From contig DATMBC010000065.1 in NCBI GenBank assembly GCA_035559435.1, positions 1 through 64,000 of the forward strand: a stretch of 64,000 nucleotides of DNA, written 5' to 3'. A program made the translations under genes and the position numbers. The stretch comes from a bacterium. GTDB taxonomy: Bacteria > Zixibacteria > MSB-5A5 > WJJR01. Positions within the stretch are counted from its first letter, which is position 1. The number at the start of each line of letters is the position of its first letter. The notes beneath the pieces are model-generated. The model ran no database searches. It had not been told where the DNA came from and worked only from the letters and a program-made list of their open reading frames with translations. Positions 1-64,000 of this stretch are shown piece by piece.

Positions 1-4
1 CCGC

Positions 5-994
5 ATGCCCGCCGCCGGCGACCGCCGGCGTCTCTGTGACCTGCTCAACGCCGACTCCCTCGATGATCTGGTCCGTGTCGCCTGCGCCGAATCGGCCGCC
101 TGCGGCGTCGACCGTCTGTTCGTGGTCGGGTGGAACGCACACCAGCTCGGTCCGTGGGCGATCTTCCCCCATTCGGCCGAGACACGCGATCTGTCCGAGG
201 CGACCGAAGCACGCCTGATCGCCGGACGCGACCGGATCGCCGCCGACCCCGCGCCGGGCGTTCTGTTGGATCAGGCACGCGCGGTCGGGTTCGATGGGAT
301 GGCGGTGGTGCCATCGCGACGGCACCTCAGTTTCCATGTCTACTGGGGGTTCAGTCCGGAGGCGCCGATGCGTTGTGACCCGCGCGCGGGCGGCGCCTGG
401 TCCGACTTTGAAGTCGCGCTCTGCAATTTCGCGCGGCTGGAGCAATTGCGCGAGCTGTCGCACATCGACACGCTCACCAACATTTTCAACCGTCGCTACT
501 TCAACCTGCGGCTGTCGGAGGAGGTGGCGCGCGCCACGCGTTTTGCGCGGCCGCTGTCGCTCTCCATCTGCGATCTGGACCGTTTCAAGGCCCTCAACGA
601 CACCCACGGCCACCAGGTCGGCGACGCGATCCTGCGCTACACCGCCCAGACCCTGCGCCGCACCGTGCGCGCGATCGACATCGTCTGCCGCTTAGGTGGC
701 GATGAGTTCGCCATCCTCATGCCCGACACCGATGCGGATGAATGCCGCATCCTGGCGGAGCGTCTGCGTCAGGCGCTGGCCGCCGGCCGCTTCACTCTGG
801 GCCGCGGCCAGTCCGGCGGCGAGGTGCTCAATTTGCAGTTGTCGCTGGGGGGCGCGAGTTTCCCGCGTCATGCCGAGCGCGCCGAACGGCTCCTCTGGTG
901 CGCCGACATGGCGCTCCTGGAAGCCAAACGCCAGGGCGGCAACCTCTTCGTGCTCTCCGATCCGGCGCGGCACCGGCGCGGCGTCGCGTTGTAA
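5..994 (+). CDS. GGDEF-domain diguanylate cyclase
   Basis: Likely makes the second messenger c-di-GMP from two GTP. The C-terminal half (about residues 155-320) is a GGDEF domain, with the GGDEF signature at residues 231-235. RAID lies five residues upstream of it (about 222-225), matching the RxxD inhibitory I-site, so product inhibition is expected. The N-terminal 150 residues resemble a GAF-like sensor but I cannot name the fold; no membrane segment is visible. The first ATG lies only four bases into the window, so the true start may be further upstream and the sensor domain truncated. The next gene follows on the same strand after a promoter-like sequence that overlaps this stop codon. 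Confidence 0.88.
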   Translation: MPAAGDRRRLCDLLNADSLDDLVRVACAESAACGVDRLFVVGWNAHQLGPWAIFPHSAETRDLSEATEARLIAGRDRIAADPAPGVLLDQARAVGFDGMAVVPSRRHLSFHVYWGFSPEAPMRCDPRAGGAWSDFEVALCNFARLEQLRELSHIDTLTNIFNRRYFNLRLSEEVARATRFARPLSLSICDLDRFKALNDTHGHQVGDAILRYTAQTLRRTVRAIDIVCRLGGDEFAILMPDTDADECRILAERLRQALAAGRFTLGRGQSGGEVLNLQLSLGGASFPRHAERAERLLWCADMALLEAKRQGGNLFVLSDPARHRRGVAL

Positions 995-1017
995 AACCAC
1001 CAAATCCGACGTATATT
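989..1017 (+). promoter_or_regulatory. Sigma-70-type promoter upstream of the DUF362 gene
   Basis: TTGTAA (989-994) and TATATT (1012-1017) are separated by exactly 17 bp. The -35 box overlaps the stop codon of the diguanylate cyclase gene. Predicted transcription start is near 1024, leaving a leader of only about 10-25 nt before the candidate start codons. Confidence 0.5.
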
Positions 1018-1032
1018 CAGCGGGCACGCCAA

Positions 1033-2199
1033 ATGCCCGACATTGTCATGAGCATGCACTCACACCATCCCCAGACCGCCGCCACCGCCGCCGGTCCCGC
1101 CCTGCGCTCGCGGGTGGTCGCCGTGCGCACCACACCGGAGACCGTGCTCGATGACTACCGCCGCCTGCTCGATCTGGCCGGCGTCGTCGATGGTCTCGAC
1201 CGCAACGCCGACACGCTGCTGAAATTGAATCTGTCCTGGACCAAGTACTTTCCCGCCTGTTCCTCGCAGCCCTGGCAGGTGGAGGGCGTGGTCAAGGCGC
1301 TTCTGGAGTATGGTTTCCCGCGCGAACGGCTCTGGCCCATCGAGAACAAGACCGTGGTCACCGACCCGATCAAAGGGGCGACCAACAACATCTGGCTGCC
1401 GATCCTCGAGAAGTACGGGCTGACGTTTACGCCCCTGCCGTCGGTCGAATGGACGGTGTATCATTTCGAGACCCCGCTTCTGGCGCTCAATCACATTTTT
1501 CCCCAGGGGATCGAGATCCCGAAGATGTACGCCGGCAAGCAGATCATTCACTTCCCGACGGTGAAGACCCACGGTCACGCCATCACCACCGGCGCGATCA
1601 AAAACGCCTTTGGCGGGCTGCTAAAAGAAGTGCGCCACTACGCGCACAAACACATCCACGAGGTGATGGTCGATTTGGTGCTGATGCAGAGGGAGCTGCA
1701 CCCGAAGATCTTCGCCGTGATGGATGGGACCGTCTGCGGCGACGGCGCCGGGCCGCGCACGATGATCCCGCGCGAGGGCAACGTCCTGCTGGCCTCGTTC
1801 GATTCGGTCGCCATCGACGCGGTCGCCGCGCGCGTGATGGGCTTCGATCCATTCTCGATTCCGTACCTGCGCATGTGCCACGAACGCGGCCTCGGCGTGG
1901 CCGACATCGGCCAGATCGACTTAATCGGCGATGATATCCGCCAGATCAACCTCGGATTCAAGACCAAGAAGTCGCTGGTCATCTGGGGCGATCAGATGCT
2001 GCGCAAGGGACCGCTGCGTTTCCTCGAACGGCCGCTTCTGCATTCGCCGCTGGTCGCCTGGGCGCCCTTTGCCTCCAATGTCTACCACGACTGGCTCTGG
2101 TACCCGACCGTCGGCCGCAAGATCATCCGCGGCTACAGCAAGACCCCATGGGGACGACTGTTCGAGGACTACAAGAAGCGTTACCTGGACCGTCGCTGA
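1033..2199 (+). CDS. DUF362 domain-containing protein
   Basis: A roughly 388-residue protein matching the DUF362 family, whose biochemical role is poorly defined. Family-like features are the early LKLNLSW segment, a central HFPTVKTHG block, the following GAIKNAFGGLL, and VMDGTVCGDGAGP. Many family members carry a ferredoxin-like 4Fe-4S insert; no CxxCxxC cluster is seen here. ATG codons occur in frame at 1033, 1048 and 1054. None has a clear ribosome binding site, and the upstream promoter would give a very short leader, so the start is uncertain by about seven residues. The open frame continues further upstream inside the cyclase gene, but that part is out-of-frame overlap and was excluded. 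Confidence 0.8.
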   Translation: MPDIVMSMHSHHPQTAATAAGPALRSRVVAVRTTPETVLDDYRRLLDLAGVVDGLDRNADTLLKLNLSWTKYFPACSSQPWQVEGVVKALLEYGFPRERLWPIENKTVVTDPIKGATNNIWLPILEKYGLTFTPLPSVEWTVYHFETPLLALNHIFPQGIEIPKMYAGKQIIHFPTVKTHGHAITTGAIKNAFGGLLKEVRHYAHKHIHEVMVDLVLMQRELHPKIFAVMDGTVCGDGAGPRTMIPREGNVLLASFDSVAIDAVAARVMGFDPFSIPYLRMCHERGLGVADIGQIDLIGDDIRQINLGFKTKKSLVIWGDQMLRKGPLRFLERPLLHSPLVAWAPFASNVYHDWLWYPTVGRKIIRGYSKTPWGRLFEDYKKRYLDRR

Positions 2200-2256
2200 C
2201 GAAATCATCGCGCGGGGCGCTTCGGGCGCCCTGTGTGTTTCCGAAAGGATATACTC

Positions 2257-2637
2257 ATGTCACAGGGAACCGTGGCCGTGCTCGGCGCCTCGAAGGACCG
2301 CGGCAAATTCGGCAACAAGGCCGTACGCGCCTACATCCGCCAGGGATGGACAGTCTACCCGGTCAACCCCAATGAGACCGAGATCGAAGGGGTGACCGCC
2401 TACAAGTCGATCCTCGATGTGCCCCGCCCGGTGGACCGTGTCACCGTCTATCTGTCGCCCAAAATCGGCCTGACGGTGTTGCCCGACATCGCCGCCGTCG
2501 CGCCCGGCGAGGTTTTTTTCAATCCCGGCTCCGATGCTCCCGAAGTCATTGCCCGCGCCACCGAACTCGGGTTGCAGCCGATCGTGGCCTGCTCGATTGT
2601 CGATATCGGCATGACCCCGGCCGAGTTGCCCGCGTAG
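2257..2637 (+). CDS. CoA-binding domain protein (YccU-like)
   Basis: A 126-residue single-domain protein of the CoA_binding_2 family, a small Rossmann fold related to the CoA-binding domain of succinyl-CoA synthetase. The N-terminus VAVLGASKDRGKFGN is the typical glycine-rich first turn, followed by the YPVNPNE strand. The family usually spans 120-140 residues, so this is full length. Start 2257 is supported by GAAAGGA about 8 bp upstream; an earlier in-frame codon at 2233 lacks this. It is followed after 3 bp by the threonine-synthase-like gene, suggesting cotranscription. Its physiological partner is unknown. Confidence 0.85.
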   Translation: MSQGTVAVLGASKDRGKFGNKAVRAYIRQGWTVYPVNPNETEIEGVTAYKSILDVPRPVDRVTVYLSPKIGLTVLPDIAAVAPGEVFFNPGSDAPEVIARATELGLQPIVACSIVDIGMTPAELPA

Positions 2638-2640
2638 CCC

Positions 2641-3837
2641 GTGCCGGACGACGACCCCCAGAGTCCCCTGCGCTTCGATCTGCGCTGCGGTTGGTGCGGA
2701 CGCGCCTATCCCAGTGACCAGATCGCCTGCTTCTGCGCCGACTGCAACCGCCCCCTGCTCGCCCGCTTTCATCTGACCGTCGGCGAAGGCGATCGGATAC
2801 GCGCCCAATTGAACAACGAACGGCCCGGCGTCTGGCGCTACCGTCGCCTTCTGCCGGTGGCCGATGGCCGGAACATCCTCACGCTCGGTGAGGGCGGCGC
2901 GCCGCTGGTCGCCGCGCCGCGGTTGGCGCAACGGCTGGGTCTGACGCGCCTCTGGATTAAAGACGAATCGCAGAACCCGACCGGATCATTCAAAGCGCGC
3001 GGCATGACCGTGGCCATCTCGCGCGCCCGCGAATTGGGGGTGCGCCGATTTTGCCTGCCGTCGGCGGGCAACGCCGCCGGCGCGGCCGCCGCCTATGGCG
3101 CGCTGGCCGGATGCCCGGTGCGGGTCTACATGCCCGAGGATTCCGGTGAGGCCTTCTTCGGCGAATGCCGCGCCTATGGCGCCGAGGTGCGCGCCGTCAA
3201 GGGCACCATCGCCGACTGCGGCGCGCGCCTGCGCGCCGAATGCGACCCCGCCGAATGGTTCGACCTCTCCACGCTGAAGGAGCCCTTCCGCCTGGAGGGG
3301 AAGAAGACCATGGGCTATGAACTCTGGGAGGATTTCGACGGCGACCTCCCCGATGTCATCATCTATCCCACCGGCGGCGGCACCGGCTTGATCGGCATGT
3401 GGAAGGCCTTCGAGGAGATGGAACAACTCGGCTGGATCGATGCGCGTCGTCCGCGTCTGGTCTCCGTGCAAGCCGAGGGTTGCGCTCCGATCGTGCGCGC
3501 CTTCAGCGCCGGCGCGAAGACCGCCGATCCCGTCTCCGATCCGCACACCGCCGCGCTGGGATTGCGCGTGCCGTCGGCCTTCGGCGACTTCCTGATATTG
3601 CTCGCCCTTCGCGAGTCCGGCGGGGCCGCCGTGGCGGTCGGCGAAGACGAATGGGCGCAGGGATCGAACTGGATGGCCGCCGACACGGGCATCTTCGCCT
3701 GCCCCGAAGGCGGCGCGACCGTGGCGGCCCTGCGACAGTTGCGCGATCGCGGCCTGGTGCAGGCCGGCGACTGTGTCGTGCTCTTCAACACGGGCTCGGG
3801 GTTCAAGTACCCGCCGACGACCTGGCCGCGTCCATAG
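2641..3837 (+). CDS. Threonine synthase-like PLP-dependent enzyme
   Basis: Fold type II pyridoxal-phosphate enzyme of 398 residues, most likely converting O-phosphohomoserine to threonine. The N-terminus has a zinc-ribbon-like pair, CGWC and CFCADC, found in the bacterial/archaeal threonine synthase branch. The PLP lysine lies in NPTGSFKARG (about residues 112-121). PTGGGTGLIG supplies the phosphate-binding loop, and the C-terminal LFNTGSGFKY is typical of the family. The start is a GTG only 3 bp after the upstream stop, consistent with translational coupling. Related cysteate synthases and diaminopropionate lyases share this fold, so the exact substrate is inferred. Confidence 0.82.
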   Translation: MPDDDPQSPLRFDLRCGWCGRAYPSDQIACFCADCNRPLLARFHLTVGEGDRIRAQLNNERPGVWRYRRLLPVADGRNILTLGEGGAPLVAAPRLAQRLGLTRLWIKDESQNPTGSFKARGMTVAISRARELGVRRFCLPSAGNAAGAAAAYGALAGCPVRVYMPEDSGEAFFGECRAYGAEVRAVKGTIADCGARLRAECDPAEWFDLSTLKEPFRLEGKKTMGYELWEDFDGDLPDVIIYPTGGGTGLIGMWKAFEEMEQLGWIDARRPRLVSVQAEGCAPIVRAFSAGAKTADPVSDPHTAALGLRVPSAFGDFLILLALRESGGAAVAVGEDEWAQGSNWMAADTGIFACPEGGATVAALRQLRDRGLVQAGDCVVLFNTGSGFKYPPTTWPRP

Positions 3838-3887
3838 CGGCCACGACTCTCCATGCCGATTCAATGGTGGATGATTCTTCTCTGTCT

Positions 3888-3962
3888 TGGCTGGGGAGGC
3901 AGGATTCGAACCTGCGATCGACCGGTTAACAGCCGGTTGCCTTACCGCTAGGCCACTCCCCA
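3888..3962 (-). tRNA. tRNA-Asn (GTT anticodon), CCA encoded
   Basis: On the minus strand a complete cloverleaf can be folded. The 7-bp acceptor pairs TGGGGAG (3962-3956) with CTCCCCA (3898-3892), followed by discriminator G and an encoded CCA (3890-3888). The T arm contains GGTTCGAATCC. The anticodon loop reads CTGTTAA, giving anticodon GTT, which reads AAC/AAU. Length is 75 nt including CCA. It sits 12 bp downstream of the glycosyltransferase gene on the same strand. Confidence 0.95.
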
Positions 3963-3974
3963 GTCAGGAGGACG

Positions 3975-5174
3975 TCAGCGATGAACCGCGACATCAGGGC
4001 GAGCCGCTTTGTGATCGCGGGATAATGCGGGTTCGGGCGCGGCGGTGAACTCCGCCCCGAAGGCACTGCGGCAAAATGCCACCGCGGCGCCCCTTGGATC
4101 AAGCAATTTGAGCAGACGCTCCCGTCCCGGAGCGCTGAAGACCGGGCTGTCGGCCATCTGACGCATCGCCGCCGCCAACAGCGCCGGGTCGGCCGAATCG
4201 CAGACAATCCCCAGATGGAAGCGGCGGATCATCACGCCCAGATCGCCGACGTCGGTGCCGATCACCGGACGGTGTGCCTGCGCCGCCTCGGAGAAAACCA
4301 GCGGCAGACTGTCGGACTTAGTCGGGATGACGACAAAATCACACTGACGATACGCGTCGAGAATTTCCGTGCGGCCCACCGGTCCGGTAAAGGCAACCGA
4401 CGGCGCGATTCCCAATGTCTCGGCCTCTTCACGCAGCGATGCCAGATCGGGGCCGTCGCCCACAAACCGCAACCGGGCCGCCGGCAGCGACCGGATGACC
4501 TCGGCAAAGGCCAGGAGCAATTCACGCGTGCCCTTGGCCCGGTGGATACGCCCGAGATACAGGTAGCGCGGCGCCGCGGTGGCCGAGGGCGCTTGCATCG
4601 GCAGCTCGCCCGAAAGCGGACGAAACGACGGCAGGAAGCGGCAACCCAACCCCAGCCAGCTTTTCACCCGCTCGCAGATATCCTCACCGTCGCCGAAGAC
4701 CTGTGCCGCGTCGCGCAGCACTCTCGCAATCTGCGCGCCGATGAACGGACGCTGCGACCACGAGTAAATGTCCGACCCCAGGCACCAGACCGAGTAGGGG
4801 ATGCCATACTCGCGCGACAGACGCCGCGCAAATTCTCCCGACGGCAGCGCCCAGAGCGCGAAAATGTGATCGTAACGATGACTCTGGCAGAGCGCGCGCC
4901 CCAACTCGTGACCGGCGGCGACGAAGCGCTTCAGACGGACCCAGCTGGCCGGCGACGCCAGATTCCAGCAGCCGACCGGCGATGATGCCCCGGTCTCAAA
5001 GCGATGCACCGATGGCGCTTCGGGGCAGACCGGACGGTGTGTGTAGCGCGGGGTGAGCACATCCACCGCCACGCCGCAGCCGCGCAGCGCCTCGACAAAG
5101 TGGGGCACAAACGGCGACGCCGGATCGTCGGCGTCGCAGGGATAGCGGTTGGTGATGACGAGGATCCGTCTCAT
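3975..5174 (-). CDS. Family 4 glycosyltransferase
   Basis: GT-B fold glycosyltransferase of 399 residues, probably moving a sugar from a nucleotide donor onto an envelope glycan or lipid. The C-terminal half contains RYLYLGRIHRAKGTRELL and, near residue 290, the donor-binding segment VIPTKSDSLPLVFSEAAQAH, matching the GT4 EPFGLV(x)xEAxA pattern with an S/D-rich variant. The N-terminal half is the more variable acceptor domain. Its start overlaps the stop of the upstream GT2 gene by 4 bp (ATGA), so the two are very probably one operon. The sugar and acceptor cannot be read from the sequence. Confidence 0.85.
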   Translation of the reverse strand: MRRILVITNRYPCDADDPASPFVPHFVEALRGCGVAVDVLTPRYTHRPVCPEAPSVHRFETGASSPVGCWNLASPASWVRLKRFVAAGHELGRALCQSHRYDHIFALWALPSGEFARRLSREYGIPYSVWCLGSDIYSWSQRPFIGAQIARVLRDAAQVFGDGEDICERVKSWLGLGCRFLPSFRPLSGELPMQAPSATAAPRYLYLGRIHRAKGTRELLLAFAEVIRSLPAARLRFVGDGPDLASLREEAETLGIAPSVAFTGPVGRTEILDAYRQCDFVVIPTKSDSLPLVFSEAAQAHRPVIGTDVGDLGVMIRRFHLGIVCDSADPALLAAAMRQMADSPVFSAPGRERLLKLLDPRGAAVAFCRSAFGAEFTAAPEPALSRDHKAARPDVAVHR

Positions 5175-6241
5175 CGCGCCGCCAGTTCATGCTCCGTGTC
5201 GCGTGTGGTCGGCGCCGGGGTTTCCTCCGGGACCGGTTGATCCGTCGGCCTCATCTGCAGCGTCGCCGCCCGGATCGTCTTTTGGGTGCGGAATAGCTCA
5301 CGCCGGATTTGGACAATCTGCGATCCCAGGAAACCGAACAATAGCACCTGCAGTCCCGCCACCAGCAGAATCACGGTGAGGGAGACCAGCGGACGATCGG
5401 GATTGAGCGACTCGGTCTGCCACAGATAGATCAGGTGCAGTCCCGCGCCCAGCCCCAGGCCCATGATCAACGCGCCAATGAGCCCGAAAAGCAGGATCGG
5501 TTTCTCGTAAAAAGAAAAGATCAGATGCGAGGCCGCGGTGGCCTTGAAAAAGAACTTCGAGCGGCCGCGTTTCCGTCCGGTGAGCGTCGCCGGCATCTCC
5601 GCGGGGACAAACCCCGCCGCGATCGCCTTGGAGATGATTTCAAGGTGCAAGTCCTTGTCGTTGGATTCCAGCTCGAGGACCTCGAGCACCTCGCGGCGGT
5701 AGGCGCGCAAGATGCCGGTGACGGTCGTGAGGCCCCCCGGCATCGCCAGCCCCAGAATCCGGTTCCCCCAGCGCGAGATCAAAAGCCGCCCGGCCGGGAC
5801 ATTCTCCGTACGGCCTCCCCGGCAGTAGGGCGAGCCCACGACGAAGTCTACCTCGGGCCGCTCGTCGAGCACCGACAACAACCCGAGAATGTGTTCGGGA
5901 TCGTAACTGAGATCGGCGTCGATGCTGACGATGATCCGTCCGCGCGCGGCGGCAAAGCCCTGACGAATCGCATAACCGCGTCCGCGGTTGGGCCTGTACG
6001 AAACCACGCGCAAGACACGCTGCGACTGCGCCATCGAGCGCAGACGCTCGCCGGTGGCGTCGGTGGAACCATCGTCGATTGCGATGATCTCGAAGGTCCG
6101 GCCCGCGCGCGACAGTACCGCAACGATCCGGTCGACCGTGGCGGGCAGGTTGTCCAGTTCGTTGTGCATCGGCACAACGACCGAAACATCGGGACGATGT
6201 GAGGCCGTGGGTGTACGCATCCCATGTCGCGCCGGCCCCAT
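5171..6241 (-). CDS. Family 2 glycosyltransferase, dolichol-phosphate-mannose-synthase-like
   Basis: A GT-A glycosyltransferase of 356 residues, probably acting on a polyprenyl-phosphate acceptor. The N-terminus SVVVPMHNELDNL is the classic GT2 opening, and IDADLSYDP (near residue 115) carries the DxD-like metal/nucleotide site. The C-terminus has two strong membrane segments (about residues 255-280 and 290-315), as in ArnC/GtrB-type enzymes. ATG codons at 6241 and 6220 are both possible starts. It precedes and overlaps the GT4 gene. Between this start and the next gene upstream lies a hairpin repeat. Confidence 0.86.
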   Translation of the reverse strand: MGPARHGMRTPTASHRPDVSVVVPMHNELDNLPATVDRIVAVLSRAGRTFEIIAIDDGSTDATGERLRSMAQSQRVLRVVSYRPNRGRGYAIRQGFAAARGRIIVSIDADLSYDPEHILGLLSVLDERPEVDFVVGSPYCRGGRTENVPAGRLLISRWGNRILGLAMPGGLTTVTGILRAYRREVLEVLELESNDKDLHLEIISKAIAAGFVPAEMPATLTGRKRGRSKFFFKATAASHLIFSFYEKPILLFGLIGALIMGLGLGAGLHLIYLWQTESLNPDRPLVSLTVILLVAGLQVLLFGFLGSQIVQIRRELFRTQKTIRAATLQMRPTDQPVPEETPAPTTRDTEHELAAR

Positions 6242-6337
6242 CCCTGGGGTCCGGAACTCTTAGGAGATTATCGACAGAAACGGGGAGAGATTAAGGCAGG
6301 AACCTGACGACTCACTGAACGCGCCATGCAGCCGACG

Positions 6338-6395
6338 GCTCGCCCTCCCATAAAGTCCGTACGAAAGGGAGGGCGAGGCTCCCGTCGAGCCGTCC
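6338..6395. repeat. Inverted-repeat element, GGGAGGGCGAGG family
   Basis: An 11-bp perfect inverted repeat, CTCGCCCTCCC (6339-6349) and GGGAGGGCGAG (6367-6377), encloses ATAAAGTCC and is followed by GCTCCCGTCGAGCCG. The same core, including the CGCCCTCCC-(G)ATAAAG-TCC junction, recurs at 57875-57960. A shorter fragment occurs near 40403-40418. It fills most of the 190-bp gap between the GT2 gene and the next minus-strand gene. Confidence 0.65.
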
Positions 6396-6431
6396 CGGCG
6401 CGACTGCATCGGTTCGCGCACAGCGCGAACT

Positions 6432-6809
6432 TCAGACCACCCAAATGATCGCAATGATCAGGCTCGCCCCGGCCAGCGAACGCCACACGATCGAGCGCCC
6501 GCGACGGCGCAACATGGCCGCCATCTCCGGATCGGCGAACGGCTCATCCTGACCGTCGAGATTGCGCGTCCCGCGCGCCGCATGACGTACTCAGGTGGCC
6601 TCGCGCGCCTGCAGGAGCCCGACCAGACCCAGGTACAACAAGGGAAGCAGCGCCAACCGCCAGAGCCGTCCCGCCGCCAGGAGCAGCAGGGCGACCCCCA
6701 ACGCCGCCGATGCCCCGAGCGCCATCAGTCCGCCCAGACGGCGCAGGGCCCGTTCGCGCTCGCCGATGTTGCAGACGCTCCCGACCGCCGGGTCAATCGC
6801 ATGCCGCAA
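6432..6809 (-). CDS. Small membrane protein with in-frame TGA (candidate selenoprotein, or interrupted gene)
   Basis: Conventional translation gives 72 residues from a TTG at 6809. GGAAAG lies 5 bp upstream of that codon and an in-frame stop immediately precedes it, so the start is well supported. The product has CNIGERERALRR then two hydrophobic segments, resembling DUF2892/YgaP-like membrane domains, and ends ...LLQAREAT at TGA 6593-6591. The same frame continues 52 codons to a second TGA (6434-6432) with coding-like composition: about 41 of 52 third positions are G or C. It encodes VRHAARGTRNLDGQ... and a final membrane segment. From memory of the family, relatives read QARxxTC here, which would place this TGA at a conserved cysteine. 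Either it encodes selenocysteine (125 residues total) or a Cys codon has mutated to stop. Confidence 0.6.
6564..6578 (-). other. Possible bacterial SECIS-like hairpin after the in-frame TGA
   Basis: Twelve nt after the TGA, the minus-strand RNA can form a 5-bp stem GCGCG/CGCGC with loop CGGGA. The spacing from TGA to loop (about 17 nt) and a G among the first two loop bases fit the loose bacterial SECIS description. The stem is short and the region GC-rich, so chance is quite possible. Confidence 0.3.
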
Positions 6810-6882
6810 TCAATCTTTCCGTGCCGGCCCGGTCCAGCCCGAAGCCGCTTGTGCCGATAACTCAGAGGAGGGGAAGGGGAGT

Positions 6883-7671
6883 ATGCACGAGTCCGACATC
6901 ATCACCGAGCCCATCGCGATCGAGCCACCGGCGCCGGTTGTGCCGACCAGCGAGCGGCCCCGTCTGGTGACGCGTCTCGCGCCTGCCAATGACCGGCAAC
7001 GCTACTTCGATCACTATTGGGAAACCCGGCAATTAACCAGCGTCGACAGCCGCACCCGCCTGCGCATCGGCCTGATCGACCGGATGCTGGAGCATCGCGG
7101 CGGCCGATTGCTCGATGTCGGTTGCGGCCGCGGCTCGGCCGCGGCCTATTTCGCCGAGTCGGGCTTCGATGTCGCCGCCATTGATCTTTCGCCGATGGCG
7201 GTCGAATGGACCCGCCGCCAGCATCACCGCATCCGTGCCGCCGTCGTCGATCTGGAGACCGATCCGATCCATGGCCTGTTCGATGTCGTACTCTGTCTGG
7301 AAGTGCTGCAGCAGGTGCGCGAACCGGCCAGAGCGCTGGAAAAACTGGTCGCGGCGCTGGCGCCCGATGGGGAACTGTACGTGAGTCTGCCGAATGAATT
7401 CCATCTGGCCCGCCGTCTCAACATCCTGCGCGGCAGGGTCGACTTCGGCGGCATCGACGATTCGCATATCAAACTCTACACCGTCGCCGAACACCGGCGC
7501 CTCCTGGCGGTCTGCGGACTGCGCATCACCGGCGTCCGGGTGCAGTCGGTGTTCCCGCCCCGCTGGTGGGGCGGCCACCCCCACGCCTGGGGAAACCATC
7601 TGGCGCGTCTCTGGCCCGGATTGTTTGCCTTGTCGGTCATCTACAAGTGCCGCCGCCAGCCGGCCGTCTGA
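6883..7671 (+). CDS. Class I SAM-dependent methyltransferase
   Basis: A 262-residue methyltransferase with the Rossmann SAM-binding motif I LLDVGCGRGSAAAYFAESG (about residues 82-100), the acidic end of strand 2 (AAIDLS), and the post-I LCLEVLQQV block of UbiE/COQ5-type enzymes. The first 40 residues are proline-rich and probably disordered. The start at 6883 has a strong AGGAGGGGAAGGGGAG purine run upstream. The substrate cannot be inferred. The next gene, 15 bp downstream, is a second unrelated-looking methyltransferase, so the pair probably share a transcript and perhaps a pathway with the nearby glycosyltransferases. Confidence 0.85.
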   Translation: MHESDIITEPIAIEPPAPVVPTSERPRLVTRLAPANDRQRYFDHYWETRQLTSVDSRTRLRIGLIDRMLEHRGGRLLDVGCGRGSAAAYFAESGFDVAAIDLSPMAVEWTRRQHHRIRAAVVDLETDPIHGLFDVVLCLEVLQQVREPARALEKLVAALAPDGELYVSLPNEFHLARRLNILRGRVDFGGIDDSHIKLYTVAEHRRLLAVCGLRITGVRVQSVFPPRWWGGHPHAWGNHLARLWPGLFALSVIYKCRRQPAV

Positions 7672-7686
7672 TCCGCGCGAGGACGC

Positions 7687-8535
7687 ATGCCGCAACCCAT
7701 CGACATCACCCATCTCAACGACGCCGACGGCACCTTCTCCGAGCGCTTCCCCGTCCTATTCGAGCCCGAGGGACGTCTTGAAAAGGCCGACAAGGTGATC
7801 GCGGTGCTCGGGGATTACTTTGGTGAGCGCACGGCGCAGGTGACCGTGGTCGACATCGGCTGCTCCACCGGCATCATGACCCGGCATTTCGCCGGCGCGT
7901 TTGGCCGCGTGATCGGGTTGGACAACGATCAGGTCGGCGTGATCCACGGCCGTCAATTGGCCGCGCAGGCGGGGATTCCGTCGGCCCGGCTGCAGTTTCT
8001 CGCCGGCGATGGCTGCCACATGCCGCTGGCCGCCAATTCGGTCGATGCGGTGATCTGCAATCAGGTGTATGAGCATGTTGACGACCAGGATGGGTTGATG
8101 CGCGAAATCCACCGCATCCTCAAGCCCGGAGGCGCCTGTTACTTCGGCATCGGCACCCGCCATGTCCTCATCGAAGGACACTACAAACTGCCGTTTCTCT
8201 CCTGGGTGCCGCATCCGGTCGCGCATGTCTATATGAAATTGGCGGGGAAAAACGCCAAATACGATGTCCGCCTGCTGTCCTATCGCAATCTGAAGAAAAT
8301 GGTCCGCAACTTCGGCGTGATCGATTACACCATCGACGTGATCAAGGACGCCGACCGTTACGCCGATCGCAGCCGCGGCCGGCTTCGCCGCTTCGTCGCC
8401 CGCTGGCCGATGGGGCTTTTGCGGGCGCTGCGGCCGGTGATCCCGGTCCATGTCTGGGTGTTGGTCAAACCGAATGAACGCTGCGGATTGCAGGCAGGGC
8501 AGTTCGTCTGCCGCCGCTGCTGGGAGAGGGTCTGA
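7687..8535 (+). CDS. Class I SAM-dependent methyltransferase
   Basis: A 282-residue methyltransferase of the Methyltransf_11 type. Motif I is VVDIGCSTGIMTRHFAG (about residues 54-70), followed by GLDND, then the AGDGCHMPLAANSVDAVICN motif II-like block and VYEHVDD. The C-terminal 100 residues are basic and contain a mildly hydrophobic WVPHPVAHVYMKL stretch, suggesting possible membrane association. The stop TGA overlaps the next ATG by one base (TGATG), so it is translationally coupled to the prepilin peptidase gene. Substrate unknown; modification of a lipid-linked or surface glycan is one possibility given the neighbours. Confidence 0.84.
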   Translation: MPQPIDITHLNDADGTFSERFPVLFEPEGRLEKADKVIAVLGDYFGERTAQVTVVDIGCSTGIMTRHFAGAFGRVIGLDNDQVGVIHGRQLAAQAGIPSARLQFLAGDGCHMPLAANSVDAVICNQVYEHVDDQDGLMREIHRILKPGGACYFGIGTRHVLIEGHYKLPFLSWVPHPVAHVYMKLAGKNAKYDVRLLSYRNLKKMVRNFGVIDYTIDVIKDADRYADRSRGRLRRFVARWPMGLLRALRPVIPVHVWVLVKPNERCGLQAGQFVCRRCWERV

Positions 8536-9329
8536 TGCCGCTGACGCCCGAAAGCCGGGTCATCCTGTGGATTATGGTGGTCGTCGTCGGCCTCTGTGTT
8601 GGCAGTTTCGCCAACGTGCTCATCTGGCGTCTCCCGCGCCGGCAGTCGATCATCCGCCCACGCTCCCGCTGTCCGCAATGCGGCAACAGTCTCCAGTGGT
8701 ACCACAACATTCCGGTGCTCTCGTGGCTGGTCCTGCGCGGCAATTGCGCCTTCTGCCGCGCCCGGATCGGCTGGATCTATCCGACGGTGGAGTTGCTCAC
8801 CGCCGCCCTGTTCGCCGCGTTCTATGCCCGCTACGGGGTGTCGTGGACGACGCTCGGCTTCTGGTACCTGGCGCTGACGCTGGTGGCGGTCTTTTTCATC
8901 GATCTGGAACACCAGATCATTCCCAACGCGCTGACCTACCCGGGCATCGCGATCGGCCTGGCCACCGCGGCGCTCTCCACGCATCTGCCCTGGCCAGAGT
9001 CCCTGCTCGGGGCGGCGGTCGGCGCCGGTGCCTTCATCGGCGTCGCCGTGATCGGACGTTTCCTCTTCCGCAAGGAGAGCATGGGCGGGGGAGATGTGAA
9101 ACTGGCGGCGATGCTGGGGGCGTTTCTCGGTGTGGGGCGGATCCTGCTGGTCTTTGTGCTCTCCGCCGCGATCGGCCTGGTCATCTCACTGATCGCGATG
9201 GCCGTCTCCGAGAGACTCCGCCGCGAACGGGTGATCCCGTTCGGCCCGTTCATCGCCCTGGCAACGCTGGTGGCCGCCTTCTTCGGGGATCAAATCGTTG
9301 GGTTCTACGTCCGGCATTTCCTGCCATAG
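8535..9329 (+). CDS. pilD: Prepilin peptidase / N-methyltransferase (A24)
   Basis: Polytopic inner-membrane aspartyl protease of 264 residues that cleaves type IV prepilin or pseudopilin leader peptides and usually N-methylates the new terminus. The N-terminal DiS_P_DiS domain has GSFANVLIWRLPR and zinc-type cysteine pairs CPQCG and CAFCR. Catalytic aspartates are visible in FFIDLEHQIIPN (near residue 122) and in GGGDVKLAAMLGAFLG (near residue 182). About eight membrane segments are seen. Length matches the bifunctional form. No pilin or secretion genes are in the window, so it presumably serves a system encoded elsewhere. Confidence 0.94.
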   Translation: MPLTPESRVILWIMVVVVGLCVGSFANVLIWRLPRRQSIIRPRSRCPQCGNSLQWYHNIPVLSWLVLRGNCAFCRARIGWIYPTVELLTAALFAAFYARYGVSWTTLGFWYLALTLVAVFFIDLEHQIIPNALTYPGIAIGLATAALSTHLPWPESLLGAAVGAGAFIGVAVIGRFLFRKESMGGGDVKLAAMLGAFLGVGRILLVFVLSAAIGLVISLIAMAVSERLRRERVIPFGPFIALATLVAAFFGDQIVGFYVRHFLP

Positions 9330-9482
9330 GCCGACCCGGCCGCCTCTGACAAGGCAGAGCTCCCGCTGTGCGCGCAAAACTATCCCTTGCCGCCATCGCG
9401 ATCCGATGACGCGCTTCCCCCAGTCTGATGTGACGTCGCGGGGTGGTCCCCCCCCGAGGGTCAGTTGGTACCGCAGTCCGGC

Positions 9483-9689
9483 TCAGCGACCGTAGCCGTT
9501 TCCGTTCCCGTTGTGGTCGCCGCGCTTGTGACGATTGTGGCAGGACTTGCACCGCTTGGGACGGTGTGCATACCCCTGCTCGATGAAGTACTCCTGGGCC
9601 GAGACGGGAAAGACGAACTCCTCGCCGCAGTCCACACAGACCAGATACAGCGGCTCCAGCGGCTGCATCATGCTGCTTTCCCCCTTCAT
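9483..9689 (-). CDS. Small zinc-ribbon protein (zf-trcl type)
   Basis: A 68-residue protein with a clear probable zinc-binding domain: CVDCGEEFVFPVSAQEYF, then GYAHRPKRCKSC, giving two CxxC pairs about 26 residues apart. This arrangement is typical of the zf-trcl family, of unknown function. The C-terminus is a low-complexity basic and Gly/Asn tail. Two starts are plausible: ATG 9689 with GGGGGAGG upstream, or ATG 9671 with AGGGGGAA upstream. No partner is evident. Confidence 0.78.
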   Translation of the reverse strand: MKGESSMMQPLEPLYLVCVDCGEEFVFPVSAQEYFIEQGYAHRPKRCKSCHNRHKRGDHNGNGNGYGR

Positions 9690-10082
9690 ACTGCAACCTC
9701 CCCCTTACAGTAGGACAACACATGCACAGCCCCCGCCGTGTGCGGGAAATGGCCATGCCCGACCATCCGTGGCCGACGCTCCGCCGCCCTGCCGGCGGTA
9801 CGCCCTGAGATTCGACGACTTACGACTACGATCCGAAAGACCTTAAGGCGGACGGGCCGCCCCAACTCTCGAAGTCTGCCCCCCTCGTCGCCTCTGCGAT
9901 GCGAGGTTTCAGCCCCTTAGGTGATGGACAGCCCACAGTCTGTCAAGGGCAAACTTGGTCCGCGCTTGAAATGTGCAAGGGATGCCCGGTTTCACGACCG
10001 GTTTGTCCGTGACGCCGCCGAATGTGGATAACATTCGGCGGCGAAACGGTAAGGTGTTTGTGCCTAAGACGTTATCGCCCGC
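9690..10082. other. 393-bp intergenic region with a 12-bp hairpin
   Basis: No gene found. A perfect 12-bp inverted repeat, CGCCGCCGAATG (10013-10024) and CATTCGGCGGCG (10032-10043) with a 7-nt loop, lies about 40 bp beyond the stop of the minus-strand regulator and may end its transcript, though no U-tract follows. On the minus strand a TTGACA near 9946 could be a -35 box for the zinc-ribbon gene, but the matching -10 is weak and the leader would be over 200 nt. I looked for a riboswitch fold and could not name one. Confidence 0.45.
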
Positions 10083-11453
<1,371 letters not shown>

Positions 11454-11487
11454 GCAATTCCCCCTGAGGTCGCTTCGGTTGACACGA

Positions 11488-11509
11488 TTTATATCGGACA
11501 AATCCGATA
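11488..11509 (-). promoter_or_regulatory. Operator-like palindrome overlapping a -10 box
   Basis: A perfect 7-bp inverted repeat TATCGGA-CAAA-TCCGATA (11492-11509) partly overlaps, on the minus strand, TATAAA (11493-11488), a good -10 for the regulator gene 35 bp downstream. No convincing -35 is visible, which would suit an activated or autoregulated promoter. The binding protein is unknown; the regulator itself is one candidate. Confidence 0.45.
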
Positions 11510-11578
11510 CTCCCTTACCCCGGAATGGCGAAATTCCCATACTTTCCGGTTCCGAACAGCCCGGCGCCCTGGATGTCT

Positions 11579-11607
11579 TTGACCGGCGCAACTTCCGGTT
11601 GTATACT
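11579..11607 (+). promoter_or_regulatory. Sigma-70-type promoter of the STAS gene
   Basis: TTGACC (11579-11584) and TATACT (11602-11607) are separated by exactly 17 bp. Predicted start is near 11614, giving a leader of about 56 nt before the STAS start codon, with GGGGAGGGA just upstream of it. Confidence 0.65.
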
Positions 11608-11669
11608 CCGCTGCGCAACGCGACCTATTGGCGCCGTTGGAGATAGGCAGACCAGGCAGGGGAGGGACG

Positions 11670-12011
11670 ATGAAGGTCAGAACTTACAGCAAGGACGGTG
11701 TCGAAGTGCTGGAGCCCAAGGGCAAGTTCCTCGGCGGCACCGATACCGGCGAACTGGACGAAAAGCTCTACGCGCTGCTCGGCAAAGGGGTCAAGGCGGT
11801 GGTGATCGACCTGGGTTCCACCGACTGGATGAACTCCTCGGGTATCGCGATTCTCATCCACCACTACAAGAAGTTCCGCGATCAGGGCGGCCAGCTGAAA
11901 CTTGCCAATCTGACCAAGAACATCGAAAAGATCCTCGTGATTGCCAAGCTGACCTCGGTCTTCGAGACCTACGACTCCCTCGACGAGGCCGTGGCCAGCT
12001 TCAAGAAATAG
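11670..12011 (+). CDS. STAS-domain anti-sigma-factor antagonist
   Basis: A 113-residue stand-alone STAS domain of the RsbV/SpoIIAA type. Such proteins bind a serine kinase/anti-sigma factor and are switched off by phosphorylation. The conserved phosphorylatable serine lies in DWMNSSGIAIL (about residues 52-62), where family members have D-S-S-G-[IL]. The start at 11670 has a GGGGAGGGA ribosome binding site. It has its own promoter diverging from the regulator gene. A protein combining RsbW-like kinase and SpoIIE-like phosphatase domains is encoded at 52041-54047 and could act on it, but that pairing is inference. Confidence 0.88.
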   Translation: MKVRTYSKDGVEVLEPKGKFLGGTDTGELDEKLYALLGKGVKAVVIDLGSTDWMNSSGIAILIHHYKKFRDQGGQLKLANLTKNIEKILVIAKLTSVFETYDSLDEAVASFKK

Positions 12012-12057
12012 GTCTCAAGGGTCCGGGCGGACCTGTTCCTTCGGAAAGGCCAATGCC

Positions 12058-12777
12058 ATGGGTGATCTGGCTGGAAAACGCGTCATCATCACCGGCGCCT
12101 CCAAGGGCATCGGACGCGCCATCGCCGAACGGTTGGCCGTCGAGCAGTGCGCGCTGGCGCTGATGGCCCGCAGCGGCGACTTGTTGGTCCAACGCGCCGC
12201 CGCCTGCGAAAGGAAGGGCGCGAAAGCGCGCGCCTTTGTCTGCGATGTCGGCGATGCCGGGCAGGTCGCCGGCCAGTTCCAGGCGGCGATCGACTGGCTG
12301 GGCGGAGTCGATTGCCTGGTCAACAACGCCGGGCTCGGCTACTTCGCGCGCTTCGATGAACTGGCGCTGTCCCACTTCGATGAGATGCTGTCCACCAATC
12401 TGCGCGGGCCGTTTCTCTGCGCGCAGGCGGTCGTGCCGGCGATGAAGCAGGCTGGCGACGGTCTCATCATCAACCTCGCTTCAATCGCCGGCAAATACGC
12501 CTCCGAACGCGGCGCCGGCTACTGCGCCTCCAAGTTCGGACTGATGGGCATGAGTGAGTGCATGGGGCTGGACCTGCGCGGCCTGGGCATCCGCGTCTCC
12601 GCCATCTGCCCCGGCTCGGTCAACGCCCCCGATTTTCGTCAGGGACGCGCCACCCGGATCAAGCCGGAAGACATGATCCAGGCCGAGGACATCGCCGAGG
12701 CGGTGGTCTATCTTATGCGCCAACCGTCCCGCATCTTCATCCGCGAGATGGAAGTGCGCGTGACCAAGGTGTCCTGA
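12058..12777 (+). CDS. Short-chain dehydrogenase/reductase (FabG-like)
   Basis: A 239-residue classical SDR. The cofactor site TGASKGIGRAIAERL is at residues 13-27, NNAGLGYFARFD follows near residue 90, and the catalytic Tyr-x3-Lys lies in GAGYCASKFG with serine upstream in NLASIAGK. An arginine-type residue follows motif I less clearly, so NADH versus NADPH preference is open. It resembles 3-oxoacyl-ACP reductases but is alone, without other fatty-acid genes, so the substrate is uncertain. AAAGG upstream supports the start. It lies between the STAS gene and an ATP-grasp gene on the same strand. Confidence 0.87.
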   Translation: MGDLAGKRVIITGASKGIGRAIAERLAVEQCALALMARSGDLLVQRAAACERKGAKARAFVCDVGDAGQVAGQFQAAIDWLGGVDCLVNNAGLGYFARFDELALSHFDEMLSTNLRGPFLCAQAVVPAMKQAGDGLIINLASIAGKYASERGAGYCASKFGLMGMSECMGLDLRGLGIRVSAICPGSVNAPDFRQGRATRIKPEDMIQAEDIAEAVVYLMRQPSRIFIREMEVRVTKVS

Positions 12778-12793
12778 CCCCGCCGCGCGTCGC

Positions 12794-13681
12794 ATGCCCA
12801 CCGTCGCCTTCCTCACCGCCGGCTGCATGCTCCCCGGCCATCCCGATCTCCGCGAGGACCACTGGGAGCATGATCGCGAATTCCTCCCTCTGCAGGCCGC
12901 CTGCCGCGCCCGCGGCATCGATCTGCGCGCCGTGGTCTGGGATGATCCGTCGCTGACCCCATCCGATTATGACGCCCTCGTCCTGGGCACCACCTGGGAC
13001 TACGCCGAGCAGCCGCAGGCCTTCCTCGCGGCGCTGGAGGCCTTCTCCCGCCAGCGGCCGCTTTTCAACCCGTTGCCGGTGGTGCGCTGGAACATGCGCA
13101 AGACCTACCTGCGCGCGCTGGCCGAGCGCGGCCTCCCGGTTGTCCCGACCCTGTGGCGGTCCAACGCCGACGCATCCACCATTGCGCGCGCCTTCGATGA
13201 GCTGGGTGTTGATGAGATCGTCGTCAAACCGGTGGTCGGTGCCTCCGCCTGGCGGCAGGCACGGCTCCGTCGCGGCGATCCACTCCCGCCCGTCGACGCA
13301 TTGCCTCCGGGCGAGACGATGATCCAGCCCTTTCTGCACGCCGCGGTCAATGAGGGGGAGTTCTCGTTTCTCTTCTTCGACCGGGTCTTCTCACACTGCG
13401 CCCAGAAGATCCCGCGGGCGGGGGATTACCGGGTTCAGTCGATGTATGGCGGCCGCGAGGAGGCCTACCGTCCCAGTGAAGCCGAACGCGCGCTGGCCCG
13501 GCAAGTGCTCGAAGCGGTCGATGGCCCGCTGCTTTATGCCCGCGTCGACATGATGCGCGGCCCGGATGGCCGACTGGCGCTGATGGAACTTGAATTGATC
13601 GAGCCCTACCTCTATCCCGACCAGGGGCCGGACTTCGGGGCGTTCTACGCCGCCGCTCTGGAGCGCCAGCTGGGCCGCTGA
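12794..13681 (+). CDS. ATP-grasp family protein
   Basis: A 295-residue protein with an ATP-grasp layout like RimK/glutathione-synthetase-type ligases and the DcsG-like group. RWNMRKTYLRALAERGLPVVPT is the usual ATP-grasp entry. IVVKPVVGASAW (near residue 142) carries the ATP-binding lysine. LLYARVDMMRG and LALMELELIEPYLY (near residues 245-270) give the metal-binding Asp/Glu residues. Such enzymes join a carboxylate to an amine through an acyl-phosphate. No substrate can be named. It begins 16 bp after the SDR stop and is probably cotranscribed with it. Confidence 0.82.
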   Translation: MPTVAFLTAGCMLPGHPDLREDHWEHDREFLPLQAACRARGIDLRAVVWDDPSLTPSDYDALVLGTTWDYAEQPQAFLAALEAFSRQRPLFNPLPVVRWNMRKTYLRALAERGLPVVPTLWRSNADASTIARAFDELGVDEIVVKPVVGASAWRQARLRRGDPLPPVDALPPGETMIQPFLHAAVNEGEFSFLFFDRVFSHCAQKIPRAGDYRVQSMYGGREEAYRPSEAERALARQVLEAVDGPLLYARVDMMRGPDGRLALMELELIEPYLYPDQGPDFGAFYAAALERQLGR

Positions 13682-13833
13682 ACCCATCGAGCCCCTGCTC
13701 CTCGCCCACTGGCGCCCCCGGCGGGCAGGGCGAATTTTGATCGCTTCCGGGGCGATTTTCTTGTTGCCGGGGTGGGGATCGGTGGCCACATTCCCCACTC
13801 AGGGGGTCGTAAAAGCGGGGGCGATTTACCGCG

Positions 13834-14630
13834 ATGGCCAGAAAGGTCAAAGACGTCCAAGTTGTATCCACTGACGCCGCCACCGACGTGATCGGCGCCG
13901 GGCCGTCCTCCGCGCTGTCGTTTAAGCTCGACATCTTCGAAGGGCCGCTCGATCTGCTGTTGTTCCTCATTCGCAAAGACGAGATCGACATCACCGACAT
14001 CCCGATCGCCCGCATCACCGACGAATACCTCAAGCTCCTGCGTCTGATGCAGTGGTGCGACCTCGAGATCGCCGGCGAATTCATCGTGATGGCCGCCACG
14101 TTATTGCGCATCAAGTCGGCGATGCTCCTGCCCCGCGACCCGGAGGAAGAGGACGAGGAAGACCCGCGGGAGGAACTGGTGGCGGCGCTTCTGGAGTACA
14201 AGAAGTTCAAGGAGGGCGCGGCCATCCTCAATCGGCGCGAGGACGAGGAGCGCCTCATCTACGCCCGCTCCGACTTTTCCGCCGGGCCGTTGCCGGCCAA
14301 GTCGCGCTTTGTCATGGACTCGACCCTCTACGATCTGCTTTCGGCCTTCCACGATGTGGTGTCACGTATCGAGCATGAGACCGAGCACAAGGTGCTGATC
14401 GCCGAGAAGACCGTCGAGGAACGCATCGCCGAGCTGGAAGACTTGTTGGAACGCCAGGAGAGTCTTGAATTCGCCGCCCTCTTTGCCGGGCTGGCGGCGC
14501 GCTGGATGGTGGTGGTGACCTTCCTGGCCATACTGGAGATGGTGCGTCTGCGCCGGATCACCGTGCGACAGAACCGCGCCTTTGGTGAACTGATCCTGAT
14601 CCGGGCCGCCGCGCCCGTGGAAGCCGAAAC

Positions 14631-14643
<13 letters not shown>
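13834..14643 (+). CDS. scpA: Segregation and condensation protein A
   Basis: Kleisin subunit of the SMC-ScpAB condensin complex, bridging SMC heads during chromosome segregation. The N-terminal FKLDIFEGPLDLLLFLIRKDEIDITDIPIARI segment (about residues 28-60) is diagnostic, followed by the AATLLRIKSAMLLP helix. A 250-270-residue length is normal. The C-terminal winged-helix part carries LEMVRLRRITVRQ. Its end overlaps the scpB start by 13 bp, giving translational coupling of the two subunits. The first ATG lies 152 bp after the upstream gene. No smc gene is in the window. Confidence 0.95.
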
Positions 14644-15368
<725 letters not shown>

Positions 15369-15370
15369 CC

Positions 15371-16108
15371 ATGGGCAACTCCGGTCCCGAGACCGGTCGC
15401 GAGCGCCTCAACCGCTATCTGGCGCGGTGCGGGGTCGGCTCGCGCCGCCGCGCCGATGAGATCATCGCCGCCGGACGCGTCGCCTTAAACGGCGTTACGG
15501 TCGACAAACTGGCGACCACCGTCGATCCGGCGGTCGATACCGTCACCGTCGATGGCCGGCCGGTCGCGCGGACTTCCCCCGACAATGTCTGGATCCTCTT
15601 CCACAAACCCGCCGGGACACTGACCACCCGCCGCGATGTCCGGGGGCGCCCGACCATTTTCGACCGCCTGCCGCCGATCTTCGCGCAACTGATCCCGGTG
15701 GGACGTCTCGACCAAGACACGGAAGGCGTTCTGCTCTTGACGTCCGATGGCGACGGCGCCAACCGGCTGATGCACCCGCGTTACGAGATCGAGCGCATCT
15801 ACGAAGCCGAAGTGCAGGGCATCCCGGCCCCGTCGGCGCTGGCTCAGTTGCGGCAGGGGATCGACCTGGGCGACCGGACCTTGGCGCACGCCGACGCCGC
15901 CGTGACCGGAAAACATCCCCATGGCGCCGTCGTCCGGCTGGTGCTGCGCGAGGGACGCAAACGCGAGGTCAAGCGGATGATGCAGGCAATCGGCCACCGC
16001 GTGATGCGCCTGCGCCGTGTCTCCTTCGCCGGATTGACCGTCCACGGCATGCAACCCGGCGACTGGCGGCGGCTGACGGAGCAGGAAGTGGCACGGTTGC
16101 TTGATTGA
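15371..16108 (+). CDS. rluB: rRNA pseudouridine synthase, RsuA/RluB family
   Basis: A 245-residue pseudouridine synthase that probably isomerises a uridine in 23S rRNA. The N-terminus is an S4 RNA-binding domain (LNRYLARCGVGSRRRADEII). The catalytic domain has the active-site aspartate in the family motif GRLDQDTEGVLLLT (about residues 112-125) and LREGRKREVKRMMQAIGH near the C-terminus. Position just after scpAB supports the RluB assignment, though RluE/RluF/RsuA relatives look alike. The following lysS reading frame can be extended to overlap its end, but a better lysS start lies 77 bp further on. Confidence 0.92.
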   Translation: MGNSGPETGRERLNRYLARCGVGSRRRADEIIAAGRVALNGVTVDKLATTVDPAVDTVTVDGRPVARTSPDNVWILFHKPAGTLTTRRDVRGRPTIFDRLPPIFAQLIPVGRLDQDTEGVLLLTSDGDGANRLMHPRYEIERIYEAEVQGIPAPSALAQLRQGIDLGDRTLAHADAAVTGKHPHGAVVRLVLREGRKREVKRMMQAIGHRVMRLRRVSFAGLTVHGMQPGDWRRLTEQEVARLLD

Positions 16109-16184
16109 CAGCGCGTTCACCCCGATACCGTCGTTGCGCCGTGCCCTGCCGCCCCGTATTTTGGCGGTCTGGCGACGAGGCCCA

Positions 16185-17672
16185 ATGACCGACCACATCC
16201 ACGACACCAGCGCCGAGTTACTCGAACACCGCCGCCACAAGCTGGACCAGTGGCGCGCCGCCGGGGTCAATCCCTACCCGCATGAGTTCGCGCGCACCCA
16301 CCAGGCGGGCGCCATTCTTGAGGGATTCGCAGCGCTGGAAGGCCGGATGGTGCGGGCCGCCGGACGGATCGTCTCGTGGCGCGCCCATGGCAAGAGCACC
16401 TTCTTCCATATCCTCGACGGCACCGCGCAGATCCAATGCTACGCCAAAGCCGATGTTCTGGGCGATCTCTATGCCCGTCTCGACTGGCTCGATCTCGGCG
16501 ATTTCATCGGTGTGGAGGGGGAGGTCTTCAAGACCCGCACCGGCGAAATCACAATCAATCTGAAGAGCTTCACGCTCCTGTCGAAATCGCTGCGTCCCCT
16601 GCCGGAAAAGTGGCATGGGTTGACCGACACCGAATTGCGCTACCGCCGCCGCTATCTCGATCTGATTTCCAATGAGGACGTGCGTGAATTATTCCGCAAG
16701 CGCACCCGGATTGTCTCGGCGGTGCGCGCCTTCCTCGACAACCTCGGCTTCATGGAGGTGGAGACGCCGGTCCTGCAACCGCTCTATGGCGGCGCGGCGG
16801 CGCGGCCCTTCATCACCCACCACAACGCGCTGGACACCGACTTATACCTGCGCATCGCCGACGAACTGTATCTCAAGCGGCTGATCGTCGGCGGCTTTGA
16901 GCGCGTCTACGAAGTCTGCAAGGACTTCCGCAACGAGGGCATCGACCGCGACCACAATCCTGAGTTCACCATGGTGGAATGTTATGCGGCGTATTGGGAT
17001 TATCGCGATGTCATGAAGATGTTGCGCGACCTCTACATCCACGTCACCACAGAGGTCAACGGGATACCGGAGATCCCATTTGACGGCCAATCGATCGATC
17101 TTTCGCAGCCCTGGCCGGAGTATCCGTTGCTGGACATCATCCGCGAGCGCACCGGCGTGGACCTGACCAATACCGACCCGGTCCGGGCCCGTGCCGAGGC
17201 CAAGCGCATCCATGTCGAGATTCCCGACAACGCCTCCTACGGCAAGGTCGTCGATGAGATCTTCTCGCAGCGTGTCCAGCCCGACCTGGTTGCGCCGACC
17301 TTCATTACCGACTATCCCGAAGAGATTTCGCCGCTGGCCAAAAAGCACCGCAGCAAGCCGGGGCTGGTCGAGCGCTTCGAGTTGTTCATGTGCCGCAAGG
17401 AACTGGGCAACGCCTTCACCGAACTGAACGATCCCATCGACCAACGCGCCCGTTTCATGGCGATGGCCGAGGCGGCGCGTCGCGGCGAGGAAGAGGCGCA
17501 CCAGCTCGATGAGGACTTCCTGTTGGCGCTCGAGCACGGCATGCCGCCCACCGGCGGGCTGGGCTTCGGCATCGACCGCATGGTGATGGCCATCACCGGC
17601 GCGCCCTCCATCCGGGAAGTCATTCTCTTCCCGACTCTGCGTCCCGAACGGGCCGCGGAGAAAGACTCCTGA
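16185..17672 (+). CDS. lysS: Lysyl-tRNA synthetase, class II
   Basis: Charges tRNA-Lys with lysine, 495 residues, typical for bacterial class II LysRS. The N-terminal OB-fold anticodon-binding domain runs to about residue 145. Class II motifs are visible: motif 2 as FERVYEVCKDFRNEGIDRDHNPEFTMVE and motif 3 as GGLGFGIDRMVM near the C-terminus. Start 16185 was chosen over earlier in-frame codons because GACGAGG lies about 5 bp upstream and the homologous N-terminus begins here. It precedes the lolC gene by 16 bp on the same strand. Confidence 0.96.
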   Translation: MTDHIHDTSAELLEHRRHKLDQWRAAGVNPYPHEFARTHQAGAILEGFAALEGRMVRAAGRIVSWRAHGKSTFFHILDGTAQIQCYAKADVLGDLYARLDWLDLGDFIGVEGEVFKTRTGEITINLKSFTLLSKSLRPLPEKWHGLTDTELRYRRRYLDLISNEDVRELFRKRTRIVSAVRAFLDNLGFMEVETPVLQPLYGGAAARPFITHHNALDTDLYLRIADELYLKRLIVGGFERVYEVCKDFRNEGIDRDHNPEFTMVECYAAYWDYRDVMKMLRDLYIHVTTEVNGIPEIPFDGQSIDLSQPWPEYPLLDIIRERTGVDLTNTDPVRARAEAKRIHVEIPDNASYGKVVDEIFSQRVQPDLVAPTFITDYPEEISPLAKKHRSKPGLVERFELFMCRKELGNAFTELNDPIDQRARFMAMAEAARRGEEEAHQLDEDFLLALEHGMPPTGGLGFGIDRMVMAITGAPSIREVILFPTLRPERAAEKDS

Positions 17673-17688
17673 CCGGCGTATAAGCGAC

Positions 17689-18909
17689 ATGGCGTACGCC
17701 CCCTTCATCGCGCGACGTTACCTCCGTTCGCGGCAGCGCCATGGTTTTCTCTCCCTGATTACGCTCATTTCGATCCTCGGCGTCATCGTCGGCACTTCGG
17801 TCATGGTCTTCGCGCTGGCGATTATGAAGGGATTCGAACTCGAGGTGAAACAGCGGATCGTCGGCACCACCGCCCACATCTCGGTCTTCCACCGCTTTGC
17901 CGACGGCATTGCCGACTGGGAGCCGCTGGAAACGCAGATTGCCGGCGTCGATGAGGTGGTCGCCGTCGCGCCGTTTATCTACTACAAGGCGGCGATCTCG
18001 TCGGCCGACGCCAATGACGGTGTCATCGTGCGCGGCATTGTTCCGGAGAAGGAAGCCGAGGTTACCCGTCTGTGCGAATCGATGGTCAAGGGGGACTGGA
18101 CGCTCAAGCCCGACTCCGGACGCGGGATTCTGCTGGGACGTGTCCTCGCCGACCGTCTGGGTTGCACACTCGGCGACGAGACGGTGCTCTACAGTCTGCG
18201 CGGCGAAGCGTTAAGCGAGGGTATGCCCCCCAAGATCATGAAGTTTGTCGTCACCGGCATTTTCGAGACCGGGATGTACGAATACGACGCCTCGCTCTGC
18301 TACATTCAGCTTGCCGACGCCCAGCGTCTCTTCCTCCTGCCCGGCAAGGTGACCGGTTTCCAGGCCAAAGTGGCCGACTGGAACCGCGCCGATGAGGTCG
18401 CCGTCGGCATCGAAGCGCGCCTCGACGGTGACCTCTACGCCACCGACTGGATGCAGATGCACCGCAACCTGTTCAGTTGGATGGAAATCGAGCGGGTCTG
18501 GGCGATCGTCGCGCTCTCGCTGATTGTCACCGTCGCCGCCTTTAACATCGTCTCAACGCTGATCATGGTGGTGATCGACAAGCGCCGCGAGATCGCCGTG
18601 CTCAAGACCCTGGGCGTCCCCTCCAGCGGCGTGCGCGCCATCTTCATGTGGCAGGGCAGCATCATCGGCATCGTCGGCACCGTGCTGGGGCTGGCGCTCG
18701 GGCTGGCGATGTGCTGGGCGCAGAGCACCTTCAATCTGGTTTCGCTGCCGCCGGAGATCTACTTCATCGATTCGCTGCCGGTCATCGTCGACGCCGAGGA
18801 CGTGATCGTCGTCGGCGTGCTGGCGATTCTCATTTCGTTTTTGGCCACCATTTACCCCGCGCGGCGCGCCGCCCGGCTCTATCCGGTTGAGATTCTCCGC
18901 TACGAATGA
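17689..18909 (+). CDS. lolC: Lipoprotein-releasing ABC transporter permease
   Basis: A 406-residue inner-membrane permease of the LolC/LolE family, which extracts outer-membrane lipoproteins with LolD. It has one N-terminal membrane segment (about residues 22-45, LISILGVIVGTSVMVFALAI), a long periplasmic domain and three C-terminal segments. FNIVSTLIMVVIDKRREIAVLKTLG is the conserved FtsX/LolE-type coupling region. Only one permease gene is present, so a homodimeric LolC/E (LolF-like) arrangement is likely. It overlaps lolD by 4 bp (ATGA). Confidence 0.93.
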   Translation: MAYAPFIARRYLRSRQRHGFLSLITLISILGVIVGTSVMVFALAIMKGFELEVKQRIVGTTAHISVFHRFADGIADWEPLETQIAGVDEVVAVAPFIYYKAAISSADANDGVIVRGIVPEKEAEVTRLCESMVKGDWTLKPDSGRGILLGRVLADRLGCTLGDETVLYSLRGEALSEGMPPKIMKFVVTGIFETGMYEYDASLCYIQLADAQRLFLLPGKVTGFQAKVADWNRADEVAVGIEARLDGDLYATDWMQMHRNLFSWMEIERVWAIVALSLIVTVAAFNIVSTLIMVVIDKRREIAVLKTLGVPSSGVRAIFMWQGSIIGIVGTVLGLALGLAMCWAQSTFNLVSLPPEIYFIDSLPVIVDAEDVIVVGVLAILISFLATIYPARRAARLYPVEILRYE

Positions 18910-19604
18910 ACGCGTCCGCCGCCATCGCCCGTGCTGTCGCCATCACGCGCCACTTCGTCACGCCCGATGGCCGTCTCGATGTCCTCAACGGCATCGACCT
19001 GGAGATTCAGCCGGGACGCATCGTTGCAATTGTCGGCGCCTCCGGTGTCGGGAAAAGCACCTTCCTGCACATCGTCGGCGGGCTCGATATGCCTTCTTCC
19101 GGCAAGGTCCTCTGGGGCGACCGGTCGCCGTATGACATGGGCGACGAGGAACGGGCGCACTACCGCAACCGCGCGGTCGGTTTTGTCTTCCAGTTCCATC
19201 ATCTGCTCCCCGAGTTCAACGCCGAGGAAAACGTCGCGCTGCCCCTGATCATTGGCGGCGCCGACTACCGCACAGCCGTCTTAAGGGCGCGTGAAACACT
19301 GGCGCAACTGGGCTTGGCCGAACGGGGCCGTCACATGCCCGGTGAGCTGTCCGGCGGCGAGCAGCAGCGCGCGGCGCTGGCGCGCGCGCTGGCCACCGGC
19401 GCGCCTTTGATCATCGCCGATGAGCCCTCCGGCAACCTTGACCGGCTGACCGCGGAACAGTTGCACTCCCTGTTGGGTACAATTGTGGCGGACGGCACAC
19501 GGTCGGTGTTGGTGGCGACCCACAATCCAGATTTGGCCGGGCGCGCCGATGAAGTCTATAGGATGCGCGATGGCCGTCTGGAGCCGGAGCGCCACGGCCG
19601 CTGA
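18906..19604 (+). CDS. lolD: Lipoprotein-releasing ABC transporter ATPase
   Basis: ABC ATPase of 232 residues powering the adjacent permease. Walker A is GASGVGKST (about residues 43-51), the signature is LSGGEQQRAALARAL (near residue 143), and Walker B is LIIADEPSGNLD. FQFHHLLPEF after the Q-loop is characteristic of the LolD/MacB group. Length and overlap with the permease support the LolD assignment over other FtsE/MacB-type ATPases. It is the last gene before a 112-bp gap leading to mcsA. Confidence 0.94.
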   Translation: MNASAAIARAVAITRHFVTPDGRLDVLNGIDLEIQPGRIVAIVGASGVGKSTFLHIVGGLDMPSSGKVLWGDRSPYDMGDEERAHYRNRAVGFVFQFHHLLPEFNAEENVALPLIIGGADYRTAVLRARETLAQLGLAERGRHMPGELSGGEQQRAALARALATGAPLIIADEPSGNLDRLTAEQLHSLLGTIVADGTRSVLVATHNPDLAGRADEVYRMRDGRLEPERHGR

Positions 19605-19716
19605 GACGGCCGTATCCGGGTGCGCCGAATGCTGTTGCCGGAATTGCCAAGGCGGCGTTAATTCCCTGTGGGAGGGGGACTGCGCCGTGCCCCGGCGCGG
19701 GGGAGGGGAGTGTCCC

Positions 19717-20247
19717 GTGAAATGTGAAAACTGCGGCGAACGCGACGCCAGCGTGCACTTCACGCAGATTCGCAACAATCGCAAAAGCGAAATGCACCTC
19801 TGCAAGGAGTGCGCCAAAAGCAAGGGGTTCCACAACCCGCTCGACGATGTCCCGTTTCCGTTGGCCGAGTTTCTGACCTCGATGGTCCAGCGCGGCGGCG
19901 CGCCCTCCGACCCGATCGCCCGGCTGGTGTGCCCCGAATGCGGCATGCGCTTCATCGATTTTTCGCGCATCGGACGCTTCGGCTGCGGCCAATGCTACAC
20001 CGCCTTCCGCGCCCCGCTGGAGGATCTCTTCCGCAAGGTCCACGGCGCGGTGCAGCACCGCGGACGCGGCCCGGAGACGCAGCTGCGCTCGCTCCCCTCG
20101 CCGGTCGAGGAGGAGGTTCGTCTTAAGGAAGATTTGAGACAGGCAATTGAACGCGAGGATTTCGAACTGGCCGCCGAACTGCGCGACCGTCTCAAGGCCG
20201 TCACCGCCTCGTTGCCGCGCAGCGGGCGGTCGCGGCGGTCCTCGTAA
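19717..20247 (+). CDS. mcsA: McsA-type activator of protein-arginine kinase (UVR domain)
   Basis: A 176-residue zinc protein that, in Firmicutes, activates the arginine kinase McsB. Four CxxC pairs are visible (CENC, CKEC, CPEC, CGQC), forming two zinc-finger-like modules in the first 95 residues. The C-terminus has a UVR motif (LKEDLRQAIEREDFELAAELRDRLK). The start is a GTG at 19717 with GGGGAGGGGA about 7 bp upstream; the longer open frame upstream lacks a signal and overlaps lolD. The next gene, 10 bp on, is mcsB, followed by clpC: the classical clpC-operon order, but no ctsR gene precedes it. Confidence 0.92.
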   Translation: MKCENCGERDASVHFTQIRNNRKSEMHLCKECAKSKGFHNPLDDVPFPLAEFLTSMVQRGGAPSDPIARLVCPECGMRFIDFSRIGRFGCGQCYTAFRAPLEDLFRKVHGAVQHRGRGPETQLRSLPSPVEEEVRLKEDLRQAIEREDFELAAELRDRLKAVTASLPRSGRSRRSS

Positions 20248-20257
20248 GGGGCAGGGT

Positions 20258-21352
20258 ATGTTCTCGTCCTTCGATGAAGTGGTCAAGCGCCCGGTCCGCT
20301 GGATGTCGGGCGACGGCGATCGCGCCGACGTAGTGGTTTCCAGCCGCGTGCGGCTGGCCCGCAATCTGACCAAGCACCGTTACCCGATGCGCGCCGAGCC
20401 AAACGAGGCCGCGGAGGTGGTGGAGTTGGTCCGCACCGCCATCGAGAAATGCGTGCCGTTGGCCGACGGTGGCTTCTTCGAATCGGCCGCGCTCGACCGC
20501 GACGACCGCGATCTGCTCATCGAGCGCCACCTCATTTCCCCCGAATTCATGCGCGATGACCTCCCGCGCGGGTTGTATGTCGATGGCACCCTCGAATCGA
20601 GCCTGATGATCAACGAGGAGGACCACCTGCGCATTCAGGCGGTCCGTTCCGGCCTCGATCTCGGCGCGGCGATGGCCCGCGCCCGCGAAATCGACGTCGC
20701 CCTCGCCGAGGTGCTGCGCTTCGACTACGACACCCGCCTGGGCTACCTGACCGCCTGCCCGACCAACGTGGGAACCGGCCTGCGCGTCTCCGTGTTGATT
20801 CATTTGCCGGGACTGGTGCTCACCAAGGAAATGGACGTCGTGTTGCAGCAGATCAACAAGGTCGGCCTAAACGTGCGCGGCTTCTACGGCGAAGGATCGG
20901 ATGTCCTGGGAAACATCTTCCAGGTTTCGAACCAGACCACGCTGGGCCGCACCGAGGAGGACCTGGTCGACTCGCTGGAGAAGGTGACCGAGCAACTGAT
21001 GATGTATGAGGGCAACGCCCGCCGGACACTGTTCACCGACGCCGGCGACCAGATCCGCGACAAGATCTGGCGTGCCTTCGGCATTTTGTCGAACGCGCGG
21101 GTGCTCACGTCCCAGGAAGTGATGAACCTGCTCTCGGCAGTGCGGCTGGGTGTCTCGATGGGCGAGCCGCTCGGATTGGACACCGCGCAGATCAACGAAT
21201 TGATGCTGGCCACCCAGCCGGCACACCTGGAGCGCGCCTATGGACGCGACATGACGCCGGAGGAACGGGATGTGGCGCGCGCCGAGCTGGTGCGCGCGCG
21301 GCTGGCGAAAAAACGGGCCCGGCGGCGGCCCAGCGGGGGCACAAAGGACTAG
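20258..21352 (+). CDS. mcsB: Protein-arginine kinase McsB
   Basis: Phosphagen-kinase-fold enzyme of 364 residues that phosphorylates arginine side chains, marking proteins for ClpCP. The signature VVSSRVRLARNL is at about residues 25-37, followed by the phosphagen-kinase core (YLTACPTNVGTGLRVSVLIHLPGL near residue 165), whose cysteine in TACPTNVGTG is the conserved catalytic-site cysteine. The C-terminal domain contains the typical LNLLSAVRLGVSMG stretch. An AAGGGGCAGGG purine run precedes the start. Together with McsA and ClpC this predicts an arginine-phosphate degradation pathway outside the Firmicutes. Confidence 0.94.
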   Translation: MFSSFDEVVKRPVRWMSGDGDRADVVVSSRVRLARNLTKHRYPMRAEPNEAAEVVELVRTAIEKCVPLADGGFFESAALDRDDRDLLIERHLISPEFMRDDLPRGLYVDGTLESSLMINEEDHLRIQAVRSGLDLGAAMARAREIDVALAEVLRFDYDTRLGYLTACPTNVGTGLRVSVLIHLPGLVLTKEMDVVLQQINKVGLNVRGFYGEGSDVLGNIFQVSNQTTLGRTEEDLVDSLEKVTEQLMMYEGNARRTLFTDAGDQIRDKIWRAFGILSNARVLTSQEVMNLLSAVRLGVSMGEPLGLDTAQINELMLATQPAHLERAYGRDMTPEERDVARAELVRARLAKKRARRRPSGGTKD

Positions 21353-21353
21353 A

Positions 21354-21370
21354 CTTGACCGTCTTTGTCG
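21354..21370 (+). promoter_or_regulatory. CtsR-box-like heptamer pair upstream of clpC
   Basis: CTTGACC-GTC-TTTGTCG lies just after the mcsB stop and 100 bp before clpC. On the minus strand it reads CGACAAA-GAC-GGTCAAG. The second heptamer fits the CtsR-box half site RGTCAAR and the first is a partial match. The TTGACC could instead be a -35 box, but the sequence 17 bp downstream (TGCAAA) is a poor -10. Confidence 0.25.
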
Positions 21371-21469
21371 TATTCCCTGCAAACGAAACGGCGACCGCCG
21401 CCGATAATAGGGGTGAGGGACTGACGCCGACGCCCGTGGGGGGCGCCGACCAAGCCCGCAGAGGACACC

Positions 21470-23932
<2,463 letters not shown>

Positions 23933-23943
23933 GCAAAAGACGC

Positions 23944-23972
23944 TTGCGCCGCCAGGCGCGGACCTTTATACT
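23944..23972 (+). promoter_or_regulatory. Promoter of rpmA
   Basis: TTGCGC (23944-23949) and TATACT (23967-23972) with a 17-bp spacer begin 12 bp after the clpC stop codon. Predicted start is near 23979, giving a leader of about 50 nt for rpmA. Confidence 0.6.
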
Positions 23973-24029
23973 TGGAGTCTCTGGTGGGGCGCTTTTCGGG
24001 CGCCCCGCTTTATTGAAAGGGTCGAAGCA

Positions 24030-24284
24030 ATGGCTCATAAAAAGGGTGTCGGTTCTTCCCGCAACGGCCGCGATTCGCACGGCCAACGGTTGGGTGTCAA
24101 GGCCTACGGCGGCAACTTCGTCACCGCCGGCTCGATCATCATCCGCCAACGTGGGACGCAGATTCATCCCGGACGCAACATTGGCATCGGCAAGGACTGG
24201 ACGCTGTTTGCCATGGTCGACGGGGTCGTGCGTTTTGTCGGCGGCAAGGGCGACAAGCGCATCGTGCACATCGACAAGGTTTGA
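24030..24284 (+). CDS. rpmA: 50S ribosomal protein L27
   Basis: An 84-residue large-subunit protein whose N-terminal tail reaches the peptidyl-transferase centre. The sequence opens [20 protein letters not shown] and contains [21 protein letters not shown] and [10 protein letters not shown], all diagnostic. There is no N-terminal extension of the kind cleaved in Firmicutes. GAAAGGG precedes the start. rpmA normally sits directly after rplU, but here rplU is about 6 kb away on the other strand, so L27 is transcribed alone from its own promoter and ends at a strong terminator. Confidence 0.97.
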
Positions 24285-24308
24285 GTTTGTCCTCCATAAG
24301 GACCGCCG

Positions 24309-24337
24309 GGCCGCCCCGCACGGGCGGCCTTTTTGTT
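24309..24337 (+). terminator. Rho-independent terminator of rpmA
   Basis: GGCCGCCC (24309-24316), a 5-nt loop and GGGCGGCC (24322-24329) form a perfect 8-bp GC stem, followed by TTTTTGTT. It lies 25 bp after the rpmA stop. Confidence 0.9.
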
Positions 24338-24671
24338 GCGCCGGTCGTTCCCGGCCCTGACCCCTCACCCGCTTCGCCTTGCGGGCTCAGCGACCTCTCC
24401 CTGAGGGAGAGGTGAACCAAGCCGCGGGAGGCGACATTTCGCGTCCGATGTTCCTGCAGGTTCAGTTCACTTCCGCCATCGGGGAAGTCGTCCCGTCGCA
24501 GGCGGGACGGGTGAGGGAGCCCGCCGCCGTCTTGCTCGACGTTGAGACAGACAGCGCTGGCTGGGGATATCATGGCGTTTTTGACAGTCTTCCTCTGCTT
24601 TGCCACAGCGGCAATTGAATCCGGACTCTGACTGGCGTATTGTCATGGCAACTGTCAATCCGGAGGCACGC
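24338..24671. repeat. Intergenic region with a CCTCTCCCT/AGGGAGAGG repeat
   Basis: No gene found between the rpmA terminator and fumC. The stretch 24361-24415 contains CCCCTCACCC and the near-loopless hairpin ACCTCTCCCT/AGGGAGAGGT (24393-24413), a style of dispersed GC-rich repeat. A related element with CCCCTCG, a CCCCGCACGGGG hairpin and GGTGAGGGG lies between grpE and dnaK (about 55845-55875). The rest shows a second small inverted repeat, GTCCCGTCGC/GGCGGGAC, near 24490-24510. Confidence 0.5.
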
Positions 24672-26063
<1,392 letters not shown>

Positions 26064-26088
26064 GTTTCATCCGCAGTGGACTGCCACA

Positions 26089-26117
26089 GGGGCGCACAGC
26101 CGTGCGCCCCTTCTTCG
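26089..26117 (+). terminator. Rho-independent terminator of fumC
   Basis: GGGGCGCAC (26089-26097), loop AGCC and GTGCGCCCC (26102-26110) form a perfect 9-bp stem, followed by TTCTTCG. It lies 25 bp after the fumC stop. The U-tract is imperfect. Confidence 0.75.
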
Positions 26118-26191
26118 TGGATGCGATCAAATACCAGGCCTGACTCAACGGCCTTCTATCCCGCTCGGTCGATGGCCCATCACCACGACCG

Positions 26192-26243
26192 CGTCATCCC
26201 AAGCCGCCCTCGCGCTCGTTGCGAGGGCGGCTTGGGATCTTTG
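26192..26243 (+). repeat. Hairpin element with CGTCAT...ATCTTTGTT ends
   Basis: Starts CGTC, then an 18-bp perfect stem beginning ATCCCAAGCC and closing GGCTTGGGAT around loop GCTCGTT, then CTTTGTTT. The same outer ends, with a different stem, occur at 40288-40335. Copies with ATTGC/GCAAT stems occur at 59251-59379 and 61409-61550. It lies between the convergent fumC and lpxD genes; the U-rich end would let it act as a terminator. Confidence 0.75.
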
Positions 26244-26357
26244 TTTGATCTTAGGTCGCGGATGTGGCCGCGGCCATGCGGCATACTGCCGTTTGCGGCA
26301 GCGTGAAAGTCCGTTCTGTTGATGAATCGGGTAGAGAGGCGGCCGGTAACGCCCGTC

Positions 26358-27410
26358 CTACTTTTGCCTGGCTTCCAACTCCGCCACCCGCTTTTCCAAT
26401 TCGCGCAGGCGCTTGAGGGTCTCGGGGAGGGAATGCGTGGCGGCAATGACGCGCTTTTGATGCGCCATTTCGCCGGCCGGCGAGCCGAGCCAGATGGTGT
26501 TCGGGGGAAGGTCCTTGACGATGCCCGATTGGGCGGCGACGATGACATTGTCGCCCAGTTCGATGTGTCCGATCAGGCCCACCTGCCCGGCCAGGGTTAC
26601 ATGGTTGCCCAACTTGGTTGAGCCGGAGATGCCGACCTGCGAAACGATGATGCAATCCTCGCCGATCTGCACATTGTGCGCGATCTGCACGAGGTTGTCG
26701 ATTTTGGTGCCGCGGCCGATCACGGTCTGGCCCATGGTGGCCCGATCAATCGCGCAGCAGGCGCCGATCTCGACATCGTCGCCGATCGTGACGCCCCCGA
26801 CCTGCGGAATCTTTTCGTGCTTTCCGTTGACCGGAGCGTAACCGAACCCGTCGGAGCCGATCACTGTGCCCGGATGAATCCTTACCCGCGCCCCCAGCGT
26901 GCAGCCCGGCAGGATCGTCACATGCGGGCCGATCATCGAGTCGGCGCCGATCACCGAGCGGGCGCCGACAAACGATCCGGCCAGAATCACCGCGCCGTCG
27001 CGCAATTCCGCCTCATCATCGATCACGCACATCGGCCCGACATGCACCCGGTCACCCAAACGGACCCGGTGTCCGATCCGTGCCGACTGGTCGACACCCG
27101 GCGGGGGAGAGGGCGGAGGCGGATGAAACAGGGTCAGCGCCTGCAGAAACGTGAAGTACGGATTGTCGTGGATCAGGAGCGCCGCGCCGCGGGCGACCTC
27201 CGCGCGCGGGACGCCAAACAGATCCGGCGCCACGATCACGGCCGCGGCGCCGGTCGTACGCAGATGGTCGGCGTATTTGGGATTGGCCAGAAACGACAAC
27301 TGGCCCGGACCGGCGTTTTCAATCGGCGCCACGCCGGTAATCGCGACCGAGCCGTCGCCATCCACCCGGGCGCCGAGACGCTCGGCCAACTGGGCCAGCG
27401 TGAAGGTCAT
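26358..27410 (-). CDS. lpxD: UDP-3-O-acylglucosamine N-acyltransferase
   Basis: Third enzyme of lipid A synthesis, adding the N-linked acyl chain from acyl-ACP to UDP-3-O-acylglucosamine. 350 residues. The N-terminal uridine-binding domain (FTLAQLAERLGARVDGDG) is followed by many hexapeptide repeats forming a left-handed beta helix from about residue 110, with the catalytic-histidine region GYAPVNGKHEKIPQVG and IGACCAIDRATMG. The C-terminal helical tail KRLRELEKRVAELEARQK matches the ACP-binding trimer helix. It overlaps the skp/ompH stop by 4 bp and is the last gene of the rplU-bamA-skp-lpxD cluster. Confidence 0.95.
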   Translation of the reverse strand: MTFTLAQLAERLGARVDGDGSVAITGVAPIENAGPGQLSFLANPKYADHLRTTGAAAVIVAPDLFGVPRAEVARGAALLIHDNPYFTFLQALTLFHPPPPSPPPGVDQSARIGHRVRLGDRVHVGPMCVIDDEAELRDGAVILAGSFVGARSVIGADSMIGPHVTILPGCTLGARVRIHPGTVIGSDGFGYAPVNGKHEKIPQVGGVTIGDDVEIGACCAIDRATMGQTVIGRGTKIDNLVQIAHNVQIGEDCIIVSQVGISGSTKLGNHVTLAGQVGLIGHIELGDNVIVAAQSGIVKDLPPNTIWLGSPAGEMAHQKRVIAATHSLPETLKRLRELEKRVAELEARQK

Positions 27411-27988
27411 TTGATCTTGGCCAACTCCTCGAACACCCGGTCGGTGATGTCGAGCTTCTTTTTGGCGTACATCACCGGCGCGAACTGGATCCCCGCCGGC
27501 GTCATGTAAATCTGCGAGGCGTTGAAGACAAAGTCGTAGTCCTCGTTGGTGGCGATGGTCTGCACCACTTCCTGGATCTTCTGCAGAATCGGGTTGGTCA
27601 GCTCGGCGCGGCGCTTTTCGGCCTGCTGCTCGAGGCGCGTCTTAGTCTCCATCACCGTCTGCTCCAGCGCCTTGAGCTCATCCTCGCGCTGTTGGCGGCG
27701 CTCCTCGTTGAGGATCAGTTGCTGCTTCTTGTAGTCTTCCAGCCGGTTGAAGTAGACTTCCTGCAGACTGTCGAATTCGGCCTCCCAGACCGACGCGTCC
27801 TTGCGGAACAACTCCTCGGCCTCCTTGAACTCGGCGTATTCGCCCAGGATGCGGTCCAGATCAACCCAGCCGATCTTCCCCTGCGCCTGCGCGGTTGCGG
27901 TCATCCCGGCCGCAGCCCATGCCACAGCCAGCGCGATCAACCCCCAGCGGACCAGCCGCCCACTTGTGCGTCCCATAGTCGCTCCCAT
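27407..27988 (-). CDS. skp: OmpH/Skp-family periplasmic chaperone
   Basis: A 193-residue secreted protein; the first 36 residues form a signal peptide ending near ATAQAQG. The mature part starts KIGWVDLDRILGEYAEFKEAEE, typical of OmpH, followed by long charged helices (about residues 60-140, for example RRQQREDELKALEQTVMETK) that form the tentacle-like arms of Skp. It would hold unfolded outer-membrane proteins on their way to BamA, which is encoded immediately upstream. Two ATG codons (27988, 27976) are possible starts. Its stop overlaps the lpxD start. Confidence 0.9.
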   Translation of the reverse strand: MGATMGRTSGRLVRWGLIALAVAWAAAGMTATAQAQGKIGWVDLDRILGEYAEFKEAEELFRKDASVWEAEFDSLQEVYFNRLEDYKKQQLILNEERRQQREDELKALEQTVMETKTRLEQQAEKRRAELTNPILQKIQEVVQTIATNEDYDFVFNASQIYMTPAGIQFAPVMYAKKKLDITDRVFEELAKIK

Positions 27989-28005
27989 CTAGTCGGCGCG
28001 TCCGG

Positions 28006-30474
28006 TTAGAATGACCCGCCGAACTGAAAATGCGGTTTCAACTTGCCCTTGTCGTTCCCCTTGAGGGGAATGCCGAAGTCAAAGCCCAGAAGCCCCATCC
28101 CCGGCACCATCAAACGGAACCCGAAGCCATACGATGTCCAGACATCGAACGGATCGATGCTGGTCGCCTTCAGCCAGACATTGCCCGCATCGAAGAACAT
28201 CAACCCATAAATCTGCTGCTTGACCACCGGAAAGACAACCTGCGCGTTCAGCGTGTAGATCGCCTGCCCGCGCGCGGTGTCCAGCGTGCTGTACTCCGGC
28301 AGACGGCCAGTGACCAGATCGCCGATCCGGTTGCCGGGAATGGTGGCCTCACGCTCGGCGACCGTGCTGGTGTCCTCGAAAGCGACGATCGAGCGGTCGC
28401 TGTAGCCGCGGATCATCCCGTCGGAACGGATCCCGCCGGCGTAGAAGAGCTCCGAATACGGCACCGAGCCGCCGCCGGCCCCGGCCTGGATCACGCCGAC
28501 GTTCCACGACGGCGAGAAGACAAATCCCTTCCAGAGCCGCTGGAAGATCGTGTAGGTGAAGTTGTGCTTGGTGTAACTCCAGTCGCCGCCCAGGGCGCCG
28601 CCGGCGAACTCCGTCCGGTAACTGGCCCGGCTGCCGCGCGTGGCAAACTCCGGCAGGTCGCGCGAATCGCGCGACACCGTCATCGACGTCGCCGACACCA
28701 GCCCCTCGCTGTAGTCGTACGAGGCCGCCAGCGCCGAGTCGGAAAAGTCGGTGTACTCGAAATTCTCAAGACGGTAGTTCCAATAGACGCTGAAGTAGTC
28801 GTCGGGCCACTTCAGCCGCCGCCCCAGCCGCGTCGAGAGCCCCGAGGAATTCTGCGTGAAATCGTCCGAACCGGCAATGTACGGATCGTCGTAGGTCCGC
28901 TCCAGCCGCGAGATGTCAAACCCCACCGAGGTCGGCGTGTCAAACAGCCACGGCTCGGTGAAACCCAAACGATACGACTGCCGCCGTTTGCCGAACTCGA
29001 CCAGGAAATTGGCGCTCTGCCCGTTGCCGAACAGGTTCGGGATGCCCAGATCGACAGTGCCGACAAACTTGTCCTGCTCCGAATACCCGCCGCCGACCTG
29101 GATCTGCCCCGTGGGTTTCTCCTCCACACGCACCGTCAGATCGACGCGGCCATCGGGCAGCTGGTTGAACTCCGGCACCGCGTTGCTGAAGTAGTTCAGG
29201 AGCATGACGTTGCGCAGCGATCGCTCCAGAAGCGAGCGACGGAACACCTGCCCCGGATACAAGACCAGCTCGCGCCGGATCACCTTGTCCTTGGTCTTGG
29301 TGTTGCCGACGATGTCCACCCGGTTGATGTGCGCCGGCACCCCTTCGGAGATTTCATAGGTGATGTTGACCGTCGAGTCCACCGTCTTGGTGTCCTCGAT
29401 CATGCGCACGTAGAGGTATCCCTCTTCGAGGTAGGCGTTGTAGATCTGCTGCTCGGATTCCTCGAACTTCTCCTGATTGTAGACATCGCCCGGCTGGTAC
29501 TTGAGCGCGCGCCGCAGGCGCTCCTCGCTTAAGACCGCCATGCCGGAAAACGACGACGTCCCGAAGTAGTAGCGCGGCCCCTCGTTGACGGTGATCTGGA
29601 TTTCGACGTGCGTCTTTTCGTCGTTGAGGATGATCGTATCGTCGACGATGACCGCGTCGAGATACCCCTTCTTGCGGTAGAAGTCGGTCACCGCCTTGAG
29701 GTCCTCGGGATACTTCTCGCGGTTGAAATGCCCGCCGCCGAAGATCGAGCGCAGAAACCCGCGCGGCTTGTTGGACATCCTCTTCTGGAGCTCGTCGTCG
29801 AAGAGCTTCTCGTTGCCGATGAACTCGACCCTGGAGACTTTGACCGGGCTTTTCTCATCGATCTCGAAAACGACGTTGACCTCGTCTTGCGCCACCCCCG
29901 GCTCGGTCTTGGCGGTCACGGTGGCCAGGAAGTACCCCTTCTCCTGGTAGGCCTTGCGGATGGCGGTCTCGGCGTCCTTGATCCTAGCCGGGCCGACCTT
30001 CTGGCCGGGCTTGATCGGCAAGGTCAGATCCTTCTCCTTGATCTTGTCGTTGCCCTTGAAGATGATCTGGCCCAGCCGCGGCAGTTCCTTGACCTTGATG
30101 ATCGCCTTCAGCTGGCCGCCCAGATCCTCCGCCTCGATCCGCACATCCTCAAACAGCCCGAGCGCGTAGATCTGGTGCGCCGCCTTCTGCATGTCCTCGC
30201 GGGTGACCATCTGGCCCTTGGCCAATCCGCCGACGCTGATGATCAATTTCGCGTCAGTGGTGACCGCTCCTTCAACCACCACGTCGGCCACCATCACCCC
30301 CTGCGCCTGCGCCGGCCACGGCGCCAGCGCGACGGCCAGCCACAACAACAAACCGCCCCATCGGAGACACCCGACAGGACGGTTTGCGGGATGGACGCTG
30401 GTGGTGGACTTAGATCCGCCGCGATATGGACGGCCGTACAGTCTCAAAGCGGCGAGCCACTCGAGTCTAGGCAT
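28006..30474 (-). CDS. bamA: Outer membrane protein assembly factor BamA
   Basis: Central component of the Bam complex that folds beta-barrel proteins into the outer membrane. About 822 residues. A signal peptide (WGGLLLWLAVALAPWPAQAQG) ends near residue 56, later than usual. Five POTRA domains follow to about residue 425, then the barrel, with the IRGYSDRSIV loop (VRGY/F motif) and a terminal phenylalanine (HFQFGGSF), the usual Omp signal. ATG 30474 is the only good start after the signal-peptide-free upstream frame; it overlaps the last codons of rplU by 8 bp. The frame stays open through rplU, but that part is antisense-like shadow and was excluded. Confidence 0.95.
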   Translation of the reverse strand: MPRLEWLAALRLYGRPYRGGSKSTTSVHPANRPVGCLRWGGLLLWLAVALAPWPAQAQGVMVADVVVEGAVTTDAKLIISVGGLAKGQMVTREDMQKAAHQIYALGLFEDVRIEAEDLGGQLKAIIKVKELPRLGQIIFKGNDKIKEKDLTLPIKPGQKVGPARIKDAETAIRKAYQEKGYFLATVTAKTEPGVAQDEVNVVFEIDEKSPVKVSRVEFIGNEKLFDDELQKRMSNKPRGFLRSIFGGGHFNREKYPEDLKAVTDFYRKKGYLDAVIVDDTIILNDEKTHVEIQITVNEGPRYYFGTSSFSGMAVLSEERLRRALKYQPGDVYNQEKFEESEQQIYNAYLEEGYLYVRMIEDTKTVDSTVNITYEISEGVPAHINRVDIVGNTKTKDKVIRRELVLYPGQVFRRSLLERSLRNVMLLNYFSNAVPEFNQLPDGRVDLTVRVEEKPTGQIQVGGGYSEQDKFVGTVDLGIPNLFGNGQSANFLVEFGKRRQSYRLGFTEPWLFDTPTSVGFDISRLERTYDDPYIAGSDDFTQNSSGLSTRLGRRLKWPDDYFSVYWNYRLENFEYTDFSDSALAASYDYSEGLVSATSMTVSRDSRDLPEFATRGSRASYRTEFAGGALGGDWSYTKHNFTYTIFQRLWKGFVFSPSWNVGVIQAGAGGGSVPYSELFYAGGIRSDGMIRGYSDRSIVAFEDTSTVAEREATIPGNRIGDLVTGRLPEYSTLDTARGQAIYTLNAQVVFPVVKQQIYGLMFFDAGNVWLKATSIDPFDVWTSYGFGFRLMVPGMGLLGFDFGIPLKGNDKGKLKPHFQFGGSF

Positions 30475-30784
30475 GGACCGCGGTGATGCGGACCTTGGTG
30501 TATTCCTGACGGTGTCCGTTGCGTTTGCGTGAATTGTGACGGCGGCGCAGCTTGAAGACGATCTGCGTGTCGGCCTTCTCCTGCGCGAGAATCTCAGCGG
30601 CGACTTTGGCGCCGGCAACCACCGGCTGGCCGGCCCTGGTCTGGTCGCCCTTGCGGACCAGAAGCACCCGCTCGAAGTTGATCTTGTCGCCGGCCGATCC
30701 GGCCAGATGCGGGACACGCAAAATGTCCCCTTTGCCGACCGCAAATTGACGCCCGCCCGTTTCGATGATTGCCTCGTAACCCAT
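30467..30784 (-). CDS. rplU: 50S ribosomal protein L21
   Basis: A 105-residue large-subunit protein. The N-terminus GYEAIIETGGRQFAVGKGD and the C-terminal KLRRRHNSRKRNGHRQEYTKV block are diagnostic. ATG 30784 has GAAAGG about 6 bp upstream; the earlier ATG 30853 lies within the predicted promoter region. Unusually it is followed by bamA rather than rpmA, and its last codons overlap the bamA start, linking ribosome and outer-membrane biogenesis on one transcript. Confidence 0.95.
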   Translation of the reverse strand: MGYEAIIETGGRQFAVGKGDILRVPHLAGSAGDKINFERVLLVRKGDQTRAGQPVVAGAKVAAEILAQEKADTQIVFKLRRRHNSRKRNGHRQEYTKVRITAVHA

Positions 30785-30838
30785 TCCCGACCTTTCGCTG
30801 ACCGTAAAAGCCAAAGTAGACCGCTCACAAAGCCCCCC

Positions 30839-30866
30839 ATGATAACAATCCACCGGCCCAAGTCAA
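30839..30866 (-). promoter_or_regulatory. Promoter of rplU-bamA-skp-lpxD
   Basis: On the minus strand TTGACT (30866-30861) and TATCAT (30844-30839) are separated by 16 bp. Predicted start is near 30832, leaving a leader of about 48 nt before rplU. Confidence 0.65.
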
Positions 30867-30935
30867 GACATTTAACCCCTTAGAGCGCAAACCGTTCCAC
30901 CGGCCCAATCCGCGCAGACGCCCATTGTCACAACC

Positions 30936-30951
30936 TTGGCGAATTTGCCAA
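30936..30951. promoter_or_regulatory. ArsR-type operator, site 1 (upstream of arsR)
   Basis: Inverted repeat TTGGC-GAATTT-GCCAA, 45 bp before the arsR start codon. The same arms and spacing recur upstream of the permease gene (site 2), so these are probably binding sites of the encoded ArsR-family repressor. Confidence 0.7.
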
Positions 30952-30996
30952 ACAGCCAAGAAGGCGGAGCGTAACATGGGCACACGAGGGGAGCGC

Positions 30997-31311
30997 ATGC
31001 CCAACATCGACCGTAAACGACTCGCCACACGCGCCAACATCATCAAGGCCCTGGCCCATCCGAGCCGCCTTCTGATGGTCGAGGAGCTTTCCGCCCGCGA
31101 ACGCTGTGTCTGCGAGCTGGCCGAGTTGGTCGGCGCCGACATGTCCACCGTCTCCAAGCACCTTTCCATCCTCCGCAACGCCGGCATCGTCGAGGATGAA
31201 AAGCGCGGGTCCATGGTCTTTTACCGTCTGCGCACCCGTTGCGTCTTTCGCTTCTTCGAATGCGTCGAGGCGATCTCAAAAGAGTCGGCCATGGCGAAGA
31301 GCGAACGCTGA
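30997..31311 (+). CDS. arsR: ArsR-family metalloregulator
   Basis: A 104-residue winged-helix repressor, expected to leave DNA when it binds a trivalent arsenical or similar thiophilic ligand. The HTH region runs ALAHPSRLLMVEELSARERCVCELAELVGADMSTVSKHLSILRNAG. The CVC pair at the start of the recognition-domain helix matches the classic As(III)-binding CxC (ELCVCDL in the family). ATG 30997 was preferred over ATG 30976 because GAGGGGAG precedes it. It heads a five-gene cassette, and identical-type palindromes flank the gene on both sides, implying autoregulation and control of the permease. Confidence 0.9.
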   Translation: MPNIDRKRLATRANIIKALAHPSRLLMVEELSARERCVCELAELVGADMSTVSKHLSILRNAGIVEDEKRGSMVFYRLRTRCVFRFFECVEAISKESAMAKSER

Positions 31312-31326
31312 TTGTTTTTGTCCTAT

Positions 31327-31346
31327 ATTTGGCGATTTGGCCAAAT
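31327..31346. promoter_or_regulatory. ArsR-type operator, site 2 (between arsR and arsP)
   Basis: Perfect 7-bp inverted repeat ATTTGGC-GATTTG-GCCAAAT, 20 bp before the permease start. Its core TTGGC-N6-GCCAA is identical to site 1. A TATATT (31324-31329) overlaps its left edge and might be a -10 box, though no good -35 is seen. Confidence 0.7.
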
Positions 31347-31365
31347 GACCAAGGATGACTGACCG

Positions 31366-32667
31366 ATGGATTCCGACTTCCATTGGCGCGATCAATGGGA
31401 AGCAGTTCTCTGGATTGTCGCCGGCTTCCTCGCCCTCTACTTCCTTCCCGCCGGAGAGCGTCTTGATCGCGCCGTGACCGAGAGCGTCCAGTTGGCGCGC
31501 TGGTACACGCGCGAGCATGTCCTGCTCTGCCTGGTGCCGGCCTTTTTCATCGCCGGCGCCATCAGCGTGTTGGTGCGTCAGGAGAGCGTGATCAAGTTGC
31601 TCGGCCCGCAGGCGAAGAAGTACATCGCCTACCCGGTGGCGGCGGTGACCGGCACTATTCTCGCCGTTTGCTCCTGCACCGTGTTGCCGCTCTTTGCCGG
31701 GATCCGTCAACGCGGCGCCGGCCTCGGTCCGGCGATCGCCTTTCTCTACTCCGGCCCGGCGATCAATCTGCTTGCGATCATCCTCACCGCCCGCGTCCTC
31801 GGCATGGAATTGGGCGTGGCGCGCGCCATCTTCGCCGTCGTTTTCTCGGTTGTGATCGGGCTGGCGATGGCGGCGCTGTTCCGTGAGCGGCCCGACTCCG
31901 GCGCCGCGCCGCTGGTTGTCGGCGAAGGGCGCGACGACCCGCCGGTCTCGCACACGCTCGTTCACCTCCTGGCGCTGATCGCAATCCTGGTCTTCGCCAA
32001 TTGGAGCGAGGGCGGCGACACCGGCGGTATCTGGCATCTGATCTTCCTTATCAAGTGGTGGCTGACCGGCGCGGCGGCGCTGGTGCTGGGTTGGGGGATG
32101 GTGCGCTGGTACGGCCACAAACTCCGGACCGTGGCCTTGCTCGCCTGTTCTGTCATCGCGTTGGCCGTCGTGTTTCCCCGCCATCCCGAAGTCGCTTTCG
32201 CCGCCGCCACAGTCGGGCTCTCAATCCGGTTGGCGCGTTCCACCGGTCTGTCCGCCGCCTGGTTTGGCGCATCGTGGGGATTTGCGCGGCAGATGCTGCC
32301 GCTGTTGCTGATCGGCGTGCTGGTATCGGGATTCCTGCTGGGACGCCCTGGCCACGAAGGGCTGGTGCCGTCGACGTGGATCGCCGGCGTCGTCGGCGGC
32401 AATTCGCTCTTTGCCAACTTCTTTGCCGCGATCGCCGGCGCCTTCATGTACTTCGCCACTCTCACCGAAGTTCCGATCGTGCAGGGATTGGTCGGCAGCG
32501 GCATGGGCAAGGGGCCCGCGCTGGCGCTGCTTCTGGCCGGGCCGGCGCTCTCGTTGCCCAGCATGATCGTGATCGCCGGTGTCATCGGCGTTAAACGGAC
32601 CGTTGTGTACACTGGGCTGGTTGTGGCATTCGCCACGCTCAGCGGACTGGTGTTTGGATCATTTTGA
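31366..32667 (+). CDS. arsP: Permease of the DUF318/ArsP family
   Basis: A polytopic membrane protein of 433 residues with about ten predicted segments. The family motif VCSCTVLPLFAGIRQRGAGLGPAIAFL (near residue 100) includes the paired cysteines noted in organoarsenical permeases, and FSGPAINLL-type wording follows. A symmetric second half repeats this (GGNSLFANFFAAIAGAFMYFATLTEVPIVQGL). Known ArsP proteins export trivalent organoarsenicals. The ArsR gene and ArsE/F/G-like genes around it support that role, but substrate is inferred. There is no ArsB/Acr3 or arsC. Confidence 0.82.
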   Translation: MDSDFHWRDQWEAVLWIVAGFLALYFLPAGERLDRAVTESVQLARWYTREHVLLCLVPAFFIAGAISVLVRQESVIKLLGPQAKKYIAYPVAAVTGTILAVCSCTVLPLFAGIRQRGAGLGPAIAFLYSGPAINLLAIILTARVLGMELGVARAIFAVVFSVVIGLAMAALFRERPDSGAAPLVVGEGRDDPPVSHTLVHLLALIAILVFANWSEGGDTGGIWHLIFLIKWWLTGAAALVLGWGMVRWYGHKLRTVALLACSVIALAVVFPRHPEVAFAAATVGLSIRLARSTGLSAAWFGASWGFARQMLPLLLIGVLVSGFLLGRPGHEGLVPSTWIAGVVGGNSLFANFFAAIAGAFMYFATLTEVPIVQGLVGSGMGKGPALALLLAGPALSLPSMIVIAGVIGVKRTVVYTGLVVAFATLSGLVFGSF

Positions 32668-32678
32668 GAGGAGTTGGG

Positions 32679-32912
32679 ATGAAACGCATCGAAATTCTCG
32701 GCCCCGGCTGCGCCAAGTGCCACAAACTGGCCGAAGTGACGCAGGAGGCCGCCAACGAGCTGAAACTCGAATGTGAAATCGTCAAGGTCACCGACATTCA
32801 GCAGATCGTCAGCCGCAACGTGCTGATGACTCCGGCGCTGGTTGTCGATGGCGCGGTGAAGTGCAGCGGGCGCGTCCCGAGCCTGTCCGAGCTCAAAACG
32901 ATGCTGTCATGA
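32679..32912 (+). CDS. arsE: Thioredoxin-like small redox protein (ArsE-like)
   Basis: A 77-residue thioredoxin-fold protein with an N-terminal redox motif GPGCAKCHKL (CxxC at residues 10-13) and a cis-proline region MTPALVVDGAVKCSG. It belongs to the small redox-active disulfide protein group often found beside DUF318 permeases. In the ArsEFG arrangement it is the first of three genes linked with resistance to aromatic arsenicals. GAGAGGAG precedes the ATG at 32679. It likely passes electrons to the next protein or the CcdA-like one. Confidence 0.82.
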   Translation: MKRIEILGPGCAKCHKLAEVTQEAANELKLECEIVKVTDIQQIVSRNVLMTPALVVDGAVKCSGRVPSLSELKTMLS

Positions 32913-32952
32913 CGGCGGCACGAGCCGAGCCCATCGGACGAAAGGACAAACC

Positions 32953-33405
32953 ATGAAACGCATTCTCCAATTCGCGCTGCTGGCCGTCGTTGTCGCCAGC
33001 ATCATCTGGCTGCTGGTTCCGCGACGCGACGCCGGCGAATCGACCGCCACCGTCGCCGCCGCGCCGGCCGAGTATGTCGCCTACTACTTTCACCGCACCG
33101 CCCGCTGCGTGACCTGCCTGAAGATCGAGCAGTCCGCTCATGATGCCATCTTCGCCAACTTTGGTCCGGCGTTGCGCGCCGGGAAGCTGCTCTTCCTGCC
33201 GACCAATGTCGAGGCGGCGGGCAACGAGCATTTCATCAAGGATTATGAACTGGTCTCGCAGGCGCTGGTGCTGGTGCAGTATCAGGATGGCAAGCCGATG
33301 CGTTCGCGCAACCTCGACAAGATCTGGGATGTGATCGGCGACAGCGCGCAATTCGCCGACTACGTCACCGGCGAAGTCGCCGCGTTCATGGGGATCACTC
33401 CATGA
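32953..33405 (+). CDS. arsF: ArsF-family exported thiol protein
   Basis: A 150-residue protein with an N-terminal membrane anchor or uncleaved signal (residues 5-22, LQFALLAVVVASIIWLLV), placing the rest outside the cytoplasm. The motif FHRTARCVTCLKIEQSA carries a CxxC typical of the family annotated as a nitrophenyl nitroreductase subunit ArsF. A thioredoxin-like fold is likely. Its stop overlaps the next start by 4 bp. It presumably exchanges electrons with the CcdA-like partner encoded downstream; the actual substrate is not visible. Confidence 0.8.
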   Translation: MKRILQFALLAVVVASIIWLLVPRRDAGESTATVAAAPAEYVAYYFHRTARCVTCLKIEQSAHDAIFANFGPALRAGKLLFLPTNVEAAGNEHFIKDYELVSQALVLVQYQDGKPMRSRNLDKIWDVIGDSAQFADYVTGEVAAFMGITP

Positions 33406-34091
33406 ACGATCTCTGGTTCGGTGTCAGCACCGCCATCTGGCTGGGTCTGGTGACCGCCGTCAGCCCTTGTCCGCTGGCGACCAATGTCGCCGCGGTGACC
33501 TGCATCGGCCGTCAGGTGGCGCTGCCGCGGCGCGTCTTCTGGAGCGGGCTGGCCTATGGCCTCGGACGCGTGGCGGCCTACACCCTGCTGGGCGCGCTGA
33601 TTGCCACCGCGCTGGCCACACCGCTGGCGTTGTCGAACACCCTGCAGGATGTCATGGCCAAACTGATCGGCCCGCTGTTGACCCTCGTCGGCATGATCGT
33701 GCTGAAACTCCTGCCGCTGCCGGCCACCCCCGGTGTGCCCCTGGCCCGCTGGGGGGAACGTCTCGGCGGCGGCAACCCCGGCGGCGCGGGCCTGTTGGGA
33801 TTTTTGTGTGCGCTCGCCTTCTGTCCGGTCTCGGCCGCGCTCTTCTTCGGCAGTCTTGTGCCGTTGGCGGTGGAACACCAGCGACCGCTGGTCTATCCCG
33901 CCCTCTACGGCATTGCCACCGCCTTTCCGGTGGTCGCTCTCGGCATCGGGCTGGCTCTCGGCGCCAACTGGGCCGGCCGTTTCCTCCACCGTCTGCCGCA
34001 GATCGAACGCATCGGCCGCACCGTGACCGGCACAATCTTCATCCTCGCCGGCCTGTACCTGACCGCCAAATACGTCTTCGCGATCCTCTGA
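33402..34091 (+). CDS. arsG: CcdA/DsbD-like membrane protein (ArsG family)
   Basis: A 229-residue membrane protein with about six segments, related to CcdA/DsbD electron carriers. SPCPLATNVAAVTCIG (near residue 21) has the proline-flanked cysteine of the family, and FLCALAFCPVSAALFFG (near residue 130) is the second half of the pseudo-repeat with its own Cys-Pro. Annotated relatives are called aromatic aminobenzylarsenical efflux permease ArsG; moving reducing equivalents across the membrane is an alternative role. It ends the five-gene ars cassette. Confidence 0.82.
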   Translation: MNDLWFGVSTAIWLGLVTAVSPCPLATNVAAVTCIGRQVALPRRVFWSGLAYGLGRVAAYTLLGALIATALATPLALSNTLQDVMAKLIGPLLTLVGMIVLKLLPLPATPGVPLARWGERLGGGNPGGAGLLGFLCALAFCPVSAALFFGSLVPLAVEHQRPLVYPALYGIATAFPVVALGIGLALGANWAGRFLHRLPQIERIGRTVTGTIFILAGLYLTAKYVFAIL

Positions 34092-34261
34092 CTGTCAGGT
34101 GTCGCAGCAAAATTCGGCAATCAGGATATTGGCGCCCCCAAGGAATCCCCGTCATTCCACTCCGTAGAAGCGGCTCTTGAGCCGCGTCCCCACCAACAGA
34201 AGTGATCCTCCCCGCCCCTTGACGTGTATTATCTTGCGCTTTCGTCCGTACAAGGACTGCC

Positions 34262-36295
<2,034 letters not shown>

Positions 36296-36313
36296 ATCCA
36301 AAGCCCGCCGACA

Positions 36314-37207
36314 ATGCGCCGATTGCTGCGACCAGCGTTGACCTTGTTGTGCCTGCTGGCGCTTGGTGAGACTGTCCACGCCCAGTGGCCCGCCCTCTAT
36401 TTCCGCGCCGATCCGCTCTTGCGTCTCGATCTCTCGCGGCGCTCGGCCGGGACCAGTCTTGCTTTGTCGACTTACCGCTACAAGGCCGAGGCCTACTTCG
36501 ATGGCCGCGACAAGACCCCGCACTCCAGCGTCTCCGAATACCCGATGATCGCCTACGAGCGCGAGGAGTTTGTCTTCTCCGGCGTGATCGGTTTGTCCGG
36601 GGACGTTGCCGCGGTGATCGCGGTGCCGGTTTCGCATGCCTCGCAACGTTACCACGAGACAGGGGAGTGGGGGATCGAACGTCTCTGGCTGGGGGGATTG
36701 TGGGCCGTCGATCGCGCGCGTCATTTCTCCCTGCTCGGCTGGATGGCCGTCGACTGGGATGGTCCGACCGGCAACCTGCTCTATGCCGTCGGCGACGACA
36801 ACGGCTCCAGTCTCGCCGGTCTCCAATTCATCCTGGCCTCGGGCGACCGCTCCCGTGGCCCCGAGCTTTATCTGCGCGGCGGCGCGGCAGTCCACCTGCG
36901 GAAGGATCGCTGGTTCAACCGACGGCTCTACGAGTTTCCCGTGGAGTTCCGGTTCCTGATGCCAGTCACGAACCGTCTGGCGCTCGGCGGGGGTGTCGAC
37001 GGCCACTTTGTGGTCGGCCACCAGGAGTCGCTCGCGTTCATCGGGCGCTACACTTCCCACGACGCCTTCGCCATCGGGCCCGATCTTTCGCTGCGGCTCA
37101 CTCCGGAGACCCGCCTGCATGCGGTCTTCCGCGACGAGATCATCGGCTATTACGCTTCGGCCGGGGTGTACTGGAATGTCGCCTTGGCGATTACGCCGTT
37201 CCGCTGA
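36314..37207 (+). CDS. Predicted secreted/outer-membrane protein, unknown function
   Basis: I do not recognise this 297-residue protein. A signal peptide is clear (MRRLLRPALTLLCLLALGETVHAQ, cleavage near residue 24). The remainder alternates polar and hydrophobic residues in many short strands with aromatic ends (YRYKAEAYF, LWLGGLWAV, AFIGRYTSHDAFAIGPDLSLRL, YYASAGVYWNVALAI), which is the pattern of an outer-membrane beta barrel. The final residues ITPFR do not end in the usual phenylalanine. It starts 18 bp after uvrB and may be cotranscribed with it. Confidence 0.65.
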   Translation: MRRLLRPALTLLCLLALGETVHAQWPALYFRADPLLRLDLSRRSAGTSLALSTYRYKAEAYFDGRDKTPHSSVSEYPMIAYEREEFVFSGVIGLSGDVAAVIAVPVSHASQRYHETGEWGIERLWLGGLWAVDRARHFSLLGWMAVDWDGPTGNLLYAVGDDNGSSLAGLQFILASGDRSRGPELYLRGGAAVHLRKDRWFNRRLYEFPVEFRFLMPVTNRLALGGGVDGHFVVGHQESLAFIGRYTSHDAFAIGPDLSLRLTPETRLHAVFRDEIIGYYASAGVYWNVALAITPFR

Positions 37208-37355
37208 ACCGGGGCGCTCCGGCCCGCCCGTTAGAACACTGTCAAAACCAACTTAGGGCCGTCAAACTTTGTCCAAATTCCGTTGACTGCGTCGCGCTTT
37301 CTTGCGTAGATAGGTCGACGCGGAGGCCGGAAACCTCCGCTCTCTTGGCGCCTGG

Positions 37356-37375
37356 TAGTTAGGCATGCCTAACTA
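37356..37375. promoter_or_regulatory. DtxR/MntR-type operator palindrome upstream of feoA
   Basis: A perfect 20-bp palindrome, TAGTTAGGCA/TGCCTAACTA, 26 bp before the feoA start. The TTAGGCNNGCCTAA-like core matches DtxR/IdeR-family iron boxes. A possible distant promoter, TTGACT (37283-37288) and TAGATA (37307-37312), lies upstream; the TAACTA inside the palindrome could alternatively be a -10. Iron-dependent repression of feoAB is the expected consequence. Confidence 0.75.
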
Positions 37376-37401
37376 TCGCGCCGCAACCGGAGATCGTACC
37401 A

Positions 37402-37704
37402 ATGACCGCTGTTGTCACCGCCGCGCCGTCCCGGCCCGCCGCCTGGACGACTCTTGAGGAGATCGACGCCTTGGCCCCCGCGCGTTGCCTGTCACAGCTC
37501 CTGCCCGGCCAGACCGGACGGGTCCATTCGGTGCAGGGCGAGCCGCAACTGGCCCTGCGCATCCTCGAACTTGGCCTAGTGGCGGGCACCCCCGTGCGGC
37601 TCCTGCGTGCCGCGCCGCTGGGCGGACCGATCGAGGTCGAAGTCGATGGGTTCTTTCTGTCGCTGCGTCGCAGTGAGGCCGATGCGGTCTTAATCGAGGT
37701 CTGA
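37402..37704 (+). CDS. feoA: Ferrous iron transport protein A
   Basis: A 100-residue protein with an SH3-like FeoA domain in its last 75 residues (ALAPARCLSQLLPGQTGRVHSVQ, then LRILELGLVAGTPVRLLRAAPLGGPIEVEV). FeoA is a cytoplasmic accessory factor for the FeoB ferrous-iron transporter. The first 25 residues are a non-conserved, Ala/Pro-rich extension. It follows the iron-box palindrome and precedes feoB by 64 bp, fitting an iron-repressed feoAB operon. Confidence 0.9.
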   Translation: MTAVVTAAPSRPAAWTTLEEIDALAPARCLSQLLPGQTGRVHSVQGEPQLALRILELGLVAGTPVRLLRAAPLGGPIEVEVDGFFLSLRRSEADAVLIEV

Positions 37705-37768
37705 GGTCGGGTTTGCCGTGACGATGGGGGGCAGCCCCGCGTCCGCCGCCGTAACACTCCGGATCCGC

Positions 37769-39916
37769 ATGTCCATCGCCGCCAACCAGACTCAACGTAC
37801 CTACACCGTCGCGCTGGCAGGCAATCCCAACTCCGGCAAGACGACTCTCTTCAATGCCCTGACCGGTCTGCGTCAAAAGACCGGCAATTATCCCGGCGTC
37901 ACCGTGGAACGCAAGACCGGCGCGTGGTGCTTCCGCGGCGCGCGGTTCGACCTCCTCGATCTGCCCGGCTGCTATTCGCTCATTCCGCGCTCGCCGGATG
38001 AGAAGGTCGCCTCCGACATCATTTTCGGCCGCGACCATGCCACGCCTCCCGATGCGGTGATCTGCGTGGTCGATGCGACCAATCTGGCGCGCCACCTCTA
38101 TCTCGCCGGCCAGATCATCGAAACCGGCCTGCCCACGGTCATTGCCCTGACCATGGTCGATGAAGCCCGCCGTCGCGGGCTTTCGGTCGATGCGCGACGC
38201 CTCGCCGCGCGGCTGAAAGTGCCGGTGGTCGCGGTGGTCGCCGCCAAGGGGGAGGGGCTGGAGCAACTCGGCAACGAACTTGAACGCATCCTTGGGTGCG
38301 GCTGGCAGACCCCGGATCGCGGGTTCCGCCTGCCGCCGGCGCTGGAAAGCCGCATCCGTGAATCGGCCCCGCTGGCCGACTCCACCGAAATCCAGACACT
38401 CTACTGCGTCGCCGGCCAACATACACCCGCCTGCACCGAGAAGCTGGAAAAGATCGCCGGGCAGGTGCGCGCCGATCTCGGGCTGGATGAGGAGACCGTG
38501 CGCCGCTTCATTGTCGAGGCCCGCTACAAGTGGCAGCGCGATGTCGCCCATGAGGTGGTGCGGTTCGAGGGCCGCGGCCAGGCCGACTGGACACGCCGTC
38601 TCGATGACCTCTTCCTCCACCGCGTCTTCGGACCGATCATCCTTGTCGTGGTCCTCGCGCTGGTGTTCCAGTCGGTGTTCACCTGGGCCTCCTATCCGGC
38701 CGACGCGATTGCCTATCTCACCGACACCTGGCTGCCGTCGCTGGTCGACGGCGTCCTCGCGCCCGGGCCGTTGCACAGTCTGCTCAACGATGGTGTGATC
38801 GCCGGCGTCGGCGCGGTGCTGGTCTTCCTGCCGCAGATTCTCTTGATCTATCTGTTCCTGACTCTGCTGGAAGACTCGGGCTATCTGTCACGCGCCGCCT
38901 TCATTCTCGACTACGCGATGGCGAAGGTCGGCCTCTCCGGACGCAGCTTCATCCCGTTGCTTTCGTCTTTTGCCTGCGCGGTGCCGGGGATCATGGCCAC
39001 ACGCACCATCCCGCATCAGAAGGACCGGCTGGCCACCATCCTGATCGCGCCGCTGATGACATGCTCAGCGCGGTTGCCGATTTATGCGCTGCTCATCGCC
39101 GCGTTTGTGCCCGAGACCAGAGTCTGGGGACCGTTTGGCTATCAGGGGCTCACGTTGTTGGGGCTCTACCTGATGGGCATTCTCGGAGCGATGCTGGTGG
39201 CGGCGATTTTCCGCCGCACCATCCTGCGCGGTCCGACCCCGCCGCTTTTGCTTGAACTGCCGACCTATCGCATGCCGCGATTGAAGACCCTGCTCATCAC
39301 GCTGTGGGACCGCGCGCGGACCTTCCTGGTCTCCGCCGGCACCCTGATCTTCGCCGCCTCGATCGTGCTCTGGGCGCTCTTCAGCTACCCGCGCCACCAG
39401 GACATCGAAGCGCGCTTTGCCGCCGAACGGCAGGCGCTGATTCAGCAGAATGCCGGAGAGGACCAGTTGACCGCGCTGGACAATCGCGCCGCCGCCGAAC
39501 GGTTGCGCGGATCGCTGGCGGGCCACATCGGGCGCGCCCTCGAGCCGGTTTTGGAGCCGTTGGGCTTCGACTGGAAGATCGGCATCGGCATCCTCGGCTC
39601 GTTTGCCGCCCGCGAGGTCTTTGTCTCGACCATGGGCGTCACCTACGGCGTCGGATCATCGGCGGACGATGCCGGCCTGGCCGAAAAACTGAAGGCCGAC
39701 ACCAACCCGCAGACCGGCGCGCCGGTCTGGACCCCGCTGGTGGCGATCACGCTGCTGGTCTTCTACGCCTACGCGCTCCAATGCGTCTCGACGCTCGCGG
39801 TGATCAAACGCGAGACCGGCGGCTGGAAGTGGCCCGCCTTCGCCTTCGCCTACATGGCGACACTGGCCTATGGCGCCGCCTTCATCACCCGTCAGATTGG
39901 ATTGCGGTTCTTCTGA
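37769..39916 (+). CDS. feoB: Ferrous iron transporter FeoB
   Basis: Inner-membrane Fe(II) transporter with an N-terminal GTPase, 715 residues. G1 is ALAGNPNSGKTTLFNALTG (about residues 13-31), G2 includes NYPGVTVERKTG, and G3 is LLDLPGCYSL. About eight to ten membrane segments follow from near residue 280, with FLPQILLIYLFLTLLEDSGYLSRAAF and the conserved FACAVPGIMATRTI Gate motif. ATG 37769 places the GTPase at the usual distance from the N-terminus; a GTG at 37718 would add 17 residues. It is followed by a small Cys-containing membrane protein. Confidence 0.95.
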   Translation: MSIAANQTQRTYTVALAGNPNSGKTTLFNALTGLRQKTGNYPGVTVERKTGAWCFRGARFDLLDLPGCYSLIPRSPDEKVASDIIFGRDHATPPDAVICVVDATNLARHLYLAGQIIETGLPTVIALTMVDEARRRGLSVDARRLAARLKVPVVAVVAAKGEGLEQLGNELERILGCGWQTPDRGFRLPPALESRIRESAPLADSTEIQTLYCVAGQHTPACTEKLEKIAGQVRADLGLDEETVRRFIVEARYKWQRDVAHEVVRFEGRGQADWTRRLDDLFLHRVFGPIILVVVLALVFQSVFTWASYPADAIAYLTDTWLPSLVDGVLAPGPLHSLLNDGVIAGVGAVLVFLPQILLIYLFLTLLEDSGYLSRAAFILDYAMAKVGLSGRSFIPLLSSFACAVPGIMATRTIPHQKDRLATILIAPLMTCSARLPIYALLIAAFVPETRVWGPFGYQGLTLLGLYLMGILGAMLVAAIFRRTILRGPTPPLLLELPTYRMPRLKTLLITLWDRARTFLVSAGTLIFAASIVLWALFSYPRHQDIEARFAAERQALIQQNAGEDQLTALDNRAAAERLRGSLAGHIGRALEPVLEPLGFDWKIGIGILGSFAAREVFVSTMGVTYGVGSSADDAGLAEKLKADTNPQTGAPVWTPLVAITLLVFYAYALQCVSTLAVIKRETGGWKWPAFAFAYMATLAYGAAFITRQIGLRFF

Positions 39917-39926
39917 GGAGATGGCG

Positions 39927-40064
39927 ATGCAGATTCCCGACTGGCTGCAGCATCTTACCATCGGCGTCCTTGTCGCCGCGGCGGCGCTCTACATCATCCG
40001 CACCCGTATCAGATCCGCCAAGTCCAAGTCCGGCTCCTGCCCCAATTGCACCATCAAACACTGA
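39927..40064 (+). CDS. FeoB-associated small Cys-rich membrane protein
   Basis: A 45-residue protein with one membrane helix (about residues 8-25, LTIGVLVAAAALYIIRTRI) and a C-terminal tail GSCPNCTIKH carrying a CxxC pair. Such proteins are common after feoB and are annotated as FeoB-associated Cys-rich membrane proteins, perhaps replacing FeoC. ATG 39927 has GAGGAG six bases upstream; ATG 39921 directly abuts that sequence. The gap from the feoB stop is 10 bp, so it belongs to the feo operon. Confidence 0.8.
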   Translation: MQIPDWLQHLTIGVLVAAAALYIIRTRIRSAKSKSGSCPNCTIKH

Positions 40065-40231
40065 TACCCTCACGGTTGGACTCTGCCAAGGAGGACGATC
40101 CGCCGCGGCGGATCGCCCGCACTTTCGCGCTGGCAACAAGGGGAAGGTCTGAGACCTGCCCGTACAATTTGAATGTGTAATCAACCGTAGGGGCGGGTCT
40201 GTGACTCGCCCTCATCATACATCATCACACA

Positions 40232-40297
40232 TCCCCAAATACCATCATCCCCAATACCATCATCCCCAATGCCGTCATCCCCAATACCGTCATCCCA
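40232..40297 (+). repeat. 15-bp tandem repeat array
   Basis: Four copies of a 15-bp unit approximating CCRTCATCCCCAATA, with single-base variants (ATACCATC, ATGCCGTC, ATACCGTC), flow directly into the hairpin element starting CGTCATCCCAAG. Each unit contains the element's own first bases (CGTCATCCC), so the array looks like amplified element ends. Unit length and absence of spacers rule out a CRISPR. Confidence 0.8.
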
Positions 40298-40335
40298 AGA
40301 CCCGGCGCTCTTTGCCGGGTCTTGGGATCTTTGTT
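40288..40335 (+). repeat. Hairpin element with CGTCAT...ATCTTTGTT ends
   Basis: CGTC, then a 15-bp perfect stem beginning ATCCCAAGACC and closing GGTCTTGGGAT around loop GCTCTTT, then CTTTGTT. The ends match the element at 26192, while the inner stem differs in both arms together. Confidence 0.75.
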
Positions 40336-40439
40336 GCTCTTGAAGCGAAACGGCAGCGCGGGCACCGTCCGCCGGTGCATCATCTCACGCATCCTGCCGC
40401 GGGCGGCTCGCCCTCCCACCGGACGCGCCACACGAATAC

Positions 40440-40468
40440 AAAAACCCCCGCCGGTTGCCCGGCGGGGG
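40440..40468 (-). terminator. Rho-independent terminator of the sorting-domain protein gene
   Basis: On the minus strand CCCCCGCCGG (40468-40459), loop GCAA and CCGGCGGGGG (40454-40445) make a perfect 10-bp stem, followed by TTTTTGT. It lies 28 bp after the stop at 40497. Confidence 0.92.
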
Positions 40469-40496
40469 TTTGTGGTTGATGCCGAGGATGCGCCGG

Positions 40497-41363
40497 TTAC
40501 TTCAGCAGCGTCATCTTCTTGGTGTCGGTGAAGTGGTTCGCCGTGATGCGGTAGAAGTAGACCCCCGAGGAGGCCTGCATGCCGTTCTCGTCGCGTCCAT
40601 CCCACTCGACCCGCTGCACACCCGCCGTCATCTCCTGATCGGCGAGCACACGCACCGTCTGGCCCAGCACGTTGAACACCGTCACCTTCACCTGGCTGGC
40701 TTCGGGCAGCGAAAAACTGATGACCGTGCCGGCGTTGAACGGGTTCGGGTAGTTCTGATCGAGCGCGTACGAGGTCGGAACGGGCACCGAGCCGGCGCTG
40801 GTGACCGGGACTTCCATGCGGAATTCCAGGTCCTCGTTCCAGCGGACTTCCAGCTGGCCCTGGGCGTTGGTCTCATGCCAGACCAGCATGAGCTTGTGCG
40901 CCGGGGTCGGAATGTATTCGGAGTTGATCGTAAACCGGTCGATGGTCGGATCGGAAATGTCGAACGTCAGGAACGCGATCGGGCCGGAACCGACTTCGAG
41001 ATCGGGCTTGTTGGCATCGTAGGCCATCGAGATCAAGCCCATCACGATCGTTTTGTTCTCGTTGTCGATGTTGGTGATCTTCTCGTCGAAGTAGTCAACG
41101 CGGCTGGCATACTCGACATTGACCAGATTGATGCCGTCGCCCGGCTGCCCGAACCGCAGCGGAATATCCATTGCCACCAGCGGCTGGGTGTTGTCCATCA
41201 GGAGCGGCACTGTGACGCGGCGGGTCGTGCCCTGGCCGGCCGCGGCCATCACCGGCGCGCCGATCCCCACCCTATCCTTGGTGGGCGCCGCGCCCGCGAC
41301 CGCCATCGCCGGCAACAGCACCAGCACTGCCAGTGTCACTATTAGGCATTTCTTTACCATCAT
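40497..41363 (-). CDS. Secreted protein with cohesin-like and C-terminal sorting/FlgD-like domain
   Basis: A 288-residue exported protein. The signal peptide is LIVTLAVLVLLPAMAVAGA. A central domain (about residues 45-165, VPLLMDNTQPLVAMDIPLRF and PIAFLTFDISD) resembles cohesin-type beta sandwiches. The C-terminus, from about residue 200, contains LDQNYPNPFNAGTVISFSLP, VTVFNVLGQTVRVL, and WDGRDENGMQASSGVYFYRI, then KKMTLLK. That is the FCB-group T9SS-type-A-like or FlgD-Ig-like sorting domain. A sigma-54-type promoter lies 57 bp upstream and a strong terminator follows. Function beyond surface exposure is unknown. Confidence 0.82.
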   Translation of the reverse strand: MMVKKCLIVTLAVLVLLPAMAVAGAAPTKDRVGIGAPVMAAAGQGTTRRVTVPLLMDNTQPLVAMDIPLRFGQPGDGINLVNVEYASRVDYFDEKITNIDNENKTIVMGLISMAYDANKPDLEVGSGPIAFLTFDISDPTIDRFTINSEYIPTPAHKLMLVWHETNAQGQLEVRWNEDLEFRMEVPVTSAGSVPVPTSYALDQNYPNPFNAGTVISFSLPEASQVKVTVFNVLGQTVRVLADQEMTAGVQRVEWDGRDENGMQASSGVYFYRITANHFTDTKKMTLLK

Positions 41364-41419
41364 TCTGAACCCCCATGTGCAAATGGGTTTGTGTTAACGT
41401 CCCTTGTTAACCTCTGTCC

Positions 41420-41434
41420 GCAACATCCGTGCCA
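41420..41434 (-). promoter_or_regulatory. Sigma-54 (-24/-12) promoter
   Basis: On the minus strand TGGCAC (41434-41429), a 5-bp spacer GGATG and TTGC (41423-41420) match the sigma-54 consensus yTGGCACGrnnnTTGCw at all invariant positions; in full it reads TTGGCACGGATGTTGCGG. Predicted start is near 41409, giving a 46-nt leader for the gene starting at 41363. Confidence 0.75.
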
Positions 41435-41703
41435 AGACAACCAGTGTGCAACGGCTTGCGATGTACGGGCACAACTTGGAAAGTGGGGTGAAGTCATTGT
41501 CTGACCTGTCTTCGATTAACCCCGTTCCGGCACGGACCGTGAGGGACAGCCCGTCTGACTGCATCGCCCGGGTGGCCCACCCCAGCGCGGGCCAACCCAT
41601 GGGGGATTAACCATTCACGGTTTTGGGATCGATAGCACCCTCCTATGGTTGGGGTGGAAGACTCATCATCCGTGACGAGTCCTGATTGTAAAGCTGAACC
41701 GGG
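41435..41703 (-). other. Non-coding region upstream of the sigma-54 promoter
   Basis: No gene found. The inverted repeat TGGCCC-N10-GGGCCA (41573-41594) lies about 165-185 bp upstream of the predicted start, a suitable place for an enhancer-binding-protein site. GTTAAC hexamers at 41393-41398 and 41406-41411 flank the predicted start. No riboswitch fold could be named. Confidence 0.4.
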
Positions 41704-42021
41704 TTACACCCAGCCCAGCGCCTTGCGCGCCGTGTCGCTCATGCGGTCGGGCGTCCACGCCGGTTCCCAGACCACATGCACATTTACAGTCCCGATGCCG
41801 GGGATCTGGCGCAGCTTCGAGGCGGCGTCCTGCGAAATCATCTGGTGCGCCGGACACCCCTGCGCCGTCAACGTCATGTCGACATCGACATTGTTGTTCG
41901 CATCCACCCGGACATCGTAGATCAAACCCAGATCAACCAGCGAGACGATCGGAATCTCCGGATCGAAACACTTTCTCAACTGGTCCATTACCATCTCTTT
42001 AGTGACCATGGGGGCGCTCAT
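41704..42021 (-). CDS. MIP18-family (DUF59) iron-sulfur assembly protein
   Basis: A 105-residue single-domain protein of the MIP18/PaaD/SufT group, which helps mature Fe-S proteins. FDPEIPIVSLVDLGLIYDVRVD (near residue 20) is the typical first half, and MTLTAQGCPAHQMI carries the conserved cysteine. VNVHVVWEPAWTPDRMSDTARKALG is the usual end. No suf or isc genes are adjacent. It may be monocistronic; the next gene in its direction has its own sigma-54 promoter. Start at ATG 42021; ATG 42009 is an alternative. Confidence 0.88.
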   Translation of the reverse strand: MSAPMVTKEMVMDQLRKCFDPEIPIVSLVDLGLIYDVRVDANNNVDVDMTLTAQGCPAHQMISQDAASKLRQIPGIGTVNVHVVWEPAWTPDRMSDTARKALGWV

Positions 42022-42354
42022 GTTACCAGTTACCCGTCAAAAATCCAGACGTTCCCGTTGAAAACCAAAGTTGTCGCAGGACGCGGGTCAGAATCATCGA
42101 TTCCAACCGGGCCGGGGAGGGGACGGCCCAAGGGACTAACGGCATCGGAAGGGCGGCGACTTGTGCGCCCCTCCCTCATCCAACGGCATGATAACCAATG
42201 CCTTCAGGGATGCAACAGGAAAAGTTCGCTCTGGTTTGGCCACCGACAGTCAAAGCGGGTAGGGAGTCGTAAGATATTGCCGCGTAACGTGTTCCACCAA
42301 CGTTTCCACCTGCGATCTTGTCGATCACCTCCCAAGCCCTTATCATCCGCCGCC
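42022..42354 (+). promoter_or_regulatory. Divergent intergenic region with a promoter for the GT9-like gene
   Basis: No gene found in the first 290 bp. Near the end, TTGTCG (42318-42323) and TATCAT (42341-42346) are separated by 17 bp. The predicted start (about 42353) nearly coincides with the GTG start codon at 42355, suggesting a leaderless mRNA. No ribosome binding site is visible. Confidence 0.5.
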
Positions 42355-43212
42355 GTGAACAATGTCCTCATTGCCGATGTCTGCACCGCCGAGTTTGGTT
42401 GGGAAATCATGTGCTGGCAGGGCCTGGTGCGTCGGCGCGCGCAGGAGGGATTCGACGCCGTGGTCGTCGCCAGCACCGACGGGCATCTTCCGCTCTACGC
42501 CGACCTCAATCCGCTCTTTGTGCCGCACCGCATCGAGGGTCTGCGCGACTGCTGGGAAATGAAGAAGATCAGCAATCGTCGCGAGGCGGAGCGGGTGCGT
42601 CTTCATCTCGACAGCTTGCAGCGCGAGTACGAAGCGCGCGGCTGCCGTGTCCAGCGCATCCGTCCTTCGGGATTTGTTCCGACCAGCGAGCAGGTCTTCA
42701 TACCCTTCGGCTCGCGCGAGGCGGCGCGTGCCGCCGGCCCGGTTGCCGACGTGGTGGTCCATGCGCGCACCAAACGCGGCAAGAATCCGCTCATCAATGC
42801 GCTCAACTGGCGGCAACGCGACTGGGACCGGTATGTGGCCTCGCTGCGCGCCCTCGGCCTGACGGTGGCGTCGATCGGTTCGCTGGATGCCTCGCTTCTG
42901 CCCGAGGGGACACTCGACTGTCGCGGCCATCCGCTCGATGCCGTGATGAATTTGCTGGCCGCCGCGCGCTTGGTTGTCGGTCCATCCAGCGGCCCGATCC
43001 ATCTGGCCAGTCTCTGCCGCGCGCCGCATCTGGTGTGGGTGCCGCCGCTGCACGGCTCGCGCACGCTGGCCTGGGGCTCCACGCGCCAGCGCTATGAATC
43101 CATCTGGAATCCCTTCGGCACCCCGCACCGCGTGATCGAACTGGATGGCGAGCGCACGCCGCCGCCGGAGAAGATCCTCGCGCAGACGGTGGACTTTCTG
43201 GAACGACTCTGA
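42355..43212 (+). CDS. Glycosyltransferase family 9-like protein
   Basis: A 285-residue GT-B-like protein. The C-terminal half contains DAVMNLLAAARLVVGPSSGPIHLASLCRAPHLVWV (about residues 193-227), close to the GT9 motif in which a donor ADP-heptose or similar is bound by a TDSGPMHLAA-like loop. The N-terminus VNNVLIADVCTAEFGWEIMCWQG is unusual: it lacks the standard RxxLGDV of heptosyltransferases. GTG 42355 was chosen because of the adjacent promoter; much of the longer open frame upstream lies in non-coding sequence and over the MIP18 gene. Sugar unknown. Confidence 0.72.
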   Translation: MNNVLIADVCTAEFGWEIMCWQGLVRRRAQEGFDAVVVASTDGHLPLYADLNPLFVPHRIEGLRDCWEMKKISNRREAERVRLHLDSLQREYEARGCRVQRIRPSGFVPTSEQVFIPFGSREAARAAGPVADVVVHARTKRGKNPLINALNWRQRDWDRYVASLRALGLTVASIGSLDASLLPEGTLDCRGHPLDAVMNLLAAARLVVGPSSGPIHLASLCRAPHLVWVPPLHGSRTLAWGSTRQRYESIWNPFGTPHRVIELDGERTPPPEKILAQTVDFLERL

Positions 43213-43288
43213 TCGGCGCCGATGGCGGATTATTTTACGCCGGATTGCGCGCACAGGCCAGTCTCTGACAGCGCGGCCAACTTTGGCC

Positions 43289-43318
43289 TTGTTGCGCCCG
43301 GAAAACCGCCGTTATCAT
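43289..43318 (+). promoter_or_regulatory. Promoter of the OPT gene, possibly leaderless
   Basis: TTGTTG (43289-43294) and TATCAT (43313-43318) are separated by 18 bp. The ATG at 43324 follows only 5 bp after the -10 box, so transcription would start at or next to the start codon. The string TTATCATCCG is shared with the promoter at 42341. Confidence 0.5.
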
Positions 43319-43323
43319 CCGGC

Positions 43324-45600
43324 ATGACTACCACCCAGTTCAAACCGTACATCGCCCCGGAAAAAACGATCACGGAAATGACGGTCAGCGGGTTGGTCAT
43401 CGGATCAATCCTCGGCATCGTCTTCGCCGCCTCCTCGGTCTATCTGGCGTTGAAGGTGGGCCTGACCGTCTCCGCGTCGATTCCGATCGCGGTGTTATCG
43501 ATCACGATCTTCCGCGCCTTCGGACGCGCCACGATCCTCCAGAACAACATGGTGCAGACCGTCGGCTCCGCCGGCGAGTCGATCGCCGCCGGGCTGGCCT
43601 TCACCCTCCCGTCGCTGCTGTTGATGGGGCAGGATCTGGAGTTCATGCGCATCCTATTGGTCGGTCTGCTTGGCGGCATGCTCGGCGTGCTGATGATGAT
43701 CCCCCTGCGCCAAGGGCTGATCGTGCAGGAGCACGGCAAGCTCACCTACCCCGAGGGCACCGCCTGCGCCGACGTGCTGATCGTCGGCGACAAGGGCGGC
43801 ACCACTGCCAAGACGGTGTTTCTGGGCGCGATCGTCGGATTTGTCTATGGGTTCCTCAACCTGGTCACCCGCTTCTGGAAAGACACCTCCGACTGGACGC
43901 TGCGCTTCTTCAAGGGGGCGTCGATCTCGGCGGAAGTCTCCGCGACGCTTCTGGGCGTCGGTTACATCATCGGCCCGAAGACCGCGGCCAACATGATGGC
44001 CGGCGGCGCGCTTGCCTTCATTGTGATCATCCCGATCATCAAGGTCTTCGGCGACGGGCTCGAACAGGTGATCTTCCCCGCGACAAAACTGATTCGCGAC
44101 ATGAGTCCCGGTGAACTGCGCAACGCCTATGTGCTCTACATCGGCGCCGGCGCCGTGGCCACCGGCGGCATCATCAGCCTGATCCGCTCGATTCCCTCGA
44201 TCATCGGCGCCTTCAAACGCGGGGTCGGCTCGCTGTCGGCGGCGCGTCGCGGCACGCAAGTGGTTGTCCCGCGCACCGAACGCGACATCCCGATGGTCTG
44301 GGTGCTCGGCGGCAGCGCCGCGCTGGTCCTGGCCATCTGGGCCGCGCCGATGCTTCAAATCAATTTCGTCTCGGCCATCCTGATCGTCTTGTTCGGATTC
44401 TTCTTCGTCACCGTGTCCAGCCGCATCACCGGCGAGATCGGCTCCTCTTCAAATCCGATCTCCGGCATGACCGTGGCCACGTTGCTCATCACTTGCTTGC
44501 TCTTCCTGGCGGTGGGCTGGACGGGTGTCGATTACCGGGCCATGGCCTTGACCACCGCCGCGCTGGTCTGTGTGGCCGCATCCAACGGCGGGACCATCTC
44601 CCAATCGCTGAAGACCGGCTACCTGGTCGGCGCGACCCCGTCACTGCAGCAAATCGGCATCCTGGTCGGCGTCGTCACCAGCGCGATCGTGATCGGCTAC
44701 ACGCTTCTGTTCCTCAACGAATCCAAGACCACCTTCTCGGTGCGCGATTACCCGCAGTTCACCGCGACCGTGGCGCCCGATGCGCGCAAGGTCCAGGCCT
44801 ACGACGGCAAGACGTATCCGGTCGTGTCGGTTCCCGAACCGACCAACGGCGTGCCCACCGGACAGTACCTCGTCAACGACCAGGGCAAGATTGTCTACTT
44901 GATGGATCCGGGCGTGTGCGGCACCGATGTGGAAAAAGTCGAGCCGATCCCGGCCGGCGAGTATGCCAACTTCCGCGCCGAGGCGCTGCCGGCCGATGCG
45001 CCCACCTTCCTGCTGGCCACCGGGCCGGCCCCGATTCTCGAACTGCATTCGGGACGCGATGGCGTGCCGCCCGGACGCTACCTCGTGGATGCCGGCGGCG
45101 CGATCACTCATCGGATCGTGGCGGTCACCAAATTCGACGCTCCCAAGGCGCGCCTGTTCAGTCTCATCATCGATGGCATTCTCACCCGCAAGCTCCCGTG
45201 GGCGCTGGTGCTGATCGGTGTGGCGCTCGCCTTCATGATGGAACTGGTCGGCGTCTCGTCGCTGCCGTTTGCCGTGGGTCTTTATCTGCCGATTTCGACC
45301 TCCACGCCGATCTTCGTCGGTGGCGTGGTCCGGATGATCATCGACAAGCGCCGCAAGGTCTCGGCGGCCGAGGCCGAGTTCTCGCCGGGCGTCCTGCTTG
45401 CCAGCGGACTAATCGCCGGCGGCGCGTTCGCCGGACTCTTCCAGGCCATCGTGCAGGGGGTGGGCGCCGATGCCACCTGGGACAAGTCCGCCTGGCTGAG
45501 TGCCATCTCCGGGGCCGACTGGTGGGCCCTCATTCCATTCGCCGGACTGGCGCTCCTGTTGTTCTTTGTCGCCGGCGGCTCGAACAACAAGGTAAAGTAG
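43324..45600 (+). CDS. OPT-family oligopeptide transporter
   Basis: A 758-residue membrane protein of the oligopeptide transporter family. Bacterial members are thought to move peptides or metal chelates by proton coupling. GLVIGSILGIVFAASSVYLALKVGLTVSASIPIAV opens the first membrane domain, and NNMVQTVGSAGESIAAGLAFTLPSLLL is a strong OPT signature. A soluble insert of about 140 residues (roughly 470-610) interrupts the last helices. It contains two related units, GVPTGQYLVNDQGKIVYL and GVPPGRYLVDAGGAITHR. The gene ends at an intrinsic terminator shared with the next gene's start region. Confidence 0.9.
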   Translation: MTTTQFKPYIAPEKTITEMTVSGLVIGSILGIVFAASSVYLALKVGLTVSASIPIAVLSITIFRAFGRATILQNNMVQTVGSAGESIAAGLAFTLPSLLLMGQDLEFMRILLVGLLGGMLGVLMMIPLRQGLIVQEHGKLTYPEGTACADVLIVGDKGGTTAKTVFLGAIVGFVYGFLNLVTRFWKDTSDWTLRFFKGASISAEVSATLLGVGYIIGPKTAANMMAGGALAFIVIIPIIKVFGDGLEQVIFPATKLIRDMSPGELRNAYVLYIGAGAVATGGIISLIRSIPSIIGAFKRGVGSLSAARRGTQVVVPRTERDIPMVWVLGGSAALVLAIWAAPMLQINFVSAILIVLFGFFFVTVSSRITGEIGSSSNPISGMTVATLLITCLLFLAVGWTGVDYRAMALTTAALVCVAASNGGTISQSLKTGYLVGATPSLQQIGILVGVVTSAIVIGYTLLFLNESKTTFSVRDYPQFTATVAPDARKVQAYDGKTYPVVSVPEPTNGVPTGQYLVNDQGKIVYLMDPGVCGTDVEKVEPIPAGEYANFRAEALPADAPTFLLATGPAPILELHSGRDGVPPGRYLVDAGGAITHRIVAVTKFDAPKARLFSLIIDGILTRKLPWALVLIGVALAFMMELVGVSSLPFAVGLYLPISTSTPIFVGGVVRMIIDKRRKVSAAEAEFSPGVLLASGLIAGGAFAGLFQAIVQGVGADATWDKSAWLSAISGADWWALIPFAGLALLLFFVAGGSNNKVK

Positions 45601-45638
45601 GTTCCCGCTTTTCACTGCAACCTCTTCGGCCAAAGTCG

Positions 45639-45681
45639 TATAATCAGCGGATGGACCCGGTTCATCCGCTGATTGTTTTTT
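45639..45681 (+). terminator. Intrinsic terminator with embedded -10 box
   Basis: A 12-bp perfect stem AATCAGCGGATG/CATCCGCTGATT (45642-45653, 45663-45674) with a 9-nt loop precedes a run of six T (45676-45681): a terminator for the OPT gene. TATAAT (45639-45644) overlaps its left arm. RNA started from that box would begin inside the hairpin and could not form it. Confidence 0.8.
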
Positions 45682-45698
45682 GGAAGGGGGAGTCCCGT

Positions 45699-47399
45699 TT
45701 GCGTCTGTTGACCTTCGTGCGCGTTGCGCTTGTCCCTGCCTGCGCGTTCCTGTTGCTGTCCGCCTGTGGATCGACTCGGCCGAAGTCCGTCGTCGCCGAC
45801 TCGGCAGCCGCCGCGGCCCCGATCGATCCCGCCAAGGGGCAGGCCGCCTACTATCTCTTCATGGAAGGCACAACGCTCAAGGAGGAAGGCAATCTCGAGC
45901 AGGCGGCGCAGGCCTTCGAGCGCGCGCTGCAGTTCGATCCCGGCTCCACCGAGATTCGCCTGTCGCTGGCCGACTGTTACTTCAACATGCGCCGCTTCGA
46001 CCGCGCCATCGCCGTGGCCGAGGAGATCCCCGAGCGCGACCGCCGTGTCCTCGAACTGATCGCGCGCAGCCACCGTTTCATGGGTCATGACGAAGCCGCG
46101 GCGGCCATCTATCGCGAAATTGTCGCCCTCGATTCCACCGACGCCGAGACCTGGTGGTACCTGTCGCGTCTGTCGCTGCGCCAGGGCAATCTGAATCAGG
46201 CCGCCGACGATCTCGAACGGCTGGCGCGGCTGCGCGCCGATGGGCGGGTCTACATCGAGCTCGGCGACCTGCGCTCCCGGCTGGGGCAGTTTGATCTGAG
46301 CGTGATCGCGTTCCAGGAGGCGCTCAAGATCGACTCGGGGTGGGCCGGACGCGACGCCTGGATTGGGTTGGCCGGCGCGCTCGAACCGCTGGGTCGCTAC
46401 AATGAAGCCGCCCACGCCTACCGTCAGGTCATCGCCATGTCGCCGCCGACCGAGCTGACGCCGCACCGTCGCTTGATCCAGTTGTTCCTCGCCGCCGACC
46501 AGCCCGATTCGGCCATCGCCGTGATCGAGCAGATACTGGCGGTGCGTCCCGACGATCCCGAACGGCTCCGTCTTGGCGTCCTGTGGTACTCCACGGGCCA
46601 GGAGGAGAAGGCCGAGTCGCTCTTTGTCGCGCTCGGCAGTTCCGTCGATCCCTATCTGCCGCTCTATTACCGCGGCCGCATCGCCGCCGACCGCAACGAA
46701 TACCAAGTCGCCAAGGATTTTTTCACCCGCGCCATCGCGGTCAACGATTCCTTCCCCGATGCCTGGCTGCATCTGGGGCAGGCGCTGCTGGATCAGGATT
46801 CGGTCGATGCCGCGGTGGCCACCGCGCACCGCGCCATCCAGGCGACCGGCGATGAGCGCGACTTCTGGTACTTCATCGGGCTGGCCTACTCGCGCGCCGA
46901 ACGCTACGATTCCGCCGCGGTCTGGCTCGACAAACTCTGGCGCGTCGATTCCCTCAACGCCCGCGTGCAGTTTTCCCTCGGCGCGGCGCTGGAGCGTTCC
47001 GGGCAGTTCGACCGCGCCGTCGCCGTGTTCGAAAACCTTATCGCCCGCGAGCCCGACAACGGCATCGCCCTCAATTACCTCGGCTACATGTACGCCGATT
47101 CGGGGATCCGCCTTGACGAATCCCTGCAGTTGATCCAGCGCGCTCTGCAGCAGGAGCCGGACAACGGCGCCTACCTCGACAGCTACGGCTGGGCGCTTTT
47201 CCGGCTGGGCCGTCTCAATGAAGCCGAGGCGGAGATCCGCAAGGCGTTGCAATCGCTGGAATCCGATCCCACGATCCACGACCACCTGGGCGACATCCTC
47301 GCCGCGCTCGGACGGCGCGACGAGGCGGTCACGCACTGGCGCCGCGCGCTTGAACTGGAACCCGGCAGCCAGGAAATCCGGCAGAAGCTGGGGCTTTAG
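45699..47399 (+). CDS. TPR-repeat lipoprotein
   Basis: A 566-residue exported protein made almost wholly of tetratricopeptide repeats. The TTG at 45699 has GGAAGGGGG 8 bp upstream and gives a compact lipoprotein signal (LRLLTFVRVALVPACAFLLLSACGS) with lipobox LSAC. About a dozen TPRs follow (for example GNLEQAAQAFERALQFDPGS, GRYNEAAHAYRQVIAMSPP, GRRDEAVTHWRRALELEPGS). An in-frame ATG at 45651, just after TATAAT, could instead start a leaderless version 16 codons longer. TPR proteins scaffold complexes; the partner is unknown. Confidence 0.88.
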   Translation: MRLLTFVRVALVPACAFLLLSACGSTRPKSVVADSAAAAAPIDPAKGQAAYYLFMEGTTLKEEGNLEQAAQAFERALQFDPGSTEIRLSLADCYFNMRRFDRAIAVAEEIPERDRRVLELIARSHRFMGHDEAAAAIYREIVALDSTDAETWWYLSRLSLRQGNLNQAADDLERLARLRADGRVYIELGDLRSRLGQFDLSVIAFQEALKIDSGWAGRDAWIGLAGALEPLGRYNEAAHAYRQVIAMSPPTELTPHRRLIQLFLAADQPDSAIAVIEQILAVRPDDPERLRLGVLWYSTGQEEKAESLFVALGSSVDPYLPLYYRGRIAADRNEYQVAKDFFTRAIAVNDSFPDAWLHLGQALLDQDSVDAAVATAHRAIQATGDERDFWYFIGLAYSRAERYDSAAVWLDKLWRVDSLNARVQFSLGAALERSGQFDRAVAVFENLIAREPDNGIALNYLGYMYADSGIRLDESLQLIQRALQQEPDNGAYLDSYGWALFRLGRLNEAEAEIRKALQSLESDPTIHDHLGDILAALGRRDEAVTHWRRALELEPGSQEIRQKLGL

Positions 47400-47418
47400 A
47401 CCGGTCGCCCGACCCCGC

Positions 47419-47447
47419 TTGACAAAACGCCGGCTGTCTGCTTTGTT
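47419..47447 (+). promoter_or_regulatory. Promoter of the dockerin-protein gene
   Basis: Consensus TTGACA (47419-47424) and TTTGTT (47442-47447), spacer 17 bp. The -10 is weak. Predicted leader is about 37 nt, with GGAGG before the start codon. Confidence 0.45.
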
Positions 47448-47490
47448 TTCGGCAGGGTAGGCCAACGCACGGTCCTCACGGAGGTGTTAC

Positions 47491-48453
47491 ATGTCCACAG
47501 GGAAGTCCGCACGGCGCGCCGCCGTGACGCTCGCAGTCTTGCTGGGCACATTTGCGTACGTCGCCGCCGCTGAACAGCCGGATGCCCCACGCCCCGCTTC
47601 GTCGGCACTGACCAATTCGGTTGTCGTGGAATCGCAGATTCTGATCACCGGCACGCCGGGCACCGTGGTCGGCGTCTCGGTCTCCAACGCCGTGCCTCTT
47701 GCCGGTCTGCTGGTGCCGCTGGAGATCCGCCCGCTGACACCCGGCGCCGCCATTGCGGAAAGCATCGCCTACGTGATGAACCCGTCCGGGCGTGTCGCCA
47801 ACAGCCCGCTGGGTTTTGCCGACGATGTCGATTCGCTCTGGCCCGAAGCGTTGCGGGTCGTGCGCCGGACCTGCCAGGTTTGCCCCAACAGTTGTTCCGG
47901 CCCGGTGTCGAATTCGTACTGCTCTGATGACATCTCCTGCACCTATCCGACCGGACCGTATGGCCTCCTCTTCGGGACCGTCAGCACCGGCGACAGTCAG
48001 TCGGGCCATCAGATCGAGATGGCCGCCGGGGCTGACCCCGGCGATGCCGCCGGCGCCTCGTTGCAGATCATCCTGACCCACATGGGCACGACGCCCGGGA
48101 TATTCGAGATCGACACCGCCTGCTGGACCCCCGCCAACTCGCTGGCCTATGTCCGGGCCAACAGCCAGTTGATCGTGCCGTCGTTCACCAAGGGCACGAT
48201 CGAGCTGCGCTGCGATTGCGGCTGCCACGGCGATCCGTTCTGCGACGGCATTCTCAACATTCAGGACGTGGTCAGCACCATCGATGTCGCCTTCCGCAAT
48301 GGCACGCCCGTGGCCCAGCCCTACTGCCCGCGTCAGGCCACCGATCTGAATTGCGACGGCATCGTCAACATTCAGGACATCGTGATCATGCTCGATGTCA
48401 CCTTCCGCGGCCAGGACCCGGAGCAGGCGATCTGCAATCCCTGCGCCCTGTAA
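47491..48453 (+). CDS. Secreted protein with dockerin type I-like repeats
   Basis: A 320-residue exported protein with a signal peptide (about 27 residues, AAVTLAVLLGTFAYVAAAEQ). The middle 200 residues resemble a cohesin-like sandwich containing a Cys-rich loop (RRTCQVCPNSCSGPVSNSYC). The C-terminus has two dockerin-like calcium-binding repeats, FCDGILNIQDVVSTIDVAF and LNCDGIVNIQDIVIMLDVTF, each with the D/N-x-D/N-G pattern, flanked by further cysteines. Such dockerins are abundant in Zixibacteria-like genomes and usually anchor or assemble surface proteins. GGAGG precedes ATG 47491. Specific role unknown. Confidence 0.82.
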   Translation: MSTGKSARRAAVTLAVLLGTFAYVAAAEQPDAPRPASSALTNSVVVESQILITGTPGTVVGVSVSNAVPLAGLLVPLEIRPLTPGAAIAESIAYVMNPSGRVANSPLGFADDVDSLWPEALRVVRRTCQVCPNSCSGPVSNSYCSDDISCTYPTGPYGLLFGTVSTGDSQSGHQIEMAAGADPGDAAGASLQIILTHMGTTPGIFEIDTACWTPANSLAYVRANSQLIVPSFTKGTIELRCDCGCHGDPFCDGILNIQDVVSTIDVAFRNGTPVAQPYCPRQATDLNCDGIVNIQDIVIMLDVTFRGQDPEQAICNPCAL

Positions 48454-48496
48454 TCGCCGCTTTCGGTTGCCCCTTGCGGTTTCTCTGACTTACTTG

Positions 48497-48532
48497 CCCG
48501 GCGTGATGCGATCCCGTCACGCCGGGTTTTTT
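48497..48532 (+). terminator. Intrinsic terminator overlapping the next start codon
   Basis: A 10-bp perfect stem CCCGGCGTGA/TCACGCCGGG (48497-48506, 48517-48526) with a 10-nt loop and a T6 tail (48527-48532) follows the dockerin gene. The predicted ATG of the next gene (48506-48508) lies at the stem-loop junction, and the T-run encodes Phe-Phe of its signal peptide. Confidence 0.8.
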
Positions 48533-50179
48533 CTTGCGGCCGTCGCCGTCCTGCTGGGGACATCATGCGCCCAGAAAGGCGCGCCGCAGGGCGGACCCCC
48601 TGACACCACCGCGCCGCAGGTGGAATCGACGCTGCCCGCCGGCGGCGATGTGCGGGTCGACCGGCGCTCCGGCCTGACGATCCAGTTCTCCGAGCCAATC
48701 GACAAGGCGACCTTCGCCCGCAACTGGGAGATCTCGCCCGCGCGCGCGGGGGAGGCGAAGATCGAGTGGACCAAGGGCGGGCGCTGTGTCAGCATCTCCT
48801 GGTCCGACACGCTGCGCGACAGCACCAGTTACCGCGTGACGATCAGCAGTCGCGTCGCCGATCGCCGCGCCAATCCCCTGGCCGAGCCGTACACCTTCGC
48901 CTTCTCCACCGGCCCGCAGGTGGACCGCGGCGAGATTCGCGGACGCATCATCGCCGCCGGCGAGGGCAAATCCGCCTTCGATGTCTTCGCCTATCGGCTC
49001 GAGTCGCTGCCCGACACCTTCTGGCTTTCGCCGCCCGACTACTACACCCAATCGGCCTCCGATGGCCGTTTTCAGTTGCCGTATCTGCGCGCCGGACGGT
49101 ACCGATTGCTGGTGCTCGGCGACAACAACCGCAACCGCCGTCTCGATCATGGCGAGCCCTTTGCCCTTGCGCCGCGCGATTTCGCGGTCGCCGATGACGC
49201 GCTGCCGGACAGCGCCCGGTTCTTCGTCACCGTTCGCGACACCGTGCCCTTCCATCTGCGCGACTGCGCGCCGGTCGGACCGCAGTTGATCGCCGTGGGG
49301 TTTTCCCATCCCCTCGACACCGCCGGCATGTCGACGTGGTCGATGGGTGTGGTCGATTCCCTCGATGGCGCCGCCGCCGTCGCGACCATATTGCCGCCCA
49401 CCGCGCGCCGCCCCAGCCAGCTACTGCTGCGCGGCCAGTGGCGGGACGGCGGCGTCTATACGATTGCCGTCGGCGGTATCGTCGATCAACTTGGCCAGAT
49501 TCTCTCCGACAGTGTCTGCCGTTGTGTCTACACGCTCGGACGCGACTCCACCGGCCCGCGCATTGAGATGGTCGTTCTACCCGAACCCAATGCCGCGCTG
49601 ACGCCGCGCGATCCGATCCGCTGGGTCTTCGCCGAGCCGCTGGACACCACGCGATGGCATGACGGCGTATTGGTCGCCGACACGCTCGGACAACGGCTCG
49701 ATGGCCTGACCCGCTGGGTGCACGAGCAGGAACTGGAGTTTGTGCCGTCGGCGCCCTGGCCCGACACGCTCCTTGTCCTGGTGACGCTCGATTCCGCCCA
49801 ATTGGTCGATCTCAACGGCAACCCCGCCGGACCCGGCGTGTATCGCTGGCGCTTCCGTCCGCTGGGCGAAAGCCAGATGGGGGAGATCGAAGGACGGGTC
49901 ACCTCGGCCGAGGCGACGGCGGCGCCTTTCTGGCTGGAGGCACGCGCGATCGGTGATGCCCGTCGGGTCCGGCGCAAGATGACGGTGCCCGGTTCCTTCA
50001 CGCTGGCCCTGCCGGCCGGTCGCTGGCAGTTGGGCGGCTTCGTCGACAGCAATGACGATGGCCGCTGGCTGGCCGGATCGTTCGCGCCGTTCGCCTTTGC
50101 CGAGCCCCGGGCGCTGGCCGCCGACACGTTGTCGGTGCGCGCACGCTTCACGCTCGAAGAGATCACACTGGAATTCTGA
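48506..50179 (+). CDS. Lipoprotein with Ig-like domains
   Basis: A 557-residue exported lipoprotein. MRSRHAGFFLAAVAVLLGTSCAQKG is a good lipoprotein signal with lipobox GTSC. The start of the mature part (DTTAPQVESTLPAGGDVRVDRRSGLTIQFSEPID) is a bacterial Ig-like (Big_5) fold found near the N-terminus of many FCB-group surface proteins. A second Big_5-like copy is near residue 365 (PEPNAALTPRDPIRWVFAEPLDTTRW). Beta-rich carboxypeptidase-regulatory-like segments (EIRGRIIAAGEGKSAFDVFAY, EIEGRVTSAEATAAPF) intervene. No ribosome binding site is seen, and the start codon lies in a terminator hairpin, so the start is less certain than the rest. Confidence 0.8.
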   Translation: MRSRHAGFFLAAVAVLLGTSCAQKGAPQGGPPDTTAPQVESTLPAGGDVRVDRRSGLTIQFSEPIDKATFARNWEISPARAGEAKIEWTKGGRCVSISWSDTLRDSTSYRVTISSRVADRRANPLAEPYTFAFSTGPQVDRGEIRGRIIAAGEGKSAFDVFAYRLESLPDTFWLSPPDYYTQSASDGRFQLPYLRAGRYRLLVLGDNNRNRRLDHGEPFALAPRDFAVADDALPDSARFFVTVRDTVPFHLRDCAPVGPQLIAVGFSHPLDTAGMSTWSMGVVDSLDGAAAVATILPPTARRPSQLLLRGQWRDGGVYTIAVGGIVDQLGQILSDSVCRCVYTLGRDSTGPRIEMVVLPEPNAALTPRDPIRWVFAEPLDTTRWHDGVLVADTLGQRLDGLTRWVHEQELEFVPSAPWPDTLLVLVTLDSAQLVDLNGNPAGPGVYRWRFRPLGESQMGEIEGRVTSAEATAAPFWLEARAIGDARRVRRKMTVPGSFTLALPAGRWQLGGFVDSNDDGRWLAGSFAPFAFAEPRALAADTLSVRARFTLEEITLEF

Positions 50180-50238
50180 AGCCAACACGGCCGGCGCCCG
50201 GGGCCGGAGCGGCCGTGACGCAGCAAGGGGGTTGACCC

Positions 50239-51159
50239 ATGTCGCTTTCCGGATTGTGGCAGAAATGGCAGCAGATGATCGCCGACCACGGCGCCGAGAT
50301 CACGCTCTCGATCCTCCATGTCATCGTCATCGTGATCGTGGGCATGGTCGCCATCCGTCTGATCAAACGCGCGCTCCGACGCATGGAACGGCTGTTTCTG
50401 GAGCGGTCGCGGTCGGAGGATGAAATCGAGCGCATCGCCGCCGAGAAGCGGTTGCGCACCCTGACGGCGCTTCTGCGCACCGTGGCGGTGATCGGCATCT
50501 GGGCGCTGGTGATCGTCAGCAGCCTCAATGAACTGGGCTTCAATATCGGACCGCTTCTGGCGGGCGCCGGCATCGCCGGGTTGGCCGTCGGCTTCGGCGC
50601 GCAAAACCTTGTGCGCGACGTCATCAGCGGCTTTTTCATGATCCTCGAAAACCAGGTCCGCGTCGGCGATATCGCCGTCGTCAACGGCACCGGCGGGCTG
50701 GTCGAGTCCATCACCCTGCGCACCATCGTCCTGCGCGACGTCGAGGGCGTGGTCCATGTCTTTCCGCATGGTTCGGTCGTCACGCTGGCCAATCGCACGA
50801 TGTGCTGGTCGGCGTATGTGATGGACATCGGAATTTCTTACGGATCGGACATTGACCGGGCGACCGCCGTGATGAAGGAGGTCTATGGCGACCTGGCGGC
50901 TGATCCAGGGTTCGGACATCGGATCCTCGAGCCCATCGAAGTCTTCGGTGTCGATCAGTATGGTCCCTCGGAGATCGTGATCAGGGCGCGGATCAAGACG
51001 CGCCCGGGCGAGCAGTGGGTCGTCGGGCGGGAGTACCGTCGGCGGCTCAAGTACGCCTTCGACCGTGCCGGAATCACCATTCCGTTCCCGCAGCGGACGA
51101 TCCATATCCAGCCCGCGGGTACGCCGCTCGCCCCGGGCCGCTCGACGCCCGCCGCCTGA
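50239..51159 (+). CDS. mscS: Small-conductance mechanosensitive channel (MscS)
   Basis: A 306-residue channel protecting against osmotic downshock. Three membrane segments lie in the first 130 residues. The pore helix reads LLAGAGIAGLAVGFGAQNLVRDVISGFFMILENQVRVGD (about residues 107-145), the hallmark Gly/Ala-packed TM3. The cytoplasmic beta domain follows (VVNGTGGLVESITLRTIVLRDVEGVVHVFPHG), then the alpha/beta domain. A basic, Arg-rich linker sits after TM1. CAAGGGGG upstream supports ATG 50239. It is probably expressed independently of the lipoprotein gene before it. Confidence 0.93.
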   Translation: MSLSGLWQKWQQMIADHGAEITLSILHVIVIVIVGMVAIRLIKRALRRMERLFLERSRSEDEIERIAAEKRLRTLTALLRTVAVIGIWALVIVSSLNELGFNIGPLLAGAGIAGLAVGFGAQNLVRDVISGFFMILENQVRVGDIAVVNGTGGLVESITLRTIVLRDVEGVVHVFPHGSVVTLANRTMCWSAYVMDIGISYGSDIDRATAVMKEVYGDLAADPGFGHRILEPIEVFGVDQYGPSEIVIRARIKTRPGEQWVVGREYRRRLKYAFDRAGITIPFPQRTIHIQPAGTPLAPGRSTPAA

Positions 51160-51276
51160 CGACAATTCCGCCGATCCTCCCCGCGCCGCCGCACTTTTGT
51201 CTTGCGGCGGGCAGGGATTTTCGCATCGTGCACCGCGGAGGGCGCGTCCCGCGTCCCGCAAAAGGGGGTCTGTCCC

Positions 51277-52044
51277 ATGTCCGCGTTCCACCCGCCCCGT
51301 CGGTTGGTCACCGGTCTGTTCGTCTTCGTCTGGATGGCCGCCGCGTTGCCGGCATCGGCCCAAACCGCCGACAACGATGTCATCGCCGTCCTGCTTCGTG
51401 ATGGCGCCGAAGCGTTGGCCGCCGGACGGTACGCCGAGGCCCACGCCCGCCTCTCCGAGGTGTTGCGTCTCGATTGGAACCACCCGCGCGCCTACGATCT
51501 CCTCCAGCAGGTTCGGCAGGAACGCGCCCATGCGCTCCTGCAATGGGAGGCCGAGGCCCGCAACGCCGAATACCGGCGCGACCCCAGCCAGGCGGTCTGG
51601 ATTTACCAGCGCATCCTGGCCGAAGACTCGACCCGCGCCGATCTGCTCGAACGCGTGCGCCGTCTGACCCGCCAGCGCGAGTCGTCGTCGTATGTCCGCA
51701 CCGGGATGGAGAAGTTCATGGCCGATGATTTCGCCGGGGCGCAACTCGATTTCGAGCAGGCGCTGGCGATCAACCCGAACGACACGCTGGCGGCGCAATA
51801 CCGCGACCGCGCCCGGCAGAAGATCGCCGCCACCGGTTCGCTGGCCGCCATTCAGGCCGACTCCGCCGCCTGGGGCAAGTACCTCGATGCCATGCGCCGG
51901 CTGCGCGAGGGGAATCTCGCCGCCGCCGAACGGCTCTGGAGCGATCTGCTTGTGCTCTTCCCCGGCAATGAGAGTCTGCGCTCCAACCTGGACCAGGTCC
52001 GCCGCCGCCTCGGCGGTGAAAGCGCCAGCGTGGACGACGAATGA
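51277..52044 (+). CDS. Exported TPR-repeat protein
   Basis: A 255-residue protein with a signal peptide (residues 1-28, LVTGLFVFVWMAAALPASAQ) and three or four TPR-like helical pairs (GRYAEAHARLSEVLRLDWNH, DDFAGAQLDFEQALAINPND, GNLAAAERLWSDLLVLFPGN). ATG 51277 has AAAGGGGG about 9 bp upstream. Its stop overlaps the start of the kinase/phosphatase gene by 4 bp, a tight coupling that suggests a periplasmic partner for that sensor's extracytoplasmic loop. That functional link is inference. Confidence 0.8.
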   Translation: MSAFHPPRRLVTGLFVFVWMAAALPASAQTADNDVIAVLLRDGAEALAAGRYAEAHARLSEVLRLDWNHPRAYDLLQQVRQERAHALLQWEAEARNAEYRRDPSQAVWIYQRILAEDSTRADLLERVRRLTRQRESSSYVRTGMEKFMADDFAGAQLDFEQALAINPNDTLAAQYRDRARQKIAATGSLAAIQADSAAWGKYLDAMRRLREGNLAAAERLWSDLLVLFPGNESLRSNLDQVRRRLGGESASVDDE

Positions 52045-54047
52045 TCTTCACCGATCACACGGCCGAATACTACGCCATTTTCAACGCCGCCGCCGAATCG
52101 CTCGATGAGATTCGGCAGTTCGTGCAGTCGGCGCTTCTGACCACCGGCCTCAACAAGAAGGCGATCGCCGGGCTGCTCCTGGCGGTCGAAGAGGCGGTCT
52201 CCAACATCATCCGGCACGGCTACCTCTATGGCCCCGGCCGCTTCCGGTTGCGCATTCGCGCCACCCGGCGGCTGGTGACCCTCACTTTGCACGACAACGG
52301 CCGCGCCTACGAAGTCAATTGGGACGACAAACCCGACGCGCACAAACTGGCGGAAACCGGACGACGCGGAGGCCTCGGCCTTTTGCTCATCCGCAAAGTG
52401 ACCGATGCCGTCGACTACAAGCGCATCGGCGATGAGAATATCCTCACTATGACCAAGTATCTGGGACCCGTCGAGAACACCGGCGGCCACCGCGCCTTCT
52501 CGCGCAAGGTGGCCGCGATCGGCCTGATGGCGCTGGTGGCGGTCACCGTGTTCGGGGCCACCCTGCTGTTTCTGCACAACCGCTCGACCCTGCAAAGCGA
52601 GTTCGTCGCCCGCTGGCAGGAATTCGCCCGCGCCGCGGCCGCCTCCGCCACCCAGCACATGCTCAATGACCGTTCCGACGCCGAGTTCGATCAGCTCGTG
52701 GTCGGTTTGAAACAGGCCCAGCCCGATGTCGCCTACCTGATCATCGCCGATGAGGAAGGACGGGTCCGCGCCCACTCGGAAACGCCCGAGGCGGTGCGCA
52801 GCCCGTACATGCCGCCCCACGGCGCCGCGCTGGGACAGCGCGGTTTCTGGTCGGTCATCGCCGGCGGACATTCGCTGTTCCACTTCAGCGAGCCGCTCAC
52901 CATCGACCGGCGCAACGTCGGCACCATCGCGCTGGCGGTGGATGAAGAGGTGCTCGGACGGCAGGTGTCGGCCGAGTTCTGGCGGATCTTCATCGGTGCC
53001 TTGTCGGTCATCGCCATCGGCGGCGTGCTGGTCGGGCTGGTGGCATTCTTCATGGGACGCCCCCTGCGGCGCTTGGGCGATGTCCTTCGTCAGGCCAAGT
53101 CACAGGGCGCGGTGGCCAACATCACCCCCGGCTCCGCCCCGGATGAAATCGCCGAGGTCGTCACCGCCATTAACGAAGTCACCGAGGCGGTGGCCCGTTC
53201 CGAGCGCCAAATCGCCCGCCGCGACCAGGCCCGTCGCGAGATGGAGCAGGCCGAACAACTCCAGCGCGCCCTCCTGCCCCTGCAACTGCCCGCCATCGAT
53301 GGCTACGAGGCCCAGGCGGCTTACCGCATGGCCCAGCATGTGGGCGGCGACTACTATGACGTCATCCCCATCGATAATGCCGATGGCCTCTGGGCGATCA
53401 TCGTCGCTGATGTCGCCGGCAAGGGATTCCCGGCCGCGCTGGTGATGACCGCGGTACGCACCGCGATGCGCATCCTCGTTCCGGCGCGCCGTTCGCCGGT
53501 GGCGATCCTGCAGGACCTCGATGCCTACCTCGCGCAACATCACCCCAATGGCCCCTTCGTGACCGTTGTCTGCGGCGTTCTCGATACCCGCCGCCACCGG
53601 CTCACCCTCGCCTCGGCGGGGCACACGCCGGCGCTGCACTATCTCAACGCCACCGGGACCATCCTGCGGGTCAACCCCAAGGGACGTCCCATCGGCGTGC
53701 GGATCGGCGACGGCGCGCAGTCCTTGTCGCTGGCCGAGCAGGAAATCACACTCGCCGATGGCGATGCGATTGTCCTTTACACCGATGGCCTGATCGAGGC
53801 CCGCAACCGCGCCGGCGAGGCCTACGGCATGAAGCGCGTCGAGGACTGCCTGAAGGGCAATAAGGCCGATGCCAGGACCGCCCTCGATGCCATTATCTCC
53901 GCCCTCAACGAGTTCAGCGAGGGGGGAAGCGGCGAGGATGATGTGACTGTTCTGGTCCTGCGTCGCGGACGTCCCGCCGAGTCGATGCAGAAACGCAGAC
54001 CGGAATCGATCAGTATTCTTCCGCAAAACATCGCGGCGACTTTTTAG
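52041..54047 (+). CDS. RsbW-like kinase domain fused to sensor and SpoIIE/RsbU-like phosphatase
   Basis: A 668-residue membrane protein with an unusual order. Residues 10-142 are a HATPase_c domain of the RsbW/SpoIIAB type (N-box EEAVSNIIRHG at 50-60, DNGRA near 85, GGLGLLLI at 110-117). A membrane helix (157-178), an extracytoplasmic sensor loop, and a second helix (near 312-335) follow. A HAMP-like linker (MGRPLRRLGDVLRQAKSQG) leads to a PP2C-type phosphatase (about 410-645, with GGDYYDVIPI, VADVAGKGFPAALVMTAVRT, LYTDGLIEARN, GEDDVTVLVL). It could both phosphorylate and dephosphorylate a STAS antagonist such as that at 11670. The pairing is inference. Confidence 0.88.
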   Translation: MIFTDHTAEYYAIFNAAAESLDEIRQFVQSALLTTGLNKKAIAGLLLAVEEAVSNIIRHGYLYGPGRFRLRIRATRRLVTLTLHDNGRAYEVNWDDKPDAHKLAETGRRGGLGLLLIRKVTDAVDYKRIGDENILTMTKYLGPVENTGGHRAFSRKVAAIGLMALVAVTVFGATLLFLHNRSTLQSEFVARWQEFARAAAASATQHMLNDRSDAEFDQLVVGLKQAQPDVAYLIIADEEGRVRAHSETPEAVRSPYMPPHGAALGQRGFWSVIAGGHSLFHFSEPLTIDRRNVGTIALAVDEEVLGRQVSAEFWRIFIGALSVIAIGGVLVGLVAFFMGRPLRRLGDVLRQAKSQGAVANITPGSAPDEIAEVVTAINEVTEAVARSERQIARRDQARREMEQAEQLQRALLPLQLPAIDGYEAQAAYRMAQHVGGDYYDVIPIDNADGLWAIIVADVAGKGFPAALVMTAVRTAMRILVPARRSPVAILQDLDAYLAQHHPNGPFVTVVCGVLDTRRHRLTLASAGHTPALHYLNATGTILRVNPKGRPIGVRIGDGAQSLSLAEQEITLADGDAIVLYTDGLIEARNRAGEAYGMKRVEDCLKGNKADARTALDAIISALNEFSEGGSGEDDVTVLVLRRGRPAESMQKRRPESISILPQNIAATF

Positions 54048-54146
54048 TATCAGCTTGTACTACAATGACTTATCTACAATTTGTCGAGGATTGACAGAAT
54101 CGACTGCCAGTCCGGCAAACTCGTTGGGCAAAATGGCGTAAAAGTG

Positions 54147-54173
54147 TTAGCACTCGGAACGCTTGAGTGCTAA
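54147..54173. promoter_or_regulatory. CIRCE element
   Basis: Perfect TTAGCACTC-N9-GAGTGCTAA inverted repeat (54147-54155 and 54165-54173), the HrcA operator. It lies 66 bp before the hrcA start, so the hrcA-grpE-dnaK-dnaJ unit is autoregulated by HrcA. A TTGACA near 54091 is a possible -35, but no -10 fits at 17 bp. Confidence 0.97.
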
Positions 54174-54238
54174 TATTGTTTTAGAACTAGTTTTCGATCA
54201 ATGAATTGGGCGGGATGGCCGCCACGGCGAGGACAACG

Positions 54239-55273
54239 ATGGGATTTGATCAACTCAGTGCGCGGGAGCGGGAAATCCTCCGTGTCCTGATCGACCACTA
54301 CATCGCGACCGCCGAGCCGGTCGGTTCGCGGGTGCTTGCCGGTCGGTACCGACTCGGCCTGTCGCCGGCGACCATCCGCAACACGATGCAGGACCTCGAG
54401 GAGATGGGGCTGATCCGTCAGCCGCACACCTCGGCCGGACGGGTCCCGACCGACGAGGGCTACCGCACTTACATCGACAACCTGATTGAGCCTTCGCCGG
54501 TCCCCGATGAGCTGGCGCGCCGTTTGCGCGAGGAGATCATCGCCGCCTCCAAACGCGCCGTCGATGACATCCTTGAGCAGACCGCCCATGTGCTGGCGAA
54601 GGTCTCCACCCAGATCGGCGTGACTCTGGCCCCGAGCATGGAGCGTGGCATCATCTCGCACATCGAATTGGTGCCGGTGGCCGAGCGCCGGCTGCTGGTG
54701 GTTCTCGGCGTGCAGACTGGATTGGTGCGCACGCTGCTTCTGGAAGTCTCCACCGAGGTGGACCGCAAGGCGGTGGAGGCCACGCAGCAGGCGCTCAATG
54801 AGCGACTCGCCGGCCAGCCGCTGGGATCGTTGCGCACCCTGGTTGCCCAGCGTCTGCGTCAGGATGAGCGGGTCGACGCTCGCCTGATCAAGATGTTCAT
54901 CGAGGCCGCCGACGAACTGCTCGAGCGCCCCGCCGCCGAGTCGTTGCATGTCAACGGCACCGCCAATCTCTTCGACAAGCCGGAGTTCGCCGACCATGAG
55001 GCCTTGGGCGGCGTGTTGCGGGTCATCGAGCAACGCACCCCGATTGTCGAGGTGTTGCGCCAGCGCGGCATGGGCGAGGGCATCGTGATTTCGATCGGCA
55101 GCGAAGTGAAATTGCAGGGCGCCGAAGGGTGCGCACTGGTCTCGGCGACCTACACCGCCGGACGTGTCCGTGGCACGATCGGCATCATGGGGCCGACCCG
55201 GATGGAATACGCCAAACTGGTTTCGATCGTCGACTACGTCGCCAAGGTGCTATCGGAAGAGATTGACAAGTGA
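54239..55273 (+). CDS. hrcA: Heat-inducible transcription repressor HrcA
   Basis: A 344-residue repressor that binds the CIRCE element upstream and is kept active by GroE in studied species. The winged-helix N-terminus (LSAREREILRVLIDHYIATAEPVGSRVL, then GLSPATIRNTMQDLEEMGLI) is diagnostic, as is HTSAGRVPTDEGYRTYID. The core includes GSEVKLQGAEGCALVSATY and the end GPTRMEYAKLVSIVDYVAKVLSE. ATG 54239 was chosen because CGAGGA lies 5 bp upstream; ATG 54215 would add 8 residues. The last base pairs overlap the grpE GTG start. Confidence 0.96.
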   Translation: MGFDQLSAREREILRVLIDHYIATAEPVGSRVLAGRYRLGLSPATIRNTMQDLEEMGLIRQPHTSAGRVPTDEGYRTYIDNLIEPSPVPDELARRLREEIIAASKRAVDDILEQTAHVLAKVSTQIGVTLAPSMERGIISHIELVPVAERRLLVVLGVQTGLVRTLLLEVSTEVDRKAVEATQQALNERLAGQPLGSLRTLVAQRLRQDERVDARLIKMFIEAADELLERPAAESLHVNGTANLFDKPEFADHEALGGVLRVIEQRTPIVEVLRQRGMGEGIVISIGSEVKLQGAEGCALVSATYTAGRVRGTIGIMGPTRMEYAKLVSIVDYVAKVLSEEIDK

Positions 55274-55812
55274 GCGCACAACAGCCGCAAACCGACGCTG
55301 TCCCCGCCGGGGAACAACCCCAGGTGGAGACCCCGGAGCCGGAGGCCCCATCGGCGCCGCCGGCCGACGACTGGAAAGACAAGTACCTCCGCCTCGCGGC
55401 GGAATGGGACAATTTCAAGAAGCGCTCGGCCCGCGACTTCAATGACCTGATCCGCGGCGCTGAACGCGACCTGATCGGCGATCTGACCGAGGTCTACGAT
55501 GACTTTGTCCGTGCCCTCGAAGCCGATCACAAGGCCGAATCCGGCGAGCAATTCGCGCAGGGCATCGGCCAGATCAAGGCCAAGTTCTGGACCGTGCTGG
55601 AAAAACGCGGCCTGGAGCGGATGGAGACGATTGGCAAGCCGTTCAATCCCGAGGAGCACGATGCGCTCATGCGTCTGCCCTCGGAGGAGTATGACGAAGG
55701 CATCGTGATGCAGGAAGTCGCCCCCGGCTACCGTCTCGGCGGCAAGATCCTGCGCCACGCCAAAGTTGTCGTCTCGCAAGGCAAACCGGCGGAGGAAAAG
55801 CCGGAGCAGTGA
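55270..55812 (+). CDS. grpE: Nucleotide exchange factor GrpE
   Basis: A 180-residue co-chaperone that releases ADP from DnaK. A Pro/Glu-rich disordered start (about residues 1-32) is followed by the coiled coil and beta domain: DKYLRLAAEWDNFKKRSARDF, then FNPEEHDALMRLPSEEYDEGIVMQEVAPGYRLGGKILRHAKVVVS. The start is a GTG overlapping the hrcA stop (GTGA), indicating translational coupling. It is separated from dnaK by 120 bp containing a GC-rich hairpin repeat (CCCCGCACGGGG near 55844-55855). Confidence 0.95.
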   Translation: MSAQQPQTDAVPAGEQPQVETPEPEAPSAPPADDWKDKYLRLAAEWDNFKKRSARDFNDLIRGAERDLIGDLTEVYDDFVRALEADHKAESGEQFAQGIGQIKAKFWTVLEKRGLERMETIGKPFNPEEHDALMRLPSEEYDEGIVMQEVAPGYRLGGKILRHAKVVVSQGKPAEEKPEQ

Positions 55813-55932
55813 CGGCCTCCGCGGCAACACATTCCCCTCGTCCCCGCACGGGGAGACGGCCCGGGTGAGGGGCGAGGTCACCGCAGGGCGTCGCGCGGAC
55901 GCCCGACGGGCAACAAAAGGAGAGATTGAACA

Positions 55933-57861
<1,929 letters not shown>

Positions 57862-57874
57862 ATTCAAGGCACCC

Positions 57875-57947
57875 GGGAGGGCGAGGCTCCCGCCGAGCCG
57901 CCGCGTTGGCGCACGCGGTCACGGCTCAGCAGGAGCTTCGCCCTCCC
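57875..57947. repeat. Inverted-repeat element, GGGAGGGCGAGG family
   Basis: Left arm GGGAGGGCGAGGCTCCCGCC and onward is paired with a near-complementary right arm ending GCTTCGCCCTCCC. ATAAAGAGTCC follows. It fills the gap between dnaK and dnaJ. The same core is at 6338-6395. Confidence 0.7.
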
Positions 57948-57961
57948 GATAAAGAGTCCTG

Positions 57962-59146
57962 ATGACACGCGCGCACGCCAAACGCGATTACTACGAGGTC
58001 CTTGGGGTCGAGCGCAACGCCGACGCCGATGAGATCAAGAAGGCCTATCGCAAGCTCGCGATCCAATTCCACCCTGACAAGAACCCGGGCAACAAGGAAG
58101 CCGAAGAAAAGTTCAAGGAAGCGACCGAGGCCTACGAGGTCTTAAAGGACGAGGAGAAGCGGCGTGTTTACGATCAGTTCGGCCATGCCGGTCTCTCCGG
58201 CGCCGGGGCCGGACCGGGCGGCGGCTTCCAGGGCGGCGCCTATGGCTTCGATCTGTCCGATGCGCTGCGCGCCTTCATGCGCGACTTCGGCGGGCAGGGG
58301 GGCGCTTTCGAGGAACTGTTCGGGATGGGCGGCGGACGACGCGGTCCTTCGGGGCCGCCCGCCGGCGCCGATCTGCGCGTCCGGCTCAAGCTTACCCTCG
58401 ATGAGATCTTCACCGGCGTCGAGAAGAAACTCAGAATCAAACGCATGGTCGTCTGCGATGAATGCGGCGGCACCGGCGCCAAAAGGGGCGCGCGTCCGGT
58501 CACCTGCCCGCAGTGCCAGGGCAGCGGCGAGGTCCGCCATGTTTCGCGCTCGGTCTTCGGGCAGTTCGTCAACATCAGCACCTGCCCGCGTTGCCGCGGC
58601 GCCGGCGAGATCATCGAAAATCCCTGCGCCGCCTGCCGCGGCGAGGGACGGGTCGATGGCTCCTCGACCATCACGGTCAATGTTCCTCCCGGCGTGACCT
58701 CGGGCAACTACATCACCGTCCGCGGCGCCGGTCACGCCGGGCCCCGCGGTGGCCCGGCCGGCGACGCCATCGTCGTGATTGAAGAAATCCCGCATGACTA
58801 CTTCGAACGCCACGGCGACGATGTCCTCTACCGTCTTCCGATTTCCTTCCCGCAGGCGGCGCTGGGGGACAGCGTGATTGTGCCGACGCTCAACGGCAAT
58901 GTGAAACTGAAGATCCCTGCCGGCACGCAGTCCGGGAAGCTCTTCCGCCTGCGTGGCAAAGGCATCCCGCACCTGCGCGGCTACGGCGCCGGCGATCAAC
59001 TGGTGCAGACCGTGGTCTGGGTGCCGACCAATCTCTCCTCGGAAGACAAGGCACTGCTGGAAAAGTTCGCCAAATCCACCGGCGGCCAGCAACCCAAGGC
59101 CGACAAATCCTTCCTCGACAAACTGCGCGAGACCTTCGGCGGATAG
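57962..59146 (+). CDS. dnaJ: Chaperone protein DnaJ
   Basis: Type I Hsp40 of 394 residues that stimulates DnaK. The J domain (about residues 9-72, [25 protein letters not shown]) contains the HPD motif in [10 protein letters not shown] Gly/Phe-rich region follows ([13 protein letters not shown]). Four zinc-binding CxxCxGxG repeats are present ([36 protein letters not shown]), then the C-terminal substrate-binding domains. It begins 100 bp after dnaK, past an inverted-repeat element that lies within the transcript. Confidence 0.97.
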
Positions 59147-59250
59147 GCCGCCGCTACACAATCTCTGTGCCGCCCCTCCGGGGCTTGCAATTCCAAGTAT
59201 CCCACAACCCAGAGCACAAAGGCGTCTTGAATTACTCGAGAGCCGACCAA

Positions 59251-59300
59251 GATTGCTTCGCCGGTCCGACAAAGAGCCGTCGGACCGTCTCGCAATGACG
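59251..59300 (-). repeat. Hairpin element, CGTCATTGCGAG...GAAGCAATC type
   Basis: Read on the minus strand it begins CGTCATTGCGAG and ends CGAAGCAATC. The outer arms pair ATTGC with GCAAT, and an inner perfect 8-bp stem GGTCCGAC/GTCGGACC surrounds loop GGCTCTTT. Confidence 0.75.
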
Positions 59301-59325
59301 ATGTGAGGCTTGGAATTACTGATTA

Positions 59326-59379
59326 CGTCATTGCGAGGAGGAGTCCGCCGCAGGCGGACGACGACGAAGCAATCTTTTT
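59326..59379 (+). repeat. Hairpin element, CGTCATTGCGAG...GAAGCAATCTTT type
   Basis: Begins CGTCATTGCGAGGAG and ends CGACGAAGCAATCTTTTT. The inner perfect 7-bp stem is GTCCGCC/GGCGGAC. Orientation is opposite to the copy 26 bp upstream. Confidence 0.78.
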
Positions 59380-59529
59380 CACCCGCCACCCGGCCATCAC
59401 AGGGTTGTCTCATCCTCCCTCAGCCACGGGCTGATGAGCGCCACGGTTCGGGCGACACAAAAACCGCTGTCCCCCGGGGGAGTGCATCGCGATTTTTCCC
59501 CTGTGCCCTACACCGATGACCAGCGCGCC

Positions 59530-60270
59530 ATGGATGCCCCCGGCTTCTTCTGGACGCCGCCGGATCACATCACCGCCGACACCGTCACGCTGATCGGCCC
59601 GGAAGCGCGGCATGCCTTTTCCGTCTGCCGCCTCCGCGCCGGCGAACTGATCACCGTCACCGATGGCGCAGGCAACGCCTACGACTGCCAGATTGCGAAA
59701 GCGTCCGCCAAGGAAGTCTCCGGCGCGATCATCCGGGTGCACCGTCAGCGCGGTGAGCCGGTCGCGCAGGTCACACTCGCCGCCGGCGTTGGACGCCCGC
59801 AGGTTTACGATTGGATCATCGAGAAGGCGGTTGAGCTGGGTGTGGCGCGGATTGTGCCGCTGCGCTGCCAGGCATCCCCGTCGGGAATCGGCGGCGCCGA
59901 AGCCGGCGCGCGACGGGTCGAGCGCTGGCGCCGTCTGGCGCTGGGCGCGATGAAGCAATCGCTGCGCACCGTGCTGCCGGTGGTCGACCCGATCGCGACA
60001 CCCGAGGCGGCGGTGCCGCTTCTGGCCGCTCAGGCCCGCGCTTGGCTGGCCGACCCGACCGGGGGCCGTCTGAGCGCCGCCCCGCCGATCGGACGCTCGG
60101 GCAGAGTCATGCTGATCATCGGTCCCGAGGGCGGTTTTGACCCCGCCGAGCGGGACTTGTTTTTTGCGCACGGCGCGCAGTTGATTAATCTCGGCCCGCG
60201 CCGTCTGCGCGCCGAAACCGCGGCGATCGCCGCGCTGACTCTGGTCATGCAACACCTGGGGGAACTATGA
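59530..60270 (+). CDS. rsmE: 16S rRNA m3U1498 methyltransferase RsmE
   Basis: A 246-residue SPOUT-class methyltransferase that modifies U1498 of 16S rRNA. The N-terminal PUA-like domain starts FFWTPPDHITADTVTLIGPEARHAFSVCRL. The trefoil-knot SAM site is visible in IIGPEGGFDPAERDLF (about residues 195-210) and INLGPRRLRAETAAIAAL (near 222-240). ATG 59530 fits the homologous N-terminus; the open frame runs 32 codons further up without supporting signals. Its end overlaps the HIT-protein start by 4 bp (ATGA). Confidence 0.92.
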   Translation: MDAPGFFWTPPDHITADTVTLIGPEARHAFSVCRLRAGELITVTDGAGNAYDCQIAKASAKEVSGAIIRVHRQRGEPVAQVTLAAGVGRPQVYDWIIEKAVELGVARIVPLRCQASPSGIGGAEAGARRVERWRRLALGAMKQSLRTVLPVVDPIATPEAAVPLLAAQARAWLADPTGGRLSAAPPIGRSGRVMLIIGPEGGFDPAERDLFFAHGAQLINLGPRRLRAETAAIAALTLVMQHLGEL

Positions 60271-60611
60271 GCCACCCAACCGATCCGAACTGCATCTTCT
60301 GCAAGATCATTGCCAAACAGATTCCCTCGACCGTCCGCTATGAATCCGAGCATGTCTACGCCTTCAACGACATTCATCCCAAGGCGCCGACCCATGTCCT
60401 GATCTGCCCGAAAGGACATTATCCAACCTTCCTGGACACGCCGCCCGACGTTCTCGCCAAGCTCAGCGAGGAGGTGCAGGCAATCGCCAGGCACCTTGGC
60501 TTCGCCGAGCGCGGCTTCCGTCTGGTAATCAACAACGGCCGCGAATCGGGGCAGGAGGTCTTCCATTTGCACTATCATTTGCTGGCGGGAAAAACCTTGG
60601 GAGGATTCTGA
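60267..60611 (+). CDS. HIT-family hydrolase (Hint-like)
   Basis: A 114-residue nucleotide hydrolase or transferase, probably acting on adenosine phosphoramidates or similar. It contains CIFCKIIAKQIPSTVRYE with a zinc-type CxxC, the NDIHPKAPTHVLICPK strand region, and the catalytic histidine triad FHLHYHLLAG (His-x-His-x-His, near residues 100-106). Translational overlap with rsmE suggests cotranscription. Length is typical of Hint proteins. Confidence 0.93.
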   Translation: MSHPTDPNCIFCKIIAKQIPSTVRYESEHVYAFNDIHPKAPTHVLICPKGHYPTFLDTPPDVLAKLSEEVQAIARHLGFAERGFRLVINNGRESGQEVFHLHYHLLAGKTLGGF

Positions 60612-60641
60612 TCGGTCCTATAGGACCAATGGGATCTAATC

Positions 60642-61406
60642 TTGTTGCTCTCGCCGTTCCTCCAGCTCGCCCTCGCCGCCGCCCGCGCCGCGGAGCCCGT
60701 CATCATGCGGCACTATGGTCCGCATGTGGCGCATGAGGCCAAGGCCGATGGCTCCCCCGTCACCGTCGCCGACCGCGCCGCCGAAGAGATCATTCGCGCC
60801 ACAATCAGCGCCGCGTATCCGGACCATGCCTTCCTCGGCGAAGAGTTTGGCACCACCGGCGACTCGGATCATGTCTGGATCATCGATCCCATCGACGGCA
60901 CCAAGAACTTCATGACCGGCATCCCCGTCTTCGGCACCCAGATCGCGCTGATGGTGAAGGGGGAACTGGCGCTGGGTGTCTCCAACTGTCCGGCGCTCGG
61001 TGAGCTGTGCTATGGCGAAAAGGGGAGAGGCGCGTTCCTGAACGATCATCCCGTGCGTGTCAGTGATGTCGATCATCTCGAAGCGGCGCGCGTCTCCTTC
61101 GGCGGGCAGAACTACTTTCGCCAGATCGGCCGCGAAGCGGGCATGCTGCGTCTGATCCACGCCGCGCGGCGCGTGCGCGGCTTCGGCGACTGCTGGGCCT
61201 ACCATCTGATCGCCAGCGGCCGTTTTGAGGCCAATGTCGAGGCGTCGATCAAAATCTGGGACATTGCCGCCGCCGCGGCGATTGTCGCGGCGGCCGGGGG
61301 ACGCGCCACCGATCTCGAAGGCCGCCCGGTCACCCGCGACATCCGCACCTTCATCGCTTCCAACGGACATGTGCATGATGAGATTGTCCGCGCGATGAAC
61401 GGGTGA
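60642..61406 (+). CDS. Inositol monophosphatase-family phosphatase
   Basis: A 254-residue Mg-dependent phosphatase. Metal-binding motifs are visible: GEEFG (near residue 66), IDPIDGTKNFMTGIPVFGTQIAL (near 86), and WDIAAAAAIVAAAGG (near 205). The family includes inositol-phosphatases, histidinol-phosphatase (HisN) and CysQ; the sequence fits inositol-monophosphatase/HisN best. The start is a TTG at 60642 (or the adjacent TTG), without a clear ribosome binding site. Between it and the HIT gene lies a palindrome, GGTCCTATAGGACC (60614-60627). Confidence 0.85.
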   Translation: MLLSPFLQLALAAARAAEPVIMRHYGPHVAHEAKADGSPVTVADRAAEEIIRATISAAYPDHAFLGEEFGTTGDSDHVWIIDPIDGTKNFMTGIPVFGTQIALMVKGELALGVSNCPALGELCYGEKGRGAFLNDHPVRVSDVDHLEAARVSFGGQNYFRQIGREAGMLRLIHAARRVRGFGDCWAYHLIASGRFEANVEASIKIWDIAAAAAIVAAAGGRATDLEGRPVTRDIRTFIASNGHVHDEIVRAMNG

Positions 61407-61408
61407 GA

Positions 61409-61464
61409 ACAAAGATTGCTTCGTCGTCGACGCGCCTGTGGCGCGTCTCCTCCTCGCAATGACG
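61409..61464 (-). repeat. Hairpin element, CGTCATTGCGAG...GAAGCAATCTTTGTT type
   Basis: On the minus strand it begins CGTCATTGCGAGGAG, has an inner perfect 8-bp stem GACGCGCC/GGCGCGTC with loop ACA, and ends CGACGAAGCAATCTTTGTT. It abuts the stop of the preceding gene. Confidence 0.8.
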
Positions 61465-61489
61465 TTGGCTGAATGGCCTCATCCGATAC

Positions 61490-61550
61490 CGTCATTGCGA
61501 GGAGGCCCGATCCGCCGGAGGCGGATCGGGCCGACGAAGCAATCTTTGTT
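61490..61550 (+). repeat. Hairpin element, CGTCATTGCGAG...GAAGCAATCTTTGTT type
   Basis: Begins CGTCATTGCGAGGAG, has an inner perfect 13-bp stem starting GGCCCGATCCGCC with loop GGA, and ends CGACGAAGCAATCTTTGTT. Its last two bases overlap the doxX stop codon. Confidence 0.8.
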
Positions 61551-61977
61551 AACCCCGGCCGAACAACTTGGCATCCAGTGAGTACTTGCCCGCCCCGGTG
61601 AAAAACAGCGTCAGGAATCCAATCGCGTACAAGAGCGCGAACTCCTTGCGTCCCCATGGGTCATCGGCGTGCACAATCCCCGCCGCCACCAGCATGGTCA
61701 CCAGCAGGGGGATGGCCGCCACCCGCGTGAAAAGACCCAGAATCAAGGCGGCCGAACAAATGAACTCGGCGAACACCGCCAACGTCAGAGTCAACGGACT
61801 GCCCAGGCCGATCGGGTCGGAAAAACTTTCCAGCCGCGCCCCGTAGTTGGTGAGCTTTCCCCAGCCATGAAACGCCAGCATGAATCCGCCGATGGCCATC
61901 CGCAGCCAGAGCAGGCCCAGACTCACACGGGATTCGTCGGTTCCGCTGTCGGTGATCCAGTCGATCAATCTGCGCAT
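61549..61977 (-). CDS. DoxX-family membrane protein
   Basis: A 142-residue membrane protein with four helices. LWLRMAIGGFMLAFHGWGKL (about residues 21-40) is the typical DoxX opening, followed by LAVFAEFICSAALILGLFTRVAAIPLLVTMLVA and FALLYAIGFLTLFFTGAGKYSLD. Members of this family are linked to thiosulfate:quinone oxidoreductase, redox resistance or remain unassigned. ATG 61977 has CCGGAGGACC just upstream. It is convergent with the phosphatase gene, with two hairpin elements between them. Confidence 0.88.
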   Translation of the reverse strand: MRRLIDWITDSGTDESRVSLGLLWLRMAIGGFMLAFHGWGKLTNYGARLESFSDPIGLGSPLTLTLAVFAEFICSAALILGLFTRVAAIPLLVTMLVAAGIVHADDPWGRKEFALLYAIGFLTLFFTGAGKYSLDAKLFGRG

Positions 61978-62039
61978 TGGTCCTCCGGGACGGTGATGGA
62001 TATGTCGGTAACCGCCGCGAAGGGCGTTGGGTTTCCCGC

Positions 62040-62690
62040 TCACTCGTCGCGGTTGCCGAAACACGCCAGCGCGCGCCGGATATCCTCCGCCGAGCCGGCC
62101 AGCACGTCGGCCGGATCGAAGTTCATCGCCGCGGTCGTGGCGGTGGGGAAGGCGATCACATACATGCCGGCGTTCTTGGCGGCGCGTACTCCGACGTCGG
62201 TGTCCTCGATGGCGGCGCAGAGCGCCGGGTCGATCCCGATCCGACGCGCCGCTTCCAGATAGATCTCCGGCGACGGCTTCGGCGCGGGAATGTCGTCGGC
62301 CGAAACCACCGCGCGGAAGTACCCGCGAATGCCGCCCCGCTCGAGAGTGTACTCAATAATCCGCCGCAGCCCGGAGGAGGCCAGTCCCAGCAGACACCCC
62401 GCCGCGGCGAGTTCGGCGATCAGTTCACGGATCCCCGGTCGCCAGACCAGCGCGCCGTTCTGAATCAACTCGAGGTAGATCGCCTTGCGCCGGGCGATCA
62501 GATCGTCGATCTCCTCCTCCAGTCCGTGCTGCCGCTTCAGTTCGGCGAACATCACCCGGTCGGTTGAGCCGATGAACCGGCGATTGTCGGCGTCGGAAAA
62601 CGGCAACCCGAACTGCCGCATGACCCGGACGGTCGACTCAAAGTGCACCGGCTCGGAATCGACCAAAACCCCGTCCATATCGAAAATCAC
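62040..62690 (-). CDS. HAD-superfamily hydrolase (beta-phosphoglucomutase/phosphatase-like)
   Basis: A HAD subfamily IA phosphatase or mutase of about 216 residues. Motif I is VIFDMDGVLVDSEP (nucleophile and acid aspartates at the extreme N-terminus). The cap domain and motif II LLGLASSGLRRIIEY follow, then the motif III lysine region PAPKPSPEIYLEAA and motif IV IEDTDVGVRAAKNAG. The start is uncertain: GTG 62690 leaves only two residues before motif I, while non-standard codons further upstream would add a short basic tail. Substrates of this group are small phosphosugars or nucleotides. Confidence 0.85.
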   Translation of the reverse strand: MIFDMDGVLVDSEPVHFESTVRVMRQFGLPFSDADNRRFIGSTDRVMFAELKRQHGLEEEIDDLIARRKAIYLELIQNGALVWRPGIRELIAELAAAGCLLGLASSGLRRIIEYTLERGGIRGYFRAVVSADDIPAPKPSPEIYLEAARRIGIDPALCAAIEDTDVGVRAAKNAGMYVIAFPTATTAAMNFDPADVLAGSAEDIRRALACFGNRDE

Positions 62691-62799
62691 CCCACGGGGC
62701 CGCCCCGGGTGTTGAGATGTATTGTCATGTCCCGCAATGGGTTGTCGTGCGTCCTGTCGGGTCGGCGGCTGGGAGGGATTCAGCGGTAACCTCTTATGA

Positions 62800-62827
62800 T
62801 TGACAAGTTTTCGGGTCTTTACGTAAT
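62800..62827 (+). promoter_or_regulatory. Promoter candidate of rpsU
   Basis: Consensus TTGACA (62800-62805) and CGTAAT (62822-62827) with a 16-bp spacer. A second pair, TTGATA (62850-62855) and TAAATA (62872-62877), spacer 16 bp, lies closer to the gene. Either could drive rpsU. Confidence 0.45.
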
Positions 62828-62946
62828 TGTACGCTGGTGGCGTGTCCCATTGATACGCCGGCATAGACAAGTAAATAACGGGAGTCTTTGGCAATAAACA
62901 CTTAAACATGCCAGTAGCCGGATTTGGAAGGAGTTGAACGCTCTTA

Positions 62947-63138
62947 ATGACCGGCGTTCGCGTACGCGACGATGAATCCTTCGAGAAGGCCCTGAAACGA
63001 TTTAACAAGACCTGTGAGAAGGCGGGGATCCTCTCGGATGTCAAGAAGCACCAGCATTTCGAAAAGCCATCGGAACGCAAGAAGCGCAAGATGAATCAGG
63101 CCAGACGGCGCAACCGGAAACGCGGCGGCGACTATTGA
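62947..63138 (+). CDS. rpsU: 30S ribosomal protein S21
   Basis: A 63-residue basic small-subunit protein. [43 protein letters not shown] is a near-complete S21 signature and the C-terminus is strongly basic ([12 protein letters not shown]). GGAAGGAG lies about 13 bp before the ATG, slightly far. It is flanked by a HAD gene on the opposite strand and a CvpA-like gene downstream. S21 helps select mRNA during initiation and is absent from some phyla. Confidence 0.95.
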
Positions 63139-63421
63139 GCCGACCTCTTTTGCTGAGGGCATATCGTATCGGGTGTGATCTTGACGCAGTGATTTGACAA
63201 AGACGACGGCGCGCGCGGGCCGCCTTGGGCTCGCGCGGCGCCGGCGCACTTGGGGGGCCAAGGGCAGTCTTTCGCAACACCGTCAAAACGGAAGCGTAGG
63301 TTCCGTCGGTTCGGCATGGGGCAGGGGGCCCGCCGTCAGGCCGGCACAGAACCGTGGAGCGACTCCACTCGTTCGCGCCATCCCGCATCATGCCGTCCCG
63401 GCGACCAAACGGGGGGGCACT
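63139..63421. other. 283-bp intergenic region, GC-rich
   Basis: No gene recognised. It contains TTGACA (63195-63200) without a usable -10 and a CGCGCG/CGCGCG hairpin (near 63210-63237) that might end rpsU transcription but has no U-tract. Confidence 0.35.
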
Positions 63422-64000
63422 ATGATGAACCTGATCGATCTGGCGCTGCTGATCGGCGTGATCGCCTGCGCCGGCTGGGGCGCCAAACGCGGCTTCGTGC
63501 GCATGATCATGATCACGCTCGGCCTCTGCGCCGCGATCGTGGTCGCCGTGCACTACAACGACTCCTTCACCCGCGAGCTGGCCGGGTACTTCCACGCCTC
63601 GCCGCTGTGGGTCTCGATGTGGGCGTTCCTCATCGCCTCGATGCTGCTGTTTGCCCTCTTCCGCCTCGGCGCCAAGGTCTTCTTCCGCGTCGCCAATGTG
63701 CAGAAACTGGGCAAGCACGACCAGTTCGGCGGCGCCTTCGTCGGCCTCATCTTCGGCTGGGTGATGATGGGTTACCTGGTCTTCCTCTCGATGTTCCTCC
63801 CGCTGCCCTACACCATCGAGGAGCGCTTCGAAAACACCGTGCTGGCGATGAAGATGGGCGCCTCGGTTCCGTTCCTCTATGAGACCACCGCCAAACTGCA
63901 CCCGTCGCAGTCGAGCTTCATCGACAAGATGGAACTGACCCTCGATGAGGCGCTCGTCATCGCCGAGAAAAACAAGTCCGGCCGCCGCCGCGCCACGAAG
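63422..64000 (+). CDS. CvpA-family membrane protein (cut by window end)
   Basis: The first 193 codons of a gene that runs off the window. Four membrane segments occur in about 120 residues: LIDLALLIGVIACAGWGAKRG, ITLGLCAAIVVAVHY, SMWAFLIASMLLFALFRLG, and FVGLIFGWVMMGYLVFLSMFL. The order and the early GWGAKRGFVR match CvpA/colicin V production family proteins, whose role is not settled. After the last helix come a soluble segment (FENTVLAMKMGASVPFLYE) and a basic tail. GGGGGGCACT precedes the start; ATG 63425 is equally possible. Confidence 0.75.
   Translation, partial: MMNLIDLALLIGVIACAGWGAKRGFVRMIMITLGLCAAIVVAVHYNDSFTRELAGYFHASPLWVSMWAFLIASMLLFALFRLGAKVFFRVANVQKLGKHDQFGGAFVGLIFGWVMMGYLVFLSMFLPLPYTIEERFENTVLAMKMGASVPFLYETTAKLHPSQSSFIDKMELTLDEALVIAEKNKSGRRRATK

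Follow-up and report, generated by a model that had tools for sequence, protein, structure and literature searches.

The closest described systems for the locus considered here are the bacterial selenoproteins, in which UGA is exchanged with cysteine (Cys) and is followed by a hairpin within published spacing and loop rules, in carriers that have selA and tRNA-Sec. The 2026 catalogue counts 119 prokaryotic selenoprotein families, and the bacterial SECIS rules call for a stem of 4-16 bp, a loop of 3-9 nt with a G in its first two positions, and a distance of 16-37 nt between the UGA and the loop (PMC13188914). Membrane proteins are few in the bacterial catalogue; one of them is the selenocysteine (Sec)-containing MerT (PF02411), a putative mercuric transport protein of ~115 residues (catalogue entry, PMC13188914). 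Automatic annotation is expected to truncate or miss genes of this kind. A further point of comparison is the Sec form of SelD, which is present in the same genomes as the gene described below.

The window, a stretch of 64,000 nucleotides from a Zixibacteria genome (G000), holds a small gene whose family shares the UGA/Cys exchange and the hairpin of bacterial selenoproteins and, in other carriers, selA and tRNA-Sec, but, unlike them, matches no Pfam or NCBIfam model. The gene is very probably a member of an undescribed family of small membrane selenoproteins, with Sec inserted at an in-frame TGA (Table 1). Over at least two phyla, the homologues likely make up a three-helix membrane selenoprotein family of novel fold whose usual form is Sec and not Cys.

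Table 1. Features of the candidate selenoprotein gene, in window positions
Feature	Position	Strand	Remarks
Whole selenoprotein gene	6432..6809	-	125 residues, predicted Sec at codon 73; read-through translation
N-terminal part, 72 codons	6594..6809	-	NIG motif plus a pair of membrane helices up to the predicted Sec; alignment, AlphaFold
In-frame TGA, predicted selenocysteine codon	6591..6593	-	column has TGA in 11 other genomes, Cys in one
SECIS-like hairpin	6564..6578	-	stem GCGCG/CGCGC, loop CGGGA; fits the PMC13188914 model
Read-through part, 52 codons	6435..6590	-	RGTRNLD segment, beta hairpin, third membrane helix; kept in homologues
Final stop TGA	6434-6432	-	closes the read-through frame

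A reading frame that runs past a shared TGA

An earlier note on this DNA had laid out the frame from its TTG start through the TGA and 52 further sense codons to a second stop, and both its coordinates and its sequence are correct. Upstream of the conserved NIG motif, TTG 6809 is the sole usual start codon. GC at third codon positions is 0.875 ahead of the TGA and 0.788 past it, the latter agreeing with the ~79 percent given in that note.

Could the TGA be a recent nonsense mutation that turned an ordinary Cys protein into a pseudogene? It does break the frame, and Cys stands in its place in one homologue, as this explanation would have it. The distribution of the codon argues strongly the other way. 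When 147 related genomes were searched with the read-through protein, homologues turned up in nine others, eight of which have an in-frame TGA, always in the identical column; the ninth (G038) has none and carries Cys there (KTCV). Extending the search by profile to 387 genomes brought in G192, G216 and G229, three carriers that lie outside the phylum and each have TGA at this column. Including the present gene, the tally for this one column is 12 UGA to one Cys in 13 genomes. The TGA carriers are nine Zixibacteria genomes, this one among them, from five families, and the three outside the phylum; the gene is present in 10 of the 133 genomes sampled from Candidatus Zixibacteria and absent from both same-genus genomes, G001 and G002. 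A Cys conserved at this position (QARxxTC), as proposed in the earlier note, is found in the G038 homologue, but the remaining homologues have TGA, so that every homologue carries one or the other.

The part past the TGA also behaves as coding sequence. The read-through protein aligns to 11 homologues over nearly its full length, and ten columns are invariant among 12 aligned members, flanking the TGA on both sides (they include N4, I5, G6, Q57, T62, Sec/Cys63, V64, D75 and S101). Among four close pairs from other genomes, dN/dS past the TGA is 0.075, 0.097, 0.108 and 0.133, comparable to the low values before it (0.088-0.281). Such values would not be expected of a dead tail; the part past the TGA is under purifying selection. 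No relative was found that combines an ordinary sense codon with a degraded 3' part; instead, the 3' part is conserved. Since genomes of this phylum and others beyond it share the TGA, the nonsense mutation, which the earlier note had entertained as the competing view, is excluded at the level of the family, and for this gene it is hardly credible.

A scan of the whole collection with a tighter alignment returned three Zixibacteria records, and one with the single protein gave no match; the plasmid and viral collections yielded no relatives. Comparison of gene neighbourhoods found no neighbour common to distant members. In G192 a long frame precedes the copy; it seems to be another gene's shadow and not part of a fusion.

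Two minor observations concern frames with in-frame TGA. A copy in G041 (L022 1501-1734) contains an early TAA as well as three of them, one at a conserved Trp and one at an Arg, and is apparently degraded or affected by sequencing error. In the window itself, a simple composition scan picked up a weak second frame that runs past a TGA on the minus strand (32642-33001; 67 + 52 codons, third-position GC ~0.7).

A hairpin downstream of the TGA

Hairpins were scored with an own implementation of the published rules (PMC13188914). In this gene the 5-bp stem begins 12 nt after the TGA, which puts the loop at 17 nt, with an energy of -8.4 kcal/mol; the earlier note had this hairpin, with its G-containing loop, at the right position and with the right stem. 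All 12 UGA genes have a rule-fitting hairpin, with the loop 17-19 nt past the UGA. The stem-only energy is weaker than -7.5 kcal/mol in four of the 12, and the 48-nt MFE is below that value in all of them.

The region codes for Arg-Gly-x-Arg in GC-rich genomes, so that chance palindromes are common, and synonymous-codon shuffles were therefore used for comparison, with codon usage estimated for each genome from its analysed stretches. Single-gene P values range from 0.007 to 0.10 across the family, and the hairpin of this gene alone is not significant (P = 0.084). Eight representatives of different subfamilies give a combined Fisher P of 5e-5. The hairpin is thus significant when the family is taken together, where it recurs in every UGA gene, but not in this gene by itself.

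The pattern of changes within the stem adds detail. In close genomes, one stem pair is altered on both sides (GCGCA/TGCGC in G021 versus TCGCA/TGCGA in G043 and G051); in the same register, the Cys gene of G038 shows a C-C mismatch, with another weak hairpin possible. The stem register differs slightly between subfamilies. An Rfam search of the locus gave sub-threshold chance matches only.

The SelD genes of the lineage provide an internal positive control. Like the gene described here, the Sec-form SelD genes of the same genomes have a UGA followed by a hairpin, of 5-8 bp, with its loop 17 nt downstream, although SelD is an unrelated soluble enzyme. The only SelD without a hairpin under these rules is that of G041.

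Together, the TGA/Cys column, the coding sequence past the TGA, the hairpins, the machinery found in relatives and the Sec-UGA selD of G000 support the suggestion, made in the earlier note from the exchange of Cys for TGA, that the codon specifies selenocysteine. In the proposed mechanism, which is the usual bacterial one, SelD and SelA would make Sec-tRNA-Sec, and SelB would bind the hairpin just 3' of UGA 6593-6591 and deliver the charged tRNA there.

Selenocysteine machinery in the genome and its relatives

The genome bin to which the window belongs comprises 106 contigs and 3.0 Mb and is rated 100% complete. A search of the whole bin found no selA, no selB above cut-off and no tRNA-Sec. 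Its tRNA-Sec-like matches are tRNA-Leu, tRNA-Ser and others; the top selB-like match lies in a 406-aa frame that resembles EF-Tu, and the remaining ones resemble further translation GTPases, these protein identities being putative. On the other hand, selD is present (C31:21809-22732, locus L091), with the canonical Sec-UGA in the motif GG-Sec-AGK, an uninterrupted frame, a SECIS-like hairpin at +17 and 68-71% identity to the SelD of the same genus. This selD has a Sec-UGA, and therefore a second gene in the genome also demands Sec decoding.

Relatives show where the machinery would be expected. In G001, G002 and one genome of the same family, tRNA-Sec, selA and selB form a single cluster, which lies between bshC, bshA and bshB-like genes and an amidohydrolase-nfeD-slipin run (G001: L050 7303-14692; also L051 and L052); these bacillithiol gene names were assigned from sequence, not by profile search. 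In G000, nfeD-slipin-glnA occupies 64288-67880 of the contig that holds the window, a little beyond where the window stops and away from the contig ends. Beside this nfeD there is no bsh-sel-amidohydrolase block, and a DNA search found none anywhere in the bin. The locus reflects either a rearrangement whose other side is unassembled or a deletion. Elsewhere, all carriers tested have selA above cut-off apart from G000 and the fragmented G003, as do 44 of 51 further genomes, among them the three carriers from beyond the phylum; most of the phylum has Sec machinery. The check for such machinery that the earlier note had proposed is therefore divided, with selA, selB and tRNA-Sec absent from the bin itself but present in genomes of the same genus and family, and with a Sec-UGA selD kept in G000.

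Has G000 lately lost its Sec machinery, leaving this gene and selD as dead or truncated relics of a real selenoprotein family? The missing genes in a bin rated 100% complete would fit such a loss, as would an nfeD-slipin-glnA locus that is internal to its contig while the neighbouring block is absent from the assembly. Both UGA-dependent genes are nevertheless uninterrupted, with UGA and hairpin intact, and in a bin of 106 contigs, transfer of the block to a contig that was not recovered would leave the same picture. A loss of this kind is unlikely. Most likely the machinery is missing from the assembly, a very recent loss being the less likely explanation, and present-day decoding of UGA as Sec in G000 can be put forward with good confidence. 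A bin rated 100% complete may thus miss a whole decoding system and yet carry genes that need it.

The same absence bears on whether UGA might be read through or reassigned with insertion of another amino acid, such as Trp. Such a reading could draw on the lack of Sec machinery apart from selD in G000. It would have to account for an alternative residue that is Cys and not Trp, for carriers that have selA, for a hairpin that matches both the SECIS model and the spacing in SelD, and for UGA serving as an ordinary stop elsewhere, including the end of this very gene. Insertion of an amino acid other than Sec is accordingly very improbable.

Novelty, predicted fold and possible role

Sequence searches of Pfam (with the single protein and with nine members), NCBIfam and PDB found no convincing family. 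The best E value was 0.0072 in NCBIfam (one of nine members) and 0.00021 in Pfam, for TadE (two of nine); these matches are inconsistent across members, and none is to a selenoprotein model. NCBIfam release 20 has models for many catalogued selenoprotein families, and no profile of such a family in NCBIfam or Pfam (e.g. TsoY, DG, DF, GOS_B or MerT) came above cut-off. None of the 119 catalogued families resembles this one (PMC13188914; open-access literature). Within the open-access literature, one paper mentions both Zixibacteria and selenoproteins. The family is apparently uncatalogued, and the proposed mechanism is not new. The proposal of a new selenoprotein family in an uncultured lineage holds up in that Pfam, NCBIfam and PDB yielded no relative; the family would come on top of the ~119 known, and its lineage is one whose sampled genomes nearly all have selA.

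AlphaFold was run on the 12-sequence alignment with Sec modelled as Cys, and predicts the read-through protein with a mean pLDDT of 94.4 and a pTM of 0.84. In model numbering, helices span residues 7-33 and 38-60, followed by Sec at residue 63, a short helix (64-69), strands at 71-73 and 78-80, and a helix at 84-114. According to this model, the read-through part is integral to one compact three-helix membrane fold. A PDB fold search returned nothing meaningful (best E = 1.9). The mature protein would have three membrane helices. The predicted Sec, in the invariant motif T-Sec-V, would close helix 2, and a short helix plus a beta hairpin would connect it to helix 3. Basic residues at the N terminus and past the Sec place the latter, under the positive-inside rule, probably at the cytoplasmic face of the membrane.

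What might a Sec at this position do? Within the selenoprotein reading, a membrane redox role is somewhat favoured by analogy, with Sec as a redox centre that may act on peroxide or in thiol/selenenylsulfide chemistry. That 12 of the 13 sampled genomes have the Sec form suggests a reaction for which selenium has no easy substitute. The main rival to this role is the handling of metals or metalloids in the membrane, as by Sec-containing MerT-like proteins, in place of redox catalysis. MerT has three membrane helices, with a reactive residue near the loop between helix 2 and helix 3, and the present protein is likewise small, with three predicted membrane helices and its proposed reactive residue in that region. 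Unlike MerT, it has no Pfam MerT match or other sequence match to that protein, and its motif is TUV, mostly without a partner Cys, versus the C/SxxU of MerT-like proteins; nor is there a conserved Cys pair or a neighbour shared by distant members that would point to metals. Metal handling is doubtful, and redox catalysis remains the preferred role. The partner Cys is missing in most members; in G016 and G030 the motif reads C-T-Sec.
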